DNA from: Aureimonas jatrophae | GTDB lineage: Bacteria; Pseudomonadota; Alphaproteobacteria; Rhizobiales; Rhizobiaceae | Assembly (NCBI RefSeq): GCF_900104035.1 | Contig: NZ_FNIT01000005.1 | Location: 62,001-126,000 of the forward strand | Length of the DNA: 64,000 nucleotides | Direction: 5' to 3' | Shown: positions 1-64,000 of the stretch, in pieces | Position numbering within the stretch: position 1 is the first letter of the stretch | Layout of the letters: each line of letters opens with the position of its first letter | Position numbers and translations under genes: made by a program | The notes under the pieces: model-generated | The model's input: the letters and a program-made list of their open reading frames with translations, nothing else | What the model was told of the DNA's origin: nothing | The model's database searches: none

Positions 1-212
1 CGCTTCAGGGTCGACGCATCGCGTCCGAGGATCGTGATCAGGCCGCGCGTCGGTTTGAGCGCGAGAAAGAGCATGCGCAGCAAGCTGGTCTTGCCGGCGC
101 CCGAAGGTCCCGTAAGGAACTGGAAGGACTGGTTGCGGATCTCGAACGTCAGGTCGCGGAGGATCTCCGGTCCCATGTCGTAACGCAGACCCACATTCTC
201 GAACCGGATCAA
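1..212 (-). CDS. ftsE: Cell division ATP-binding protein FtsE (partial, 3' end cut by window edge)
   Basis: FtsE is the ABC-type ATPase that works with the membrane protein FtsX to control cell-wall hydrolysis at the division septum. Only the first ~70 residues are inside the window. They begin LIRFENVGLRYDMGPEILRD and contain a Walker A loop, GPSGAGKTS, followed by LLRMLFLALKPTRG, which is the FtsE pattern. I place the start at a TTG at 210-212 because no in-frame ATG or GTG lies just upstream, and an AGGAGA sits 10 bases before it. An ATG at 218-220 opens only a three-codon ORF. ftsX is expected to follow off the left edge. It is divergent from the next gene. Confidence 0.9.
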   Translation of the reverse strand, partial: MIRFENVGLRYDMGPEILRDLTFEIRNQSFQFLTGPSGAGKTSLLRMLFLALKPTRGLITILGRDASTLK

Positions 213-382
213 TCCGTCATCGTCTCCTGAGGGCGGAACGCCCCGACGGGCAACACTCGCATGCCGCCCGCGCGAAGTTATGGCCGCCCGTCGCGTGCGC
301 GAGCCTGGCGAGGCCGAGGTCAGGTTTGGTTAACCATACCGACCCTATGAAACGCCATCACCGTTTCAGGAGAATGTCCCGG

Positions 383-745
383 ATGGTTTCCAACGCACGG
401 CGCGCCGCCCATTCCCACCGGCCGGTCCTGACGATCGAGGGCGAGGCGCGGCTGATCTCGCGCCGGCCGCTACCGCGGCGCGAGCCCTTCGTGCCCCCCT
501 TCGAGACCGCGTCTGGCGGGACGCCGACACCCGAATGGGGCGCGGCAATCCATGCCGCCGAGCGGGCGGAGCGCGAGCGCCGCAGCCGGCGCCGGACGCA
601 GCGATTGTGGACGGGTCTGGGTCTGCAAACCAGCGTGGCGGTCGGCGCCCTTGCGGCCCTTCTTTCGGTCGCCTCCCATTCCTCGCCGGTGGAAGCCTCC
701 TACGATCCGATCACGGCGATCATCCAAGAGGACGCCCTGCGTTGA
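383..745 (+). CDS. Small single-pass membrane protein of unknown function, coupled to hpt
   Basis: I do not recognise this 120-residue protein. It has a basic, Arg-rich N-terminal half, a charged stretch rich in Glu and Arg (residues ~55-75), then one hydrophobic segment (GLQTSVAVGALAALLSV, about residues 80-96) and a short tail that would lie outside the membrane if the positive-inside rule holds. I chose the ATG at 383 because an AGGAGA lies 9 bases upstream; an earlier ATG at 347 (12 residues longer) has no good ribosome-binding site. Its stop codon overlaps the TTG start of hpt (TTGA), so the two are probably translated together. The intergenic region to ftsE carries the octamer TTAACCAT (330-337), which matches half of a CtrA site. 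Confidence 0.55.
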   Translation: MVSNARRAAHSHRPVLTIEGEARLISRRPLPRREPFVPPFETASGGTPTPEWGAAIHAAERAERERRSRRRTQRLWTGLGLQTSVAVGALAALLSVASHSSPVEASYDPITAIIQEDALR

Positions 746-1275
746 TCGAAGTTCGCAAAAAGCAGATCGAGACGCTGTTCGACGAGCGGCAGATCGCGGC
801 GGAGATCGACCGCATGGCGCGCGAGATCGCCGGGCGGCAGCCGGAAAACCTCCTCGTGGTCGCGGTTCTGAAAGGCTCCTTCGTCTTTGCCGCAGACCTT
901 ATCCGCGCGCTGCACCGCCATGGCATCGCCCCGGAGATGGAGTTCATCCAGCTCTCCTCCTACGGCTCCGGCACGACCGGCGGCGACGTGCGCATCGTGC
1001 GCGACCTCGACGGCGCGATTGCGGACCGCAAGGTCCTGATCGTCGACGACATCCTGGAGTCTGGCCGCACGCTCCTGTTCGCGCGCGACCTCATGCTGGC
1101 GCGTGGGGCGACCGGTGCCGAGATCGCGGTTCTCCTCGACAAGCACATGCGGCGCGAGGCGAAGATCGAGGCGGACTATGTCGGGTTCCGCTGCCCCGAC
1201 CACTTCGTGGTCGGCTACGGCATGGACGTCGCCCATGCCTTTCGAGAGCTCCCCTTCGTCGGCCGGGTGATCTGA
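742..1275 (+). CDS. hpt: Hypoxanthine phosphoribosyltransferase
   Basis: A purine-salvage enzyme that transfers phosphoribose from PRPP to hypoxanthine (and probably guanine) in the cytoplasm. The 177-residue length is normal for the family. The PRPP-binding loop VLIVDDILESGRT is at residues ~98-110, the flexible-loop region SSYGSGTTGGDV is at ~72-83, and LLDKHMRREAKIEADYVGF near 130-155 forms the purine-contact region. The start is a TTG at 742 that overlaps the stop of the upstream membrane-protein gene by four bases. A longer in-frame reading from 535 would run inside that gene and is rejected. The 297 bases downstream to cpdR contain no ORF that I can support. Confidence 0.93.
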   Translation: MIEVRKKQIETLFDERQIAAEIDRMAREIAGRQPENLLVVAVLKGSFVFAADLIRALHRHGIAPEMEFIQLSSYGSGTTGGDVRIVRDLDGAIADRKVLIVDDILESGRTLLFARDLMLARGATGAEIAVLLDKHMRREAKIEADYVGFRCPDHFVVGYGMDVAHAFRELPFVGRVI

Positions 1276-1572
1276 CGTCATCGCTGTCGAACGCCCCTTC
1301 GAGCGCGCGACGACCGGCTGGAGCGTTCGGCGGGCAAAAGTCCCTAGACGCTCGGCGGTGCAGCGCCGGTCCCCAGCGTGTCGGATGGGGTTCGCCCCCA
1401 AGCGGCGCGGCGTTGCCCGACGCAGGAGGCACTGGGTCCGTCGACCTGCGTCGTTTAGGTCACATTCACCTTAAATCGTAAGGCTTCGCACAAGGATCGG
1501 CTTGCATACTCCGGACCAAGGCCCGGATTGTGCCCCCGCGCATCCCGGCCGGTTCGAGTGGGAGTGCATGCC

Positions 1573-1962
1573 ATGGCCAGAATCCTGATCGCGGAAGACG
1601 ACACGGGCATCCGCCTTCTCGTGTCCCGCGCTCTCCGCCAGGAGGGCCACGAGGTCATGGTCGCCGAGGACGGCGAGATGGCGATCGATGTGCTGGCCGA
1701 AGAGGCCGGTGCGTTCGACCTCGTGCTGTCCGACATCCGCATGCCCGGCATCACCGGCATCGAGCTCGCGCACGCGATCCACGCGACCTTCCCCGGCCTG
1801 CCAATCCTTCTGATGACCGGCTACGCCGAGCAGAAGGAAGCCGCCGAGGAGCTGTCGGCGATCGTCGTCGGCGTCGTCGAGAAGCCCTTCACGCTGGCCG
1901 ATATCCGGCGGCGTGTCGCCGCCGCCCTTCCCGCACCGGAGCCGCTGCGCCGCTACGCCTGA
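1573..1962 (+). CDS. cpdR: Single-domain response regulator CpdR
   Basis: CpdR is a stand-alone receiver domain that, when unphosphorylated, brings the ClpXP protease to the cell pole and allows destruction of CtrA and other cell-cycle proteins. The 129 residues hold a complete receiver domain: acidic pocket EDD (8-10), phosphoacceptor Asp54 in VLSDIRMPG, the switch Thr in LMTGYAEQKEAA, and the conserved Lys in VVEKPFT. There is no output domain. The start at 1573 follows GGGAG and gives the classic MARILIAEDD opening; a 15-residue longer reading from 1528 is unlikely. Its 3' end overlaps the converging tam gene by 10 bases. RcdA, a partner in the same degradation pathway, is encoded at 54.9 kb. 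Confidence 0.88.
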   Translation: MARILIAEDDTGIRLLVSRALRQEGHEVMVAEDGEMAIDVLAEEAGAFDLVLSDIRMPGITGIELAHAIHATFPGLPILLMTGYAEQKEAAEELSAIVVGVVEKPFTLADIRRRVAAALPAPEPLRRYA

Positions 1963-2750
1963 GCGCGCCGCGCTACCATGAAGAGGCGGCGGAACGCCAG
2001 AAGCCGCCGCCCGTCGATGCGTGCGGGATACGCCCGCTCCATCGCCGCCGTGTAGCGCTCGAGAAACCGGTCGCGCTCGCGCTCGGGAAGCGGATCCACA
2101 AACGGCTTCAGTCCGGTCGAGCGGAACCAGCGCGTGATCGCGGCCGCGTCCTCCATCGGATGCTCGTAGATGGTCGTCCAGACATCGACCTCGGCGGCGT
2201 CCGGGCGCAGCAGATCGTAGTAGTCGGCACTCGAGCCGATCAGCTCGCGACCTTCCGCCTGTTCGGCCAGCGTCTCGGCGAAGGAAGGTTCGGCGGCGAT
2301 CCGGCGCATCTCGGTCTGGCTCGGATCGGCGAGGTTGTCGGGAATTTGAGCCGCGAAGAGGCCGTTCGGCGCCACGAGGCGCAGGAGACGCGGGATCAGC
2401 GCATCGTGCCCGAGCACCCACTGGAGGCTCGCGTTGGCGTAGACGAGATCGAAAAGGCCATCGCCGGACAGTGATGCGATGTCGCCGCGCTCGAAGCGAC
2501 ATTGCGGCAGGCGCTCGCGCGCCGCCCGCAGCATCGCCTCCGACGTGTCGATGCCCAGGATGTCGGCGTCGGGGAAGCGTTCCGCGAGAAGCTCCGTCGA
2601 GTTGCCGGGGCCGCAGCCGAGATCGAGGATACGGGGCCGCGCCGGAGCCGGCGCCAACCGGCACCGCGCGAGAAGATCGCGCGCGGGCCGCGTGCGCTCG
2701 TCCTCGAAGCGCGTGTAGAGGTCTGGATTCCAGTCGGCGGCAATGGTCAT
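1953..2750 (-). CDS. tam: Trans-aconitate 2-methyltransferase-like SAM methyltransferase
   Basis: Predicted cytosolic enzyme that methylates trans-aconitate, an inhibitory by-product of the citric-acid cycle, using S-adenosylmethionine. The 265-residue protein has the class I methyltransferase SAM motif ILDLGCGPGNSTELLAERFP followed by the acidic ribose-binding Asp in ILGIDTSEAML, motif FDLVYANASLQWV, and the Tam-specific style of C-terminus with RFLERYTAAMERAYP. The opening MTIAADWNPDLYTRFEDERTR is typical of Tam. I chose the ATG at 2750; an upstream in-frame start would add 19 residues lacking similarity in style. The gene ends inside the last 10 bases of cpdR on the opposite strand. Substrate is inferred from family resemblance only. 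Confidence 0.82.
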   Translation of the reverse strand: MTIAADWNPDLYTRFEDERTRPARDLLARCRLAPAPARPRILDLGCGPGNSTELLAERFPDADILGIDTSEAMLRAARERLPQCRFERGDIASLSGDGLFDLVYANASLQWVLGHDALIPRLLRLVAPNGLFAAQIPDNLADPSQTEMRRIAAEPSFAETLAEQAEGRELIGSSADYYDLLRPDAAEVDVWTTIYEHPMEDAAAITRWFRSTGLKPFVDPLPERERDRFLERYTAAMERAYPARIDGRRLLAFRRLFMVARRAQA

Positions 2751-2803
2751 GATGCAAGTCCCCTTCCCTCGGGAAGCGGGTCTAGACCGACCATCGCCCG
2801 CCC

Positions 2804-5461
2804 TCAAGGCGTCCGCAAAAGGCGCTCGAGGTAGTCGCGCTCCTGCTGAGGCGAGAGCTGGTGGCCGAGGCGGTCGCGGATCTGGTCGAGGATGCGGCGC
2901 GCGCGCTGGATGTCGATCTCGTCCGGCACGCCGACGTCCTGGCCGAAGTCCGGTCCTTGCGTCTGGCGCTGGCGACCGAGCGGGTCACGGCCCGAGCGCT
3001 GCTGCCCCGGTCCATAGCCCTGTCCCATCTGCGTGCCGCCGGGCTGCTGCCCCTGGCCCGGCTGCTGACCCTGGCCCTGCCCCTCGCCCATGGCCTGCTG
3101 CATCTGGCGCATCGCGTCCTGCGCGCCGCGGCGCAGCGCTTCCATCGCACGGCCCTGCTCGCCCACCGCGCCCTCGCTGTTGCCTTGGCCGATCTGCCCT
3201 TCCGCCTCGCCCATCGCCTCGCCGGCCTGGCCGAGATCCTGGCTCGGCTGCATGCCCTGGCCGCGCATGGCTTCCTGGAGCTGCTGCAGATCTTGCTGGA
3301 GCTGCTTCTGCTGTGCCTGCAGCTCCTGCATGCGACGCTGCATCTCCTCGGCCGTCATCGGAGCGGGGCTGCCCTCCTGACCCGGCTGGCCGTCCTGCGC
3401 TTCACCCTGCTCGCGCCCCTCGTCGGTCTGCATGTCGCGCTGCATCTGCTGGCGGCCAAGCTCGAAGGTCTGATCCATCAGCTGCTGCTGGCGCTGGAGC
3501 ATCTCGCCGAGCTGGTTCATCTGCTGCTGCATCGGGCTCTGGTTCTGGGCGCCCTGTTGCTGCTGCTGGCCGGGCCGCATGGCCTGGAGGTTGTTCATCA
3601 TGTCCTGCAGCTCGGCCAGGAGCTGCTGGGCCGCCTCGCGTGAGCCGGAGCGGGCCAGATCCTCGATCTGATCCATCATCCGGTCGAGATCCTGCGGGCG
3701 GATCTCCTGTGCCTCGCCCATCTGCGACGGGTCCTGCGGCGGCATGTTGCGCATGGCCTCGGCCATGGCCTGCATGACCTCGCGCATCGCCTCTCGCAGT
3801 TCCTGCATCGCGGCCGCGATCTCCTGCTCGCTCGCGCCGTTCTCCAGCGCCTCCGACAGGCGCTCCTGCGCGTCGCGCAGGCGCCGCTGCGAGTCGGCCA
3901 TGTCGCCGTCCTCGATGCCGACCGCGATCTGCCACAGAAAATCCACGGCCGAGCGCAGCGTGTCGTCGTCGCCTGCGCCCGCAATTCGCTCTCGCGCCGC
4001 GCGCAGGGCCAGATAGTCGGCCGGATTGCGGATGAACTCGTCGCCGCGCAGCGTCACCGCGTCCAGCATCTCGACGACGTGCGGGGCCCGGTTCGCGTCG
4101 AGCGCGAGGATGCGACGCTGCTCCGCGACGGCACGGGCCAGCGGATCCGAGAAGCGGCGAGCCGGAAGAACCGTTTCGAGCGGTATCGACTCGCCGATCT
4201 GGCCCGCATCGTCGCGAACCTTGAGCGTCAGCGCGACCCGTGCTCCGGCATAGGGACTGTCGGTCACGTCGATCACCGTCCGCCCCTTGGCTTCGCCCTT
4301 GGTGCGACGGGGCATGGACAAGGCGATCTCGGGCGGGGCGACGAGCGGCCGGGCACCTGGCGCGACATCCTCGCGCAGCGCCAGTACGCCCTCGCCGCCA
4401 GCGGCGCCGTAGTCGTCCGTGACGATGAAGGGGATCTGGAGCGCGCCGTTGCGAGCAACCTGCGGCTCGCCGTCCAGGCGGATTTGCGGCGGCGTGTCGG
4501 GCAGAACCGCGAAACGGAACGCGCCGAGCGAACGCAACGCGGTCTCGACCGTGACGGCGCCGGACGCGGGCAGTGCGAACTCGTAGGCGCCGCTCGCGAC
4601 CGGAGCCTCGCCTCCCGCCGCGGCCTGCCCGTCGTTTGCGCTCGCGTTCGGTGCGGTCGGCGCGATGGCCAGCGCTTCGCCGCCGTCCGGCTGGAAGCGC
4701 ACGTTGGTCCCGGTCGGATCCGAAAGGCGCACCGAGACGACGGTGCCTTGCGGCACCTCGATCACCCCGTCCGGTGCGAGCATTCCGTCGGTCCCGGTCA
4801 GGAAGATCGGTGCGCGCCCCGTGTAGCCGGGCGGCGTCGCCCAGGCATCGAGCCGCGCGCCGACGATCAGTTCGGCCTCGACCGGACGGAACGCGTCGCC
4901 CAGGCGCCCGCCGCCGGGCCCAAAGGAGTAAGCAAAGCTCGTTGCCAGAAGAAGGACACCGATCGTGCGCAGCGCGTAAGGGTCGAGCCGCTCGGTTCCC
5001 GTGCGCAGGGCACCGCCACGAAGGCCCCGTAGACGCTCGGCCATGCGAGCCTGATGCTCGCGCCAGAGCGCGGCCGCGAACGGGTCGTCGCCACTCAGCC
5101 GGTCGCTTTGCGCCTGCAGGGGTTGATGCGACAGCGACGTCGCGGTTTCGATACGCGCTTCGATCTCGGCACGGGTCGGGACCCGAAAGCGCCGCAACGG
5201 TATCAGTGCGACCAGCGCCGCGAGCCCCAGCAGCGTAACGAGGCCGATCCGCGGCCAGTCGGCCAGCGCCGCGAACGCACCGAACCAGGACAACGCCGCG
5301 TAGACGGCGGCCACGGCCGCCAGCGCGAGAACCGTCGGCCACACGCGCTCCAGCACGAGACCGGCGCCCGCCTGGAGGCGAACGCGCGCGGTTGCCGGCA
5401 CCGGCCGCGCCGCGTTGCCCGGTCGCGGCTCGGGCGCCGCGGGCCAGATGGAATCCGCCAT
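2804..5461 (-). CDS. TIGR02302/DUF4175 family large membrane protein with Gln/Met-rich region
   Basis: An 885-residue alphaproteobacterial protein of unknown function. The N-terminal third has two neighbouring hydrophobic segments (about residues 37-60 and 66-84) and a third near 150, so it is probably anchored in the inner membrane with most of its mass on one side. The middle resembles beta-rich domains (APIFLTGTDG, GTVVSVRLSDPTG). Residues roughly 560-830 are a low-complexity helical stretch dominated by Gln, Met, Glu, Ala and Gly, such as QQQQQGAQNQSPMQQQMN. A conserved acidic/basic tail follows, DIQRARRILDQIRDRLG. The ATG at 5461 is preferred over an in-frame reading 70 residues longer. 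The repetitive DNA of the Gln-rich part creates several false ORFs on the other strand. Confidence 0.85.
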   Translation of the reverse strand: MADSIWPAAPEPRPGNAARPVPATARVRLQAGAGLVLERVWPTVLALAAVAAVYAALSWFGAFAALADWPRIGLVTLLGLAALVALIPLRRFRVPTRAEIEARIETATSLSHQPLQAQSDRLSGDDPFAAALWREHQARMAERLRGLRGGALRTGTERLDPYALRTIGVLLLATSFAYSFGPGGGRLGDAFRPVEAELIVGARLDAWATPPGYTGRAPIFLTGTDGMLAPDGVIEVPQGTVVSVRLSDPTGTNVRFQPDGGEALAIAPTAPNASANDGQAAAGGEAPVASGAYEFALPASGAVTVETALRSLGAFRFAVLPDTPPQIRLDGEPQVARNGALQIPFIVTDDYGAAGGEGVLALREDVAPGARPLVAPPEIALSMPRRTKGEAKGRTVIDVTDSPYAGARVALTLKVRDDAGQIGESIPLETVLPARRFSDPLARAVAEQRRILALDANRAPHVVEMLDAVTLRGDEFIRNPADYLALRAARERIAGAGDDDTLRSAVDFLWQIAVGIEDGDMADSQRRLRDAQERLSEALENGASEQEIAAAMQELREAMREVMQAMAEAMRNMPPQDPSQMGEAQEIRPQDLDRMMDQIEDLARSGSREAAQQLLAELQDMMNNLQAMRPGQQQQQGAQNQSPMQQQMNQLGEMLQRQQQLMDQTFELGRQQMQRDMQTDEGREQGEAQDGQPGQEGSPAPMTAEEMQRRMQELQAQQKQLQQDLQQLQEAMRGQGMQPSQDLGQAGEAMGEAEGQIGQGNSEGAVGEQGRAMEALRRGAQDAMRQMQQAMGEGQGQGQQPGQGQQPGGTQMGQGYGPGQQRSGRDPLGRQRQTQGPDFGQDVGVPDEIDIQRARRILDQIRDRLGHQLSPQQERDYLERLLRTP

Positions 5462-5598
5462 GAGCGCCCTGTCCTCGAATCGCAGCCGGGAAAGACGGCC
5501 GCCGCATGCCGGTCGTGCCGGCGCTGATCGAGGGAAAAGACTAACAGGTTTTAAGGCGAAGGCGAGGCGATGCCGAAGCCGTGACCATGCATCGCGGT

Positions 5599-6864
5599 TC
5601 AAAGCCAGTCGGGTAGGCGATCCATGCCGATCAACGCCTCGGGCGTTTGCCGCGGGCGCACCACGGCCCATTCACCGTCCCGCACCAGCACCTCGGGCAC
5701 GAGCGCGCGCGTGTTGTAGGTGCCGGACTGAACCGCACCGTAGGCGCCGGCGGTCATCACCGCCAGAAGGTCGCCCTCCGCGACCGCCGGCAGGGCGCGC
5801 TCCTTGGCCAGGAAGTCGCCGGTCTCGCACACGGGGCCCACCACGTCGGCGACAAGACGTTCGGCGCCCGGCTCCGCCTGCCGGACCGGACGGATATCGT
5901 GGAACGCGTCATAGAGGGTCGGGCGGATGAGGTCGTTCATCGCGGCATCGACGATCACGAAGCGATGACCCGCCTCCTCCTTCACGTATTCGACGCGGGT
6001 GACGAGGATGCCGGCATTGGCGACGATGAGCCGGCCCGGCTCGAAGACGACGCGCACGCCGAGGTTCCGCACGTGTCGCTTCACCGTCTCGGCGTAGGCG
6101 GCGGGCTCGGGCGGCGGGTCGTTGTCGAAGCGGTAGGGCACGCCGAGGCCGCCGCCGAGGTCGACGTGACCGATGGCGTGGCCGCGCTCGCGAAGGCGCC
6201 CGACGAGAGCCGCGAGCTTGGCGAAGGCGAGGTCGAAAGGCTGAAGCTCGGTGATCTGCGAGCCAATATGCATGTCGATGCCGCTCACGGCGAGCCCCGG
6301 CAGCGTCGCGGCGAGGTCGTAGACCTCTTCGGCCCGCTCGAAGCTGATACCGAACTTGTCGCCGCGCTTGCCGGTCGAGATCTTCGCGTGGGTCAGCGCG
6401 TCGACGTCGGGGTTGATGCGCAGCGAGACTTGGGCGGCTCGACCGAGTGCGACGGCGCGCGCCGACAGACGCCGCAGCTCCGGCTCCGACTCGACGTTGA
6501 AGCAGAAGATGCCGGCCTGGAGCGCCTGGTCCATCTCGCCCGCGCTCTTGCCGACCCCCGAGAACATGATGCGGTCCGGCCGGATGCCCGCGGCCAGCGC
6601 CCGCGCCAGCTCGCCGCCCGACACGACGTCGGCGCCCGAGCCGAGATCGGCGAGCGTCTTGAGGACGGCCTGGTTCGAGTTGGCCTTCAGCGCATAGCAG
6701 ACCAGCGCGTCGATATCGGCGAAAGCCTCCGCGAAGACGCGGTAGTGTCGCGTCAGGGTCGCCGAGGAGTAGCAATAAAAGGGCGTGCCGACCTCTGCCG
6801 CCAACTCGGGCAGCGCGACGTCCTCGGCGTGCATCACGCCGTCCCGGTACTGGAAGTGGTTCAT
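5599..6864 (-). CDS. lysA: Diaminopimelate decarboxylase
   Basis: The last enzyme of lysine synthesis: a PLP-dependent decarboxylase that converts meso-diaminopimelate to L-lysine. At 421 residues it is full length. The PLP lysine is K60 in VCYALKANSNQAVL. The glycine-rich phosphate-binding part includes HVDLGGGLGVPY, and the C-terminal domain has VVGPVCETGDFLA, where the Cys and Glu contribute to the active site across the dimer. The start is ATG at 6864. Downstream of it on the same strand lies the TIGR02302 gene, 137 bases away; 19 bases upstream is the lptM-like gene, so argH-lptM-lysA probably forms one transcript. Confidence 0.95.
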   Translation of the reverse strand: MNHFQYRDGVMHAEDVALPELAAEVGTPFYCYSSATLTRHYRVFAEAFADIDALVCYALKANSNQAVLKTLADLGSGADVVSGGELARALAAGIRPDRIMFSGVGKSAGEMDQALQAGIFCFNVESEPELRRLSARAVALGRAAQVSLRINPDVDALTHAKISTGKRGDKFGISFERAEEVYDLAATLPGLAVSGIDMHIGSQITELQPFDLAFAKLAALVGRLRERGHAIGHVDLGGGLGVPYRFDNDPPPEPAAYAETVKRHVRNLGVRVVFEPGRLIVANAGILVTRVEYVKEEAGHRFVIVDAAMNDLIRPTLYDAFHDIRPVRQAEPGAERLVADVVGPVCETGDFLAKERALPAVAEGDLLAVMTAGAYGAVQSGTYNTRALVPEVLVRDGEWAVVRPRQTPEALIGMDRLPDWL

Positions 6865-6883
6865 CGCCGGACGCTCGTTGCGA

Positions 6884-7147
6884 TCAGTTCAGAAGACCGT
6901 CGAGCGGAAAGCGCTTCTTCTCGGCGTTGGGGTTGCGGGTGATCTCGGTCGGCAGGACCGACAGGTCCGAGGTTACCGGCGCGACGCGCGGCAGGCGTGC
7001 CGTACCGTCGGCGGCGGGCACCACGACGCGCGCGGGCGTGCCGTCGGCCCGCGTCGCGACCGGCACGGTCTTGCGCCCGCATCCGGCCAGCGCCGCCACG
7101 CAGACGAGGATCACGACGGGGGTGGAAAGGGTTCGAAGGCGCCGCAC
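6884..7147 (-). CDS. lptM: LptM-like small lipoprotein
   Basis: An 87-residue predicted lipoprotein. A signal peptide with hydrophobic core PVVILVCVAALAG ends in the lipobox LAGC, so Cys23 should carry the lipid anchor after cleavage. The rest is polar and proline-rich and ends FPLDGLLN. In enterobacteria a small lipoprotein beside lysA (YifL, now LptM) helps mature the LptD/LptE lipopolysaccharide translocon; position beside lysA and size agree, but the sequence link is weak. The start is GTG at 7147 with AAGGAC about 10 bases upstream. It lies 19 bases upstream of lysA. Confidence 0.7.
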   Translation of the reverse strand: MRRLRTLSTPVVILVCVAALAGCGRKTVPVATRADGTPARVVVPAADGTARLPRVAPVTSDLSVLPTEITRNPNAEKKRFPLDGLLN

Positions 7148-7169
7148 GTCGTTTCACGTCCTTGAATGG

Positions 7170-7194
7170 TCACCCCGGCCTGGCACCGGGGTGA
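7170..7194. repeat. Perfect 9-bp stem palindrome between argH and lptM
   Basis: TCACCCCGG (7170-7178) and CCGGGGTGA (7186-7194) are exact inverted copies around a seven-base loop. There is no T run on the minus strand after it, so it is not a normal intrinsic terminator for argH. Its form (TCA-CCCCGG-loop-CCGGGG-TGA) resembles the dispersed extragenic palindromes common in alphaproteobacteria. I see no second copy in this window. Confidence 0.55.
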
Positions 7195-7223
7195 TTCCTG
7201 CTTAGCCGGTCCCGCCGGCGAAA

Positions 7224-8621
7224 TCACCCCTCGGCGCCGAGCCGCTCGCGCCAGAAACGAACCTGCCCGCGCACGTTGTCGGGGGCCGTGCCGCCGAACG
7301 AGGTGCGGGACCGCACCGAGGCGTCCACCGAGAGGACGCCGTAGACCGCCTCCCCGATGCGCGCGTCGAGCTCCCGCAGAGCCTCCAGCGGCAGGTCCTC
7401 CAGCGCGGTGCGCCGTTCCTCCGCCATGGCGACGGCCCGGCCCGTCACATGGTGGGCCTCGCGGAACGGCAGGCCGAGTTCGCGCACCAGCCAGTCGGCG
7501 AGATCCGTGGCGGTCGAGAAGCCCGCGCCGGCGGCCGCCCGCATCTTCGCCGCGTTGACCTGGAGGTCGCGCACCATGCCGGTCATGGCCGAGAGCGCGA
7601 GGGCGAGGTTGTCGATCGCGTCGAAGACCTGCTCCTTGTCCTCCTGCATGTCCTTGGAATAGCTGAGCGGCAGGCCCTTCATCACGGTCAGCAACGCGAC
7701 CAGCGAGCCGTTGATGCGGCCGGTCTTGGCGCGCACGAGCTCGGCCGCGTCCGGGTTCTTCTTCTGCGGCATGATCGAGGAGCCGGTGGAGAAGGCGTCC
7801 GACAGGCGCACGAAGTCGAACTGCGGCGTCGACCAGATCACGATCTCTTCGGCCAGGCGCGAGAGGTGGGTCGCCGTGATGGCGGCGACCGACAGGAACT
7901 CGATCGCATAGTCGCGGTCCGACACCGAATCCAGCGAGTTGCGCGTCGGCCCGGCAAAGCCGAGTGCCTCGGCCACCTGATGCCGATCGATCGGGAAGCC
8001 CGTGCCGGCAAGGGCCGCAGCGCCGAGCGGCGATTCGTTCATGCGCCGGCGCGCGTCCTGCGCGCGGCTGCGGTCGCGCGCCGCCATCTCGACATAGGCG
8101 AGGCAGTGGTGGCCGAAGGTCACGGGCTGCGCCGCCTGAAGGTGGGTGAAGCCGGGCATCACGGTATCGGCATGCTCCTCGGCCCGCGCGAGCAGCGCGT
8201 CCTGGAAGGCCCGCAACGCCCGGTCAAGATCGTCGAAGGCCGAGCGCACGTGAAGGCGGAAGTCCAGCGCGACCTGGTCGTTGCGCGAGCGTGCCGTGTG
8301 GAGACGACCAGCCGCCGGGCCGATCAGTTCGGCGAGCCGCGCTTCGACGTTCATGTGGATGTCCTCGCGCTGGCGCGAAAACGTGAACGTACCGCCCTCG
8401 ATCTCGGCGAGGATCGCCTCCAGGCCTCGCCTGATTTCCGCCGCGTCCTCCTGCGAAACGACGCCCCGGTCGGCGAGCATCGCGACATGAGCGGTCGACC
8501 CGGCGATGTCCTCGCGGTAGAGGCGCTTGTCGAAGTCGATCGAGGCGTTGATCGCTTCCATGATCGCATCCGGACCCGACGCGAAGCGACCGCCCCACAT
8601 CTCGTTGCTCTGCTTTCCCAT
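7224..8621 (-). CDS. argH: Argininosuccinate lyase
   Basis: Catalyses the last step of arginine synthesis, splitting argininosuccinate into arginine and fumarate. The 465-residue protein has the family's landmarks: [11 protein letters not shown] at the N-terminus, [16 protein letters not shown] (the SRNDQ substrate loop), catalytic His in [16 protein letters not shown], and the fumarase/lyase signature [12 protein letters not shown] whose Ser is the catalytic base. The start is ATG 8621, preceded by GGAAGGGCC. An extension of 22 residues would run into tlpA. The start codons of argH and the divergent tlpA are only 18 bases apart, so their translation start regions face each other directly. 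Confidence 0.96.
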
Positions 8622-8639
8622 GAAAGGCCCTTCCGCTCG

Positions 8640-9326
8640 ATGATCGACCCCGACGCCCCGCCGCCCGAAACGCCCCGCCGCCGACACCTCGGCGCCGTGC
8701 TCGGTCTGGCTCTTCTGGCGGGCGCGGCCGTTGGCGCGCTTGGCCTATACGTCGCACGAGGGAGCGCTGGCAACGAAGTGGCAGGCGCCTGCCCGGCCAA
8801 GGCCGCGCTTTCCGCCGCCCTCGACGCCGCTGCGCAAGGCGAGGTCGCCGCCATGCGCCCGCTGGACACCCCGTTCGACCTGACGCCGGTCGCCTTCCAG
8901 CACGACGGCCAACCCACGACGCTGGGCGCGCTGCGCGGGCAGGCGCTGCTCCTCAACATCTGGGCGACCTGGTGCGCGCCCTGCCGCGCCGAGATGCCCG
9001 AACTCGATGAGTTGGAGCGCGAAGCGGGCGACGAGAGCTTCGCCGTGGTGCCGGTCAACGTCGACCTCGGCGACGACGCCAAGCCGCGTGCTTTCTACGC
9101 CGAAACGGGCCTAAAGAGCCTGCCCTACATGCGCGACGAGACCATGGGCATCTTCAACACTCTGAATGGCCAGGGTGTCGCCTTCGGCCTGCCGGTCACG
9201 CTTCTCGTGGACGCGGAAGGCTGTGCGCGCGCCGCGATGAACGGTCCCGCCGCCTGGGCGAGCCCGGATGCGATCCGCCTGATCGACGCCCTGAAGAGCG
9301 ACGCGACGGCGGTACCCGCCAGCTAG
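8640..9326 (+). CDS. tlpA: TlpA-type membrane-anchored thioredoxin
   Basis: A periplasmic thioredoxin-like reductase tethered by one N-terminal helix (residues ~17-39, [21 protein letters not shown]). In rhizobia TlpA reduces the copper chaperones and subunit II needed for cytochrome oxidase assembly. The thioredoxin active site [18 protein letters not shown] places the redox cysteines at 112 and 115, and the cis-proline region reads [12 protein letters not shown]. The 228-residue length fits. The start at ATG 8640 is 18 bases from the divergent argH start. The stop TAG directly abuts the stop of the converging hbd gene in the string AGCTAGCTAG. Confidence 0.9.
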
Positions 9327-10214
9327 CTAGCGCGTGGGCTTCGGCGGATCGACGCGGTAGTCGTAGAAGCCGCGGCCCGTCTTTCGGCCGAGCCAGCCGG
9401 CCTCGACATACTTCACGAGGAGCGGGCACGGGCGATACTTGGAATCGGCCAACCCGTCGTGCAGCACCTGCATGATGGCGAGGCACGTATCCAGCCCGAT
9501 GAAGTCGGCCAGCTGAAACGGGCCCATGGGGTGGTTCGCGCCAAGGCGCATCGAGGCGTCGATGCTCTCGATCGTGCCGACGCCCTCGTGCAGCGTGTAG
9601 ATCGCCTCGTTGATCATCGGAACGAGCACGCGATTGACGATGAAGCCGGGGAAGTCCTCGGAAACGGTCAGCGTCTTGCCGAGGCCGGCCGCGAAGCTCT
9701 TGGCGGTCTCGAAGACGTCGTCGTCGGTCGCGATGCCGCGCACCAGCTCGACGAGCTTCATGACCGGTACCGGGTTCATGAAGTGGATGCCCAGGAAGCG
9801 CTCGGGCCGGTCGGTGCCGCTGGCAAGCCGCGTGATCGAGATCGACGAGGTGTTGGTGGCCAGGATCGCATCGGGCCGCAGGACGGGACAGACCTGCTGG
9901 AAGATGCGCCGCTTCACATCCTCGCGCTCGGTCGCCGCCTCGATCACCAGATCGGCCTCGGCGAGCGCGCCGACGCCGTCCGCCGCCACGAGACGCGAGA
10001 GCGCCGCCTCGCGGGCACTTGCCTCCATCTTGCCGTTCGCCACCTGTCGGGCCAGCTGCGCGCCGATCTTGTCGATCCCCTGGCGCGCCATCTCGAGGCT
10101 TACGTCGTAGACCACGACGCGATGCCCGGTGACGGCCGCCACCTGGGCGATGCCCGCTCCCATCTGTCCGGCGCCGACGACGCCGAGGGTCTCGATTCGG
10201 GAGGGAACTGGCAT
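9327..10214 (-). CDS. hbd: 3-hydroxybutyryl-CoA dehydrogenase
   Basis: NAD(P)-dependent oxidation of 3-hydroxybutyryl-CoA to acetoacetyl-CoA, part of fatty-acid and polyhydroxybutyrate turnover. The 295-residue protein starts with the Rossmann motif GVVGAGQMGAGIAQVAA (residues 11-27). It has the catalytic His in LGIHFMNPVPVMKLVELV and the matching Glu, the FVNR-like FPGFIVNRVLVPMINEA, and the terminal GRKTGRGFYDY signature of the short-form enzyme. It lies 7 bases downstream of etfA on the same strand and is probably co-transcribed as etfB-etfA-hbd. Confidence 0.94.
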   Translation of the reverse strand: MPVPSRIETLGVVGAGQMGAGIAQVAAVTGHRVVVYDVSLEMARQGIDKIGAQLARQVANGKMEASAREAALSRLVAADGVGALAEADLVIEAATEREDVKRRIFQQVCPVLRPDAILATNTSSISITRLASGTDRPERFLGIHFMNPVPVMKLVELVRGIATDDDVFETAKSFAAGLGKTLTVSEDFPGFIVNRVLVPMINEAIYTLHEGVGTIESIDASMRLGANHPMGPFQLADFIGLDTCLAIMQVLHDGLADSKYRPCPLLVKYVEAGWLGRKTGRGFYDYRVDPPKPTR

Positions 10215-10221
10215 GGCGTCC

Positions 10222-11154
10222 TCAGAGCTTGGAGGTCAGTTCCGGAACGATCGTGAAGACGTCGCCGACGAGCGCATAGTCGGCCACCTGCAAGATCGGC
10301 GCGTCGGCATCCTTGTTGATGGCGACGATGACCTTACTGTCCTTCATGCCGGCCAGATGCTGGATCGCGCCGGAGATGCCGCAGGCGACATAGAGGTCGG
10401 GCGCCACGACCTTGCCGGTCTGCCCGACCTGCCAGTCGTTGGGCGCGTAGCCCGCATCCACCGCCGCGCGGCTTGCTCCGACCGCGGCGCCGAGCTTGTC
10501 GGCGAGTGGCAGCATCAGCTCGTCGAACTTCTCCTTGGAGCCGAGCGCGCGCCCGCCGGAGACGACGATCTTGGCTCCCGACAATTCGGGCCGTTCGGAA
10601 TGGGCGACCTCCTCCGAGACGAATCGCGATACGGCAGGATCGTCGGCACCCGAGGTCTCCTCGACGGGAGCGGCGGACGCGCCCTCCCCGGCAGCGGCGA
10701 AGGCGGAGGTGCGGATCGTCAAGACCTTCACCTTGTCGGTCGAGCGCACGCGCTCCACCGCGTTGCCGGCGTAGATCGGGCGCTCGAACGTGTCGGGGGC
10801 GATCACGGCCGAGACATCGGAGACCTGCATGACGTCGAGCAGCGCCGCCGCACGCGGCAGGGCATTCTTGATCGACGCCGTGGCCGGCCCGACGATTGCC
10901 ACGTAGGCCGGCGCAAGCTGCACGACGAGCGCCGCCAGCGGCTCGGCCAGGTGGTAGGCGTAGGAGCCGCCCTCCGCCTTGAGGACCTTCGAGACGCCAT
11001 CGAGCTTTGCGGCCTGTTGGGCCACGGCGGACGCGCCCTCGCCCGCCACGAGGACATGGACGTCGCCGCCGAGCGACTTCGCGGCGGTCAGGGCCTTCGC
11101 GGTCTCGCCGGACAGGGTCTTGTTGTCGTGCTCGGCGATCAGAAGCGTGGTCAT
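10222..11154 (-). CDS. etfA: Electron transfer flavoprotein subunit alpha
   Basis: Large subunit of the soluble flavoprotein that takes electrons from acyl-CoA and related dehydrogenases and passes them to the quinone pool through ETF dehydrogenase. The 310-residue length is normal. The C-terminal FAD-binding domain is clear: [34 protein letters not shown] (read as [20 protein letters not shown]), QIGQTGK-like [25 protein letters not shown], and [20 protein letters not shown]. The gene follows etfB by 23 bases and precedes hbd by 7, so all three likely share the promoter upstream of etfB. Confidence 0.96.
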
Positions 11155-11177
11155 GGATCCGGTTCCCTTCTATCCGA

Positions 11178-11924
11178 TCAGACGAGCCCGGCGCCCTTGA
11201 GCGCCGAAACGAGTTCGTCCACCGAGCCGACCTTGATGCCGGCCTGCCGGCTCTTGGGCTCGGTGACGCTGAGGACCTCGAGGCGCGGCTTCGTGTCGAC
11301 GCCGTAGTCGGCCGCCGATTTCTCTTCGAGCGGCTTCTTCTTGGCCTTCATGATGTTGGGCAACGACGCATAGCGCGGCTCGTTGAGCCGAAGGTCGGTG
11401 GTGACGATCGCCGGCAGCTTCAGCGACAGCGTCTGGAGGCCGCCGTCGACCTCGCGCGTCACGCTCGCCTCGCCGTTCGCCAGCTCCAGCTTCGAGGCGA
11501 ACGTGCCCTGCGCCCAGCCGAGCAGACCGGCAAGCATCTGGCCGGTCTGGTTCGCGTCGTCGTCGATCGCTTGCTTGCCGAGAATCACGAGATCGGGCGC
11601 CTCGGCTTCCACGACCCCCTTGAGAATCTTGGCCACGGCCAGCGGCTCGACCGGACCTTCGGCCTTCACGAGGATGCCGCGGTCGGCCCCCATGGCGAGC
11701 GCGGTGCGAATCGTCTCCTGCGCCTGGGCGACGCCGATCGACACCGCGACGATCTCGTCGACGCCGCCCTTTTCCTTGAGGCGGACGGCCTCCTCGACGG
11801 CGATCTCGTCGAACGGGTTCATCGACATCTTCACGTTGGCGAGGTCGACGCCCGTCCCGTCTCCCTTCACGCGGACGCGAACGTTGTAGTCCACCACGCG
11901 CTTCACGCAGACGAGGATCTTCAT
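11178..11924 (-). CDS. etfB: Electron transfer flavoprotein subunit beta
   Basis: Small ETF subunit, which binds AMP and contacts the partner dehydrogenases. The 248-residue protein opens [20 protein letters not shown] and has [22 protein letters not shown], the AMP-site region [44 protein letters not shown] and the dehydrogenase-recognition loop [18 protein letters not shown] choose the ATG at 11924 over a start 10 residues upstream. The 161-base upstream gap holds a promoter overlapped by a palindromic operator (12045-12073) and an imperfect GC-rich hairpin at about 11957-11981 in the untranslated leader. Confidence 0.96.
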
Positions 11925-12044
11925 GGGCGAGGTGTCCTTCTCCACTGGCAGCATCGCGCCCCGGCGGCACAGCCGCGGGGCCGGGCATGATTAGGGGCGG
12001 CGCTCCGGCGCTTCAAGGCGGCGACGTTGCGCAATCTTGACACC

Positions 12045-12073
12045 AACGTAGCCAACATTGACGTTTACGTCAA
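12045..12073 (-). promoter_or_regulatory. Predicted etfB promoter with 16-bp palindromic operator over the -35 box
   Basis: TTGACG-TTTA-CGTCAA at 12058-12073 is a perfect inverted repeat. Read on the minus strand, its TTGACG arm serves as a -35 box, followed by exactly 17 bases and then TACGTT (12050-12045) as a -10 box, placing transcription start about 110 bases before etfB. A dimeric repressor bound here would block the polymerase. Palindromes of this style are known for regulators of branched-chain amino-acid and fatty-acid catabolism (for example MerR-type LiuR); assigning a regulator is inference. Confidence 0.55.
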
Positions 12074-12085
12074 AGTCAGAACGGT

Positions 12086-12658
12086 TCAACGGTTGGCGCC
12101 AGGGACCCACAGCACGTCACCCTCGCCGCGCCGGTTGGCCTGGCGCGCCATCACGAAGAGGAGGTCCGACAAGCGGTTCACGTAGCGCAGCGCCGGCTGC
12201 GAGATGCGCTCGCCCGGCTGGCGCGACACCGCCACCATCACCCGTTCGGCGCGACGTGCGACGGTCCGCGCCAGATGAAGGTGAGCCGACAAGGCGGTGC
12301 CTGCGGGCAGCACGAAGGAGCGCAGCGGCTCGAGTTCCGCATTCACGTCGTCGATCGCGCGCTCCAGCGCGTCGACCTGCGCGTCCACCACCGCAAGACG
12401 TTGGAAAAGCAGCGGCTCGTCGGACTCGGGCGTTGCGAGGTCGGCGCCGAGGTCGAAGAGATCGTTCTGAACGCGCGACAGGAGCCGGTCGGTCTCGCCC
12501 TCGGCATGAAGACGCGCCATGCCGAGCGTGGCATTCAACTCGTCAACCGTGCCGACCGCTTCCATGCGCAGGTCCGACTTCAGGCGCCGTTCGCCGGTCG
12601 CCAGGCCCGTCGTGCCGTCGTCGCCCGTGCGCGTGTAGATCTTGTTCAGCCGAACCAT
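12086..12658 (-). CDS. PduO-type cob(I)alamin adenosyltransferase
   Basis: Attaches the 5'-deoxyadenosyl group of ATP to cob(I)alamin (or cob(I)yrinic acid a,c-diamide), giving coenzyme B12. The 190-residue protein has the N-terminal ATP-binding segment YTRTGDDGTTGLATGERRLKSD (motif around residues 8-20), VGTVDELNATLG, the acidic/arginine helix HLARTVARRAERVMV, and the family C-terminus LRYVNRLSDLLFVMARQANR. Naming varies (cobO, pduO, btuR) for this family, so I leave the symbol blank. It precedes the etf genes on the same strand, but those appear to have their own promoter. The small membrane protein gene lies 102 bases upstream. Confidence 0.92.
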   Translation of the reverse strand: MVRLNKIYTRTGDDGTTGLATGERRLKSDLRMEAVGTVDELNATLGMARLHAEGETDRLLSRVQNDLFDLGADLATPESDEPLLFQRLAVVDAQVDALERAIDDVNAELEPLRSFVLPAGTALSAHLHLARTVARRAERVMVAVSRQPGERISQPALRYVNRLSDLLFVMARQANRRGEGDVLWVPGANR

Positions 12659-12760
12659 GCCCTGCCCTCGAAGCCTCGGCGGGACAACTAGGGCGTCGCG
12701 GCGGGTCGGCAGCTTGGGGGAGAGAAGATGCCTGTGGAGGATGCCCTCGTGCAGGACGCC

Positions 12761-12955
12761 TCAGGACCCGCGCGCGAACCAGATCGCCCCGACAATCACG
12801 GCGACCGCGATCGCCTGGAGCATGACGCGCGCGCGCATGAGCTTCTGCGACGTGTTGCCCGGTCCTCCCCGCATCATGTTGCCGAGCCCCATCACGAGCA
12901 CCACCGCGACGGCGGCCATGAAGATGAGGGCGAGGATGGTGAAGACGATGGACAT
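12761..12955 (-). CDS. Small protein with two transmembrane helices (HIG1-like twin-helix)
   Basis: A 64-residue protein made almost entirely of two hydrophobic helices (about residues 3-23 and 44-61) joined by a polar basic loop GNMMRGGPGNTSQKLMRARV. This is the layout of the alphaproteobacterial 'twin transmembrane helix small protein', related to HIG1-domain proteins that associate with respiratory complexes; the role here is not shown. The ATG at 12955 gives MSIVFTILALIF. A reading 18 residues longer is possible but starts in non-conserved sequence. Its neighbour downstream on the same strand is the cobalamin adenosyltransferase. Confidence 0.78.
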   Translation of the reverse strand: MSIVFTILALIFMAAVAVVLVMGLGNMMRGGPGNTSQKLMRARVMLQAIAVAVIVGAIWFARGS

Positions 12956-13012
12956 CGCGAATCTTCCGAAAATCTCTTGAGAAGCGAGCCTGATATAGGG
13001 ATCACGCAAGCG

Positions 13013-13915
13013 TCATGCGAGCGGACGGGCCGCCGCAGGGGACCGCGCGCCGACGGTCGCCGTCGCCGCCGCCGTACCGCCCGCCGCCAGCGCCATTCCG
13101 AGGATCTGGACGCCGTTCAACGCCTCGCCGAACAGAAGATAGGCCATCACCGCGGTGACGCCGGGTACGAGATACATGAGCGAGGCGACGCGCGAGACCG
13201 CGCCCCGCTCGATCATCAGGAGCAGCAGGAAGACCGCGCCGATCGACAGAACGAGCGTCAGCCACAGAAGCGCGAACACGAGTTCGCCGGTCCAATCGAC
13301 CCGCATCGTTTCGGTGAGGAACGCGACCGCCAGCGTCGGCACGAGCGCGCCGACATACTGCGCGGCGGTCCCGATCCGCAGGTCCAGCCCGCGCACGAAA
13401 CGCTTCTGCCAGACGGTCCCCGCCGCGATCGCCAGGACCGCGACACCGGCGGGAAGCAGCGTTCCCGCATTCACGGCCGAACCCGTGCCGAGCTTGGGCG
13501 AGACCACGAGCGCAACCCCGAGGAAGCCGACCGCCAATCCCAACCCGTGACGGTAGGACATCCGCTCGCCCAGCATCGGGCCTGCCAGAACGGCGGTGAC
13601 GAGCGGCTGCAGGCCGGCGGCCAGCGCGACGATGCCGGCCGGCAGGCCGTGCCGGACCGCGTAGAAGACGCCGCCGAGATAGACCCCGTGAATCAGGCTG
13701 CCGGCAAAGGCGGCATGCGCGAGCGCCCGTCCGCGCGGCCGAGCGCGGCGGAACGGACCGATCGCAAGGAGAGCCAGGACGAGCAGCGCCAGCGCGTAGC
13801 GCATCGACAGGAAGGTGAACGGCTCGGCATGGGGCATCGCGTAGCGCGCGCCGACGAAGCCGGTCGCCCACAGCAGAACGAACAGCGCGGGCGCCAGCGG
13901 CAGGAAACGGGCCAT
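13013..13915 (-). CDS. EamA/DMT-superfamily transporter
   Basis: A 300-residue inner-membrane protein with about ten hydrophobic helices arranged as two EamA repeats, the architecture of drug/metabolite exporters. Recognisable features are the first-helix motif LLWATGFVGARYAMPHAEPFTFLSMRY and, at the end of the first repeat, LAAGLQPLVTAVLAGPMLGERMS, echoed in the second repeat by LMYLVPGVTAVMAYLLFGEALN. The substrate cannot be told. The ATG at 13915 is chosen; another lies nine codons upstream. It is divergent from the AEC transporter, with 179 bases between. Confidence 0.85.
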   Translation of the reverse strand: MARFLPLAPALFVLLWATGFVGARYAMPHAEPFTFLSMRYALALLVLALLAIGPFRRARPRGRALAHAAFAGSLIHGVYLGGVFYAVRHGLPAGIVALAAGLQPLVTAVLAGPMLGERMSYRHGLGLAVGFLGVALVVSPKLGTGSAVNAGTLLPAGVAVLAIAAGTVWQKRFVRGLDLRIGTAAQYVGALVPTLAVAFLTETMRVDWTGELVFALLWLTLVLSIGAVFLLLLMIERGAVSRVASLMYLVPGVTAVMAYLLFGEALNGVQILGMALAAGGTAAATATVGARSPAAARPLA

Positions 13916-14094
13916 GCGAGAATTCCCGGCCAGGGGCGCCACCCGTTCGGGCCGGCGCGATACGCCGCTGGCGTTAACAGGATCGTTCCCCTCACCACAA
14001 GCGAAGGACGAAGACGAGCGAGGACGGGTCGCTTCGCGTCCGCGAAGCGGTTAGGCAGGGCGGCTGACGATGAAGGAAGGGTGACCCGCGTCCG

Positions 14095-15051
14095 ATGAGT
14101 CTCGTTCTGCCGATCGTCGCGCCGATCTTTCTCCTGATCGCGCTGGGTGCCGCTCTCGGCAAGCTGCGCCTCATGCCGGAGACGACCGGCGACGCCTTGA
14201 CGAGCTTCGTGTTTCTAATCGCGGTGCCCGTGCTCCTGTTCCGCACGGTGGCGACCGCCGATTTCGGCCAGACGAGTCCGATCTGGTTATGGGCCAGCTA
14301 TTTCGCGGGTGTCGCCCCGCTTTATGCGCTGGGCATTCTGGTGGGAGCGCGGGTCGCGGGGTTGGACCGGCGCGGTCAGGTCATTGCCGGTGTCTCGGCC
14401 AGCTTCTCGAACCTCCTGTTTGTCGGCATCCCGATCGTCGAGCGCGCCTTTGGCGCGGAGGGCCTGAACGTCCTGTCCCTGATCCTGGCGGTGCACATGC
14501 CGACCATGATGGCCGCCTCGACCCTTCTGCTGGAGCGCGCGGCCGCGCTCGACGCGCGCGGCTCGGGCGACGGTACGGCCAAGGCCTCGCCGCTCAGGGC
14601 TCTTCGCCAGGTCGCGCGCAACCTGTCGCGCAGTCCGCTCGCGGTCTGCATCGCACTCGGCTTCGTATGGCGGCTGACGGGATGGAGCCTGGCCGGACCG
14701 GTCGACGAGGTGACGCGCCTTCTCGCCCAGACCGCCGGTCCGCTGGCCCTGGTCGCCCTCGGCCTGTCCCTGCCGCGCTACCGGATTCGCGGCGCTCTCG
14801 CGGCGCCGCTCACCGTGACGGCCCTGACCCTCGTTCTCCAGCCGCTGGTCGTTCTTCTGGTCGGCTCGGCGCTCCTCCCACCGCTCTGGTTGTCGGTGGC
14901 CGTGATCGCGGCGGCCAGCCCGGTCGGCGTCAACGCCTACCTCTTCGCCCGCTACTTTCGAACCGGCGAATCGCTGGCGGCCTCGACCATCCTGTTTTCC
15001 ACGATCGGCTCGGCGGCGACTTTGACCTTATGGCTGCTCGCGATGACCTGA
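14095..15051 (+). CDS. AEC-family (auxin efflux carrier-like) permease
   Basis: A 318-residue inner-membrane protein with about ten hydrophobic helices and the two-domain layout of the auxin efflux carrier family, which in bacteria includes malonate and other organic-acid carriers. The sequence has the expected broken helices, FSNLLFVGIPIVERAFGAEG in the first half and AASPVGVNAYLFARYF in the second, each with a conserved proline or Asn-Ala pair. A central polar loop (about residues 150-180) separates the halves. The substrate is unknown. Its last 24 bases overlap the converging gluQRS gene. Confidence 0.85.
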   Translation: MSLVLPIVAPIFLLIALGAALGKLRLMPETTGDALTSFVFLIAVPVLLFRTVATADFGQTSPIWLWASYFAGVAPLYALGILVGARVAGLDRRGQVIAGVSASFSNLLFVGIPIVERAFGAEGLNVLSLILAVHMPTMMAASTLLLERAAALDARGSGDGTAKASPLRALRQVARNLSRSPLAVCIALGFVWRLTGWSLAGPVDEVTRLLAQTAGPLALVALGLSLPRYRIRGALAAPLTVTALTLVLQPLVVLLVGSALLPPLWLSVAVIAAASPVGVNAYLFARYFRTGESLAASTILFSTIGSAATLTLWLLAMT

Positions 15052-15942
15052 CAGTCCCACCATCCGGCAGATGTCGGCGGGCGACAGGCCGGCCGCGCGC
15101 AACTCCGCCAAGGCCGTGTCGCCACGGCTTTTCGAGAGTTTCAGGCCGTCGTCGCCGAGGACCAGGCGGTGATGATGATAGCGGGGCACAGGAAGCCCAA
15201 GCAGGGCCTGCAGCAGGCGGTGGACCGAGGTGGACGGCAGAAGGTCGGCGCCCCGTACGACATCGGTGACACCCTGCAGCGCATCGTCGACGCTCACCGC
15301 CAGATGGTAGCTTGCGGGCGTATCGGCGCGCGCCAGGACGACATCGCCCCACAGTTCGGGCTCGGCGGGAACGAGGACGGCTGTCCCCTCGCCCCTTTCC
15401 TCGAACAGGAGCGACCCGGCGACCCGCCCGAGAGCCGCCGACATGTCGAGCCGCCAGGCGTGCGGCTCGCCCGCCGCGATCCGGCGGTCTCGCTCGGCCG
15501 GATCGAGCTCGCGGTCCAGCGCGGGGTACAGAAGCGCGCCGTCCGGGTCGCGCGGCCAGGGGCGCCCCTCGCGTTCTTCGAAGAGCGACGCATGACGCCG
15601 CGTCTCGCCGCGCGTGCCGAACGCGGCATAAACGAGACCGTCCGCGCGCAGCGCGTCGAGCGCGGTCTCGTAGTCCGCCATATGCCGGCTTTGGAGGCGC
15701 ACGGGGGTTTCGAAGCGGATGCCCAGCCAGACTAGGTCCTCCAGGATCGCCTCCACCAGGGCGGGCGTGCAACGCGCCGTATCGATGTCCTCCAGCCGCA
15801 ACAGAAGCCGCCCGCCGCTCGCGTGCGCCAGGTCGGCGTTGAGAAGCGCACTCAGCGCATGGCCGAGGTGCAGGCGTCCGTTCGGACTCGGCGCGAAGCG
15901 GAAGACGGGTCGCACGTCGCCGAAATCGGGTTCCGTTGGCAT
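15028..15942 (-). CDS. gluQRS: Glutamyl-Q tRNA(Asp) synthetase lacking the zinc ligands
   Basis: A truncated glutamyl-tRNA synthetase paralogue that attaches glutamate to the queuosine base of tRNA(Asp). The 304-residue protein has the class I signatures: RFAPSPNGRLHLGHA (HIGH region, near residue 23-29) and LKLSKS (KMSKS loop, near 265), with no anticodon-binding domain, as expected. The E. coli enzyme binds zinc through a CxC-type pair after the catalytic core; the matching region here reads VYAAFGTRGETRRHA and has no cysteine, so this is a zinc-free form. The 3' end overlaps the AEC transporter by 24 bases; the start is 23 bases from the divergent glycosylase gene. Confidence 0.9.
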   Translation of the reverse strand: MPTEPDFGDVRPVFRFAPSPNGRLHLGHALSALLNADLAHASGGRLLLRLEDIDTARCTPALVEAILEDLVWLGIRFETPVRLQSRHMADYETALDALRADGLVYAAFGTRGETRRHASLFEEREGRPWPRDPDGALLYPALDRELDPAERDRRIAAGEPHAWRLDMSAALGRVAGSLLFEERGEGTAVLVPAEPELWGDVVLARADTPASYHLAVSVDDALQGVTDVVRGADLLPSTSVHRLLQALLGLPVPRYHHHRLVLGDDGLKLSKSRGDTALAELRAAGLSPADICRMVGLSGHREQP

Positions 15943-15965
15943 GGGCGCGATCCTATCTCAGCGGC

Positions 15966-16622
15966 ATGATCCGGACGCAAGACGACCTCGACCAAGCCCT
16001 GGCCTTGCTGGTCGCCGCCGACCCGCAGCTCGCCCCCGTCGCCGAACGCGCCGGGCCGTTGCCGTTGCGCGCCATGCCGGCCGGCTTGCGGGGCCTCGCC
16101 GCCACGATCATCGGCCAGCAGGTCTCGCGTGCGAGCGCCGCCGCGATCTTCGCGCGCTTCGAACGCGAGGTGGACCTCGACGATCCCGCCGCGATCCTGC
16201 GAGTCGACGAGACGGCCTTTCGCCGCGCCGGATTGTCCCTCACCAAGCACCGGACGATGCTGGCGATCGCCGAGGCGATCGCGTCGGGCCATCTCGACTT
16301 CGAGCGAATCAGCCGGAGCCCGGCGGACGCGGCGGTGGCCGAGATGACGGCGGTGCGCGGCATCGGCCGCTGGACGGCGGAGAGCTATCTTCTGTTCTCG
16401 CTCGGCCACCGCGACGTGTTTCCGGCAGGCGACCTCGCCCTCCAGGTGGCGGTGGCGGACGCGCTCGGGCATGAGTCGCGCCTGCGCGAGAAGGCGCTCC
16501 AGGGGCTGGCGGAACGCTGGCGGCCGGCGCGCGCCGTGGCGGCCCGCCTGTTCTGGGCCTACTACGCCACGCTCGTGCGGCGCGACGCCGTGTTGGCCAC
16601 GCCTGTGCAACAGGGTCGCTAA
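15966..16622 (+). CDS. DNA-3-methyladenine glycosylase II (AlkA-type)
   Basis: A base-excision repair enzyme of the helix-hairpin-helix superfamily that removes alkylated purines from DNA. In the 218-residue protein the core starts at LRGLAATIIGQQVSRASAAAI (residues ~41-61), the hairpin-helix is VRGIGRWTAESYLLF (130-144), and the catalytic aspartate is D156 in DVFPAGDLALQ. It lacks the N-terminal AlkA domain of the E. coli protein, as is common for the short alphaproteobacterial form. I chose the ATG at 15966, because the next start upstream (15936) would overlap the divergent gluQRS start. Confidence 0.88.
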   Translation: MIRTQDDLDQALALLVAADPQLAPVAERAGPLPLRAMPAGLRGLAATIIGQQVSRASAAAIFARFEREVDLDDPAAILRVDETAFRRAGLSLTKHRTMLAIAEAIASGHLDFERISRSPADAAVAEMTAVRGIGRWTAESYLLFSLGHRDVFPAGDLALQVAVADALGHESRLREKALQGLAERWRPARAVAARLFWAYYATLVRRDAVLATPVQQGR

Positions 16623-16701
16623 GGCCTTTGAAACGCTTCACAAAGGCGACATGTTGGGCCACGATACTCGTAGCAGCATCGAACTGGCATGAGCAGACGG
16701 T

Positions 16702-16730
16702 TTCGCGAGGACCGGACTGAACTTCGCGAG
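16702..16730. promoter_or_regulatory. Direct repeat TTCGCGAG x2 at 21-bp spacing upstream of the HNH gene
   Basis: TTCGCGAG occurs at 16702-16709 and again at 16723-16730. The copies are on the same face of the helix (two turns apart) and end 29 bases before the TTG start of the HNH gene. This could be a tandem binding site for a regulator; nothing else supports a specific one. Confidence 0.3.
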
Positions 16731-16759
16731 ACCACCGCATCGTGCAAAGGAGACCATCC

Positions 16760-17320
16760 TTGACGATCGCAGTGCAGCCCAACCTGTCCCCCGCCCTCGT
16801 GCTCAACGCGGACTACCGTCCCTTGAGCTACTACCCCCTCTCGCTCTGGTCCTGGCAGGACGCCATCAAGGCCGTGTTCCTCGACCGCGTCACGATCCTG
16901 GCCGAGTACGACCGGGCCGTGCATTCGCCGACCTTCTCGATGCGGCTGCCCTCGGTGGTCTGCCTCAAGACCTACGTGAAGCCCGCGCGCCATCCTGCCT
17001 TCACGCGCTTCAACGTCTTTCTGCGCGACCGCTTCCAGTGCCAGTACTGCGGCTCGCCGCATGAGTTGACCTTCGACCACGTCATCCCGCGCTCGCGCGG
17101 CGGCCTGACGACCTGGGAGAACGTCGTCGCGGCCTGCTCGCCCTGCAATCTCAAGAAGGGTGGCCTCATGCCCAAGGATGCGGGCATGCATCCGCACCAG
17201 ACGCCCTATCAGCCGACCGTGCACGACCTTCACAACAACGGTCGCCTGTTTCCGCCCAACTTCCTGCACGAAAGCTGGCTGGATTACCTCTACTGGGACT
17301 CGGAGCTGGAGGCGGAGTAG
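16760..17320 (+). CDS. HNH endonuclease domain protein
   Basis: A 186-residue protein of the conserved alphaproteobacterial HNH family. The N-terminal half (LSPALVLNADYRPLSYYPLS, then WSWQDAIKAVFLDRVTI) is strongly family-like. The C-terminal half carries the zinc-bound HNH fold: CQYCGSPHELTFDHVIPRSRGG, then WENVVAACSPCNLKKG, with two CxxC pairs and the DH catalytic His. A nuclease function on DNA is inferred from the fold; a cellular role is not known. I place the start at TTG 16760 because AAAGGAGA lies 6 bases upstream. The GTG at 16742 would place that ribosome-binding site inside the coding region. Confidence 0.85.
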   Translation: MTIAVQPNLSPALVLNADYRPLSYYPLSLWSWQDAIKAVFLDRVTILAEYDRAVHSPTFSMRLPSVVCLKTYVKPARHPAFTRFNVFLRDRFQCQYCGSPHELTFDHVIPRSRGGLTTWENVVAACSPCNLKKGGLMPKDAGMHPHQTPYQPTVHDLHNNGRLFPPNFLHESWLDYLYWDSELEAE

Positions 17321-17327
17321 CCGGCTT

Positions 17328-17861
17328 TCAACCGAAGCGGCTCGCCCGCGCGAAGGCGCCACGCAGGGCGATCAACAGAAGGATCGTAGCCGCCACGGCG
17401 TTCCAGCCCGCGAGCGACAGGCCGAAGACGCGCAGAGCCGCATCCGTGCAGGACGGCGGGTGGACGCTGTCGAGCGAGGACAGGAGGTCGCCCGTCAGGT
17501 CCACCGGTGCGGCCGCCGCGCAATCGGCCGGGCCGGCCCACCAGCGCCATTCGACGCCCGCGTGGTAGACGCCGAGGCCCAGAGCCCAAGCCATGAGGAT
17601 CGCGACGATCACCAGCAGGATGCGCGTCGAGGCGGGCCGAACGCCGACAACCGACCCGAGAAGCGCCACGAGAGCTACGGGAATGGCGAGGTAGTACGGC
17701 GTGCGCTGCTCAAGGCAGAGGGCGCAGGGGATATAGCCGCCCACGTGCTGCAGCAGGAGCGCCGAACCGACGGTCGTCGTCGTGCCGACGAGAAGGAGAG
17801 CGGCGGCAAGGGTCTGGCGCGTCGCGGTGCTGCGGCGCTGGAGGCGATCGGACAGGGTCAT
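17328..17861 (-). CDS. DsbB-family disulfide bond formation protein
   Basis: A four-helix inner-membrane quinone reductase that reoxidises the periplasmic thiol oxidase DsbA. The 177-residue protein has the first redox pair as CALC in GYIPCALCLEQRTPYYLAI (an exact DsbB-like loop), and periplasmic cysteines in PADCAAAAPVD and HPPSCTDAALRVFGLSLAGWN, consistent with the second pair and the conserved LSMAxWN-like motif. The ATG at 17861 has GGAGCG upstream; another ATG at 17879 would add six residues. No dsbA is in the window. It ends 7 bases from the converging HNH gene. Confidence 0.85.
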   Translation of the reverse strand: MTLSDRLQRRSTATRQTLAAALLLVGTTTTVGSALLLQHVGGYIPCALCLEQRTPYYLAIPVALVALLGSVVGVRPASTRILLVIVAILMAWALGLGVYHAGVEWRWWAGPADCAAAAPVDLTGDLLSSLDSVHPPSCTDAALRVFGLSLAGWNAVAATILLLIALRGAFARASRFG

Positions 17862-17995
17862 GACAGGCGCTCCGGACATCTCGCAGCGGCCTCTAGCACG
17901 GGAGCGCGGGGGACCGGTAGCCGAGCCCATCTAGACGATCCGTCCCCCCTATGGCATGTAATGTTCCAGCCTCCGACCTCGGGTCGGGACGCGCT

Positions 17996-18080
17996 GCGGG
18001 CGTGGTGGAATTGGTAGACGCGCCGGACTCAAAATCCGGTTCCGAAAGGAGTGTCGGTTCGACCCCGACCGCCCGCACCA
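17996..18080 (+). tRNA. tRNA-Leu, anticodon CAA
   Basis: An 85-base class II tRNA with the 3' CCA encoded. The acceptor arms GCGGGCG (17996-18002) and CGCCCGC (18070-18076) pair fully, followed by discriminator A and CCA. The anticodon stem CCGGA/TCCGG encloses CTCAAAA, giving anticodon CAA, which reads the rare leucine codon UUG. A variable arm TTCC-GAAA-GGAG and the T-arm GTCGG-TTCGACC-CCGAC are present. It sits alone between two minus-strand genes. There is no integrase or duplicated 3' end nearby, so it does not mark an integration site here. Confidence 0.97.
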
Positions 18081-18087
18081 CCCTCTT

Positions 18088-18711
18088 TCATGACTTGATG
18101 CCGACCACCGCGATCAGCGGATCGCCCTTGCGATCGGCTGTTTGAAGGACATGCGGCTCGACGTGCTCGAATCCCGCCTCGTCAAGATAGAGCGCGATCA
18201 GACGGGCGTGATCGTCGCCTCCCAGCGCCTGCCAGATGGCGACGGCCTTGGTCGGGAAACATCGGTTCGAGAAGGACACGACGACGCGTCCGCCGGGCGC
18301 GAGCGTGCGATACAGCTCGCGCAGGACCGCGACGGGTTGTTCCAGATACTGGATCCCGACGCAGATCAGAGCGGCGTCGAAACAACGGTCCGGCAGGTCC
18401 AGCGTGGGGTCGCGGTTGAGATCCTGGACGAACCAGCGGCTGAAACGCGGGTTGGCCGCCAGCTCCTCCGCGTTCATGCCGTGTCCGACGACGTCCGCAT
18501 AGGCGACGTCGTCCGGAAGGTGGCTGACCCAGCTCGACATGAGGTCGAGGACGCGCGCGCCCGGCTCGATCTTCCGCCGGTAGAATCGTGTGAGCGCGGC
18601 GATCGCCCGGTCGTCGATATGGGTGACGAAGCGGGGCGTCCCGTAGAACAGCGCGTCCGGGCTCGTGTCCGCCTTGCGGAAGGCCTCTTCGGGCAGGTCG
18701 GCGATCGACAT
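18088..18711 (-). CDS. SAM-dependent methyltransferase (class I, unknown substrate)
   Basis: A 207-residue cytosolic protein. It has a methyltransferase core with RVLDLMSSWVSHLPDDV (a variant of motif I in which the usual glycine-rich loop is DLMSSWVSH), then VVGHGMNAEELAANPR, the acidic FVQDLNRDP, and FDAALICVGIQYLEQPVAVLRELYRTLAPGGRVVVSFSNRCFP, a typical motif IV-V region of the UbiE/Methyltransf_11 type. The DLMSSW loop is found in a family of bacterial and plant methyltransferases without an agreed substrate. The start is ATG 18711. It ends 7 bases from the 3' end of the tRNA gene and is convergent with it. Confidence 0.8.
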   Translation of the reverse strand: MSIADLPEEAFRKADTSPDALFYGTPRFVTHIDDRAIAALTRFYRRKIEPGARVLDLMSSWVSHLPDDVAYADVVGHGMNAEELAANPRFSRWFVQDLNRDPTLDLPDRCFDAALICVGIQYLEQPVAVLRELYRTLAPGGRVVVSFSNRCFPTKAVAIWQALGGDDHARLIALYLDEAGFEHVEPHVLQTADRKGDPLIAVVGIKS

Positions 18712-18790
18712 GGGCAGCGTATCCTCGGATGGTCCGTCCCGGCGATCTGGTGCGGGCGCTCGCCGCTGCGAGGGCGCTGCGACGCCGCGC

Positions 18791-21700
18791 CTACTCGGCC
18801 GGCACGGCCGATGCGCGATCCCCCTCCTCGCGGCCCAACGCCTGCTCGATGTCGGCCGCGTTGGCGGAGCGAGGACGCGTGAACCGGGCAAGCAGATCGT
18901 AGAGCACGGGCGTGACGAACAGCGTCAGGACGGTGGACACCGTAAACCCGCCGACGATCACGACGCCGATTGCCTCGCGGCTTTCCGAGCCCGCACCGCC
19001 CGTCAGCATCAGGGGAACGGCCCCGAGCACGGTCGCGACGGTCGTCATCAGGATGGGCCTCAGACGCGTGACGGAGCCCTCCAGAATGGCGTCGCGCACG
19101 GAATGGCCCTCGTCGCGCAGCTGGTTGGCGAATTCCACGATCAGGATGCCGTTCTTGGCCATCAGACCGACCAGGAGGATCAAGCCGACCTGGCTGTAGG
19201 TGTTCAGCGACATGCCGGTGAAGAGCAGCGTGCCGAAGGCGCCGGTGATGCCGAGCGGTACGGTGAGGAGGATGATCGTGGGGTGGATCCAGCTTTCGAA
19301 CTGGGCCGCCAGCACGAGGAAGACGATCAGGAGGGCGAGGCCGAACACGACCTGGACGCCGCTCGACGTATCGAGGAACTCGCGCGCCTGCCCCTTGAAC
19401 GCGATCTGCGCCTCCGGCGGCAGCGCCTCGGCGGCGGCGGTGCGCACGAACTCGATGCCACGCCCCATGTCGTAGCCCTCCGCCAGCCCCGCCGAGACCT
19501 CCACCGAGGGCAGGCGGTCGTAACGGTTCAGCGCTCGCGGCGAGGCGTTCTCGCGCACGGTGACGAGGCCATCCAGCGAGACCAGCGTTCCCGCCTCGTT
19601 GCGAAGGTACACGTTGGACAGGTCGCGCGCGCTGTTGCGATCGGTGTCCTGCGCCTGGATCATCACCGGATACTGCCGGCCGCGATCGAGATACTCCGTC
19701 ACCTCGCGCGAGGCGAAGAGGGTCTGGAGCGCTTCCGAGACCATGCGCACGTCGATGCCGAGATCCCGCGCCCGGTCGCGGTCGACCGTGATGTCGTAGC
19801 CGGGCTGGTTGTTGTCGTAAGCGACCTCGACGCCGGTCAGGCCATCGTTCTCTCGCATGCGCTCGGCCAGCGTCTCAGCCCAGGTGGCGACATCCCCGAA
19901 CTCGGGCCCGCCGACGCTGACCTGGAGCGGGTTCGCCGAGCCTCGCAGGCCGAGGCCGGCGGGCGAGTTCGCGCGAACCTGCGCGCCGGTGATGGCGGCC
20001 AGCTCGGGCCGCAGCCGCGCGATGATCTGCTGCTGGCTTTCGCCCCGCTCCTTCCAGTCGGCGAGGCGCACGATGACGTTGGCACGGCGCAACTCGCCGT
20101 ACTGTCCGACGATGGTCTGGATGCCGGTGACGGTTCCCTGGTCGCGCAGCGGCTGGAGGATCGCCTCGACCTGCCGCGTCACCGCATCCGTATAGGCCAG
20201 GCTGGCGCCGAGCGGGGCCTCGATGCGAACCGAGAACTGGCCGCGGTCCTCGGGCGGCGTCAGCTCGTTGGGCAGGCGCGTGAAGAGGGCGGCCGAACTC
20301 ATCGCCACGAAGGCGGCGATCGCCAGAACCAGAACCGGCGCGCGAAGCGCCATCCGCAGGACGCGCCGGTAACCGTTGTTCAGCGTCTCCAGCGAACGCT
20401 CCACGATGCGCTCGAAGAGCGATCGCTTGGCCCCCGGCTCGGCGAGGACGCGCGAGGACAGCATCGGGCAGAGCGAGAGCGATACGAACGCCGAAACGGC
20501 GACGGCGACGCCCAGCACGAGGCCGAACTCGGTGAAGAGCCGGCCCACCTGCCCTTGGAGGAACGACAGCGGCACGAAGACCGCGATCAGAACCGCCGAG
20601 GTCGCCAGCACGGCGAAGGTCACCTGCTGCGCGCCGAGCGCCGACGCCTTGAGACGGCTCTCGCCCTCGTCGATGCGCCGCTGGATGTTTTCGAGGACCA
20701 CGATCGCGTCGTCCACCACGAGGCCGATCGCCAGGATCAACGCGAACAAGGTCAGGATGTTGATCGAGAAGCCGAACAGCGCGAGGCCGGCACAGGCGCC
20801 CACGAGCGATACCGGTATCGTGACGGCCGGCACGATCGTCGCTCGTAGCGAGCCGAGGAACAGGAAGTTCACCGCGACCACCAGCGCGATCGCGATGCCG
20901 AGCGTGATCTCGACCTCATGAATCGAGGAGCGAATGAACACGGCATCGTCGCTCGACACCGCGATGCGCGTGCCCTCGGGCAGCGTATCGGCAAGATCCG
21001 CGATCTCGGCCTGGATCGCGTCGGAGATCTGAACCGTATTGGACTGGGACTGGCGGATGACGCCAAGGCCGATCGCCGTGACGCCATTGGCGCGAAAGGC
21101 CGAATCGTCGTCCTCCACGCCGCGCTCCACCCGCGCGACGTCGCCCAGGCGGATCGGGTAGGTCTCGCTCTGGCGCACGACGAGACGCTCGAATTCGGCG
21201 GGATCGGAGAAACGCGTGGCGGTGCGGACCTGGAACTGGCGGCCCGGCGTCTCGATCTCGCCGGCCGGAAGCTCGACGTTGTTGTTCTCCAAGGCGTCCG
21301 CGACGTCCGAAACCGTCACGCCGCGCGCCGCCATGGCGCGGCGGTCGAGCCAGACGCGCATGGCATAGGCGCGCTCGCCGTTGATCTCGACATTGGCGAC
21401 GCCGTCGATCGTGGCGAGCTGGTCCACGACGTAGCGATCCGCATAGTCGGTGAGTTCGGCCGCGGACAGGCGATCCGAGGTCATCGACAGACGGATCACG
21501 GGATCGCTTTCGGAGTCGTTCTTCTGGATGACCGGTTCCTCGGCCTCCTCGGGCAGGTCCTGCGACACGCGCGCGACCTCGGATCGCACGTCGTTGGCGG
21601 CGTCGTCGATGTCGCGATCGGTGTTGAACTCGATCACCGTGCGGCTTTGGCCGCGCTCGGCCTCGGACGAGACCGAGCGGATACCGGAGACGCCCGCGAT

Positions 21701-21910
21701 CGCGCCTTCCACGACGGTCGTGATCTGTGCGTCGACGACCTCTGGCGCCGCGCCCTCGTAGGCGACGGTCACGGTGACCTGAGCGGTGTCGATGTCGGGC
21801 AGCTCGCGAACCGGCAGGCTGAGAAGCGCCGCGCCGCCGCCCACCAGCACCAGGACGTTCATGACGACCGCCAGGACCGGACGGCGCAGACACAGGTCGG
21901 AAAGCGTCAC
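18791..21910 (-). CDS. RND-family efflux permease (AcrB/MdtB type)
   Basis: A 1039-residue inner-membrane pump subunit driven by proton import. It has 12 hydrophobic helices with two large periplasmic loops. The N-terminus is typical (RRPVLAVVMNVLVLVGGGAALLSLPVRELPDID). The proton-relay aspartates are present in AIGLVVDDAIVVLEN near residue 400, and the second half ends with TFGLPLGITGAFGTLLF-like LLTVPLGITGAFGTLLFTGMSLN and QVGLILLVGLMAKNGILIVEFANQLRDEG. The start is GTG 21910. It follows the adaptor gene by 9 bases. No outer-membrane channel gene and no local regulator are encoded beside it. The pump may use a TolC encoded elsewhere; substrates are unknown. Confidence 0.93.
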   Translation of the reverse strand: MTLSDLCLRRPVLAVVMNVLVLVGGGAALLSLPVRELPDIDTAQVTVTVAYEGAAPEVVDAQITTVVEGAIAGVSGIRSVSSEAERGQSRTVIEFNTDRDIDDAANDVRSEVARVSQDLPEEAEEPVIQKNDSESDPVIRLSMTSDRLSAAELTDYADRYVVDQLATIDGVANVEINGERAYAMRVWLDRRAMAARGVTVSDVADALENNNVELPAGEIETPGRQFQVRTATRFSDPAEFERLVVRQSETYPIRLGDVARVERGVEDDDSAFRANGVTAIGLGVIRQSQSNTVQISDAIQAEIADLADTLPEGTRIAVSSDDAVFIRSSIHEVEITLGIAIALVVAVNFLFLGSLRATIVPAVTIPVSLVGACAGLALFGFSINILTLFALILAIGLVVDDAIVVLENIQRRIDEGESRLKASALGAQQVTFAVLATSAVLIAVFVPLSFLQGQVGRLFTEFGLVLGVAVAVSAFVSLSLCPMLSSRVLAEPGAKRSLFERIVERSLETLNNGYRRVLRMALRAPVLVLAIAAFVAMSSAALFTRLPNELTPPEDRGQFSVRIEAPLGASLAYTDAVTRQVEAILQPLRDQGTVTGIQTIVGQYGELRRANVIVRLADWKERGESQQQIIARLRPELAAITGAQVRANSPAGLGLRGSANPLQVSVGGPEFGDVATWAETLAERMRENDGLTGVEVAYDNNQPGYDITVDRDRARDLGIDVRMVSEALQTLFASREVTEYLDRGRQYPVMIQAQDTDRNSARDLSNVYLRNEAGTLVSLDGLVTVRENASPRALNRYDRLPSVEVSAGLAEGYDMGRGIEFVRTAAAEALPPEAQIAFKGQAREFLDTSSGVQVVFGLALLIVFLVLAAQFESWIHPTIILLTVPLGITGAFGTLLFTGMSLNTYSQVGLILLVGLMAKNGILIVEFANQLRDEGHSVRDAILEGSVTRLRPILMTTVATVLGAVPLMLTGGAGSESREAIGVVIVGGFTVSTVLTLFVTPVLYDLLARFTRPRSANAADIEQALGREEGDRASAVPAE

Positions 21911-21919
21911 GAGCCGCCC

Positions 21920-23044
21920 CTAGCCCTGGCGGCCGGCGGGGGCGCCCGGAGCGCCGGCCACCGCCTCGCCTGCCGACGGCGCACGCGGCGCGACCTCGAT
22001 CCGCTCCCCGTCGCTCAAGGACTGCAGTCCGCTGACGACCACGCTTTCGCCCTCGGCGATACCCGACAGCACCTCGACGCGCTCGCCCTGGCGAAGGCCG
22101 GTCTCGATGTCGCGTCGCCGCGCGGTCTCGCCGTCCGCCACGAAGACATAGGCGCGCTCGCCCTCGTTCACGACCGCGACTTCCGGGACACCGACCGACT
22201 GCCGCTCCTCCAGGACGATCGAAACGCCCATGAACATGCCGGTCGTTAGCGCCCGGTCTTCGTTGGGAATGGAAGCCTCGATCGTGAAGGAGCGCGATAG
22301 CGCATCGACGCGGGTGCCGACCGCGCTGACGGTTCCGGTGAAGCGACGATTGGGATAGGCGGTCGTGGTGGCCTCGATGGTCTGGCCGGACCGGATCTCG
22401 GCCAGGTAGCGCTCCGGCAACGAGAAGGTGACGTCGACGCTGGACAGGTTGTCGAGCGAGGTGAGCACCGTGGTGGTCGCGACCATCTGGCCGACATCAA
22501 CGTCCGCCAACCCGACGCGTCCGTCGAACGCGGCAACCACGCGCCGGTCCTCCACCGCGTTCAGCGCCTGCTCGCGCGCGGCTTCCGCCCGCAGGATCAG
22601 CGCCTCGACGGCCTCGAGCGCGGCGTCGCTCTGGATGTTCTGCTGCGCGAGCTGCCGGGCGCGGTCTCCGTTTCCGCGAACCTCGGCGACCGTTGCCTCG
22701 GCCTCCCGCAGCGCCGCCTGTTCCGCCCGATCGTCGAGTTGCACGAGGAGGTCGCCGGCCCGAACCTCGCTGCCCTCGCGGATATTGACCGCCGTGACGC
22801 GTCCCGCGCTCATCGGCTGGACATCGATGGACTGTTGCGCCTTCGTGGAACCGACCGCTTCAGCGGTCCGGCGGACGGGCGCGACGGTCGCCGGCGCGGT
22901 CTCGACGCGCGCGACCGAGGGGCCATTCCGGCGCTGCGGCTCGGCGGGACCGAAGCGGTCCAACAGGAATCCGGAACCGTAGAGGCCGGCCGCGCCGGCA
23001 CCCGCTACGAGCACCACGCCGATCAGGATACGCAGGGGTCGCAC
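21920..23044 (-). CDS. RND efflux periplasmic adaptor subunit (HlyD/MFP family)
   Basis: The periplasmic bridge between the RND permease and an outer-membrane channel. One N-terminal membrane anchor (RILIGVVLVAGAGAAGLYG) is followed by a lipoyl-like half (QQSIDVQPMSAGRVTAVNIREGSEVRAGDLLVQLD), a helical hairpin rich in Ala and Glu, the second lipoyl half (AAFDGRVGLADVDVGQMV), and a beta-barrel/membrane-proximal domain. I use the GTG at 23044, which has GAGGTG upstream and gives VRPLRILIG. A TTG at 23092 would add 16 residues. It lies 9 bases upstream of the permease, so the two form one unit. The 222 bases to the next gene hold no ORF I support. Confidence 0.88.
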   Translation of the reverse strand: MRPLRILIGVVLVAGAGAAGLYGSGFLLDRFGPAEPQRRNGPSVARVETAPATVAPVRRTAEAVGSTKAQQSIDVQPMSAGRVTAVNIREGSEVRAGDLLVQLDDRAEQAALREAEATVAEVRGNGDRARQLAQQNIQSDAALEAVEALILRAEAAREQALNAVEDRRVVAAFDGRVGLADVDVGQMVATTTVLTSLDNLSSVDVTFSLPERYLAEIRSGQTIEATTTAYPNRRFTGTVSAVGTRVDALSRSFTIEASIPNEDRALTTGMFMGVSIVLEERQSVGVPEVAVVNEGERAYVFVADGETARRRDIETGLRQGERVEVLSGIAEGESVVVSGLQSLSDGERIEVAPRAPSAGEAVAGAPGAPAGRQG

Positions 23045-23266
23045 GCGAACCACCTCACCCAAGACGATCCGGCGCCCGGAGGAGGCGTCCAAAGGGATCG
23101 ATCGTTAAGCGGGCCGCCCCTCGCCCGTTCCCGCATCCACGGGCCTGTCCCATCACGTCGTGGTGAGACGACACCCTCGGTTGGAGGTGGGACCCTTTTG
23201 GCGTCGGGCTCGCCGCGTTTTGGCGGCGACCGCATGTCGCAGCCGCCGCCCCGATGCGGTTCCGCG

Positions 23267-24160
23267 TCAGGCGATGCCGGCTCCGCCCGTCACACCATAG
23301 ACCTCGCCGGTGATGTAGCTTCCCTCCTGGCTGGCGAGCAGCACGTAGACCGGTGCGATCTCGACCGGCTGGCCAGGGCGGCCGATCTGACTTTCGGCGC
23401 CGAACTGCTGCACCTTTTCGGGCGGCTGGCCGCCGCTCGACTGGAGCGCCGTCCAGAACGGACCGGGCGCCACGACGTTGGCGCGGATGCCCTTCTCGAT
23501 CAGCTGCTTGGCGAGCGCCTTCGTGTAGGCGACGATGCCGGCCTTCGTGGTGGCGTAGTCGAGAAGGATGGCCGAGGGCTCGTAGGCCTGGACCGAGGCG
23601 GTGGTGATGACGCTGGCACCCGCCGGCAGATGCGGCACGGCGGCCTGCGCGATCCAGTGCAGGGCGTAGAGGTTGGTCTTCATGGTCTTGTCGAAGTCGT
23701 CCGACGTGACCTTCGAGATATCCTCGCGGTTCTGCTGGCGCCCGGCGTTGACGACCAGGATGTCGAGGCCGCCGAATGCCTGGACCGTGCGCTCGACGAT
23801 CTCGCGCGCCCACGCTTCCTCGGTGATGTCGCCGGGCAGCGCGAGCGCCTTGCGCCCTTCGGCCTCGATGATGGCGATCACCTCGCGGGCGTCGGCTTCT
23901 TCCGAGGCGAGATAGCTGATCGCGACGTCGGCACCCTCACGGGCGAAGGCGATGGCCGCCGCCCGGCCGATGCCGCTGTCGCCGCCGGTGATCAGGGCAC
24001 GCCGCCCGTTCAGCCTGCCCGAGCCGACGTAGCTCGTCTCGCCATGGTCCGGCACGGGGTCCATCTTCGAGGCGATGCCGGGAACGGGCTGCGGCTGACG
24101 GGGAAAGGGAGGCTGGGGGTATTGCTTGCGCGGGTCCTGCAGCGTGAAACGGTTCGTCAA
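23267..24160 (-). CDS. SDR-family oxidoreductase (YghA-like)
   Basis: A 297-residue classical short-chain dehydrogenase with the extended N-terminus of the YghA/glucose-ribitol-dehydrogenase group ([20 protein letters not shown]). The cofactor motif is [28 protein letters not shown] is at [10 protein letters not shown], and the catalytic Ser and YxxxK lie in [25 protein letters not shown]. The C-terminal substrate loop is [15 protein letters not shown]. The start is TTG 24160 with GAGGAG six bases upstream. The substrate is not known; members are induced by general stress in several bacteria, which is not evidence for this copy. It stands alone, apparently with its own promoter. Confidence 0.9.
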
Positions 24161-24258
24161 GGGAAGCTCCTCGGGTCTGACGTGACCCGAGGAAGGCGTC
24201 CTCGTCCCTCACGGTTCCGTGAGGCTGGGGCGGGCGATCGATGCCTGGCTACGGATCG

Positions 24259-24465
24259 TCAGAGACGCGTGTAGATGTAGAAACCGGTCTGCCGCAGCAC
24301 CGCGTCCACGGTCGCCACGTCGAAGGACAACTGTTCGGCCCGGATATCGTCGACCTTGCCTCCAAAGCGCCAAGCCCGCTCGCGCAGGAACGGGGGAAGC
24401 CGTCCGCCGTCCGGCAGGGCGCAGACGATGCTCGGATCCTCGCGGTGCTGGAAGAGATTGTACAT
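24259..24465 (-). CDS. Conserved-looking 68-residue protein of unknown function
   Basis: A small cytosolic protein, MYNLFQHREDPSIVCALPDG at its N-terminus and TGFYIYTRL at the end. It is not hydrophobic and has no signal peptide. Composition is normal for a folded protein, and a GAGGAG ribosome-binding site lies 8 bases before the ATG, which makes it a good gene candidate despite its size. I do not know the function. It lies 93 bases downstream of the start of the SDR gene, in the same direction, and divergent from the phytase-like gene. Confidence 0.72.
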   Translation of the reverse strand: MYNLFQHREDPSIVCALPDGGRLPPFLRERAWRFGGKVDDIRAEQLSFDVATVDAVLRQTGFYIYTRL

Positions 24466-24634
24466 CGCGTCGGGCTCCTCATGCGGTGGTCTTGCGACGG
24501 ATCTCTATCGGCGACCCGCGACGGTTTGATGGCTTCTTCGCGACAATCGGCAGCCAGGCGAAATGTCATGCCGCTGTAACAAACGGCTGGTTGGAAGCGG
24601 CGTCGATTCCCGTCGCATTCCCGGATGGCCCCGT

Positions 24635-26815
24635 ATGACTTCGCGCTTCACGCCTGCCCTTCTCGCCCTGCTGCTCGCGTCCTCGACGCTCGCAGCCTCG
24701 GCCGAGCCGATGTTCAATCGCGTCGCGTCCTTCGCGGTTCCCGGCAACGCGCCGGAAGGCCAGGCGACCGAGACCACCTCGGCCGAGATCATAGCGGCAA
24801 GCGAGGACGGGCGGACGCTGGTCTATTCCGACAGCCCGCTCGGCGGCATCGGCTTCGTCGATCTGGCCGATCCGCGTGTGCCGAAGGGGGGCGGCTTTCT
24901 CGACATGGCGGGCGAGCCGACCTCGGTGACGGTGGTCGGCGGCAACGCCCTGGTTGCGGTGAACACCTCCGAGAACCGCGCCAACCCGTCGGGCCGTCTC
25001 GGCGTGGTTAGCATGACGACGCGTCAGGAAACGGCGAGCTGCGACCTGGGCGGCCAGCCCGACTCGGTCGCCGTGTCGCCCGACCGGTCGATGCTCGCGG
25101 TCGCGATCGAGAATGAGCGCGACGAGGACGTGAACGACGGCGCCCTGCCGCAGATGCCGGCGGGCTTCCTCGCGCTCCTGCCGCTGCGAAACGGCGCGCC
25201 GGACTGCACGGGTCTCCGGCGCGTCGACATGACGGGGCTCGGCGACATCGCGCCGGAGGACCCGGAGCCCGAGTTCGTCAGCTTCAACGCGCGCGGCGAG
25301 ATCGCCGTGACGCTGCAGGAGAACAATCTCGTCGCAATCGTCGACCCGAAGACCGCGACGGTCACCGGGCACTTTTCGGCCGGAACCGTGGCGCTGGAGG
25401 GCGTGGACGCCAAGGACGACGGGCAGATCCGGCCGACCGACGCGATCGAGGCGCGCCCGCGCGAGCCCGACGCCGTGAAGTGGCTCGACGAGAACCGTCT
25501 CGTCACAGCCAACGAGGGCGACTGGAAGGGCGGCACGCGCGGCTTCACGATCTTCTCGCGTGACGGAACGGTCCTCTTCGAGTCCGGCGCCGCGTTCGAG
25601 CACGAGGCGATGCGCGCCGGGCACTACCCGGACAAGCGTTCCGATGCCAAGGGCATCGAGCCGGAGGGCATGGAAGTCGCCCGGTTCGGTGACGAGCAGC
25701 TGATCTTCGTTCTGGCCGAGCGCGCCTCGGTGGTCGGGGTCTATCGCGACACCGGCGCGGCGCCGGAGTTCGTCCAGATCCTGCCGACCGCGATCTCGCC
25801 GGAAGGCGCGATCGCCATCCCCTCACGCAACCTTCTGGCGGTCGCCAACGAGGCCGACCTCGGCGAGGACGGCGGCGCGCGCTCGCACGTCACGATCTAC
25901 GAGCGGGCGGAGGGACCGGCCCGTTATCCGGAAATCGTTTCGGGCGACAAGAACGGCCAGCCGATCGGCTGGGGCGCCCTGTCGGCGTTGTCGGCCGACC
26001 CGCAGCGCGATGGGTTCCTGCATGCGGCCAGCGATTCGGTCTTCAAGGCGGCACCGACGATCTACGCGATCGATGCCACGCAGCGTCCCGCCCGCATCAC
26101 CGATACGATGATCGTCACGCGCGGCGGCCAGCCGGCCAAGGGCATGGACATCGAGGGCCTGACCTCGGACGGTCAGGGCGGCTTCTGGCTCGCCAACGAG
26201 GGCGATGCCGAGAAAGAGGTGCCGCACGCGCTGGTGCACGTGAACGCACAGGGCGCGATCGAGGAGGAGGTGCCCTTCCCGGCCGCGCTTCTCGAGGGAC
26301 AGACCCGCTTCGGCGCCGAAGGGCTCGCCATGGCGGACGGCAAGCTCTGGGTCGCCGTGCAGCGCCCCTGGAAGGACGACCCGAAGAACACGACCAAGCT
26401 CCTCAGCTACGACCCTGCCGCCAAGACCTGGGGCGCGGTGCGCTACCCGCTGGAGACGGCGAGCGGCGAAGGCGGCTGGGTCGGCCTGTCGGAGATCGCG
26501 ATCCACGGGGACCACGCCTATCTCATCGAGCGCGACAACCGTGTCGGCGAGGCGGCCCGGCTGAAGAGCGTGACGCGCGTCGCGCTCGCCGACCTCAAGC
26601 CGGCGCCGCTCGGCGGCGAGCTGCCGACCGTCCGCAAGGAGGTCGTGCGCGACCTCCGGCCCGACCTCGCCAACAGCGGTGGCTATATCGTCGACAAGGT
26701 CGAGGGTCTGGCGATCGATGCGCAGGGCCGCGGCTACGTCGTCACCGACAATGACGGCACCGACGACTCCTCGGGCGAAACCCACTTCTGGACCGTCGAC
26801 GGACTCGCCCGGTAG
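24635..26815 (+). CDS. Secreted phytase-esterase-like beta-propeller protein (PF13449-type C-terminus)
   Basis: A 726-residue exported protein. The Sec signal peptide is residues 1-23 (FTPALLALLLASSTLAASA, cleavage after ASA). The first two-thirds look like a beta-propeller of the 'choice-of-anchor I' type, with repeated turns such as LGGQPDSVAVSPDRSMLAVA and WLDENRLVTANEGDWKGG. The last third (KGMDIEGLTSDGQGGFWLANE through GYVVTDNDGTDD) fits the 'esterase-like activity of phytase' family. The enzyme activity is not demonstrated for the family in general; a phosphate-scavenging job would fit the pho locus elsewhere in this window, but no Pho box was seen upstream. Confidence 0.78.
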   Translation: MTSRFTPALLALLLASSTLAASAEPMFNRVASFAVPGNAPEGQATETTSAEIIAASEDGRTLVYSDSPLGGIGFVDLADPRVPKGGGFLDMAGEPTSVTVVGGNALVAVNTSENRANPSGRLGVVSMTTRQETASCDLGGQPDSVAVSPDRSMLAVAIENERDEDVNDGALPQMPAGFLALLPLRNGAPDCTGLRRVDMTGLGDIAPEDPEPEFVSFNARGEIAVTLQENNLVAIVDPKTATVTGHFSAGTVALEGVDAKDDGQIRPTDAIEARPREPDAVKWLDENRLVTANEGDWKGGTRGFTIFSRDGTVLFESGAAFEHEAMRAGHYPDKRSDAKGIEPEGMEVARFGDEQLIFVLAERASVVGVYRDTGAAPEFVQILPTAISPEGAIAIPSRNLLAVANEADLGEDGGARSHVTIYERAEGPARYPEIVSGDKNGQPIGWGALSALSADPQRDGFLHAASDSVFKAAPTIYAIDATQRPARITDTMIVTRGGQPAKGMDIEGLTSDGQGGFWLANEGDAEKEVPHALVHVNAQGAIEEEVPFPAALLEGQTRFGAEGLAMADGKLWVAVQRPWKDDPKNTTKLLSYDPAAKTWGAVRYPLETASGEGGWVGLSEIAIHGDHAYLIERDNRVGEAARLKSVTRVALADLKPAPLGGELPTVRKEVVRDLRPDLANSGGYIVDKVEGLAIDAQGRGYVVTDNDGTDDSSGETHFWTVDGLAR

Positions 26816-26843
26816 GACCGGCTCCGCCGCCCCCTTGCGTCCG

Positions 26844-27401
26844 TCAGGGGCGCGGTGGGGCGGCGATCTCGGTTGTGATGGCGGGCAGCAGGTTGGCGCG
26901 GTTCTTCAGCGTCAGCCAGCCGGGCGCCAGCATCACCGCGACCCAGAGAACCGCCGACAGGACGTTGACCGCCTCGAAGCGACGGCGCGGCATGCGCATC
27001 GTGCCGGCAACGAACGGGGCGATGCAGCGCAAAGGGCCGAGGAATCGGCTGAGCAGGAGAGCCAGCGTTCCCTGCCGCCGGAAGAACAGCCGCGCGCGGG
27101 CGACCTGGCGCCTGTGGCGTCGCAACGGCCGGCGTCGCAGGAAGGCCGGTCCCGACCAGCGCCCGACCTCGTGGCCGAGGCTCGTTCCGACCACGGTCCC
27201 CAGCAGCGAGCCGAGAAAGGCGTCCTCCCCCGGGATGGCTCCGACGCCGATCAGGCTTCCCACCAGCAGCATGACCGCGGCCGCCGGCATCAGCAGCCCG
27301 ATCCCCGGCAAGGTGATCAAGAGGCAGGCCGCGGCCGTCACCGGTCCGGTCCAAGCGGCATGGACGCGCAGAAACTCGGCAAAGGGGCTGAGCAACTCCA
27401 T
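26844..27401 (-). CDS. DedA-family membrane protein
   Basis: A 185-residue inner-membrane protein of the DedA/SNARE-associated family, flippase-like proteins linked to undecaprenyl-phosphate and phospholipid recycling. It has four or five hydrophobic segments and the reentrant-helix style glycine/proline motifs LPGIGLLMPAAAVMLLVGSLIG and GTSLGHEVGRWSG, followed by the conserved arginine-containing LLSRFLGPLRCIAPFVAGTMRMPRRRF. The family motif usually begins F.GRF.P..R; SRFLGPLRCIAP matches it. At the 5' end I use the ATG at 27401 with GGAGG upstream; the ORF extends 24 codons further. It converges with the phytase-like gene. Confidence 0.85.
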   Translation of the reverse strand: MELLSPFAEFLRVHAAWTGPVTAAACLLITLPGIGLLMPAAAVMLLVGSLIGVGAIPGEDAFLGSLLGTVVGTSLGHEVGRWSGPAFLRRRPLRRHRRQVARARLFFRRQGTLALLLSRFLGPLRCIAPFVAGTMRMPRRRFEAVNVLSAVLWVAVMLAPGWLTLKNRANLLPAITTEIAAPPRP

Positions 27402-27594
27402 CACGCGCGGGCGACCTCCGAGGCGGATCGGTGCAGCTAGCGCCGCAACCGGCCCCGCATAGCCCGCGCTCATGTCGGCGCGACGACGGCCCGCATGTTC
27501 ATACAGTCGTCATGCGCGCTGGTTAAGCGCCCGTCGTCACCCTAAGACAGTCCTTGCGTCGGAGAGCCCCGGCGCCGAGCCGGGAACGCCCCTC

Positions 27595-28575
27595 ATGATC
27601 CGTCTTCTCGCCGCCCTCGCGATGTCCGCCGCCGCGCTCGTGCCGGCCGCCGCGCTGGCCCAGACCGGCAAGCTCGTTCTCTACACGAGCCAGCCCAACG
27701 AGGATGCGCAGGCGACGGCCGATGCCTTCGAGGCGGCTCATCCGGGCATCGACGTCGAGTGGGTGCGCGAGGGTACGACCAAGGTCATGGCGAAGCTCCA
27801 GGCCGAGTTCGCGGCCGGAAGCCCGCAGCCCGACGTTCTCCTGATCGCCGACAGCGTCACCATGGAAGGGCTGAAGCGCGACGATCGCCTGATGGCCTTC
27901 CCGCAGGCGAAGACCGACGGTTTCGACGCCTCGCTCTTCGACAAGGACGGCACATACTTCTCGACCAAGCTGATCACCACCGGCTTCATGCTGAACACGC
28001 GCGCCGAGGGGCAGCCGGTCTCGTGGCACGATCTGGAACAGCCCGCGCTCGCCGCGCAGCTCACCATGCCGAGCCCGCTGACCTCCGGGGCGGCGCTCGT
28101 GCACCTGGCGGCTCTCGTTCAGAATCCCGACTTCGGCTGGCCCTATGTCGAGGCGCTCGCCAAGGGCGGTGCCACGGCCTCCGGCGGAAACGGCGCGGTG
28201 ATGAAGTCTGTGGCGGGCGGCGAGAAGGCCTATGGCGTGATCGTGGACTACATGCCGATCCGCGAGGCGCAGAAGGGCGCGCCGGTGCGCTTCGTCTGGC
28301 CCACCGAAGGCGTGACCGCGGTGACCGAGCCGGTCGCCATCCTCAAGACCGCCAAGAACCCAGAAGCCGCCAAGCTCTTCGTGGACTTCCTGCTCAGCGA
28401 GGACGGCCAGAAGCTGGCGGCAAAGCAGGGCTACCTACCGGCCCGCAGCGGCGTCGAGGGACCCGCCGGCTTTCCTGCCCGCGACACGATCAAGCTGATG
28501 CCGCTCGACGCGGCGAAGGCGCTCGAGGCCGAGGGCGAGAACAAGCGCCGCTTCACCGAACTCTTCGGCGGCTGA
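27595..28575 (+). CDS. Iron(III)-type ABC transporter substrate-binding protein
   Basis: A periplasmic binding protein of 326 residues. The signal peptide is residues 1-22 (LLAALAMSAAALVPAAALAQ). The mature part starts KLVLYTSQPNEDAQATADAF, then EWVREGTTKVMAKLQAEFAAG, and VVDYMPIREAQKGAPVRFVWP, the pattern of the FbpA/AfuA and 2-aminoethylphosphonate-binding family. Ligand assignment as ferric iron is the family default; I cannot exclude another small anion or chelate. The permease starts 3 bases downstream. No Fur, RirA or Irr box was recognised in the 193 bases upstream. Confidence 0.82.
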   Translation: MIRLLAALAMSAAALVPAAALAQTGKLVLYTSQPNEDAQATADAFEAAHPGIDVEWVREGTTKVMAKLQAEFAAGSPQPDVLLIADSVTMEGLKRDDRLMAFPQAKTDGFDASLFDKDGTYFSTKLITTGFMLNTRAEGQPVSWHDLEQPALAAQLTMPSPLTSGAALVHLAALVQNPDFGWPYVEALAKGGATASGGNGAVMKSVAGGEKAYGVIVDYMPIREAQKGAPVRFVWPTEGVTAVTEPVAILKTAKNPEAAKLFVDFLLSEDGQKLAAKQGYLPARSGVEGPAGFPARDTIKLMPLDAAKALEAEGENKRRFTELFGG

Positions 28576-28578
28576 GCC

Positions 28579-30285
28579 TTGGCAAACGCCACACCGCTCG
28601 CCGCCTCGCGCGGCGAGCGAACCGCGCTGATCCTCGTGTCCCTCTTCGTCGGGCTGGTCTGCGTGCTGCCCGTCGTGCGCCTCGTTCTGGAGGCCGTGGC
28701 GCCCGGCGGTGTCCCCGGGCTGGCGACGGCGCGCGCCGTCCTGTCCGCGCGTTCCACCTGGGCGGCAACCGGCACGACGCTCGCCACCGCGCTCGGCGGA
28801 ACCGCGATCGCACTGATCCTGGGCAGCGCGGTCGCGTTGCTCGTGGCGCTGACCGACGTTCGCCTGAAGGGCCCGTTGGTGTTCGCCTTCCTGGTTCCGA
28901 TGATGATCCCGCCGCAGGTCGCGGCGCTCGCCTTCGCGCAGATGCTGGGACCGGCCAGTCCGCTTCTCAACACGCTCGGTATCGCTCCGAGGCTCGGTGC
29001 GCCGAACCCGGCCTATTCGCTGGGCGGTATCGTCGCCGTCCTGGGTGTCCAGAACGCACCCCTCGTCTTCCTGGCGCTGCGCGCCAGCCTGCGCGCCCTG
29101 CCGCGCGAACTCGTCGAGGCGGCGCGGTCCAGCGGTGCGGGGCGCTGGCGCGTGCTGCGCACCGTCGTTCTGCCGCTCATGACGCCGGCGCTGGTCGCGG
29201 GCTGCGCGATCAGCTTCGTGTCGGCGGCCGGCAACTTCGGCGTTCCCGCGCTGCTCGGCATTCCGGCCGGCCTGTCGACCCTGTCGACACTGATCTACCA
29301 GCGCCTCGCCGGGTTCGGTCCCGCGATCATCGCCGAAGTCGCGGTTCTGTCGGTGGTGGTCGCGCTTCTGGCGGCGAGCGGCTTCCTCGTGCAGCGCCTC
29401 GCGCTGCGGGGCCGGGACTATCGTCTGGCCGGCGCCCCGTCGCAGGCGCTCGCCTATCCGCTCGGCCGCTGGCGCGTGCCGGTCGAGATCGGAGCCTGGA
29501 CGGTCGTCCTTCTCGTGGTGGTGGCACCGCTTCTGGCGCTTCTGACGACCTCGCTCGTCTCGAGCTACGGCATCCCGCTGAACGGCTATTCGGCGACGCT
29601 CGACAACTACCGTGAGGTCCTGTTCCGGCAGGACGCGACGATCCGCGCCTTCCGCAACTCCTTCCTGCTGGCGGGCGGCGCGGCGTTGCTGCTGCTTGTC
29701 GTCGCCGTGCCGCTTGCCGTGCTCGTCGCCAAGCGGTCGGGAGCGCTTCTGCGCACACTGAACGGGGCGACCGACCTGCCCTACGCGCTGCCCGGCATCG
29801 TGCTCGCGATCGCGGCGATCCTCCTGTTCCTGCGGCCGCTGCCGGGACTCGGCTTCAGCCTCTACAACACGATCTGGATCATCTTCGTCGCCTATCTCGC
29901 GCGGTTCCTGGCGCTGGAGCTGCGGCCCCTGGTGGCCGGCGCGCTGCAGATGGATGCCAGCCTCGACGAGGCGGCACGCATGAGCGGGGCCGGCTTCCTG
30001 CGCCGTCTTGTGACGGTCGCGCTGCCGACGCTTGCACCGATCGCCGCCGCCGGGGCGATCCTCGTGTTCATGACGGCCTTCAACGAGTTGACCGTGTCGG
30101 CCCTTCTCTGGTCGGCGGGCAACGAGACGCTGGGCGTCGCCGTGTTCAATCTCGACGATGCGGGACGCTCCACGCTGGCCGCCGCGTTGGCCGCCTCGAC
30201 GGTCGCCGTGATCCTCGCCATCATGCTGGGCACCACGCTGCTCGGGCGGCGCCTGCCGCCCGGCGTCCTGCCCTGGACCCGCTAG
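28579..30285 (+). CDS. Iron-type ABC transporter permease, two fused permease domains (FbpB-like)
   Basis: A 568-residue inner-membrane protein with two repeats of the MetI-like permease domain, as in FbpB. Each repeat has an EAA loop contacting the ATPase: EAARSSGAGRWRVLRTVVLPLM in the first half and EAARMSGAGFLRRLVTVALPTL in the second. About 12 hydrophobic helices are visible. The start is TTG 28579, three bases after the binding-protein stop. Its stop codon shares the bases CTAG with the stop of the converging ATPase gene. Confidence 0.88.
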   Translation: MANATPLAASRGERTALILVSLFVGLVCVLPVVRLVLEAVAPGGVPGLATARAVLSARSTWAATGTTLATALGGTAIALILGSAVALLVALTDVRLKGPLVFAFLVPMMIPPQVAALAFAQMLGPASPLLNTLGIAPRLGAPNPAYSLGGIVAVLGVQNAPLVFLALRASLRALPRELVEAARSSGAGRWRVLRTVVLPLMTPALVAGCAISFVSAAGNFGVPALLGIPAGLSTLSTLIYQRLAGFGPAIIAEVAVLSVVVALLAASGFLVQRLALRGRDYRLAGAPSQALAYPLGRWRVPVEIGAWTVVLLVVVAPLLALLTTSLVSSYGIPLNGYSATLDNYREVLFRQDATIRAFRNSFLLAGGAALLLLVVAVPLAVLVAKRSGALLRTLNGATDLPYALPGIVLAIAAILLFLRPLPGLGFSLYNTIWIIFVAYLARFLALELRPLVAGALQMDASLDEAARMSGAGFLRRLVTVALPTLAPIAAAGAILVFMTAFNELTVSALLWSAGNETLGVAVFNLDDAGRSTLAAALAASTVAVILAIMLGTTLLGRRLPPGVLPWTR

Positions 30286-31394
30286 GCGAGCTCCCGAGCC
30301 GCGTCCGCGACCGGCACCGCGACGCTTGAGGCTGCCCGCGGAAGCAGCCATCCGTCGGCGACGCGAAGCGAGACCGTGGCCCCGACCGCAACAGGATGCG
30401 GCGCGGCCACCGTCAGCACGAGGCCGGGCATGGACAAGGGCTCGACCGAGAGCCGCGTGTGCGCGCCCTTGAACGAGGCGGCCCGAACCGTCGCCGCCAG
30501 GCCCGCGCCCTGCGCCGTGAGTTCGAGCCCCTCGGCCCGCAGACACACGCGACCCGGCCCGCGCAGGGTGCGGCCGGGGGGACAGCGGATATCGGCTTCG
30601 GTGCCGAGCAGGCGAACGCGGCAGCGTCCCGCCCCGTCGCCCGAGAGCACCTCGGCATCGACGATGCGTCCGTCGCCGATGAAGCGGGCGACCGCCTCGC
30701 CGGCGGGCTCGCCGTAGAGCGTTGCCGGGGCCGCGCATTCGAGGATGCGGCCCCGCTCCATCACCGCGACCCGCGTTGCCATGGCCATGGCCTCGCTCTG
30801 GTCGTGCGTGACATAGACCATCGTGGCCCCGGTGCGCTCGTGGAACCGGGCAAAGGTTTCCTCCATCGAGGCGCGCAGGTGGACGTCGAGATTGGCGAGC
30901 GGCTCGTCGAGAAGGATGATGCCGGGATCCATGGCCAGGCAGCGCGCGAGGGCGACCCGCTGGCGCTGGCCGCCGGACAGGTCGGCGATGCGCCGCGTCT
31001 CGAAACCCGACAGATCCACGGCCGCGAGCGCCTCGGCGACCTTGGCCTCGCGGTCCGCCCGCGAGCGGCGTCGCACGCGCAGGGGATAGGCGACGTTCTC
31101 GGCCACGCTCATGTGCGGCCAGAGCGCATAGGACTGGAAGACGATCGCGACGTTTCGCTCTTCCGGCAGGACATGAACGCCGTGGCCGGCCACCATCCGG
31201 TCGCCGAACAGGATCTGTCCCTCGCTGGCCGTCTCGAAGCCGGCGATCATGCGCAGAAGCGTGGTCTTGCCGCAGCCCGAGGGCCCGAGCAGGGCCAGGA
31301 ACTCGCCGGCCTGGATCTCCAGCGACACGTCGTCCACCGCGTTCGACGAGCCGAAGCGCTTGGAAAGGCGGGACAGGACGATAGGCAGGGCCAT
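30282..31394 (-). CDS. ABC transporter ATP-binding protein (FbpC/PotA type)
   Basis: A 370-residue importer ATPase with Walker A (GPSGCGKTT, near residue 38), Q-loop VFQSYALWPHM, signature [19 protein letters not shown], Walker B IILLDEPLANLD and the switch His in VYVTHDQSEAMA. A C-terminal TOBE-like domain (residues ~240-370) marks it as an importer subunit. It most likely energises the neighbouring permease, although it lies on the opposite strand with the stop codons sharing four bases (CTAG), unlike the usual fbpABC order. The start is ATG 31394; 40 in-frame codons upstream look non-coding. Confidence 0.88.
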   Translation of the reverse strand: MALPIVLSRLSKRFGSSNAVDDVSLEIQAGEFLALLGPSGCGKTTLLRMIAGFETASEGQILFGDRMVAGHGVHVLPEERNVAIVFQSYALWPHMSVAENVAYPLRVRRRSRADREAKVAEALAAVDLSGFETRRIADLSGGQRQRVALARCLAMDPGIILLDEPLANLDVHLRASMEETFARFHERTGATMVYVTHDQSEAMAMATRVAVMERGRILECAAPATLYGEPAGEAVARFIGDGRIVDAEVLSGDGAGRCRVRLLGTEADIRCPPGRTLRGPGRVCLRAEGLELTAQGAGLAATVRAASFKGAHTRLSVEPLSMPGLVLTVAAPHPVAVGATVSLRVADGWLLPRAASSVAVPVADAARELA

Positions 31395-31549
31395 AGGGGC
31401 GGACTCGCGAAAAGGCCAGGACGCGCCGGGTCGTGGCAGTTGCTTGTGACAGGGCCATGACGAGCCGTCGAGGCTTCGCGCATGGCCGCGGGAACGGCAC
31501 GACGCACCGTTCATTCGTCCCGTGCGACGACGATAGGCGAGGCGATGCG

Positions 31550-32470
31550 GTGAGCGACGAGACGGAACGGGCCGACGAGCGGTTCAGGAACCTCGAGGCG
31601 TTGCCGAGCCGCACGCTTCTCGAAGCCCTGATCGGCGGTCAGGACGAGGCGTTGCGCGCGGTGCGCGACGCGCTGCCGCGCATCGATGCGGCGGTGGACG
31701 CGGCCGCGGGCCGCCTCGGCCGTCCGCAGGCCCGCCTCGCCTATTGCGGTGCGGGAACCTCGGGGCGACTTGCGATGCTGGACGGGGTCGAGCTCGGCCC
31801 GACCTTCTCGTGGCCCGCCGAGCGCTGCGTCTACCTGCTTGCGGGTGGAACCGCCGCCTTTTCGCAGGCCCGCGAGGGCGCCGAGGACGAAGAAAGCGCC
31901 GCGCACACGGCGATCCGGGAGGCCGGCATCGGCCGCGACGACGTGGTCGTGGCCCTGGCCGCCAGCGGGCGCACGCCCTACACGATCGCGGCGGTGCGCA
32001 GTGCCCGAGAGCGTGGAGCATTGACGATCGGTTTTGCCAACAATCCCGGGACCCCGCTGCTGGACGTGTCGGAGCACCCGGTTCTTTTGCGAACCGGGCC
32101 GGAGGTACTGGCCGGCTCGACGCGCCTGGCGGCGGGCACCGCGCAGAAGGCTGCTTTGAACCTGTTCTCGACCGCCGTCATGGTGCGGCTCGGCAAGGTG
32201 TTTCGCGGACGCATGGTCGACATGCGCCCCTCGAACCGCAAGCTGCGCGAACGGGCGCGCCGTATGGTCGCCGAGGTCGCCGGCTGCGACGAGGCGGACG
32301 CGGAGGCAGCCCTCCAGGCCACCGGCGGCGCGATCCGCGAGGCGATCCTGAAACTGGAAGCCCGGAACGGCGTCAGTCGAGGCGCAGCGCCTGCCGCAGG
32401 CGACGCAGCCACCGGTAGCGCCGGTGCAGACGGCGGCGCAGGTCCGTCAGCGCCTGCGCGCATTCGGTAG
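31550..32470 (+). CDS. murQ: N-acetylmuramic acid 6-phosphate etherase with aberrant C-terminus
   Basis: Cleaves the D-lactyl ether of MurNAc 6-phosphate to give GlcNAc 6-phosphate, for recycling of cell-wall sugars. The SIS domain has LAYCGAGTSGRLAMLDGVELGPTFSWP, with the catalytic Glu in VELGPTF, the second Glu region REGAEDEESAA, and VVVALAASGRTPYTIAAVRSARERGALTIGFANNPG. The C-terminal helical part (DMRPSNRKLRERARRMVAEVAGCDEADAE) is normal. The last ~33 residues, rich in Ala, Gly and Pro, are read through DNA that encodes the converging acetyltransferase, 98 bases of overlap. The start is GTG 31550. No murP, anmK or muramidase gene is nearby. Confidence 0.88.
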   Translation: MSDETERADERFRNLEALPSRTLLEALIGGQDEALRAVRDALPRIDAAVDAAAGRLGRPQARLAYCGAGTSGRLAMLDGVELGPTFSWPAERCVYLLAGGTAAFSQAREGAEDEESAAHTAIREAGIGRDDVVVALAASGRTPYTIAAVRSARERGALTIGFANNPGTPLLDVSEHPVLLRTGPEVLAGSTRLAAGTAQKAALNLFSTAVMVRLGKVFRGRMVDMRPSNRKLRERARRMVAEVAGCDEADAEAALQATGGAIREAILKLEARNGVSRGAAPAAGDAATGSAGADGGAGPSAPARIR

Positions 32471-33632
32471 TGGCTCGTTCCTGTCCGGGCCGCAGACCGA
32501 TCACCAGGGTTCCGACCTCCGTGCGCGAGCGCCAGAGCCGGTTGGCCACCGGATGGTCGGGCACGGCACAGGAGTCCGCCAGCTGAATGGTGGGATCGGC
32601 CAGGAGGCGGTCGGCGGCCAGCGACAGGACGATGGCGCCCGGCGCGCTCGCTGCGAAACGCTCGTCGTAGGCCGTCTTCCAGGCCGCCGCCTCGCCACCG
32701 GACTCGAGCACCACCAGGCTCGCCGCCGCATCCTCTCCCGCCCAAAGGGTGAAGACGCGCGCCTGTCCGCGTTCCGCCAAGCCGTTCACCGCCTCGCGCG
32801 CAAAGGCCGCGCGGTATCGATCCTGCGCGAGAGCGGTGCGCCGCCGCCCCTTCCAGCCTGAGGCCTCGAGGGCCAGGAACTCCTCCAGTCCCTCGCGCAC
32901 GTCGTCGGGCTTGCGAGCCTCTTCGAAGCGCACGGGGCCGTGACGGCCGAGACGACGCAGGAGGCGATCACGCTCGCGACGATGGCGAGCGGGAAGCGGC
33001 GTGCCCGGACGAAGGGCGGCGCGCGTGCGCCGATCGCAGACCGCGATCGACAGACCTTCCGCAGCCACGGCCTCACACAGGATTGCCACGAGCGGACCAC
33101 CCAGGCGCATGTCCGGCAGGACGAGGGTCGAGGGCAGGTCGGAGGGTTCGCGTAGCGATGTAAGAAGGTCGCGCGCGGTTCGCAGCGGATCGTCGCCGTC
33201 GAGCGGCAGCGTACCGACGGGACCGAACGGATGGCTCCAGGCCCGCAGGATCGACCCCACGCTGCGCGACGGTCGCTCGACCGTGAAGGGCATGAAGAAA
33301 CGCAGGCGCGAGCGGTCCCCGCTCTCGTCCCGCGCCACGAGCAGTCTCACCTTGCGCTCGTCGAGCCGCGGCATGGCGGGCACCAGGAAGCGCGGCTCGA
33401 AGAAGACGTTGGGCTCCACGGCCCGCGTCATCAGAAACTGCAGTTCGTCAACCAGTTCCAGCGCGGCGTGCGCATCGTAGAAGCGATAGCTGCGCCGCAC
33501 CGGGAGACGCTGCAAGACCTCGTGGGCGTCGATCGACGGGCTGGCCACGAGGGTGGGCCGCCGCGGCTCGTCGACGTTTGCGAGAGGCCCGTGAAAACCG
33601 GCGTGCCGCAGCAGGGTGGAGGCATCGGTCAT
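32373..33632 (-). CDS. GNAT-family (BioF2-like/CelD-type) acetyltransferase
   Basis: A 419-residue cytosolic protein of the Acetyltransf_6 (BioF2-like) group, also seen in cellulose and exopolysaccharide loci. The first part has FYDAHAALELVDELQFLMTRAVEPNVFFEPRFL, the family's N-terminal pattern. The second half contains EEFLALEASGWKGRRRTAL, which matches the FLxLExxGWKG motif, followed by FTLWAGEDAAASLVVLESGGEAAAWKTAYDERFAASAPG. The substrate is unknown. The C-terminus is unusually rich in Arg (RRRLHRRYRWLRRLRQALR) and lies opposite the extended tail of murQ. The start is ATG 33632. Confidence 0.82.
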   Translation of the reverse strand: MTDASTLLRHAGFHGPLANVDEPRRPTLVASPSIDAHEVLQRLPVRRSYRFYDAHAALELVDELQFLMTRAVEPNVFFEPRFLVPAMPRLDERKVRLLVARDESGDRSRLRFFMPFTVERPSRSVGSILRAWSHPFGPVGTLPLDGDDPLRTARDLLTSLREPSDLPSTLVLPDMRLGGPLVAILCEAVAAEGLSIAVCDRRTRAALRPGTPLPARHRRERDRLLRRLGRHGPVRFEEARKPDDVREGLEEFLALEASGWKGRRRTALAQDRYRAAFAREAVNGLAERGQARVFTLWAGEDAAASLVVLESGGEAAAWKTAYDERFAASAPGAIVLSLAADRLLADPTIQLADSCAVPDHPVANRLWRSRTEVGTLVIGLRPGQERATTECAQALTDLRRRLHRRYRWLRRLRQALRLD

Positions 33633-33734
33633 CGATCATTCGCCCGCGGCCAGACGGCCATGTCCGTTTCGGATCGCAGGCTACGGGATCAGGCCTTAAT
33701 GAACTGATCTCCGAACTCTGTAGGATTGTTCGGT

Positions 33735-34301
33735 TCAGCCCTGAAACCCGCCATCGGCCAGGAAAGCCTCCTCGTCCGGACGGCTCTGGCGACCGAGAGC
33801 CGCGTTGCGATGGGGAAACCGGCCGAATCGCTGGATGATGTCGCGGTGTTCGACGGCGAACGGCACGTTCTCCTCCCCGATCTCCTCCATCCAACGAATG
33901 CACGCCTCCTGATCGGCCAAGGCTTCGGAATGCATGAGGGGCATGGCAAAGAACTGGTTGATGTCCTCGCCGACATGATAATGGTCGCCGCGCGCGAGCG
34001 CGGCACGAGCGAGCTTCAGCGCCTTCTCGTCGGTTTCAAAGGCACGGGGCGTGCCGCGGAACATGTTGCGCGGAAACTGGTCGAGAAGGATGACGAGGGC
34101 GAGCGCACCGTTCGGCTCGTCGGCCCAGGCGTCGAGATGGCCGCGCGCGGCGCGCTCGTAAAGATCACCGAACCGGCTCGTGATCGTGCGGTCGAGTTCG
34201 GGATCCTTGCGGAACCAGCCTTCGGGTCCGACCTCGCGCCAGAAATCGACGACGCTTTGCGGGTCGATGGAGTAGTCGCTATCGATGAAGGTGTCGCTCA
34301 T
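33735..34301 (-). CDS. DUF924 family protein
   Basis: A 188-residue cytosolic, all-helical protein of the widespread DUF924 family (tetratricopeptide-like fold, function unknown). Diagnostic segments are SVVDFWREVGPEGWFRKDPELDRTI, LALVILLDQFPRNMFRGTPRAFETDEKALKLA and FFAMPLMHSEALADQEACIRWM, then HRDIIQRFGRFPHRNAALGR. I use the ATG at 34301; the alternative ATG at 34331 would overlap the start of the divergent tusA. The gene points away from tusA, with only 28 bases between start codons. Confidence 0.87.
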   Translation of the reverse strand: MSDTFIDSDYSIDPQSVVDFWREVGPEGWFRKDPELDRTITSRFGDLYERAARGHLDAWADEPNGALALVILLDQFPRNMFRGTPRAFETDEKALKLARAALARGDHYHVGEDINQFFAMPLMHSEALADQEACIRWMEEIGEENVPFAVEHRDIIQRFGRFPHRNAALGRQSRPDEEAFLADGGFQG

Positions 34302-34329
34302 GAGCGGGCAGGTTTCCGGAGGTTGGGAC

Positions 34330-34614
34330 ATGGCGGATCGCGTCGAGCGCGAAGATAGTCACGACCCGGACGCCACAACAGCGGGTCGCTTCGAATTGCG
34401 GGGGTTGAAGTGTCCCCTGCCCGCCTTGCGCACCGCGCGCGCGCTGCGGGACGCGGCTGACGAATGCGTGATCGAGGTTCTGGCGGACGACCCGCTCAGT
34501 CCGCTCGACATTGCCCATCTCTGCCGAACCGAGGGTCACAGTCTCCTGGCGCAGGACGAAGCGGCAGGCGGCGGATGGCGCTTTCGCATCCGGCGGGCCG
34601 CCAAACGCCCCTAG
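34330..34614 (+). CDS. tusA: TusA-family sulfurtransferase
   Basis: A small sulfur-carrier protein that accepts persulfide sulfur from a cysteine desulfurase and hands it on, in E. coli for 2-thiouridine synthesis in tRNA. The 94 residues include the hallmark CPxP motif [14 protein letters not shown] (Cys28) and the following region [27 protein letters not shown] typical of the SirA/TusA fold. A GGAGG lies 8 bases before the ATG. The N-terminal 20 residues are charged and not conserved-looking. Its stop shares CTAG with the stop of the converging COG0523 GTPase gene. Confidence 0.87.
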
Positions 34615-35684
34615 AAGCGCATACCGGCGACGCTCAGGGGATTGTCCCTCAGCGCGTCGCGATCGGGCGCGTCGGTTCGCGCGGCACCGCAGAAGGCCGC
34701 GAAGAGGTCTCGCAGGCGACGCTCGTTCAAACCTTCGCCGATCACCACGAGCCGCGTCGCGCGCGCGGCGCCCTCGGGCCAGGCCGGAAGGCTGGCGGGC
34801 GGATGCAGATAGCCACGCACGCCGTGCACGACGAGCGGGCGATCGTCGTCCTGCAGCCAGAACAGGCCCTTGAGGCGCAGGAGACCAGGTTCGGCGGAGG
34901 CGAACTGCAGAAACGCTTCGACGTCAGACCAGCTCATCGCCCCGTCATGCCGCAGGGCGATCGAGCGCACGCTGGCGTGACCAGCGCCATGGTCGTGGTG
35001 ATGGTGCCGATGCGCGTCGTCGGCGCCCATCCAACGGTCGGCGTCGAGGCGGCCCGTTCGCGAATCGCGCAGCCCGGCGTCGAGAAGAGCCGGACCGGTC
35101 GCAGCCTTCAGCGGAACGAGCGGCGCGCCCGGGTTGAGGGTGCGCAGCGCTTGCTGGAGCGGCTCGGGATCGGCCAGATCGGCCTTGGTCAGAACCAGAC
35201 GGTCGGCGAGCGCCGCCTGCCGCCTCGCCTCGATACGGTGCGCCAGATGTTCGGGACCCGCAAGCGCGTCCACGACGCAGACGACCCCGTCCAACCGGAA
35301 GCACGCGAGAAGGTCGGGATGGGCGGCAAGGGCTGCCAGGATCGGTGTCGGGTCGGCCAGACCCGTGGTTTCGACCAGCACGCGCGTCGGCGCGGGGCGA
35401 CGTTCGCCAAGGCGCAAAAGCGCGTCCACCAGATCGCCGCGCACCGAGCAGCAGACGCATCCGTCGTTGAGCTCAACGACATCGTCTCCGGTCCCTTCCA
35501 CCAGAAGGCCGTCGATCCCGACCTCGCCGAACTCGTTGACGATCAACGCCGCGCCGGCCAGAGCCCCCTGGCCGAGCAGGCGATTGAGAAGCGTCGTCTT
35601 GCCGGCGCCGAGGAAACCGGTGAGCACCGTGACGGGAATGGGCGCCACCGGCGCGGCCGGTTGGCAGAAGCGGTCCGGGATCAC
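34611..35684 (-). CDS. COG0523/CobW-family GTP-binding metallochaperone
   Basis: A G3E-family GTPase, a group that delivers or handles zinc, cobalt or other metals. In the 357 residues I see Walker [18 protein letters not shown] (residues 21-37), the metal-binding CVCC (76-79) in [27 protein letters not shown], the guanine motif TKADL (166-170), and a histidine cluster [12 protein letters not shown] (225-236) likely to bind metal. The C-terminal CobW domain follows ([27 protein letters not shown]). The start is GTG 35684, overlapping the stop of the carboxypeptidase gene by four bases (GTGA). The metal cannot be told, and no Zur site was recognised. Confidence 0.88.
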
Positions 35685-36892
35685 GGCCGGGATCGCTCGA
35701 CGTTCAGGAGATCGGAGCCGGGACGCAGCTCGGTGCGGCGCTGCTCCTCGATCGCCTCCGCGCTACCGGGCGCCGGAGCGGAGGCCGGAGCGGCGGCGCC
35801 CGGCTCGCCCGGTCGGGCGGGACGCCAAGTCGGAACCGGAATGCCGTAGTCGGCGATGATCGAGACGCCGGCCTCGACGTTGCGACCGGCGGCCGCGCCG
35901 CCGAGGCGGACCGGCACCGTGTTTCGGGGACGGTCGAGCTCGGTCATGAAGGGCGAGCCGAAGGCCTCGTCGCGCTTCTCCTCCGACTCGCGCTCGTTGG
36001 CGCGCGCCGTACGGCCCGCCGCCGAGCAGATCGCGGCGCTGATATCGGCGGGCGGTCCCTCGGCCGTCGGCAGGTCGGCCACGGTCTCGCGGATCGACCT
36101 CGGGTTCACGTGGAACCCGTTCTCGATGATCTCCGCGGCCAGGCGCTCGCGCACGATGGGCCCTTCCGCCCCCAGAACCACCGCGACGATGGTCCGGTTG
36201 TCGCGCGTGGCGGATGCGACGAGGTTGAAGCCCGAGGCGCAGATATAGCCGGTCTTCATGCCGTCGGCGCCGTTGTAGCGGCCCAGCAGTCCGTTGGTGT
36301 TGTTGATCGACGCCTTGTCGAGCGTGATGCCTTCGGTGGAGAAGTAGTCCGTGAAGGCCGGGAACTCGCGACGGATCGCCGTGCCGAGAATCGCGAGATC
36401 CTTGGCGCTGGAATACTGCCCCTCGCCCGGCAGCCCGTTCGGATTGATGAAGTGGCTGTCCTTCATGCCGAGATCGGCCGCGGCGCGGTTCATCATCGCG
36501 ACGAAGGTCTCGATGGAGCCGCCGCCGACGGTCTGACCGATCGCAAAGGCGACATCGTTGGCCGACTTCACGAGCATCATGCGCAGCGCGTTGTCGAGCC
36601 GCATCACGGAGCCGGGCTTGAAGCCCATCTTGGACGGCGGCTGGAAGGCGGCCGAGCGGGTCATGACGACGGGGCTGTCGAGTTGCAGCGTCTGCGTCTC
36701 GATCGCCTTCAGCGCGAGGTAGGCGGTCATCAGCTTCGTGGTGGACGCCGGATACCAGCGCTGCACGGCGTTCTGCTGCGACAGGACCTTGCCGGTCGCC
36801 ACGTCCACGACGATCGTATTGGCCGCCTGGGCCGTCCCACCGCCGAGGGTCACCAGCGCAGCCAAGGCCACAGAGCGCAGAAGCGACGTCAT
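35681..36892 (-). CDS. D-alanyl-D-alanine carboxypeptidase (DacF/PBP5-type)
   Basis: A periplasmic low-molecular-weight penicillin-binding protein that trims the terminal D-Ala from peptidoglycan peptides. The 403-residue protein has a signal peptide (residues 1-23, ending AQA) and the full catalytic set: SxxK at YPASTTK (Ser50, Lys53), SxN at KSANDV (110-112), and KTG in GADGMKTGY. After the catalytic domain comes a long polar, proline-rich tail (~residues 270-403) that lacks a clear amphipathic membrane anchor. It is followed immediately by the COG0523 GTPase gene (4-base overlap). The start is ATG 36892. Confidence 0.9.
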
Positions 36893-37035
36893 CGTGCGGT
36901 CTCTTTCATTCTCGCGATGGATCGGGCGACGCAGCCGCCCCCTTCGCAGTCGATCCGTTTCCATGGCAAGGTGGGAGCCCCAAGGCCGATCAACAGGCCC
37001 TTTGTCGCCATTTCATGGCATCGCCGGAAGACCTC

Positions 37036-38199
37036 ATGCCCGTCAACAACCGCATCGCCGCGGAGGCGCCCAAAATCGCCGAATGGCGCCGCTCGCTCCA
37101 TCGCATCCCCGAGATTCTCTACGACCTCCCCGACACGGCGCGCTTCGTCGCCGAGCGCCTGCGCGAGATCGGCTGCGACGAGGTGGTCGAGGGAATCGGG
37201 GGAACCGGCGTCGTCGGTCTGATCCACGGGCACGACGGCGGACCGGTGATCGGCCTGCGGGCCGACATGGACGCCCTGCCGATTCACGAGACCGCCGATC
37301 TGCCCTACCGATCCGAGCGCGCGAACGCCATGCATGCCTGCGGCCACGACGGGCACATGGCGATGCTGCTCGGAGGGGCCGAGGCGCTCGCTTCAACCCG
37401 GCGCTTCCGCGGGACGGTGGCGGTGATCTTCCAGCCCGCCGAGGAAGGCGGCGCGGGCGCCAAGGCGATGATCGAGGACGGTCTCCTGGAACGGTTCGCG
37501 ATCGCCCGCGTCTTCGGCATGCACAACCTGCCCGGCCTGCCGCTCGGCCATTTCGCGATCCGGCCGGGTCCGATCATGGCCTCGACCGACGAGTTCACGC
37601 TGACGCTGCACGGGCGCGGCAGCCATGCCGCCATCCCGCACCAGGGTTACGACCCGATCCTCGCGGGCGCGTCCCTCGTTCAGGCGCTGCAACAGATCGC
37701 CTCGCGCAACGTCGATCCGCTCGACTCCGTGGTCGTATCGGTCACGCAGTTCCATGCGGGCTTCGCCCACAACGTCATACCGCAGGAGGCGACCGTCTCG
37801 GGTACCGTTCGTTCGTTGACGGCGCGCACGCGCGATCTCGCCGAGCGTCGGATCCGCGAGATCTCCGCCGGTATCGGCGCCGCGCACGGTGTCGAGATCG
37901 CGGTGGACTACGACCGGAACTATCCGGTGACCCTCAACCATGCGGCGGAAGCCGCCTTCTGCGCCGAGGTCGCGGCGGAGGTCGCGGGCGAGAGTGCGGT
38001 GAACCGAGACACCGTCCCGCTCATGGGCGGCGAGGACTTTTCCTACATGCTGGAGCAGCGGCCCGGAGCGTTCATCTTCGTCGGCAACGGGGCGTCGGCC
38101 GGACTGCACCACCCCGCCTACGACTTCAACGACGAGGCCATCCCCTTCGGTTCGTCGTATTGGCTGACGCTGGTGGAGCGGGCGCTGCCACTCGACTAG
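37036..38199 (+). CDS. M20-family amidohydrolase (hippurate hydrolase-like)
   Basis: A metal-dependent N-acyl amino-acid amidohydrolase of the HipO/IAA-amino-acid hydrolase group. The 387-residue protein has the metal and catalytic residues in LRADMDALPIHET, NAMHACGHDGHMAMLLGG, FQPAEEGGAGAKAMIEDG, FGMHNLPGLPLGHF and the C-terminal His in LHHPAYDFNDEAI. The lid domain includes GRGSHAAIPHQGYDPI. The precise substrate (N-acyl, N-benzoyl or peptide) is unknown. I start at ATG 37036, which follows GGAAG; the ATG at 37015 lacks a ribosome-binding site. It is divergent from the carboxypeptidase gene. Confidence 0.91.
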   Translation: MPVNNRIAAEAPKIAEWRRSLHRIPEILYDLPDTARFVAERLREIGCDEVVEGIGGTGVVGLIHGHDGGPVIGLRADMDALPIHETADLPYRSERANAMHACGHDGHMAMLLGGAEALASTRRFRGTVAVIFQPAEEGGAGAKAMIEDGLLERFAIARVFGMHNLPGLPLGHFAIRPGPIMASTDEFTLTLHGRGSHAAIPHQGYDPILAGASLVQALQQIASRNVDPLDSVVVSVTQFHAGFAHNVIPQEATVSGTVRSLTARTRDLAERRIREISAGIGAAHGVEIAVDYDRNYPVTLNHAAEAAFCAEVAAEVAGESAVNRDTVPLMGGEDFSYMLEQRPGAFIFVGNGASAGLHHPAYDFNDEAIPFGSSYWLTLVERALPLD

Positions 38200-38245
38200 C
38201 CGACGCGGAGCCGGCCGGATGACACCGGCCGGCGGCACACGTGGG

Positions 38246-38617
38246 TCAACCCTCGCGCTGAAGACCGGGATCGAGTGCCTCGATCAGCATGCGCAGCCGG
38301 CGACGCACTTCCTGGTCCTCGATGCGGCCCAGCGCGATCGACGACTGCAGCGCCTCGCGGGCAGCTGCCGGCTCCTCTTCGGCGCGGTTGTCCTCAAGAC
38401 CCTCGAAGAAGAAGGTCGGGGTCGTTTCGAAGACCTGCGAGATTCGATAGAGCGTCGAGGCGCTCACGCGGTTGGCCCCGGTCTCATACTTCTGGATCTG
38501 CTGATAGGTGACGCCGATGCGGCGTCCCAACTCCTCCAGCGACAGCCGACGTGCGGTTCTGATGATGCGCAGACGGTTTCCGACATGCACATCGATCGGA
38601 TCACGTTCAACTTTCAC
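38246..38617 (-). CDS. XRE-family transcriptional regulator (PraR/SinR-like)
   Basis: A 123-residue DNA-binding protein. The helix-turn-helix is at residues ~11-65: DVHVGNRLRIIRTARRLSLEELGRRIGVTYQQIQKYETGANRVSAS is its core (recognition helix YQQIQKYETGAN), followed by TLYRISQVFETTPTFFFEGL, typical of the alphaproteobacterial family that includes PraR of rhizobia. The C-terminal ~40 residues are charged and probably mediate dimerisation. The start is GTG 38617 with GGAG upstream; longer readings run through non-coding DNA. A TTGACA at 38706-38701 on the minus strand may be its -35 box. The inverted repeats at 38816-38843 may be its own binding site. Confidence 0.86.
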   Translation of the reverse strand: MKVERDPIDVHVGNRLRIIRTARRLSLEELGRRIGVTYQQIQKYETGANRVSASTLYRISQVFETTPTFFFEGLEDNRAEEEPAAAREALQSSIALGRIEDQEVRRRLRMLIEALDPGLQREG

Positions 38618-38764
38618 GACAAAACTCCGGGGTCTTTCAAACACGAGCGAGCGCACGTAGCGCTCGTAGAAGGAAACCGATGCGTACCTTTTTGGGCTTG
38701 TGTCAACCCATCGATGCCCTTCTCGTCTTATTTGTAATGTTGCGGCTCGCTTCAACCGCCTGAA

Positions 38765-38790
38765 AGATAAAAAGCCCGGACCCGTCCGGT
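38765..38790 (-). terminator. Intrinsic terminator downstream of the O-antigen ligase gene
   Basis: Read on the minus strand, the arms CCGGA (38789-38785) and TCCGG (38780-38776) form a short GC-rich stem, followed by GCTTTTTATC. It lies about 110 bases after the ligase stop codon and before the XRE gene, so it should separate the two transcripts. Confidence 0.65.
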
Positions 38791-38815
38791 TTGTGGCAGT
38801 CGAAAGGCAGGCAAG

Positions 38816-38843
38816 CAACAATCTGTTGTTGGTTTGTCAACAA
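38816..38843. promoter_or_regulatory. CAAC/GTTG inverted-repeat cluster in an AT-rich gap
   Basis: Two nested inverted repeats lie here: CAAC-AATCT-GTTG (38816-38828) and TTGTTG-GTTTGT-CAACAA (38826-38843). The 284-base gap between the ligase and the XRE gene is clearly poorer in G+C than its surroundings, as expected of a regulatory region. From memory, CAAC-N5-GTTG is the form reported for PraR-type regulators, so this may be a site for the neighbouring regulator; I could not check this. Confidence 0.45.
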
Positions 38844-38901
38844 AATCAACGGGAGCACATTCTGTAAGATTGGCTGACTATATCAAAGACAGCAACTCAA
38901 C

Positions 38902-40188
38902 CTAAGGCTGCCGAGCCAAGAAGCGCAAACCCGCAACCGAGAGCCATAGCAGCATCCAGACCGGCGCGCCCCGCGCGAAGAGAAACGACTCAACGAAGGC
39001 GTTGAGAAGCGTGAACGCGAGGATCATCAGGAACAGGTCGGCCAGCCGCCTCGCCTCGTCGTCGTCCCGGGAGCGCGCGAAGTCGCGCAGCGGCAACGCG
39101 ACGATCAAGAGAAGGCCGAGCACGAGGCCGGGCCAGCCCATGGCGATCACCAGATCGAGATAACCGCTATGGGCATTCACGATCCCTCGTGGATCCCAGC
39201 TGGAGCCCAGCGGCACCTCCGCGGCCGCGACCGCGGGTGTGGTCCAGAAGCTGTCGAACCCCATGCCCAGCCATTCATGGCCAGCCAAGGCCTGCAACGC
39301 GAATCGCCAAAGGTCGAGGCGGCCTGTCAGCGTCGTTCCCGGCAAGACCCACTGCTGCACCGCGTAGAGCGCGGGCGAGAGCACGGTCCCGAGCGTGAAG
39401 GCCGCCATCAGCGCGAGCGCCGACGCCAGAAGCAGAACCACGGGCACACGCCCCATCCGCCGGGCGCCGAGCACCAGAAGCGCCACGGCGGGCAGAAGGG
39501 CCAGCGTCGTCTTGGAACCGGTCTCGAGGACGAAGACGGCGGACAAAACCGCAATCGCACCGCCCACCCCGCGCCAACCCGCACGAAACAGGTAGAAGCC
39601 GGCGTAGCACAGGCAGGCCATCACGGGACCTGCCACGTTCTTGTGACTGTAGATACCGCGCCAGAGGCCGGCGTGGATCGATTCGAGTTCGCCGGCCTGA
39701 TGGATCGCGGAGCCGGGCAGAAGCACGATGCCGACGTAGCTGAGGCCGAGCACCGCCGACACGGACAAAGCCAGCGCCACGCGGAAGGAGCGGGCATCCG
39801 GCGGGAGGGTAAAGACCGCCGTCGCGGCGATCATCGCGGCGAGCGTGAAGCCGACGGCCCTCAGCGACACGTCAGGCCACGGCGAATGAAGGGATGCGAA
39901 GACGAGCCAGAACGCCATCATCAGCCAGACCGGATGCGCGATGCGGCGCAGAAGCGCGGGCGGGGTCAAGGTGAGATGCGCCAGCAATCCCGCCAGCATG
40001 AGAAGGCCGTAGCCCAGTTGGTTCACCGGGCTGCCGGCATCGGGCGTCTTCGCCTCGAAGGTCACCACGAAGGGCTGGAACGTGACGAGCAGCGCCGACA
40101 GGATCGCTGTCGCGATCGCCGTGCGCAGGACCGCGGCCCAGTCTCCGGCCTGCGCAGAGAGACCGCGCTCGGGCGCAAGTGTCGTCAT
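38902..40188 (-). CDS. O-antigen ligase / ExoQ-like polymerase membrane protein
   Basis: A 428-residue inner-membrane protein with about eleven hydrophobic helices and one large periplasmic loop, the layout of Wzy/WaaL/ExoQ enzymes that join or polymerise surface polysaccharide units. The loop starts with HQAGELESIHAGLWRGIYSHKNVAGPVMAC, where RGIYSHKNVAG is the strongest ExoQ-like motif. The partner motif GRLDLWRFALQALAGHEWLGMGFDSFW lies near residue 290, and the catalytic-type His appears in IVNAHSGYLDLVIAMGWPG. No other polysaccharide genes surround it, so the polymer is unknown. The start is ATG 40188. Confidence 0.87.
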   Translation of the reverse strand: MTTLAPERGLSAQAGDWAAVLRTAIATAILSALLVTFQPFVVTFEAKTPDAGSPVNQLGYGLLMLAGLLAHLTLTPPALLRRIAHPVWLMMAFWLVFASLHSPWPDVSLRAVGFTLAAMIAATAVFTLPPDARSFRVALALSVSAVLGLSYVGIVLLPGSAIHQAGELESIHAGLWRGIYSHKNVAGPVMACLCYAGFYLFRAGWRGVGGAIAVLSAVFVLETGSKTTLALLPAVALLVLGARRMGRVPVVLLLASALALMAAFTLGTVLSPALYAVQQWVLPGTTLTGRLDLWRFALQALAGHEWLGMGFDSFWTTPAVAAAEVPLGSSWDPRGIVNAHSGYLDLVIAMGWPGLVLGLLLIVALPLRDFARSRDDDEARRLADLFLMILAFTLLNAFVESFLFARGAPVWMLLWLSVAGLRFLARQP

Positions 40189-40286
40189 GAACGTCCCCCG
40201 CGCGACGTCGGATCGGATCGCCGCGCGGGAAGTCTAGGGTCCGAAAGCTGCCGTCGGGTTAAGGCCGGCGTGCCGGCGTCCCCCTG

Positions 40287-40499
40287 TCAGCCCGGGACAG
40301 GCAGGATCGGCGTGTGGTCGAGAGCCCGCTCGATATCGTCGGGCACCCGCCCGCCCTCCTCGGGATCGCGCTCGACGGGAGGCGACCGGCGATCCGGCTC
40401 GCGTATCTCGTCGGAGCCGACATGGTCGTTCGGCGGAACGATCGAGTCCGGCGGCGCGGGATCGCGCGGATCGATGATGTTGGATTCGATATTGGACAT
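40287..40499 (-). CDS. Small disordered acidic, proline-rich protein, unknown function
   Basis: A 70-residue protein rich in Asp, Glu, Pro and Arg (SNIIDPRDPAPPDSIVPP near the start and PPVERDPEEGGRVPDD later) with no hydrophobic core, so probably disordered. A GGAGG 10 bases before the ATG at 40499 is the main support. I do not recognise a family. It lies 98 bases from the start of the ligase gene, in the same direction, after another small acidic protein gene. Confidence 0.5.
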   Translation of the reverse strand: MSNIESNIIDPRDPAPPDSIVPPNDHVGSDEIREPDRRSPPVERDPEEGGRVPDDIERALDHTPILPVPG

Positions 40500-40580
40500 G
40501 GGAGGGGTCCTCCATTCCAGGGTTGCCGTCGAATCAACCCGGATGAAGGAACCCACGTTCCCAAAAAAGATCGTGTGCGG

Positions 40581-40829
40581 TCAGTTGCCGACGGGCGCCG
40601 GCGATCCTTCCTCGTCTTCCTCGCCGAACGGGAAGGTCTCGATCATCTGCTCGACGTCCTCGTAGATCTCGTCGAGGAACTCGACCGCCCCTTCGGCGTC
40701 GTCGCTGCCCTGCGTCACCAGCATAGCGATCTGGATCTTCAGGACGCTGGCGACGTCTTCCAGGTCCATGCCCTGGAACAGGTTCGCAATCTTCTCCGAG
40801 ATCTCTTCGGTCTGGGCTTCGGTCAGCAT
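40581..40829 (-). CDS. Small acidic helical protein, unknown function
   Basis: An 82-residue protein, MLTEAQTEEISEKIANLFQG at the N-terminus, then MDLEDVASVLKIQIAMLVTQ and EFLDEIYEDVEQMIETFPF. It is strongly acidic and should be largely helical, with no signal or membrane segment. An AAGGA 7 bases before the ATG at 40829 supports the start; ATG 40847 would add six residues. The pattern looks evolutionarily constrained, but I do not know the family. The 159-base gap to phoB upstream holds no other gene. Confidence 0.62.
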   Translation of the reverse strand: MLTEAQTEEISEKIANLFQGMDLEDVASVLKIQIAMLVTQGSDDAEGAVEFLDEIYEDVEQMIETFPFGEEDEEGSPAPVGN

Positions 40830-40988
40830 GGCAGGTCCTTGATTCATCGCGGTCGCGGTCTGAAGCCGGCGATGGGGCCGCGGGTTCCCGGTCGCGGTCC
40901 GAATCGGAAACCCAAAGGCCTCCCATGCCGGTCCCCGCCCTTGGAGCACGGGCGCGGGCGCGGCGATAGCGGCAAACCGCCGTCGCCG

Positions 40989-41726
40989 TCAGAGCGTGGC
41001 GGGGGCGACGCTGCGCGGCGCGGCCGCACGGGCCTGGGTGAAGGTCTCGTCGAGCGCGTAGCCGGCGCCGCGCACGGTACGGATCGGATCGCGCTGCCGG
41101 CCTCGGTTGATGGCCTTGCGCAAGCGCCCGACATGGACGTCAACGGTCCGCTCGTCGACGTAGATGTCGCGGCCCCATACGCCGTCGAGCAGCTGCTCGC
41201 GCGAGAAGACACGGCCCGGAGACTGGAGCAGGAACTCGAGGAGCTTGAACTCGGTGGGTCCGAGGCGTACCTCGCGACCCGCCCGGCGCACCCGATGCGT
41301 CTCGCGGTCGAGGTCGATGTCGCCGGCGACAAGCTGCGAGGAGATGCGCTCGGGCTTCACGCGGCGCAGCATGGCGCGCACGCGCGCCATGAGTTCGGGC
41401 GTCGAGAAGGGCTTCACGACGTAGTCGTCCGCCCCGACCGAGAGCCCCCTCACCCGCTCCGACTCCTCGCCACGCGCCGTCAGCATGATAATCGGCAGGC
41501 GCTCCGTCTCGGGCCGGGTGCGGAGGCGCCGGCACAACTCGACACCCGACAGGCCTGGAAGCATCCAGTCGAGGATCAGAAGATCGGGAACCTCTTCCTT
41601 GAGGCGCAGGTCCGCTTCGTCGCCGCGTTCGATCGTGTCGACGCGGTAGCCCTCGGCCTCCAGATTGTAACGAAGGAGGACCGAGAGTGCCTCCTCGTCC
41701 TCCACCACGGCGATACGTGCGCTCAT
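40989..41726 (-). CDS. phoB: Phosphate regulon response regulator PhoB
   Basis: DNA-binding regulator that is phosphorylated by PhoR under phosphate limitation and activates genes through Pho boxes. The 245 residues consist of a receiver domain (acidic pair ED at 10-11, phosphoacceptor Asp53 in LLILDWMLPG, Lys in VVKPFSTPEL) and an OmpR-type winged helix (VRLGPTEFKLLEFLLQSPGRVFSREQLLDGVWG, then VDVHVGRLRKAINRG). The start is ATG 41726, eight bases after phoU. A much longer in-frame reading continues through phoU and is false. It is the last gene of the pst-phoU-phoB unit. Confidence 0.95.
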   Translation of the reverse strand: MSARIAVVEDEEALSVLLRYNLEAEGYRVDTIERGDEADLRLKEEVPDLLILDWMLPGLSGVELCRRLRTRPETERLPIIMLTARGEESERVRGLSVGADDYVVKPFSTPELMARVRAMLRRVKPERISSQLVAGDIDLDRETHRVRRAGREVRLGPTEFKLLEFLLQSPGRVFSREQLLDGVWGRDIYVDERTVDVHVGRLRKAINRGRQRDPIRTVRGAGYALDETFTQARAAAPRSVAPATL

Positions 41727-41734
41727 CGGGGTCC

Positions 41735-42463
41735 TCAGGCCGACTGCGCGCCGGAGACGGCGGCATCGGAGATCGACGTGGTCCGGTCGCCCTTGGGTCG
41801 ATCCGTTTCCATCTGGTTGCCGGTCTTGATGTAGTAGATGGTCTCCGCGATGTTGGTCGCGTGGTCGCCGATCCGCTCGATGTTCTTGGCGGAGAACAGA
41901 AGATGCGTGCAGGCGGTGATGTTGCGCGGATCCTCCATCATGTAGGTCAGGAGCTCGCGGAAGATCGACGTGTACATCGCGTCGATCTCCTCGTCGCCCG
42001 AGCGGATCGCCTCGGCGCGTACGTGGTCGCGCGTCGCGTAGGCGTCGAGCACGTCCTTGAGCTGGCCGAGCGCAAGCTCCGACAGGTGCTCGATACCGCG
42101 CACGAGCTGCACCGGCTGCGAATGCTCGTGCACCGCGATGACGCGCTTGGCGATGTTCTTGCCAAGATCGCCGATCCGCTCGAGATCGTTGGAGATGCGG
42201 ATCGCGCCGACGATCTCGCGCAGGTCCTGCGCCATCGGCTGACGCTTGGCGATGGTCATGATGGCGCGCTCGTCGAGCTCGCGCTGCGCGGCGTCCAGCA
42301 GCACGTCGTCGGCGACCACCGCCTGGGCGAGGCCCCAATCGGAGCGGATCAACGCCGCCACCGACTGCTCGACCATGCGCTCGGCCTGCCCGCCCATCTC
42401 GGAGATGCGACGCAGGATGAACTTCAGCTCCTGGTCGTAGGACGAAACGATATGGTGTTCCAT
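41735..42463 (-). CDS. phoU: Phosphate signalling complex protein PhoU
   Basis: A peripheral regulator that links the Pst transporter to PhoR and restrains phosphate uptake and signalling. The 242-residue protein consists of two three-helix repeats with the metal-binding motifs ExxxD: VDDVLLDAAQRELDERAIMTIAKRQPMAQDLREIVGAIRISNDLERIGDLGKNIAKR in the first half (key residues E, D, R around ERIGDLGKN) and ERIGDHATNIAETIYY in the second. The start is ATG 42463. It lies between pstB (46 bases upstream) and phoB (8 bases downstream), the standard order. Confidence 0.95.
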   Translation of the reverse strand: MEHHIVSSYDQELKFILRRISEMGGQAERMVEQSVAALIRSDWGLAQAVVADDVLLDAAQRELDERAIMTIAKRQPMAQDLREIVGAIRISNDLERIGDLGKNIAKRVIAVHEHSQPVQLVRGIEHLSELALGQLKDVLDAYATRDHVRAEAIRSGDEEIDAMYTSIFRELLTYMMEDPRNITACTHLLFSAKNIERIGDHATNIAETIYYIKTGNQMETDRPKGDRTTSISDAAVSGAQSA

Positions 42464-42509
42464 GGGGATGCCCTCCCTGCCGGTGCGGCGCCGGCCTTCC
42501 TGTCGCGGG

Positions 42510-43322
42510 TCAGCCGAAGCGGCCGGTGATGTAGTCCTGGGTGCGCTTGTCGTCGGGGTTCTGGAACATCTTCTCGGTCGGACCGACCTCGACGATCTTG
42601 CCCAGGTGGAACATGGCGGTGCGCTGCGAAACGCGCGCGGCCTGCTGCATGGAGTGGGTCACGATCACGATCGTGTAGTTCTGCTTCAGCTCGTCGATCA
42701 GTTCCTCGACGGTCGCGGTCGCGATCGGGTCGAGCGCTGAGCAGGGCTCGTCCATGAGGATGACCTCGGGGCTGACCGCGATGGCGCGCGCGATGCAGAG
42801 GCGCTGCTGCTGGCCGCCGGACAGGCCGGTTCCCGCCTCGTGCAGGCGATCCTTGACCTCTTCGAAGAGGCCCGCGCGGCGCAGCGACGAGGTGACGATC
42901 TCGTCGAGGTCGGCCTTCGAGCGGGCCAGGCCATGGATGCGCGGTCCGTAGGAGACGTTCTCGTAGATCGACTTCGGGAACGGGTTCGGCTTCTGGAACA
43001 CCATGCCGACGCGGGCGCGCAGCTCGACGACGTCGATCGAGGGATCGTAGATGTTCTCGCCGTCGAGCGTGATGTTGCCCTGGACACGGGCGCCTTCCAC
43101 CGTGTCGTTCATGCGGTTGAGCGTGCGCAGGAAGGTGGACTTGCCGCAGCCCGAGGGCCCGATCAGCGCCGTGACCTGACGCTCGGGGATGTCGAGGTCG
43201 ACGTCGAAGAGCGCCTGCTTCGCATTGTAGAAGACCGAGACCTTCTCGCCCCGCATCTTGGAAGCGAAGGCGGTGGGCGCTGGCGTGGGTTTGGCTGCGG
43301 TCAAGGACATCTGTTCCATCAT
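42510..43322 (-). CDS. pstB: Phosphate ABC transporter ATP-binding protein PstB
   Basis: The ATPase of the high-affinity phosphate importer. In 270 residues it has Walker [22 protein letters not shown], the PstB-specific Q-loop region [21 protein letters not shown], signature [33 protein letters not shown], the H-loop [14 protein letters not shown] and the terminal DYITGRFG. I use the first of the tandem ATG codons (43322), as AGGAG lies 7 bases upstream; a start 12 bases later is also possible. It follows pstA by 10 bases. Confidence 0.97.
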
Positions 43323-43332
43323 GGGTGGGCTC

Positions 43333-44670
43333 CTACCAGCGACGTTCGAACTTGCGGCGAAGAAGGATCGCCGCGATGTTCATCACGGCCAGGAAGAGCA
43401 GAAGGACGATGATAGCGCCCGACGTGCGTTCCACGAAGGCCCGCTCCGCCTCGTTGGCCCACATATAGATTTGCACGGGCAGCGCGGTGGAGGGCGCGAG
43501 CGGGGTCGGCGGATAGTCGGCGACGAAGGCCACCATGCCGATCAGGAGAAGCGGCGCGGTCTCGCCGAGCGCATGGGCGAGGCCGATGATCGTGCCGGTC
43601 AGGATGCCCGGCATGGCGAGCGGCAGGACATGGTGGAACACCATCTGCGTCTTGGACGCGCCAAGACCCAGCGCCGCCGCGCGGATCGAGGGCGGCACAG
43701 CCTTCAGCGCCGCCCGCGTCGCGATGATGATCGTGGGCAGCGTCATCAGCGTCAGAACGAGACCACCGACCAGCGCCGCCGAGCGCGGCAAGCCGAACCA
43801 GTTGACGAACACCGCCAGGCCCAGGAGGCCGTAGACGATCGAGGGCACCGCCGCGAGGTTGTTGATGTTGACCTCGATCAGATCGGTGAACCGGTTCTTG
43901 GGCGCGAACTCCTCGAGGTAGATCGAGGCCGCGACGCCGATCGGCAGCGCCAGCACCAGCACGATGCCCATCATGTAGAGCGAGCCGACGATGGCGACGC
44001 CCAAGCCGGCCGTCTCGGCGCGGCTCGACGCGCCAAACGTGAAGAGGCCCGTGTTGAAGCGTTGCTGCAGGTCACCCGAGGCTTCCAGCTGGCGGATCCA
44101 CTGGAGCTGCTGGTCCTTGATCGGTCGGCGGTCCTCGGGGATCGACAAGTCGAACTGGCCCTTCACGGCCGAGTCCACCGTGGAGTTAGCGGGGACCCAG
44201 ATCTCCTGTGTGGTGCCGATCGTCGTCACGTCGTTCATGACGATCCCGGCGAGCTGGGTGCGCACCCCTTGCGAGACGAGCTCGTTGGCGGCGCGCAGCT
44301 GGGCGCGGTTGCTCGGGTCGATCCCGAGCTTCTGCGCGATCGCGTCCTGGACGAGGCGCGGATAGTTGGCGATGCGCAGCGCCGCCAGATCCTTGCCGCC
44401 CGTGTTCTTCGGGTCGATCACGCTTTGCGAGAAGGTGATCGGCAGGCGGATCTCGGTCTGCCAGAAGGCGGTGTAGCCCTGACTGACGACGGTCCAGAGC
44501 AGGATCGCCAGGAACACGAGGCCGGTGAGGATCGCCAGCAGGCCGTAGAGCTTGAAGCGACGCTCGGCGGCGTAGCGGCGCTTGAGGCCGATGTCGCGGC
44601 GCGCGACGGAGCGATCGAGCGCGGCCGGCGCGGCCGCACCGGGGCGATCGGGGAAGGTCGCGTCGCTCAT
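43333..44670 (-). CDS. pstA: Phosphate ABC transporter permease PstA (long form with DUF3333)
   Basis: One of two membrane subunits of the phosphate importer. At 445 residues it is about 150 longer than E. coli PstA because of a large periplasmic insertion after the first helix (~residues 65-220, the DUF3333 region, including [15 protein letters not shown]). The permease core follows from [36 protein letters not shown], with the EAA loop [40 protein letters not shown]. The first residues are soluble and Arg/Ala-rich. It overlaps the pstC stop by four bases (ATGA). Confidence 0.95.
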
Positions 44671-46151
44671 TCGTACTGCTCCCGATACTTGCGGACGATG
44701 CTGAGGGCGATGATGTTGAGCCCCAGCGTGATCACGAAGAGGGTGATGCCGAGGGCGAAGGCCACCAGCGTCTGCGGCGAGTTGAACTCGAGGTCGCCCG
44801 TCAGCTGGTTGACGATCTTGACCGTGACGGTCGTCATCGCCTCGAAGGGATTGATGGTCAGGCGTGCGGCAACGCCCGCCGCCAGCACCACGATCATGGT
44901 CTCGCCGATGGCGCGCGAGGCGGTCAGCAGGAGCGCCGACACGATACCCGGGAGCGCTGCCGGCAGGACGACGCGCTTGATGGTCTCGGAGCGGGTGGCG
45001 CCGAGGCCGAGCGAGCCGTCGCGAAGCGAGCGCGGCACGGCGGTGATGATGTCGTCCGACAGCGACGACACGAACGGGATCAGCATGATGCCCATCACGA
45101 GGCCCGCCGTCAGGATCGACTGGGCCTGGATGAAGTTCGTGTAGTCGCCGGTGACGAGACCGTTGATCTGCGCCGACAGGTCGCGAAGGAAGGGTCCGAC
45201 CGTGACCAGGGCGAAGAAGCCGTAGACGATGGTCGGGATGCCGGCGAGCACTTCCAGAAGCGGCTTCACCACCGAGCGCGTCCGGGGCTTGGCGTATTCC
45301 GCCATATAGATCGCCGCGAACAGGCCGACCGGGACCGCAAACAGCATGGCCACGAAGGCGATGTAGAGCGTGCCGGCGAGAAGCGGCACGAGGCCGAACT
45401 GACCCGCCTCGCCGCTAGACCCGGCGGCCGCGAAGCGCGGATCCCAAACGGTGCCGAAGAAGAAGGTCGACGGGTCGACGCGCCGGAAGAATTCGACCGT
45501 CTCGGAGAGCATCGACATGATGATGCCGACCGTCGTCACGATTGCGATCATGGAACACAGGATCAGGATCGCGCGCACCACGATCTCGACCTGGTTGCGC
45601 GCGCGAAGGCGCGGCGCGATGCGCTTCAGGCCAAGCGCGGCGCCCGCCAGCGCGGCCAGGATCGTGATGATCGCCTTGCCGATCTGCACGGTGTTCTCGA
45701 TGCGCACCTTGGCGGCGGCCGGACGCACCATGGCGTCGTCGGTGGCGGTGGCGATGGCCACGCCCCGGCGCTGGAGAAGCGGAACGACCTCGGCGAGCGG
45801 CAGATTGTCGACGGTCGCGAACTCGTCGGACGGCAGGACGCGCATGCCGGCGGCGAGCGCGTCGATCAGCTGGGCGCGAACGGCCGGCGGCACGGCCGTG
45901 TCCGGCGCGCTGTCCTCGACGGCCTCGCGAACCGGCGCCTCGGCGATGATCGGTCCCGCGACGTTCGCGGCGATCAGCACGAGAAGCGCGGGAACCGCCG
46001 ACCACACGAACACGAAGGCCCCGTGATAAACGGGGCGCGAATGAAGCTTCTCGTCGGGCGCCGGACGCAGCGCGGCGCTGCGGCGCGCACCCACAAAGGC
46101 ACCTGCGAGCGCGATCAGAAGCGAGACCGCAAGGATCGCCAAGGACGACAT
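44667..46151 (-). CDS. pstC: Phosphate ABC transporter permease PstC (long form)
   Basis: The second membrane subunit of the phosphate importer. It has 494 residues against ~320 in E. coli, the extra length being an N-terminal membrane pair and a soluble insertion (~residues 60-170, with VDNLPLAEVVPLLQRRGVAI). The permease core includes FGLVPLLAGTLYIAFVAMLFAVPVGLFAAIYMAEYA and the EAA loop LGATRSETIKRVVLPAALPGIVSALLLTASRAIGETM. I choose ATG 46151, with GGGAG six bases upstream; the GTG at 46166 is weaker. Two strong hairpins lie in the 146 bases between pstS and this start. Confidence 0.94.
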   Translation of the reverse strand: MSSLAILAVSLLIALAGAFVGARRSAALRPAPDEKLHSRPVYHGAFVFVWSAVPALLVLIAANVAGPIIAEAPVREAVEDSAPDTAVPPAVRAQLIDALAAGMRVLPSDEFATVDNLPLAEVVPLLQRRGVAIATATDDAMVRPAAAKVRIENTVQIGKAIITILAALAGAALGLKRIAPRLRARNQVEIVVRAILILCSMIAIVTTVGIIMSMLSETVEFFRRVDPSTFFFGTVWDPRFAAAGSSGEAGQFGLVPLLAGTLYIAFVAMLFAVPVGLFAAIYMAEYAKPRTRSVVKPLLEVLAGIPTIVYGFFALVTVGPFLRDLSAQINGLVTGDYTNFIQAQSILTAGLVMGIMLIPFVSSLSDDIITAVPRSLRDGSLGLGATRSETIKRVVLPAALPGIVSALLLTASRAIGETMIVVLAAGVAARLTINPFEAMTTVTVKIVNQLTGDLEFNSPQTLVAFALGITLFVITLGLNIIALSIVRKYREQYE

Positions 46152-46219
46152 GATGGCTCCCGACACGAGGAAGCGGCCGAGCCGCCCTTAAGGGAAACGA
46201 TGGATCGCAGGAGAGACAT

Positions 46220-46289
46220 GGCATGGGGCGCGAGCGGCGCGCCCCATGCCGCAAGACGCGGGCCCGGACCGGAAGCGCCGGTCCGGGCC
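46220..46289 (-). promoter_or_regulatory. Two perfect hairpins between pstS and pstC (mRNA stabiliser/attenuator candidate)
   Basis: Directly after the pstS stop on the minus strand lie an exact 12-bp stem with a five-base loop (arms 46261-46272 and 46278-46289), and then an exact 13-bp stem, also with a five-base loop (46220-46232 and 46238-46250). Neither is followed by a T run, so full termination is not expected. Such structures at a binding-protein/permease junction commonly protect the upstream mRNA and reduce read-through. Confidence 0.65.
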
Positions 46290-46297
46290 GGTCGGCA

Positions 46298-47335
46298 TCA
46301 CATGGTCTTGCCGCCGTCGAAGTCGGCGCGATACGTCTCGCGCTCGGCATCCGGAGCCGGCACCAGGCCGTAGGTGGCAAGCGGGCTGTCGGGGCCGATC
46401 ATCTGCTCGGACAGGAAGAAGTCCGCATACTCCTTGAGGCCCGGCACCACGCCGATGTGCGCCTTCTTCACGTAGAAGAAGAGCGGACGCGACACGGGAT
46501 ACTGGCCGGTGGAGATGGTCTCGACCGAGGGCACGACGTCGTTGACGGTCGCGACCTGGAGCTTGTCCTGGTTCTGCTCGTAGAAGGCGAGGCCGAAGAC
46601 GCCGACGCCCTGCTTGTTGGCGTCGATGCGGGCCAGCGTCTCGGTGTAGTCGCCGTCGATGTCGACCGCCGCGCCGTCCTTGCGAACCTGCAGACAGGCT
46701 GCAGCCGCCGCCTTGTCGTCCATGCCGGAAGCCTTGTAGGCGTCGAGCGTGCCGGTGGCCTTGCAGCCGGCTTCGATCAGCTTGGTCTCGAAGACCTCGC
46801 GCGTGCCGTGCTTGGAGCCCGGGATGTAGGCGGCGATGTTCCAGTCGGGCAGCGCCGGGTTGGCGGCCTTCCAGGTCTTGTTCGGGTTGTCGACGAGCTT
46901 GCCGTCCGAGACCAGCTTGGCGCCGAGCGCGTTGAAGACGTCGGTCGGGGTCAGCTTCCAGTCGGAACCACCGGCGGCCGTCGCGAAGACAATGCCGTCA
47001 TAGCCGAACTTGACCTCCTGGATCTCGGTCACGCCGTTGTCCATGCAGGTCTTCTTCTCGGACTCCGAGATCGGGCGCGAGGCGTTGGCGACGTCGATCG
47101 TGTCCGGGCCGACGCCCGAGCAGAACTGCTTCAGGCCGGCGCCCGTGCCGCCGGACTCGACAACCGGGGTCGGGTAGTCGGGATACACTTCACCAAAGTT
47201 CTCGGCGACGATCTGCGCATAGGGCAGGACCGTCGAGGAACCGGCGACCTGGATCGGCTGGGCGTTCTGGGCCAGCGCCGAGGTGGCGGCCAGGGCGGTG
47301 CCGAGCGCAAGCGCGGCGAGCGAGGTCTTCAGCAA
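46298..47335 (-). CDS. pstS: Phosphate ABC transporter substrate-binding protein PstS
   Basis: Periplasmic high-affinity phosphate-binding protein. The 345-residue precursor has a signal peptide (LAALALGTALAATSALAQ) and the phosphate-binding loops QVAGSSTVLPYAQIVAENF (residues ~29-47), VESGGTGAGLKQFCSGVG and ASRPISESEKKTC; PGSKHGTREVFE carries another ligand-binding Ser/Thr cluster. The start is TTG 47335 with GGAGAG six bases before it; no nearby ATG is in frame. A Pho box lies about 100 bases upstream, and hairpins follow the stop. Confidence 0.95.
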   Translation of the reverse strand: MLKTSLAALALGTALAATSALAQNAQPIQVAGSSTVLPYAQIVAENFGEVYPDYPTPVVESGGTGAGLKQFCSGVGPDTIDVANASRPISESEKKTCMDNGVTEIQEVKFGYDGIVFATAAGGSDWKLTPTDVFNALGAKLVSDGKLVDNPNKTWKAANPALPDWNIAAYIPGSKHGTREVFETKLIEAGCKATGTLDAYKASGMDDKAAAAACLQVRKDGAAVDIDGDYTETLARIDANKQGVGVFGLAFYEQNQDKLQVATVNDVVPSVETISTGQYPVSRPLFFYVKKAHIGVVPGLKEYADFFLSEQMIGPDSPLATYGLVPAPDAERETYRADFDGGKTM

Positions 47336-47432
47336 GGGATCTCTCCGTCATGGAGTTGCGAAAGCGAACCGAGCTCCGGATCGGATCGCCTCGGGTTCCG
47401 CCAACGCTCTAAAGCGGCGGCGCAACCTCTCT

Positions 47433-47462
47433 ATGACAAGTGCGTATCCCTTTGATGACAGG
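47433..47462 (-). promoter_or_regulatory. Pho box upstream of pstS
   Basis: On the minus strand CCTGTCAT (47462-47455) and CTTGTCAT (47440-47433) are repeated exactly 22 bases apart, two turns of the helix and twice the 11-bp period of known Pho boxes (consensus repeat CTGTCAT). The middle half-site is degenerate. It points toward pstS and lies in the 150-base gap downstream of phoR, so pstS-phoB should be inducible by phosphorylated PhoB separately from phoR. Confidence 0.65.
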
Positions 47463-47485
47463 ATAAGGCACTGATACGACTGGAA

Positions 47486-48766
47486 TTATTTCGCCTCGCT
47501 GGAATCCAGTCGATCGAATCGAACGCTGAACGTCGCGCCCTCCCCCGGCTCAGAGACGATTCTCAGCCGCGTTCGATGCCGGATCAGGACGTTGCGCACG
47601 ATCGAGAGACCGAGGCCCGTCCCGCGCTCGCGCGTCTTCCCCTCGACACGATAGAAGCGCTCCGTCAGCCGCGGCAGGTGCTCGGGCGCGATGCCCTTGC
47701 CGAAGTCGCGCACCAGTGCCTCGACCTGGGGCTTGCCGGCCAGCGGCGGCGCCGTTTCGACGCCGATCTCCAAGCGTCCGCCATCGCGTCCGTACTTGAT
47801 GGCGTTCTCGGCCAGGTTGGTGAAGACCTGCACCAGTTCGTCGGTATCGCCGTTGACCCAGATCGGATCGGCTCCAATGCCCAGCAGCGTCAGCGCGACG
47901 CCGGCCTCGCGGGCTTGCGGCTCGATCTCGTGGGCGACCGATCGCAGCACGTGGGCGAGATCCGCGCGTTCCCCGGACTGGAGCTGGCGCCGCGTCTCGA
48001 TGCGCGACAGGGACAGAAGATCATCGATCAGCCGCGACATGCGACGCGACTGGTCGAGCATGATGTCGAGAAAGCGCTCGCGCGCCGCCGCATCCTCGCG
48101 CGCAGGACCCTTCAGCGTCTCGATGAAGCCGGTCAGGGAGGCGAGCGGCGTGCGCAGTTCGTGGCTCGCATTGGCGACGAAGTCGGTTCGCATGCGCTCC
48201 AGGCGGCGCGACGCGGTTTGATCGCGAAACAGGAGCAGAAGGAAGGGCGGCGGTCCGCTGCCCGCGCCGCGCACCGGCAGGACGTCGACCAGCCAGGATC
48301 GATCGACCGGACTTCGCTCCGTGAACTCGGTCGCCTGTGCATCGCCGGTCGCCACCGCCGCTTCGAGGGCTTGAAGGAGATCGGGCGAGCGGAAGCGCAG
48401 CGAGATCGGATCGCCGAGCGCGATCACGCCGAAGGGCGCGAGCGAAACGTCGTTGCGAAAGCGCAGCGCCAGCGAGCGATCCACGAGAAAGGCGGGCTCG
48501 CGCACGGCCTCGACCACCCCGCGCATGCCCGCATCCGGCCAGACGCTGCTCGCGCGAACCCGCGCCGCCGGCCCCGCCGGCCGGCGACGGCGCCACAGAC
48601 GGCTGAAGCCGTAGGACACGGCGCCCAACGCGACACATGCGAGCGCTACCTCGCGGGGCAGCGCGCCGCCCAGCGCCACGTCCAGAAGCAGGCCTGCGGC
48701 CAGGATCAGAACGGTCGGCAGCGCGCTCCAGTCACGCCGCCCGCGCCCCTCGCCTTCCGCTTCCAC
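47486..48766 (-). CDS. phoR: Phosphate regulon sensor histidine kinase PhoR
   Basis: Membrane sensor kinase for PhoB. The 426-residue protein has a short N-terminal pair of hydrophobic segments (LPTVLILAAGLLLDVALGG and REVALACVALGAVSYGF), with almost no periplasmic part, a PAS-like region (~residues 80-190), the HisKA box DFVANASHELRTPLASLTGFIETLKG with the phosphorylated His, and the ATPase boxes NLAENAIKYG, VRDFGKGI and GTGLGLSIV. The start is GTG 48766. It lies 14 bases after an unknown membrane-protein gene and probably shares its transcript; the Pho box comes after it. Confidence 0.93.
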   Translation of the reverse strand: MEAEGEGRGRRDWSALPTVLILAAGLLLDVALGGALPREVALACVALGAVSYGFSRLWRRRRPAGPAARVRASSVWPDAGMRGVVEAVREPAFLVDRSLALRFRNDVSLAPFGVIALGDPISLRFRSPDLLQALEAAVATGDAQATEFTERSPVDRSWLVDVLPVRGAGSGPPPFLLLLFRDQTASRRLERMRTDFVANASHELRTPLASLTGFIETLKGPAREDAAARERFLDIMLDQSRRMSRLIDDLLSLSRIETRRQLQSGERADLAHVLRSVAHEIEPQAREAGVALTLLGIGADPIWVNGDTDELVQVFTNLAENAIKYGRDGGRLEIGVETAPPLAGKPQVEALVRDFGKGIAPEHLPRLTERFYRVEGKTRERGTGLGLSIVRNVLIRHRTRLRIVSEPGEGATFSVRFDRLDSSEAK

Positions 48767-48780
48767 GACCGGCGCCCCGG

Positions 48781-49752
48781 TCAGGAAAGGCGCAGGATGC
48801 GCACGCGGTAGATGTCGACGTCGGTTGCCGTCCCATCGAGTCCGGTGGAAAGGGCGAGGCTTCCCCCAGACGAAAGGCCGGCGGGAACCGTGACGTCGAA
48901 GACGAAGGCTTCCTCGCTCATGGAGGTGGTGAAACGCTGGCGGTCACAGGTGCTGGTCCCGCCGAAGAGACAGCGCACGCCGAACTCGCGCGAGGCGCCG
49001 TCCGGCGACCCGGCGGTGAGCTCGATACGGATGTTGCGGCCGGCCAGCTCGCGCGCGACGCCGGGCCCGATACCGACCTCGATCTCGCCCTCGCCGCCCG
49101 ACGGTCCGCTGGCACGGACCGCGCTGCGGCCGTCGTCGCGCGCGACCGTCTCGACGCGTCCGCCGTTCGGCGTCGACAGCGCCTGCAGGTCGTCGCCGTC
49201 GAAGACGTCGATCCAATTCAGAGCCGGCAGCTCGGCGCTCTGGTCGGTCGCCGCCGGCGTCGCGGCGGGCTCATCCCCGCGCAGCAGCCCACCCACGAAA
49301 TAGGCCAGAAGCCCGAGGAGAACGGCGAGTGCGATGGCCAGAAGCGGCACGGCGAAGGGCGACTGAACGCCCCGCCGGCCCGCCGGCATCGGTTCGGCGC
49401 CCAAGGCCCCCGGCCGCCAGTCGTCGGCCGCCTCGTCCTCCACCACATCGGCTGCGTAGGCGCGTGGTTCGCGTGCGTCTCGCACATCCTCGTCGTCAGG
49501 CGCGAACGCGGCAGCGTCGGCGGCGGTGTCGTCGAGCGGTTCGTTCGAGGCGGCAAACTCGGCCTCGACGCGGTTGATGGTCTCGGCCAGCTGTTGGCGC
49601 TGCTGTAGGGCTTCCGCCTCGTCCGACCGGCGCGTCTCCAGCATGCGCTCCAGCGCCCGCTCCGAGGCGGCGTAGATGCTCTCGCGAAAGCCCGGGTCGC
49701 GCGTGTCGCCTGCTTCCAGGGCCCGCCGCAGGCTGTGTTCCATCGCGCTCAT
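48781..49752 (-). CDS. Single-pass membrane protein of unknown function upstream of phoR
   Basis: I do not recognise this 323-residue protein. The N-terminal ~140 residues are soluble, helical near the start (SIYAASERALERMLETRR, then LQQRQQLAETINRVEAEF) and then acidic and disordered. One hydrophobic helix (FAVPLLAIALAVLLGLLAYFV, ~residues 150-170) is followed by a ~150-residue domain that would be periplasmic and looks all-beta (LNWIDVFDGDDLQALSTPNG, then VRCLFGGTSTCDRQRF with two cysteines), ending VDIYRVRILRLS. This resembles a jelly-roll binding domain. GGGAG lies 6 bases before ATG 49752. The gene ends 14 bases before phoR, suggesting a joint role or merely a shared promoter. Confidence 0.68.
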   Translation of the reverse strand: MSAMEHSLRRALEAGDTRDPGFRESIYAASERALERMLETRRSDEAEALQQRQQLAETINRVEAEFAASNEPLDDTAADAAAFAPDDEDVRDAREPRAYAADVVEDEAADDWRPGALGAEPMPAGRRGVQSPFAVPLLAIALAVLLGLLAYFVGGLLRGDEPAATPAATDQSAELPALNWIDVFDGDDLQALSTPNGGRVETVARDDGRSAVRASGPSGGEGEIEVGIGPGVARELAGRNIRIELTAGSPDGASREFGVRCLFGGTSTCDRQRFTTSMSEEAFVFDVTVPAGLSSGGSLALSTGLDGTATDVDIYRVRILRLS

Positions 49753-49962
49753 GCTGTCTCCCGGCCCTGCCTGCCGATCGCGCCCCCGGAACCGTTCGCC
49801 CGAGGTGAAACGCGCCTTCCTGCAGCGCCCCGTGGGGAGCGCGTTCCGCTGGATACCGGATGGCGATGGCACCCGCAATCAGCTGCCATTCGCCCGGCTG
49901 CTGGACGAAACCGGGTCGCGACCAATCTTCCCGCTCCCGATCGATCGAGGCCATCTGCGTCC

Positions 49963-51840
49963 ATGTCGTCCAACCATCCCCATGCCGTGCCCAACCTGAT
50001 CTCGGAACATGGCGTGATCGGGGACATGAATACGCTCGCGCTGGTCGCGCAGAACGGCTCCATCGACTTCCTGTGCCACCCCAACATCGACAGCCCCAGC
50101 CTCTTCTGCGGACTGCTCGACCCGCAGCGCGGCGGCGAGTTCCGGCTCTGGGTCGACAAGGACGGGCTGAAGTTCCGCCAGATCTACCTGCCCGACACCA
50201 ACATCCTGATCACGCGCTTCCTCGGCGACAGCGGCATCGGCGAGGTCTCGGACTTCATGCCGGTCGACGGGTCGGGCCGCATCGTGCGCCGCGCGAAGGC
50301 GGTTCTCGGCGACATGCGCTTCTCGCTTCTGATCTCGCCGCGCCCCGAATACGGCGGCACCGTCCCGGAACTGCGCCCCATCCAAGGCGGCTGCGCCGTG
50401 TCGTGGCGGCGCGAAGCCGACGGCGTGCGCGACGAGGTGCATTTCCTGACCTCGTTCGAGTTCGAGATCCAAGGCACCGACGTGATCGGCCATCGCGACC
50501 TTCGCCAGGGGGAAACGGCCTATGTGGTCATGTGCCCGAACCGCGAGGGCGTGGCCCCGCTCAGCCGCGACTATGTCGCCAGCGCCTTCACCCAGACGCG
50601 CGACTTCTGGCACCACTGGGTCGCGCGGGGCTCCTATCCGGTCTACTGGCGCGAGCTCGTGGTCCGGTCGGCGCTGACGTTGAAGCTCCTCACCTCGGCG
50701 CGCAACGGCTCGATTGCCGCCGCCGGCACGTTCGGCCTGCCTGAGGTCATCGGGGGCGAGCGCAACTGGGACTATCGCTTCTGCTGGGTGCGAGACTCGG
50801 CCTTCACGCTCTATGCGCTCTCGCGGCTCAACTACTTCGACGAGGCCGAGGCGTTCATCCACTTCCTGATGGAGCGCGTGACCGAGACCGGCACCGGCGA
50901 GGATTCGGGCCTGCACATCATGTACGCGATGGACGGGGCCGAGCGCCTGCCGGAGGTCACGCTCGACTCGTTGTCGGGCTATGACGGCTCCCAGCCGGTG
51001 CGCATCGGCAATGCCGCATACCAGCAGCGCCAGATGGACATCTTCGGCGAGTTCATGGACGCCGTCTACATCTCCACGCGCGCGCGCGGTAAGCCCACCT
51101 ACGCCGTCTGGTTCAAGCTCTCGCGCCTCATGGACTGGCTCTGCGCGAACTGGCACCTGCCCGACAAGGGGATCTGGGAAAGCCGGGGGCCGGACCGCGA
51201 ATACCTGTCCTCGCGCCTGATGTGCTGGGTCGCGCTCGACCGGGGGCTGCGCATCGCCCACAACGAGTCGCTGCCCGCCGACGTGGAGCGCTGGCGCACC
51301 GAACGCGACAAGATCCAGCGGACCATCGTCGAGGAATTCTGGAACAAGGATCTCGGCGCCTTCACGCAGTACAAGGGCGGCAAGACGCTGGATGCGGTCG
51401 TGCTGCTGATGCCGCTCGTGAAGTTCATCAACCCGCGCGATCCGATGTGGACCTCGACGCTGGACGCCGTGCGCCGCAACCTCGTGCACGACTGCCTCGT
51501 GAAGCGCTATCTCAACACCGAGGAGGCCGATGGCCTCCAGGGCGAGGAAGGTGCCTTCACGATCTGCTCCTTCTGGTACGTCGAGGCGCTGGCGCGCACC
51601 GGCTACGTCGCGGAAGCGCGCCTCCTGTTCGAGAAGCTGCACGCCTACGCCAACCACCTCGGCCTTTATTCCGAGGAGCTCTCGTCGTCGGGCGACCATC
51701 TCGGCAACTTCCCGCAGGGACTGACGCACCTGTCCCTGATCTCGGCGGCGATCTGGCTCGACCGTGCCCTCAACAGCGCGAGCGACGATCCCGCCAACTT
51801 CCACCATCAGATGATCGAGGACCCCGATGGCGTCTACTGA
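49963..51840 (+). CDS. Glycoside hydrolase family 15 protein (glucoamylase/trehalase-like)
   Basis: A 625-residue cytosolic enzyme (no signal peptide) of the bacterial GH15 group, which includes glucoamylases and trehalases that release glucose. The N-terminal beta-sandwich domain (~residues 1-220) begins [27 protein letters not shown]. The (alpha/alpha)6 domain follows, with [21 protein letters not shown], the catalytic-acid region [26 protein letters not shown] and the base region [24 protein letters not shown]. The start is ATG 49963. Its last 14 bases overlap the start of the SDR gene, so the pair is translationally coupled. The substrate is not resolved by sequence alone. Confidence 0.88.
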
Positions 51841-52642
51841 CCTGAACTCCCTCCACGGCCAAACCGCCATCGTCACAGGATCGTCGTCGGGCATCGGCGA
51901 GGCGATCGCCAAGGAGTTGGCCGGTCGGGGCGCCGACGTCGTGGTGAACTATCACGGCGCCGAGCGCGACGCGCAGGCCACCGTCGACAACATCGTCGCC
52001 ATGGGTCGGCGCTCCTTCAAGGTTCAGGCCGACGTCGGATCGGAAAGCAATGTCATCGCCATGTTCGACGAGGCGGAAAGCCGCCTCGGGCCGATCGACA
52101 TCGTCGTGTCGAATGCCGGCCTGCAGCGCGACGCCAAGCTCGCCGACATGACGCTCGACGACTGGAACATGGTGATCAACACCAACCTGACGGGAGGCTT
52201 CCTGGTCGGGCGCGAGGCGGTGCGTCGCTTCCGCAAGAAGGGGCCGCGCCCCGAAGTGAGCCGCGCGCTCGGCAAGCTGATCTTCGATTCGTCGGTCCAT
52301 CAGGTGATCCCGTGGGCCTTCCACGTGAACTACGCGGCCTCCAAGGGCGGCATCAAGCTCCTGATGGAATCGATCGCGCAGGAGGTGTCCTGCGAGGGCA
52401 TCCGCGTGAATGCCGTGGGACCCGGCGCGATCGCGACCGACATCAATAAGGTCGCGCGCGAGACGCCGGGCGGCCTCGACGCGATGCTGAAGCTCATTCC
52501 CTCGGGCCGCGTCGGCGACCCGGTGGATGTCGCGCGCGTCGTCGGCTTCCTGGCCTCCGATGCGTCGGACTACATGACCGGCCAGACGCTCTTCGTGGAT
52601 GGCGGCATGACGCTGTATCCGGAGTTTCGCGGCAACGGCTGA
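51827..52642 (+). CDS. SDR oxidoreductase, glucose 1-dehydrogenase-like
   Basis: A 271-residue classical short-chain dehydrogenase close to bacterial glucose 1-dehydrogenases, which oxidise beta-D-glucose to gluconolactone with NAD(P). The cofactor motif is [34 protein letters not shown] lies in [18 protein letters not shown], and the catalytic Ser and YxxxK are in [28 protein letters not shown]. The C-terminus is [38 protein letters not shown]. Overlap with the GH15 gene suggests that glucose freed by the hydrolase is the substrate; this is inference from context. Confidence 0.85.
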
Positions 52643-52673
52643 GGCCTCCTGGCCTCTATCGCGACAACAACGA

Positions 52674-52703
52674 AAAAGGCGACCTTGCGGTCGCCTTCTT
52701 GTG
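52674..52703. terminator. Bidirectional intrinsic terminator
   Basis: GGCGACC (52678-52684), loop TTGC, GGTCGCC (52689-52695) form a perfect 7-bp stem with TTCTT on the plus side and, on the minus strand, a run of five T. It lies between the converging SDR gene and trcR and should end both transcripts. Confidence 0.85.
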
Positions 52704-52721
52704 TTTCACAGGAACGAAGGC

Positions 52722-53417
52722 TCAGCCGAGCTGGTCTTCCTCGTCCTCGGGCTCCGTGCGGCGCATCGAGGTGAGCTTGGCGAAGACGGCGGCCGCATCG
52801 AGTTCCTCAGAGTCCTCGCGCGGGGCGCGGTAGCTCTGGGTCTGGGCGGCGGACAGGAGGCGCTCCTCCTCGGCTTCGACCTCTGGCCGGGGCATACCGC
52901 GCGACGCCTTCTCGACCTCGAGGTCGAGGTCGATCTGCGAGCACAGGCCGAGCGTCACCGGGTCCATCGGCTGAAGGTTCGCGGAGTTCCAGTGCGAGCG
53001 CTCACGGATCTGCTCGATCGTGTGCTTGGTCGTGCCCACCAGGCGGGAAATCTGCGGATCCTTCAGTTCGGGGTGATTGCGCACCAGCCAGAGGATCGCG
53101 TTGGGCCGGTCCTGACGCTTGGAGACCGGCGTGTAGCGCGGTCCCTTGCGCTTGGCTTCGGGCACGCGGACCTTGGGCGGCGCGATCTTCAGGCGGTGCT
53201 TGTCGTCCTTTTCGGCGCGCACGATCTCGTCGCGCGTCAGCTGGCCCGTGATGATCGGATCCATGCCCTTGATGCCCTGCGCCGACTCGCCGTCGGCGAT
53301 CGCCTTCACCTCGAGCGGATGCAACGTGCAGAACTCCGCGATCTGCTCGAAGGACAGCGAAGTATTGTCGACCAGCCAGACGGCGGTCGCCTTGGGCATC
53401 AGAAGCTGCTGAGCCAT
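52722..53417 (-). CDS. trcR: DUF1013 family protein, cell-cycle transcriptional regulator TrcR
   Basis: A 231-residue alphaproteobacterial regulator (DUF1013), named TrcR in current annotation and tied to the CtrA cell-cycle circuit. Typical segments are LMPKATAVWLVDNTSLSFEQIAEFCTLHPLEVKAIADGE (a helix-turn-helix-like start), GIKGMDPIITGQLTRDEI, and a second HTH-like part ILWLVRNHPELKDPQISRLVGTTKHTIEQIRERSHWN. The C-terminal ~60 residues are acidic and probably flexible. The start is ATG 53417. It ends beside the bidirectional terminator. Confidence 0.85.
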   Translation of the reverse strand: MAQQLLMPKATAVWLVDNTSLSFEQIAEFCTLHPLEVKAIADGESAQGIKGMDPIITGQLTRDEIVRAEKDDKHRLKIAPPKVRVPEAKRKGPRYTPVSKRQDRPNAILWLVRNHPELKDPQISRLVGTTKHTIEQIRERSHWNSANLQPMDPVTLGLCSQIDLDLEVEKASRGMPRPEVEAEEERLLSAAQTQSYRAPREDSEELDAAAVFAKLTSMRRTEPEDEEDQLG

Positions 53418-53547
53418 GGATGAACGTCTCCTGTTCGCCGGCTCCGCTGGGAACCGGCCGTGGTGGGGGCCACGCGATCTGGGAATGGCGGGACTATAGG
53501 CATTGCCTCCCGGCTTCGCAACAAATCGATGGATCGGGGCCGATTCC

Positions 53548-54537
53548 TCATGGGTCGGGAACCAGCACGATCTTGCCGATATGATCGTCGTCCATGTGTC
53601 GGTGCGCTTCCGCGGCTTTGGAGAAGGGATAGACCGTGTCGATCAGCGGCTTCACGGTTCCGTTCGCCAGAAGCGGCCAGACCTCGCGCTCCAGTTCGGC
53701 GGCCAGTTGCGCCTTGAAGGCGACGTCCCGCGCGCGCAGCGTCGAGCCCGTCAGCGTCAGGCGCTTGGTCATCACCAGACCGAGGTCGATCTCGGCGCGC
53801 TGGCCTCGCAGATAGGCGATCTGCACGATGCGCCCGTCGGGTGCCGCGACCTGAAGGTTGCGCGCGGTGTAGTCGCCGCCCACCATGTCGAGCGTCAGGT
53901 CGACGCCGCCCCAACTGCGCAGCCGCCCCACGAAATCCTCGCGGCGGTAGTCGATCGCAAGCTCGGCTCCGAGCCGGAGCGCGGCCTCGACCTTTTCCGG
54001 GCCTCCCACGGTCGCGGCGACGCGGGCGCCGCGTGCATGGGCGAGCTGGATGGCCACGGTCCCGATGCCGGACGTTCCGCCATGCACCAGAAGGCGCTCG
54101 CCGCTTTGCAGCCCGCCGCGCTGGAAGACGTTGTGCCAGACCGTGAAGAAGGTTTCCGGGATCGCCGCGGCGTGAACCGAATCCAGATCGCCGGGGATCG
54201 GCAGGACGCTTCCCTCCGGCGCGATCGCGAAGCGCGCGTAGCCGCCGCCCGGCAGAAGGGCCATCACGCGATCGCCGGGCCGATACCGTCCGGAGCCCTC
54301 GCCCACGGCCTCGACGGTTCCGGCCACCTCGAGCCCCGGCCAGTCCGGCGCGCCCTTGGGAGGCGGATAATGACCGAGGCGCTGCAGGACGTCGGGTCGG
54401 TTGACGCCCGCCGCCTCGACCCGGATCAGGATCTCTCCGGTCCTGGGGCGAGGAATGGGCTCCCGGCGCAAGCGCAGCACCTCGGGGCCGCCGCCCGCAC
54501 CCTCGATGCCGACGACATCCATCTCCGATTCGTTCAT
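53548..54537 (-). CDS. NAD(P)H-quinone oxidoreductase (MDR superfamily, PIG3/QOR-type)
   Basis: A 329-residue zinc-free medium-chain reductase. Signatures are RVEAAGVNRPDVLQRLGHYPPPKGAPDWPGLEVAGTV at the N-terminus, GDRVMALLPGGGYARF, the NADPH-binding loop LLVHGGTSGIGTVAIQLAHARGARVAAT and DLTLDMVGGDYTARNL. It matches the PIG3-like quinone oxidoreductases that reduce quinones with one-electron chemistry. The start is ATG 54537. It runs away from the sRNA/rcdA region and is preceded by 353 bases without a protein gene. Confidence 0.9.
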   Translation of the reverse strand: MNESEMDVVGIEGAGGGPEVLRLRREPIPRPRTGEILIRVEAAGVNRPDVLQRLGHYPPPKGAPDWPGLEVAGTVEAVGEGSGRYRPGDRVMALLPGGGYARFAIAPEGSVLPIPGDLDSVHAAAIPETFFTVWHNVFQRGGLQSGERLLVHGGTSGIGTVAIQLAHARGARVAATVGGPEKVEAALRLGAELAIDYRREDFVGRLRSWGGVDLTLDMVGGDYTARNLQVAAPDGRIVQIAYLRGQRAEIDLGLVMTKRLTLTGSTLRARDVAFKAQLAAELEREVWPLLANGTVKPLIDTVYPFSKAAEAHRHMDDDHIGKIVLVPDP

Positions 54538-54653
54538 CGCGCCATTCCTCCTGCCGTGGCCTCGTCCAGGCCGGAGGGGAAAAGAGGGCGCAGAATGGGT
54601 GTGTTAACCCCTTCTTCACCATTCCGCGCGAAACTTCGCGTAGTCCAGATTTT

Positions 54654-54731
54654 GGTTTGGATGGCGATCCCTTCGGGTTGTCGAAGCCTCCCTGTTGAAC
54701 TTGAAGAGCCGCTCCGTGCGGCTCTCTTTTT
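54654..54731 (+). ncRNA. Candidate MmgR/suhB-family (alpha-r8) small RNA
   Basis: In a 353-base gap with no ORF I can support, about 78 bases read: a weak first stem around GATCCCTTCGGGTTGTC (54666-54682), a single-stranded pyrimidine-rich centre GCCTCCCTGTTGAACTTGA (54686-54704), and an 8-bp terminator hairpin followed by CTTTTT. The centre, with CCUCCCUGUU complementary to the ribosomal anti-SD partner sequence, the UUCGGGUU loop and the 3' hairpin match my memory of the rhizobial MmgR/suhB RNA, a trans-acting regulator of carbon storage. The 5' end is estimated from the family length of ~77 bases. The rest of the gap holds only unassigned sequence. Confidence 0.6.
54705..54731 (+). terminator. 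Intrinsic terminator of the small RNA
   Basis: AGAGCCGC (54705-54712), loop TCCGT, GCGGCTCT (54718-54725) form a perfect 8-bp stem followed by CTTTTT. No plus-strand protein gene precedes it (both flanking starts point away or lie downstream), so an RNA of its own must end here. Confidence 0.85.
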
Positions 54732-54890
54732 CCCGGGCCCGGGCCTTGCCCGAGCGCGTTAACCAAAGCCGGGCCGCGTGGCTTGCGCCGAGGGAACGAA
54801 GGGTAGAGGTTCGCGCGGACCGCAGCGTCGGAGACCGTGTCCGGTTTCCGCGTCGCGCAACGAATCCACGCCAGACCGGTTTAACGCCCC

Positions 54891-55409
54891 ATGACAGTCC
54901 AGATCGAGCATAGCGAGGGAACGCGGACGGTGCGCCTGGCCGAACGGCTGGCCTTTTCCGCCTCCTTCCAGCCGATCTTCGACGAAGGCATGACGCTTGT
55001 CGACGAGACGGCGGCGTATCTCGACGGGGACGGCCGTCGTGCGGCCCGCACGATCTCGAAGGGCGCCTCGACGCTCTACGCCGCCGAATCGATGCGCCTG
55101 ACGACGCGCCTGATGCAGATCGCCTCCTGGCTTCTTCTCCAGCGCGCCGCCAACCAGGGTGACATGTCGCGCGCCCAGGTCGAGGCCGAAAAGGTCAAGG
55201 TCAAGCTGGACGGTGTCGGATCAGGGGTGGACTCGCCCTTCTACGGCGACCTACCGGACGACTTCCGCTCGCTCGTGGACCGCGCCATCATGCTGGAGCG
55301 CCGCATCGCGCTTCTGGACCGCGAGATCTACGGTCGTCCGGACGACGACGAGGTCGGCAACCCGGTGGCCGAGCAAATCGATCTCCTGCGCACCGCCTTT
55401 GGCCGCTAA
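54891..55409 (+). CDS. rcdA: RcdA-family protease adaptor (DUF1465)
   Basis: RcdA is the adaptor that, together with CpdR and PopA, delivers CtrA and related proteins to ClpXP at the cell pole. The 172-residue all-helical protein has the DUF1465 pattern: VRLAERLAFSASFQPIFDEGMTLVDETAAYLDGDGR, YAAESMRLTTRLMQIASWLLLQRAANQGDMS, then FRSLVDRAIMLERRIALLDREIYG. The ATG at 54891 starts about 160 bases after the small-RNA terminator. A strong terminator follows. It is separate from cpdR in the window (53 kb away). Confidence 0.87.
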   Translation: MTVQIEHSEGTRTVRLAERLAFSASFQPIFDEGMTLVDETAAYLDGDGRRAARTISKGASTLYAAESMRLTTRLMQIASWLLLQRAANQGDMSRAQVEAEKVKVKLDGVGSGVDSPFYGDLPDDFRSLVDRAIMLERRIALLDREIYGRPDDDEVGNPVAEQIDLLRTAFGR

Positions 55410-55450
55410 AACGCGAACCGCTCATCGCACGACTACAAGAGAAGCAACGG

Positions 55451-55476
55451 GGCCGGCGATCATCGCCGGCCTTTTT
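55451..55476 (+). terminator. Intrinsic terminator of rcdA
   Basis: GCCGGCGAT and ATCGCCGGC flank a single C (55452-55470), so the inner bases must open to make the loop. The hairpin is followed by CTTTTTCG. It lies 42 bases after the rcdA stop. Confidence 0.85.
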
Positions 55477-55519
55477 CGTCGTGGCGCCACGGTGCCCTCT
55501 TCTTTTCCGGCGACCCGAC

Positions 55520-55548
55520 ACGAAAAAGCCCGGCACGATGGCCGGGCT
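55520..55548 (-). terminator. Intrinsic terminator of rpmE
   Basis: Minus-strand hairpin with arms AGCCCGGC (55548-55541) and GCCGGGCT (55534-55527), loop of six bases, then TTTTCG. It lies about 30 bases after the rpmE stop. Confidence 0.88.
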
Positions 55549-55577
55549 TTCGCAGATCTGTCGAAGAGCGGCTCGGC

Positions 55578-55799
55578 TCAGATGCCGAGGCCCTCGTAGC
55601 GCTTCTTGAAGCGCGACACGCGGCCGCCGCGGTCCAGCATGTTCTGGTTGCCGCCGGTCCAGGCCGGATGCGAGTTCGGATCGATGTCGAGGTTCAGCTT
55701 GTCGCCGGCCGCACCGTAGGTCGAGCGGGTCTGGTACTCGGTGCCGTCGGTCATCACCACGGTGATGGTGTGGTAATCGGGGTGGATGTTGGCCTTCAC
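55578..55799 (-). CDS. rpmE: 50S ribosomal protein L31
   Basis: A 73-residue large-subunit ribosomal protein. It reads [20 protein letters not shown] and continues with [34 protein letters not shown], which is the L31 pattern. The Cys residues that bind zinc in many L31 proteins are absent, as is usual in alphaproteobacteria. The start is GTG 55799 with GAGAGGA eight bases upstream; the longer ATG reading from 55952 would run into the divergent ABC gene's start region. A terminator follows. Confidence 0.95.
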
Positions 55800-55930
55800 G
55801 GGGCTGTCCTCTCTGGCTGGCTTTCGCGACCGACCATCCCGACCGGACACCTGCGGCCGAGCCGCGCGGCACCCCGCGATGTGATGAGAGGCGAGCGCGA
55901 TCGCTTTCAAAATCAGGGGCGAGCCTATAC

Positions 55931-57811
55931 ATGACCCCCCTAAGAGAGACAAGGCCCGCCCCGGCGGTGACGCGAAGCTTGCCCGAGATCCAGCCAGAAG
56001 CCATGCCGCCTGAAGACCCGGCCTCGCCCGCGCGCGGTCGGTCGCCGATGCGGCGGCTCTCGCCGCTCCGCCGTCTCTGGCCCTATGTCCTGCGCCAGCG
56101 CAAGCTCGTGGCCGGCGCCCTCGTCTTCCTGCTGCTCGCTTCCATCACCACGCTCAGCCTGCCGATCGCCGTGCGCCGGGTGGTCGACCACGGGTTCTCG
56201 GGGGGTGGCACCGCCTTCATCGATACGTATTTCGCGATGCTCGCGGTTCTGGCGGCTGTTCTCGCTCTGGCGAGCGCGGGCCGCTACTATTTCGTGATCA
56301 CGATCGGCGAGCGCGTGGTGGCCGACCTGCGCCGCGACGTCTTCGCCCATGTCCTGAAGCTGTCGCCCGGCTTCTACGATCGCAACCTGTCGGGCGAGAT
56401 CGTCTCGCGGCTGACCGCCGACACGACCCAGATCAAGTCGGCGGTCGGCGCGACGGCCTCGCTGGCGCTGCGCAACGCAATCCTGTTCGTCGGTGCGGTC
56501 GCCATGATGGCCTGGACCAGCCCGGGCCTGTCGGTGATCGTGATTGCCGCGATTCCCCTCATCATCGGACCGCTCGTCGCGTTTGGCCGCTCGGTGCGCG
56601 CCCGCTCGCGCGCCGCGCAGGATCGCCTGGCCGACGCCAGCGCCTATGCGGGCGAGGCGATCGCCGCCTCGCGCATCGTCCAGGCCTTCACCGCCGAGCC
56701 GATCGCGGCCGCCCGCTTCGGGCAGGCGGCGGACGAGGCCTTCGAGGCCGCCCGTCGTTCGGTCGTGGCGCGCGCCTTTCTGACAGCCTTTGCGATCTTC
56801 CTGATCACCTTTTCGATCGTCGCCGTCCTCTGGGTCGGCGCGGGCCGCGTCGTATCGGGCACAATGACGGCGGGAACGCTCGGCCAGTTCCTGTTCTACG
56901 CGGTCTTTGCCGCGTCCTCGCTCGGCCAGCTGTCGGAAGTCTGGAACGACCTGACGGCGGCGGCCGGGGCTGCGGAGCGGCTGAGCGAGCTTCTGGCCGA
57001 GGAACCCGAGATCCGCTCGCCTGCAGCACCGAGCCCCCTTCCCGCCCGCGCCCTCGGCTCGGTGCGCTTCGAGAACGTCTCGTTCCGCTACCCCACGGGC
57101 GGGGCCTCGGCCCCGACGCTGGAGTCCCTCAGCTTCGAGGTGCGTCCCGGCGAGACCGTGGCGCTGGTCGGACCGTCCGGCGCGGGCAAGTCCACCGTGT
57201 TCGCGCTGCTCGAGCGCTTCTACGATCCTACGACCGGCCGCATCCTCGTCGACGGCGTCGATATCCGGCAGGCGGACCTCCACGAGCTGCGCCGCCGCAT
57301 GGCGCTGGTGCCGCAGGAGGCGGTCGTCTTCGCGGGGACGGTTCGCGACAATATCGGCTTCGGCGTCGACGGCGCGGGGGCCGATGCGATCGAGCGGGCC
57401 GCCGAAACGGCGCATGCGGCAGGTTTCGTGCGCGCCATGCCGGAGGGTTTCGAGACGGCGATCGGCGAGCGCGGGGTGACGCTGTCGGGCGGGCAGCGCC
57501 AGCGGCTCGCCATCGCGCGGGCCGTTCTGCGCGACGCTCCCATCCTGCTTCTGGACGAGGCCACCTCGGCGCTCGACGCCGAGAGCGAGGTTCTGGTGCA
57601 GCGCGCGCTGGAGAGGTTGATGGAAGGGCGCACGACGCTCGTGATCGCCCACCGCCTTGCGACGATCCTCAAGGCCGACCGCATCCTCGTGCTCGATGGA
57701 GGACGGATCGTCGAGGAGGGCACGCACGAGACGCTGGTGGCGCGCGGCGGCCTCTACGCACGGCTTGCCGATCTTCAATTCAGCCAGGGTTTGCGTCCCG
57801 CCGCCGAATAG
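55931..57811 (+). CDS. ABC exporter, fused membrane and ATPase domains (MsbA-like)
   Basis: A 626-residue half-transporter that would act as a homodimer. Six hydrophobic helices span about residues 55-330 (starting [28 protein letters not shown]). The ATPase has Walker [24 protein letters not shown]-loop [15 protein letters not shown], signature [34 protein letters not shown] and H-loop [10 protein letters not shown]. The type is that of lipid or drug exporters (MsbA, and the alphaproteobacterial 'ABC transporter transmembrane domain' paralogues). Substrate unknown. The start is taken at 55931 after AGGGGCGA; ATG 56003 is a possible shorter start. It is divergent from rpmE. Confidence 0.89.
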
Positions 57812-57820
57812 CGACAGCCG

Positions 57821-58852
57821 CTAGCGCTCCGTCAGCTTCAGTTCGATGCGGCGGTTGCGCGCCCGGTCCTCGGGCGTGTCGCCCGCGACCAGCGGCTGGA
57901 ACTCGCCAAAGCCCGTCGCGGCGAGCCGGTTGGCCGGCACGCCGTTCTGGATCAGGAACCGCACCACGGCGGCCGCGCGCGCGGTGGACAGCTGCCAGTT
58001 GTCGGCGAAGCGCCCGCTCGACACCGGAACGTCGTCGGTATGGCCGTCGACCCGGATGATCCAGTTGATATCGGACGGGATCTCGCGGTTCAGCTGGATG
58101 ATCGCGGCGGCCAGCTGGCGCATCTCGTCCTGTCCTGCAGTCTGGAGCACGTCGGCCCCCGACGAGAACAGGACCTCGGACTGGAACACGAAGCGGTCGC
58201 CCACGATGCGGATGTTCTCGCGGTCCGCCAGGATCTCGCGCAGGCGTCCGAAGAAGTCCGAGCGGTAGCGTGCCAGTTCCTGGACACGCTGGGCCAGCGC
58301 CACGTTGAGCCGTCGCCCGAGGTCGGCGATCTGCGTTTGCGATTCGCGGTCGCGGGTTTCCGAAGCGCCGAGCGCGTCTTCCAGCGCGGCGATCTGCTGA
58401 CGCAGCGCGGAAAGCTGCTGGTTCAGAAGATCGATCTGCGCGCGCGCCTGGGCCGAAACGGCCTGCTCGTTCTGGACCTGCGCCTGCAGCTCGCCGACGC
58501 CCGGCCCTGTTCCAGGCGCGGTCGCCGCCCCCCGTCCCTCGTCGAGCGCCGCCTGCAGGCGCGAGCGCTCATTCTGCGTCGAAGCGAGCGAGGCTTGAAG
58601 CGCGGCGATCTGGTCCTGGAAGTCGGTGGCGTTGGCCCGCTCCAGCGCGAGCAGTTGGTTGAGCTCCGCGATCTGCGAGTTCAGCCGTTCGAGAACCGTG
58701 TCGCGGCCCGAAAGGTCGCGGCTGAGAAGGAACTGCGCGATCACGAAGACCGACAGAAGGAACATGATGGCGAGCAGCAGCGTCGAGAGCGCATCGACGA
58801 AGCCCGGCCAGTAGTCGATCTCGCGCCGCGCGCGACGGCGGGACAGGGCCAC
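57821..58852 (-). CDS. OmpA-type peptidoglycan-binding protein with membrane anchor and coiled coil (MotB-like)
   Basis: A 343-residue envelope protein. One transmembrane helix (DALSTLLLAIMFLLSVFVIAQF, residues ~20-42) is followed by a long coiled coil (~45-200, LNSQIAELNQLLALERANATDFQDQIAALQ and similar) and a C-terminal OmpA-like domain (~230-343) with WIIRVDGHTDDVPVSSGRFADNW and ARAAAVVRFLIQNGVPANRLAATGFGEFQP. The anchor-plus-OmpA layout is that of MotB/TolR-like stator partners. The start is GTG 58852, 5 bases after the MotA-like gene, giving the motif REIDYWPGFVDALS. Confidence 0.88.
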   Translation of the reverse strand: MALSRRRARREIDYWPGFVDALSTLLLAIMFLLSVFVIAQFLLSRDLSGRDTVLERLNSQIAELNQLLALERANATDFQDQIAALQASLASTQNERSRLQAALDEGRGAATAPGTGPGVGELQAQVQNEQAVSAQARAQIDLLNQQLSALRQQIAALEDALGASETRDRESQTQIADLGRRLNVALAQRVQELARYRSDFFGRLREILADRENIRIVGDRFVFQSEVLFSSGADVLQTAGQDEMRQLAAAIIQLNREIPSDINWIIRVDGHTDDVPVSSGRFADNWQLSTARAAAVVRFLIQNGVPANRLAATGFGEFQPLVAGDTPEDRARNRRIELKLTER

Positions 58853-58857
58853 CGACG

Positions 58858-59901
58858 CTACGTCCGCTCGGGTGCGGAGAGCGAGGCGTTCAGGCGGTCC
58901 ATGACGCGTCGCATCTCGCGCTGTTCGCCGGCCTGAGCCTCCACGAAGTCGCGCAGGAGCTGCTGCTCGGAGCGCATGTGCTGAACCAGTCCCTGGATGC
59001 TTTCGGCCAAGCTCGCCATCGCGGCCGAGGTCCGCGGGCTCGTGGTCTGCTCCAGCACCAGGCGGTTGATCCGATCCGCCAGGACGCGGAACTCTTCCGC
59101 GCCGTTCGGCACGCTGGAGGCCAGCGCGACCGCTCCGCCGCCGATCGGCGCCTCCGCCTCGGTCACCGAGGCGATCCAGTCTTCCAACTCGGTGTAGAAG
59201 CGGTTCTGCGCCCGGCCGACCTGAAGATCCAGGAAGCCGAGCACCATCGAGCCCGACAAGCCGAAGAGCGAGGACGAGAACGCCGTTCCCATGCCCGAGA
59301 GCGGCGCCGACAGGCCGTTCTTCACCGAGTTCAGCACCGTCGCGGCGTCGCCGGCTCCGGGGTCCAGCGACTGGATCGTCGAGGTGATCGAGCCGATCGT
59401 GGTGAGCAGGCCCCAGAACGTGCCGAGCAGGCCCAGGAAGACGAGCAGCCCGATCAGGTAGCGCGCGACGTCGCGGGTCTCGTCGAGACGGGTGGCGACG
59501 GAATCCAGAAGAGAGCGGGCGGTCGAGGTCGGCAGTTGCAGCCGTCCGCGCCGGTGGCCGACCTGCGCGGCCATGGGCGCCAGCAGAACCGGCGGCTTCA
59601 CGCGGTCGGCGGCCGGTCCGTCGCGGAAGGCGTTGACCCATCGCACCTCGCGCGCGAGGCGCAGGATCTGGCCGAGCGCCATGATGATGCCGACCGTCAT
59701 CACACCGACGATCAACCCGTTGAGGCCCGGATTGGTGTGAAAGGCGGCGATGACCTGCCGGCCGAGGATCATCGCGACGAAGCCCGCCAGCGCCAGGAAG
59801 ACCAGCATCGCCCAGAGATAGACGAGCGGACTCGACAGGCGTCCGGCCACCGGCTCGGGCACCGGACGGTGGGGTTCGGGCGACGGGTTCACCACCTGCA
59901 T
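58858..59901 (-). CDS. MotA/TolQ/ExbB-type proton channel membrane protein
   Basis: A 347-residue inner-membrane protein with two N-terminal hydrophobic helices (LVYLWAMLVFLALAGFVAMILGR and GLIVGVMTVGIIMALGQILRLA), then two more around residues 145-165 and 195-230 (LIGLLVFLGLLGTFWGLLTTIGSIT and FSSSLFGLSGSMVLGFLDL), the MotA/TolQ core. The region LGTFWGLLTTI is the channel motif. The C-terminal 100 residues are a soluble helical tail. With the next gene it forms a MotA/OmpA-like pair of unknown function, conserved near suhB in rhizobia. It is not linked to flagellar genes here. Confidence 0.85.
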   Translation of the reverse strand: MQVVNPSPEPHRPVPEPVAGRLSSPLVYLWAMLVFLALAGFVAMILGRQVIAAFHTNPGLNGLIVGVMTVGIIMALGQILRLAREVRWVNAFRDGPAADRVKPPVLLAPMAAQVGHRRGRLQLPTSTARSLLDSVATRLDETRDVARYLIGLLVFLGLLGTFWGLLTTIGSITSTIQSLDPGAGDAATVLNSVKNGLSAPLSGMGTAFSSSLFGLSGSMVLGFLDLQVGRAQNRFYTELEDWIASVTEAEAPIGGGAVALASSVPNGAEEFRVLADRINRLVLEQTTSPRTSAAMASLAESIQGLVQHMRSEQQLLRDFVEAQAGEQREMRRVMDRLNASLSAPERT

Positions 59902-60029
59902 CGGCGCATCATCCGCTGTGAGCGTAGAAGCCCGCGCGGGCGCACGGGCGGGAAAGACCCCGCGGTTTTAACCCGGCGCGCCGCTAACCACCAGCGTCTG
60001 TTGCGGAAAACGCGGTTCGGCCGGAGCCG

Positions 60030-60875
60030 TCAGGACGCCTCGGGCGCCGGCACCGCGGCCGGCTGGCGGCCGGCGCGGAAGGCGTTGTCGGCATGCTTCA
60101 GCTCGCCCAGCAGCGCGCGGTGGATCAGCTCGTTGCCGCAGGCGATGTCGCCCTGCAGGAACTCGAAGCGCGAGCCGTCGGTCGCGGTGGTGAAGCCGCC
60201 GGCCTCGCGAACGAGCAGCGAGCCGGCCGCCAGGTCCCAGGGCTGCAGCTCGCGCTCCCAGAAGCCGTCGAAGCGACCGGCCGCGGTGTAGGCGAGGTCG
60301 AGCGAAGCCGCGCCCATGCGACGGATGCCCGCCGTTTCGCCGGTGATGCGACGCATCTCGAACAGGAAGCGCGCTTGGTCGCCATGACCCATGAACGGCA
60401 TGCCGGTCGCCAGCACCGCCTCGTGCAGCTTGGTACGGGCCGCGACGCGGATGCGGCGGTCGTTGAGAAAGGCGCCGCCGCCCTTCTCCGCCGTGTACAA
60501 CTCGTCCTGCACCGGGTTGAACACGACGGCCGCCACGATCTGCCCGTCGCGCTCCAGCGCGATCGAGACCGCGAATACCGGAATGCCGTGGAGGAAATTG
60601 GTGGTGCCGTCGAGCGGATCGACGATCCAGCGGTGCTGCGGATCGCGTCCCTCCACCGCGCCGCGCTCCTCCATCAGGAAACCCCATTCGGGCCGGGCGC
60701 GAGCGAGTTCCTGGTAGACGATCTCCTCGGCCTTGCGGTCGGCATTGGATACGAAATCGGCTGGGCCCTTCATCGACACCTGGAGGTTCTGCACCTCGCC
60801 GAAGTCGCGCGTGAGGGAGCGGCCTGCCTTCGTGGCGGCCTGCGTCATGACGTTCATCAGCGCGGAACGGGCCAT
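60030..60875 (-). CDS. suhB: Inositol monophosphatase family protein (SuhB-like)
   Basis: A Mg-dependent phosphatase of the inositol monophosphatase superfamily, 281 residues. Metal-binding residues lie in FLMEERG (Glu69-70), HRWIVDPLDGTTNFLHG (Asp86, Asp89) and WDLAAGSLLVREAGG (Asp near 215). In bacteria these also act as archaease-like or transcription-antitermination factors (SuhB); activity on inositol phosphate is the family default. The start is ATG 60875. The Sel1-repeat gene is upstream (192 bases) and the MotA-like gene downstream (128 bases), so read-through is possible but not proven. Confidence 0.9.
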   Translation of the reverse strand: MARSALMNVMTQAATKAGRSLTRDFGEVQNLQVSMKGPADFVSNADRKAEEIVYQELARARPEWGFLMEERGAVEGRDPQHRWIVDPLDGTTNFLHGIPVFAVSIALERDGQIVAAVVFNPVQDELYTAEKGGGAFLNDRRIRVAARTKLHEAVLATGMPFMGHGDQARFLFEMRRITGETAGIRRMGAASLDLAYTAAGRFDGFWERELQPWDLAAGSLLVREAGGFTTATDGSRFEFLQGDIACGNELIHRALLGELKHADNAFRAGRQPAAVPAPEAS

Positions 60876-61067
60876 GGGATCTCGACTCTTTTGAAGATCG
60901 CGGGATGCCGGAGCGTCCCGAAGATAAAGGAAGCGGTTCGGGCTTCGATAGCAGACACACGGCCCGGCACGGGCGGCCGGACCGTCTCGCGCGAAGCCGA
61001 ACCGACGGATCAAAGGCGCGCAGAACCACAAAAGCGCGCCCGGTTCAAGGGAGAAGCGAAGGCTCGG

Positions 61068-62063
61068 TCAGCCGGCGGGCGTGCGGTTCGCTGCCTCGAG
61101 CGCGGTCTTCTGCTCGGCTTCGGGCAGCTGGCGGAAGAAGGCGTCGAGCGTCGCATCGGAGTTGGCGGCCCGCCGCGCTAAGACGGTCCAACGCGCGGCC
61201 TCGGCCCGATCGGCAGGTGCGCCGACGCCGTCCTTGTAGAGGTGGGCAACGCGGTTCACCGCGATCGGATTGCCGCGCTCGGCGGCCCCCTTCAGCCATC
61301 GAAAGCCCTCGGAAGGGTCCTTCTCGCCGCCTCGACCGTTGATGAGCCAGATGCCGAGCTCGATCTGCGCCGTATCGTGACCGGAGCGCGCGGCCTTCTC
61401 CAGCCACTGGCGCGCCTGCTGGTCGTCGCCGGCGGCCACGCCCCGGCCATAGGCGTAGAGCTGCGCCAACGCGTACTGCGCATCCGGCACGCCGGCCTCG
61501 GCCGCGCGCTGGAAGTAGCCGAGCGCATCCGCAAAGCCACCCGTCGGCGACGCCTGGATCAGCATCTGACCGTAGTTGAAGGCGGCCAAGGGGTTCCCGG
61601 CGTCGGCGGCGGCCTTCATCAGGTCGCGCGCCGAGGCGTCGTCGCGCGGCACGGCACGTCCCTCGATCAGGATCATCGCGTAGCGGAACTGCGCCTCGGG
61701 CACGCCCGCCTTGGCGGCGATCCCGTACCAGCGTGCGGCCTCCGCCTCGTCGCGTGGCACGCCGAGGCCACGCGCGTAGATCTCACCGAGCAGGGTCTGC
61801 GCCGATGCGTCGCCGAGATTGGCGAGCGGCTCGGCCATGCGCAGCGCGGACAGGTAGTACCCGCGCTGGAAGTGACCGTAGGCGGCCGCCGCCGAGTTCC
61901 CGCCTTCGTCGCCGGTCGTCGGCTGGGCGAGGCCGGACGGGGTCGGCAGGTTCGTCTCGGCGGGCGGAGCCGGTTCGGGCGGTGCGGGCGGCACGCCAAG
62001 GCCGGGCACCTGCGCGAATGCCGGCGACCACAGGAGAGCGAGAAGGACCAGCGCGCGGCGCAT
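61068..62063 (-). CDS. Secreted Sel1-repeat (TPR-like) protein
   Basis: A 331-residue exported protein with signal peptide (residues 1-18, RALVLLALLWSPAFAQ) and a proline-rich linker, followed by about seven Sel1-like repeats of ~36 residues (LGEIYARGLGVPRDEAEAARWYGIAAKAGVPEAQ is one whole repeat; another starts LAQLYAYGRGVAAGDD). Sel1 repeats mediate protein binding; a function in envelope homeostasis is possible. It ends RTPAG. The start is ATG 62063, four bases after the ThiE-like gene, so they are one transcription unit. Confidence 0.87.
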   Translation of the reverse strand: MRRALVLLALLWSPAFAQVPGLGVPPAPPEPAPPAETNLPTPSGLAQPTTGDEGGNSAAAAYGHFQRGYYLSALRMAEPLANLGDASAQTLLGEIYARGLGVPRDEAEAARWYGIAAKAGVPEAQFRYAMILIEGRAVPRDDASARDLMKAAADAGNPLAAFNYGQMLIQASPTGGFADALGYFQRAAEAGVPDAQYALAQLYAYGRGVAAGDDQQARQWLEKAARSGHDTAQIELGIWLINGRGGEKDPSEGFRWLKGAAERGNPIAVNRVAHLYKDGVGAPADRAEAARWTVLARRAANSDATLDAFFRQLPEAEQKTALEAANRTPAG

Positions 62064-62067
62064 CGGT

Positions 62068-62730
62068 TCAGGCCGCCTGGGCGCGCCGCTGCGCCTCGTC
62101 GAACAATCGGTTGGCCTCGGCGACGGCCTGGGCCGGATCGGCGCCCTCACCGAACACGGCGCGGCCCAGCATGACGAACTCCGCTCGGGTCGCGATCGCG
62201 GCGGGGAGGGTTTCGAGCGATGCCCCGCCCTGCACGATGCAGGGAATCTCCACGATCTCGGCCCACCACTCCGAAAGATCGAGGTTGCGCGGATGCGGCC
62301 CGGCTTCCGTGTCGGCTCCGAGCTTCCCGAACAGAATGTAGTCGGGCATGCGCTCGCCCGCTTCCAGCGCATCGTGCCGGGTGGTGAAGCCGGAAGCCCC
62401 GACGATCAGGCGCGGGGAGAAGCGAGCGACCGCCTCGCCGAGCGCCTCCAGGCTGCCGGCACCGGTGTGGAAACCATCCGCCTTGACGCGACCGGCGCAG
62501 CGCGTGTCCTCCGCCACGATCGCCGCCGCACCGGCCTCCTGGATCAAGGGCACGAGCGCCTCGCAGAGGTCCTGGAACGCCGCTTCGGACCGCTCGCCCG
62601 CCGACAGGACGACCGTCGCGACGTCGCCGGCCTCGAGCGCCGCTCGCAACTGGTCCTCGCCGGCCGGTCCGTCGGGCAGGACGGATGCGTCCAGAACGAG
62701 GCGCGGGCGGATGAAGTCTTCGGCGGTCAT
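62068..62730 (-). CDS. Thiamine-phosphate-synthase-like (ThiE/TenI superfamily) protein
   Basis: A 220-residue TIM-barrel protein resembling ThiE. It has RPRLVLDASVLP at the N-terminus, GAAAIVAEDTRCAGRVKADGFHTGAGS, and DYILFGKLGADTEAGPHPRN and GEIVMLGRAVF-like FVMLGRAVFGEG near the end. The strict ThiE motif (DGVHLGQxD) is here ADGFHTGAGS, so the pyrimidine/phosphate site is altered and thiamine synthesis is uncertain; homologues are commonly labelled 'thiamine phosphate synthase'. No other thi genes are near and no TPP riboswitch was recognised. The start is ATG 62730. Confidence 0.78.
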   Translation of the reverse strand: MTAEDFIRPRLVLDASVLPDGPAGEDQLRAALEAGDVATVVLSAGERSEAAFQDLCEALVPLIQEAGAAAIVAEDTRCAGRVKADGFHTGAGSLEALGEAVARFSPRLIVGASGFTTRHDALEAGERMPDYILFGKLGADTEAGPHPRNLDLSEWWAEIVEIPCIVQGGASLETLPAAIATRAEFVMLGRAVFGEGADPAQAVAEANRLFDEAQRRAQAA

Positions 62731-62951
62731 CGGATCCAGTCGGGTCGGGTTCGCGGGCCAAACGGGTCGAAGCTTGCTTCGTGGCCGGGGTCATTTGGCC
62801 TAAAGCCCGATTGCGGCGCAACTGCAAGCCGGCGATGCGCGGATCGTGGCCGTTTCCGATAGCGAGGCGCGGACGGTCGAGACCGCCCGCGCCCGGTATC
62901 GTCTATCGATGGGCGGCGCCGTTCCCGGCGCCGGCCGAACCGTTCCGCGCC

Positions 62952-63125
62952 CTAGTCGCGGGACGCCCGCAGGCGTTCGATCTCGTCCTTCAATTGCAGC
63001 TTGCGTCGCTTCAGCTCGCGCATCTCGGCGTCCGTGATCGCAGGCTTGGTATGAGCCGTCGCGATCTCGTCGTCGAGCGCGGAATGGCGCTGTTCCAGGG
63101 TCGCAAGGTGAGCATCCAAGGACAT
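62952..63125 (-). CDS. DUF465 (YdcH-like) small coiled-coil protein A
   Basis: A 57-residue highly charged helical protein: SLDAHLATLEQRHSALDDEI and KPAITDAEMRELKRRKLQLKDEIERLR. It is the DUF465 family pattern (LExxHxxLDxxI ... LKRxKLxLKDEI). Function is unknown. The start is ATG 63125; 15 codons upstream are in frame but not family-like. It is divergent from a second DUF465 gene, with 312 bases between. Confidence 0.85.
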   Translation of the reverse strand: MSLDAHLATLEQRHSALDDEIATAHTKPAITDAEMRELKRRKLQLKDEIERLRASRD

Positions 63126-63437
63126 GTACGAGCTCCTTTGTTGTGGCGTCCGTCCCCGCCTCCCGCACAAGCCGGAACCGGCCCGGACGGAGGAAAGGTG
63201 TCACATAAAGTTTGCACTGTCGAACGAGGTTCAAGCCCGTCTTCCCGTTTCGCCGGCGGGCTGGTAACGGTTGGACGAGTTCTGCGGATGGCAGGCTGCG
63301 CAACCCGTAAGGCCCGACGATACGGGCCCCTCGGCGCGGCAGGCAGCGGTTTCCGTCCGGGATCGCCACGGCCTTTCGGGGCGTGCGATCGCGGCGCGCT
63401 CTCGGGGAGTTGTACGGCGGTGTTCGAGGGGACGTTG
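63126..63437. other. Intergenic region between two divergent DUF465 genes
   Basis: This 312-base gap must hold the promoters of both DUF465 genes. It contains no ORF I support. An imperfect GC-rich inverted repeat (AGCCCG at about 63234 and CGGGCT at 63257) is the only structure I noticed; I could not identify convincing -35/-10 boxes. Confidence 0.4.
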
Positions 63438-63641
63438 GTGGCGGATCAGGAACAGGCGGAAATCAGGCTCGCCTTGGCGCGACTGCGCCAGGAGCATGCG
63501 GACTTCGACGCGGCGATCAACGCCATGGAGTCCGTGGGCTGCGACCGGCTGCAGGTCCAGCGCATGAAGAAGAAGAAGCTGATGATCAAGGATCGTCTGC
63601 AGGATCTCGAGGATCAGGTCATTCCGGACATCATCGCGTGA
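63438..63641 (+). CDS. DUF465 (YdcH-like) small coiled-coil protein B
   Basis: A 67-residue second DUF465 protein: [36 protein letters not shown], then [28 protein letters not shown]. The pattern LRxEHxDxDAAI ... RxKKxKLxIKDRI is that of the family version that neighbours purE in rhizobia. The start is GTG 63438, with GAGGGGA upstream; a TTG three bases earlier is an alternative. Its stop overlaps the GTG start of purE (GTGA), so the two are translationally coupled. Confidence 0.85.
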
Positions 63642-64000
63642 GCGCCGCTCCCGTCGCGGTGATCATGGGCAGCCAGTCCGATTGGACCACCATGCGCCAT
63701 TGCGCCGACACGCTGGAAGCGCTCGGCATCGCGTTCGAGACGCTGATCGTGTCCGCCCACCGCACGCCCGACCGTCTGGTGCGCTTCGCCACCGGCGCGC
63801 GGGAAGCCGGTTACAAGGTGATCGTGGCGGGCGCGGGCGGCGCGGCCCACCTGCCCGGCATGACGGCGGCCATGACGCCCCTGCCGGTCTTCGGCGTGCC
63901 GGTCGAGAGCCACGCGCTGCGCGGCGAGGACAGCCTCCTGTCGATCGTTCAGATGCCGGCGGGCATTCCGGTCGGAACGCTCGCGATCGGGCGCGCGGGC
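63638..64000 (+). CDS. purE: N5-carboxyaminoimidazole ribonucleotide mutase (partial, 3' end cut by window edge)
   Basis: PurE rearranges N5-CAIR to CAIR in purine synthesis. The visible 121 residues contain [44 protein letters not shown], with the GSxSD motif and the catalytic His in SAHRTP, then [33 protein letters not shown] and [13 protein letters not shown], the nucleotide-binding part. The start is GTG 63638, four bases inside the DUF465 gene. The C-terminus runs off the right edge. purK is expected next. Confidence 0.96.

Follow-up and report, generated by a model that had tools for sequence, protein, structure and literature searches.

A small RNA that is real, old and found throughout the order lies in the intergenic gap of 353 bases at positions 54538-54890 of the window, by which I mean the whole 64-kb stretch of DNA analysed here (G000:C8:62001-126000 of a 4.59-Mb genome). 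It is a divergent homologue of BjrC1505 and not MmgR. The gap is bounded by the start of a quinone-oxidoreductase-like gene on one side and by rcdA on the other, and the RNA falls at about C8:116643-116731 in genome coordinates. The account that best explains the whole, held here with moderate confidence from the features of the DNA, is that of an anti-Shine-Dalgarno sRNA driven by CtrA that would dampen the expression of uptake and carbon genes. The features on which it is built are collected in Table 1, where the gene designated rcdA carries DUF1465, which I take to be the same as RcdA.

Table 1. Features of the putative sRNA locus and its neighbours, in window coordinates.
Feature	Position	Strand	Basis
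Quinone-oxidoreductase-like gene, divergent neighbour	53548-54537	-	ORF and Pfam
CtrA-type box TTAA-CCCCTTC-TTCA, 7 of 8 matches, 39 bases before hairpin 1	54604-54618	+	Motif scan
Predicted sRNA gene of roughly 89 nt (5' end approximate)	54643-54731	+	Fold z -2.86; match to model R3
Hairpin 1 (GUCCAGAUUUUGGUUUGGAU)	54643-54662	+	Fold; covariation in A2 and A3
Hairpin 2, lineage-specific sequence	54663-54682	+	Fold; three pairs with two-sided changes within the genus
Unpaired linker; its anti-Shine-Dalgarno core CCUCCCUGUU spans 54687-54696	54683-54704	+	Fold
Rho-independent terminator and T run	54705-54731	+	Perfect 8-bp stem at 54705-54725, then CTTTTT
Half-site GTTAACCAA between sRNA terminator and rcdA	54758-54766	+	Sequence scan
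rcdA (DUF1465, PF07323)	54891-55409	+	Pfam, E 6.3e-51

Fold and family of the RNA

The sequence-only reading of this region had drawn attention to an orphan terminator with a perfect 8-bp stem and a T run in the gap and to a single-stranded anti-Shine-Dalgarno element. Both are present, the latter as CCTCCCTGTT, which is unpaired in the fold. A terminator scan of 1.2 kb gave three candidate sites where 0.7 would be expected. A discrete gene on the plus strand for an sRNA with its own terminator, as that reading proposed, is still the best interpretation of the sequence, and the 3' end it gave (54731) is kept here. The start it gave, 54654, is too late and cuts hairpin 1: when 54654-54733 is folded the 5' part pairs differently, whereas 54643-54731 folds into three clean hairpins (MFE -32.9 kcal/mol, equalled by 3 of 200 shuffles), and so the 5' end probably lies at 54643 or a few bases earlier.

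The predicted helices were assessed in two alignments. A3 consists of 90 order-wide homologues drawn from the RcdA-based survey reported below, in which 128 sequences were usable and near-duplicates as well as some divergent ones were removed; the window's genus is absent and the upstream box left out. In it 94.2% of pair cells hold standard pairs, two-sided changes occur in 14 of the 19 pairs, and none of 500 shuffles reaches the observed values on any of five measures; structures slid along the alignment give 34-51%. A2 contains 13 sequences from the window's genus, where all cells (100%) are paired. The number of hairpin 2 pairs with two-sided changes was reached there by 6 of 500 shuffles, and the terminator is invariant and therefore uninformative on covariation. 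Kinship alone can lift related sequences above shuffles without any structure; the slid control and the variety of sequences in A3 argue against such an artefact. The core CCUCCCUGUU is among the most conserved stretches of both alignments.

In its common order-wide form, hairpin 2 has the stem GAGUGG/CCACUC with CUCCUGU in the loop, and the window's genus has another hairpin in its place. Because of this difference a mixed alignment of both groups (A1, with model R1) recovered only the terminator helix, a problem that separate alignments solved. A small open reading frame through the RNA was considered and rejected, since the alignment indels are not multiples of three. Judged from the matches by DNA in 18 of 40 relatives, all beside rcdA, and from the covarying helices, the locus is more than a product of chance.

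BjrC1505 was reportedly first described by Madhugiri and colleagues in 2012, from RNA blots of Bradyrhizobium japonicum, and is said to be lower in nodules. In print I found it solely as an Rfam name in one table, and a search of the literature on BjrC1505, rcdA and CtrA-related sRNAs, with most subscription journals outside its coverage, found no paper linking them. An Rfam scan of the entire window at gathering cut-offs returned a tRNA only. A sensitive scan of 54500-54900 placed BjrC1505 (RF02356) at the top, with 35.7 bits (E 3e-5) against a cut-off of 50, and below it SorX (25.5 bits), suhB/MmgR and SorY (15.2 bits), all of them under their cut-offs. At E up to 1 the BjrC1505 model finds a single place in the genome, the window locus, and at the same threshold 7 of 14 control genomes also match, none over the cut-off. 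When 13 of the 18 DNA-matched loci were scanned with it, 6 passed and 7 failed. One of the six, L021, is from the window's own genus and passes with 52.5 bits.

Model R3, with three helices, was built on A3 and includes neither the window's genus nor the box. It has a sole match in the window, at 54632-54727 (43.6 bits, E 1.7e-8). The plan of BjrC1505, namely hairpin 1, hairpin 2, unpaired core and terminator, is present, with a different primary sequence in hairpin 2, and this genus-specific hairpin is probably the cause of the low Rfam score. These comparisons indicate that the window copy is a divergent BjrC1505 homologue that falls below the Rfam gathering cut-off and hence is no filed member of the family. 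That the sRNA is real and homologous to BjrC1505 I regard as close to certain. GspR and EcpR1, considered as identities, were rejected, both being at other loci.

Occurrence beside rcdA and the upstream box

The DNA of the locus was sought in 41 genomes, its own and those of 40 relatives; besides its own genome 18 relatives match, and rcdA adjoins the match in all 18. Within the order, 169 of 199 genomes carry an RF02356 match, which exceeds the cut-off in 138; a sample of the class gave 20 of 190, the window's genome and a second one from the order among them. In a set of 30 loci (L031-L060) rcdA adjoins the BjrC1505-type RNA in every one. To avoid the bias of searching by the RNA, I anchored a further survey on RcdA (PF07323), which occurs in 179 of the 199 genomes of the order; 150 of these were taken, with one stretch upstream of rcdA from each. 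A strict expression for core and terminator on the same strand as rcdA and upstream of it matches in 134 of the 150. The opposite strand gives none in 150, and shuffles a mean of 0.3. The 16 loci without a match were inspected by eye: six have the RNA, six a degenerate form, and four none (G158, at a contig end; G031, whose match is on another contig; G081; and G220). R3 also matches 79 of 80 titled loci. These are the top 80 from a protein search that yielded at least 584 RcdA loci; they come mostly from Rhizobiaceae and include S. meliloti 4H41, S. fredii USDA 205, Agrobacterium vitis and Rhizobium leguminosarum; the one exception (L364) has 135 bases before rcdA.

The neighbourhood of rcdA, which the sequence-only reading had offered as a possible new context, is therefore the usual one for a BjrC1505-type RNA (134 of 150 genomes), and from this distribution it is probably the ancestral home as well. 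Six loci from families f27 and f30 (L076, L077, L149, L158, L178 and L179) keep box and terminator and have a degenerate core, for example CACCTCCACAAACTTT. Two BjrC1505 matches were found in each of six genomes (G041, G048, G073, G121, G143 and G223), which suggests occasional second copies. The 3.72-Mb S. meliloti record CP090106.1 (L061), on which rcdA and rpmE are found, has the label pSymB, probably in error for the chromosome.

The CtrA-type box upstream of hairpin 1 is the sole site in the window that matches TTAA-N7-TTAA at 7 or more of 8 positions. S. meliloti CtrA recognises TAA-N7-TTAAC (PMC3616915). The box was sought upstream of the core in 132 of the 134 core loci, the other two lying close to the end of a contig. 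Of the 132, 125 match at 7 or more of the 8 positions, leaving 7 below that level, and 58 are perfect; dinucleotide shuffles give 17.1 and 1.25, respectively, the next stretch upstream 7 of 126 with none perfect, and the interval between terminator and rcdA 30 of 132 with 10 perfect. Within a narrower stretch a spacer of 7 is found in 121 of 132 loci, as compared to 15-41 for spacers of 3-6 and 8-12, and 40 permuted consensuses yield a mean of 11 and a maximum of 58. All 38 of the 38 families have the box in at least one genome, and 30 have it in all genomes sampled. The box begins 38-39 bases ahead of hairpin 1 in 80 of the 109 loci measured. Among the 13 congeners with the RNA, 10 have the box at 7 of 8 or better and 3 at 6 of 8; these three, like the 7 weaker loci of the order, weigh against the account. 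The box at 54604-54618 matches the consensus of the CtrA regulon at 7 of 8 positions and stands where a promoter element would be predicted, and I consider it likely that the RNA is under CtrA control.

Box and RNA can also be followed where rcdA and the RNA part company. Twenty genomes of the order lack a PF07323 match, and the RNA is matched in 7 of these and not in 13, the 13 weighing against the account. Six of the 7 were examined: in each, R3 matches the RNA, a box that agrees at 7 or more of 8 positions accompanies it, the RNA is next to rpmE, and rcdA was not found in the stretch examined. In the window's genus the reverse is seen. Seven of 21 genomes (L239-L245) possess rcdA and gave no match to model R2 among 150 scored candidates per genome. 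Their rcdA loci show no R3 match (two partial R2 matches are insignificant), and the 600 bases preceding the RcdA match hold no N7 box that reaches 7 of 8. In five of the seven a perfect TTAA-N6-TTAA stands 187-195 bases ahead of that match, near the position of the window's half-site, and by eye TTAACCA occurs about as far from rcdA in congeners that lack the sRNA, in parallel to that half-site, which is perhaps part of rcdA's own promoter. A moved copy of the RNA is possible in these seven. Since box and RNA are kept together without rcdA in six loci and lost together with rcdA kept in seven congeners, the comparison indicates that they are inherited as one unit that is separable from rcdA. 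The predicted sRNA is also dispensable, to judge from the 7 of 21 genomes of the genus where it was not found. These seven genomes offer a natural deletion series for comparison.

The unit bears directly on two other ways of accounting for the locus. The RNA might be a premature terminator, that is, an attenuator in a long rcdA leader with no sRNA gene of its own. In 134 of 150 genomes it does precede rcdA on the strand of that gene, which accords with this, and read-through could feed rcdA; but a role as attenuator only is hard to square with an RNA and box that persist in six loci of genomes lacking PF07323 and with an rcdA that persists without either in seven congeners. Moreover, the distance from the core to the RcdA match ranges from 197 to 1268 bases, and the unpaired core is one of the best-conserved parts. 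I judge an attenuator alone to be improbable, and a partial role in cis beside an sRNA function to be possible. It is equally improbable that the RNA is real and has an unrelated promoter, the box belonging instead to rcdA or to the divergent gene. CtrA does activate rcdA in Caulobacter (PMC4433202), and the boxes sit within a shared intergenic region; however, the distance from box to hairpin 1 is nearly constant while that to rcdA varies, and the box is kept despite a different upstream gene (DUF1192 in S. meliloti, for instance, and 75 of the 79 readable titled loci) and persists where rcdA is not found. All 79 readable titled loci have a perfect second TTAA-N7-TTAA between terminator and rcdA. 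The window, unlike these 79 loci, has only the half-site in that interval.

The remaining alternative concerns identity. The sequence-only reading had assigned the RNA to the MmgR/suhB group (alphaR8, RF00519), as a limiter of PHB granules, and had named a search with the RF00519 model as the check. The plan is similar, with a hairpin, an anti-Shine-Dalgarno stretch and a terminator, and the model aligns end to end, yet the score is 18.3 bits where the cut-off demands 41, with E 0.21 for the 401 bases scanned. This score is background, since the model finds 14 places in the genome at 13.8-23.6 bits, none of which reaches the cut-off and two of which exceed the window's. BjrC1505 scores better, the alphaR8 10-mer UUUCCUCCCU is absent from the window RNA, which has GAAGCCUCCCUGUU instead, and no FGase gene adjoins, the genome's own FGase genes being elsewhere (G000:C8:160396-161091 and C4:49442-50065). 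Membership in alphaR8 is thus very improbable, and the only hint of a link to PHB is a single phasin gene among weakly predicted targets. Beside the two FGase genes (L028 and L029), Rfam gave no alphaR8 match even with E allowed up to 1, and the only CCTCCCT there comes after an ATG in L029; alphaR8 may be absent from this genome or strongly changed. The genome's best suhB match, at L001:1501-1583 (G000:C6:51894-51976; 23.6 bits), contains TTTCCTCCC, lies downstream of a gene for a LysR-type regulator, and looks like an AbcR locus and not like alphaR8.

With the RNA taken as a CtrA-controlled sRNA, published data on rcdA may be looked at again. CtrA ChIP-seq in S. meliloti marks the rcdA promoter region, and rcdA is unchanged on CtrA depletion (PMC4433202). 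Several start sites are known for rcdA in three agrobacteria, whose CtrA sites are described as further upstream than in Caulobacter (PMC10469942). An sRNA promoter in that region could account for part of the data. That the sRNA alone explains the S. meliloti case, with CtrA bound and rcdA unchanged, is an idea weakened by the second perfect box, between terminator and rcdA, and for the same reason the binding reported in PMC4433202 should not be credited to the sRNA alone. The wider reading, in which such sites in S. meliloti and agrobacteria are assigned in part to the sRNA promoter, is tentative, its chances falling somewhat short of even. It nonetheless carries a warning, that CtrA sites and extra start sites described near rcdA (PMC4433202, PMC10469942) may partly report the sRNA. 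For the BjrC1505 family, the gain lies in a locus and an architecture, together with a testable candidate for its regulator.

Predicted targets and a proposed mechanism

The core CCUCCCUGUU is complementary to ACAGGGAGG, a strong ribosome-binding site. The pattern CAGGGAGG-N3-11-ATG occurs 24 times in the window's own genome (the reversed pattern 6 times), at 21 distinct sites, 16 of which precede open reading frames of at least 100 amino acids. Seven of the 16 are assigned to transport by Pfam (a permease, an ABC ATPase, two TctC, two Peripla_BP_4 and one NMT1). The others include malic enzyme, PhoU, a phasin and a xylose-isomerase-like protein (below the Pfam cut-off), and one has no match. 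As a control I took 30 of the 93 matches to another Shine-Dalgarno-like pattern, CGAGGAGG. Here 3 of 16 open reading frames of at least 100 amino acids are transport-like (a piece of an ABC ATPase, a Na+/H+ antiporter subunit and a solute-binding protein), and 7 have no Pfam match. A crude filter for start codons was passed by 5 of 21 target and 4 of 30 control sites, and frames are open for at least 40 codons upstream at 14 of 21 and 21 of 30, so that neither set is clean.

Since 7 of 16 against 3 of 16 is no clear excess and the start codons are themselves predicted, the transport targets serve as a lead only, and the control result weakens this part of the account. Perhaps the targets are uptake and carbon genes, a proposal I would give somewhat less than an even chance. 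The predicted transport targets would fit, by analogy, the action of AbcR and SorX. One predicted target is in the window itself, a phoU-like gene whose start is preceded by CAGGGAGG (42461-42479, minus strand).

The proposed mechanism would run as follows. The stretch 54643-54731 would be transcribed independently as a trans-acting sRNA, and its promoter would include the box at 54604-54618. Phosphorylated CtrA would bind the box and switch the RNA on in a cell-cycle-dependent manner, and transcription would end at 54731. Hfq would then present the unpaired CCUCCCUGUU, which would pair with ribosome-binding sites of the ACAGGGAGG type and block translation of genes for uptake and carbon metabolism. 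If true, this would link the alphaproteobacterial cell-cycle clock to the translation of uptake genes.

Comparison with known systems

The RNA shares features with several alphaproteobacterial sRNAs. AlphaR8 (RF00519), which includes MmgR of S. meliloti and SisA-D of Caulobacter, is likewise short, with an anti-Shine-Dalgarno stretch and a terminator. SisA acts with Hfq, alphaR8 adjoins an FGase gene in most species, and its 10-mer is single-stranded (PMC12559287). It differs from the window RNA in its core and in its FGase locus, and the window's score is far below the cut-off. AbcR1 and AbcR2 (alpha-r15) repress transport and metabolic genes by anti-Shine-Dalgarno pairing (PMC8844928), as is predicted here, and differ in their locus beside lsrB (PMC7143759) and in their regulators, AbcR1 being under LsrB and AbcR2 under RpoH1 (PMC8844928). 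CcnA of Caulobacter is likewise an ncRNA whose promoter is predicted to contain a CtrA site, but it acts through a loop CCCC that pairs with GGGG in the ctrA and gcrA mRNAs (PMC8959179).

With SorX and SorY of Rhodobacter, CCUCCCUGUUG and an ACUU-like stretch before the terminator can be aligned, although the window reaches only 25.5 and 15.2 bits against cut-offs of 46.6 (RF02784) and 111. SorX targets the mRNA of a spermidine transporter and is cut from a 3' UTR (PMC8625941), whereas the window RNA (54643-54731) follows no gene on its strand. The closest likeness is to BjrC1505 (RF02356), with which the window RNA has in common an alignment over the full length, a similar terminator, the core CCUCCCUGU and, in the loci examined, the position upstream of rcdA; it differs in its score of 35.7 bits, below 50, and in the hairpin 2 replaced in the window's genus. 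The models of BjrC1505, SorX and SorY have CCUCCCUGUU and the ACUU-like stretch before the terminator in common (window 54660-54731), and the three may constitute one superfamily across Alphaproteobacteria.
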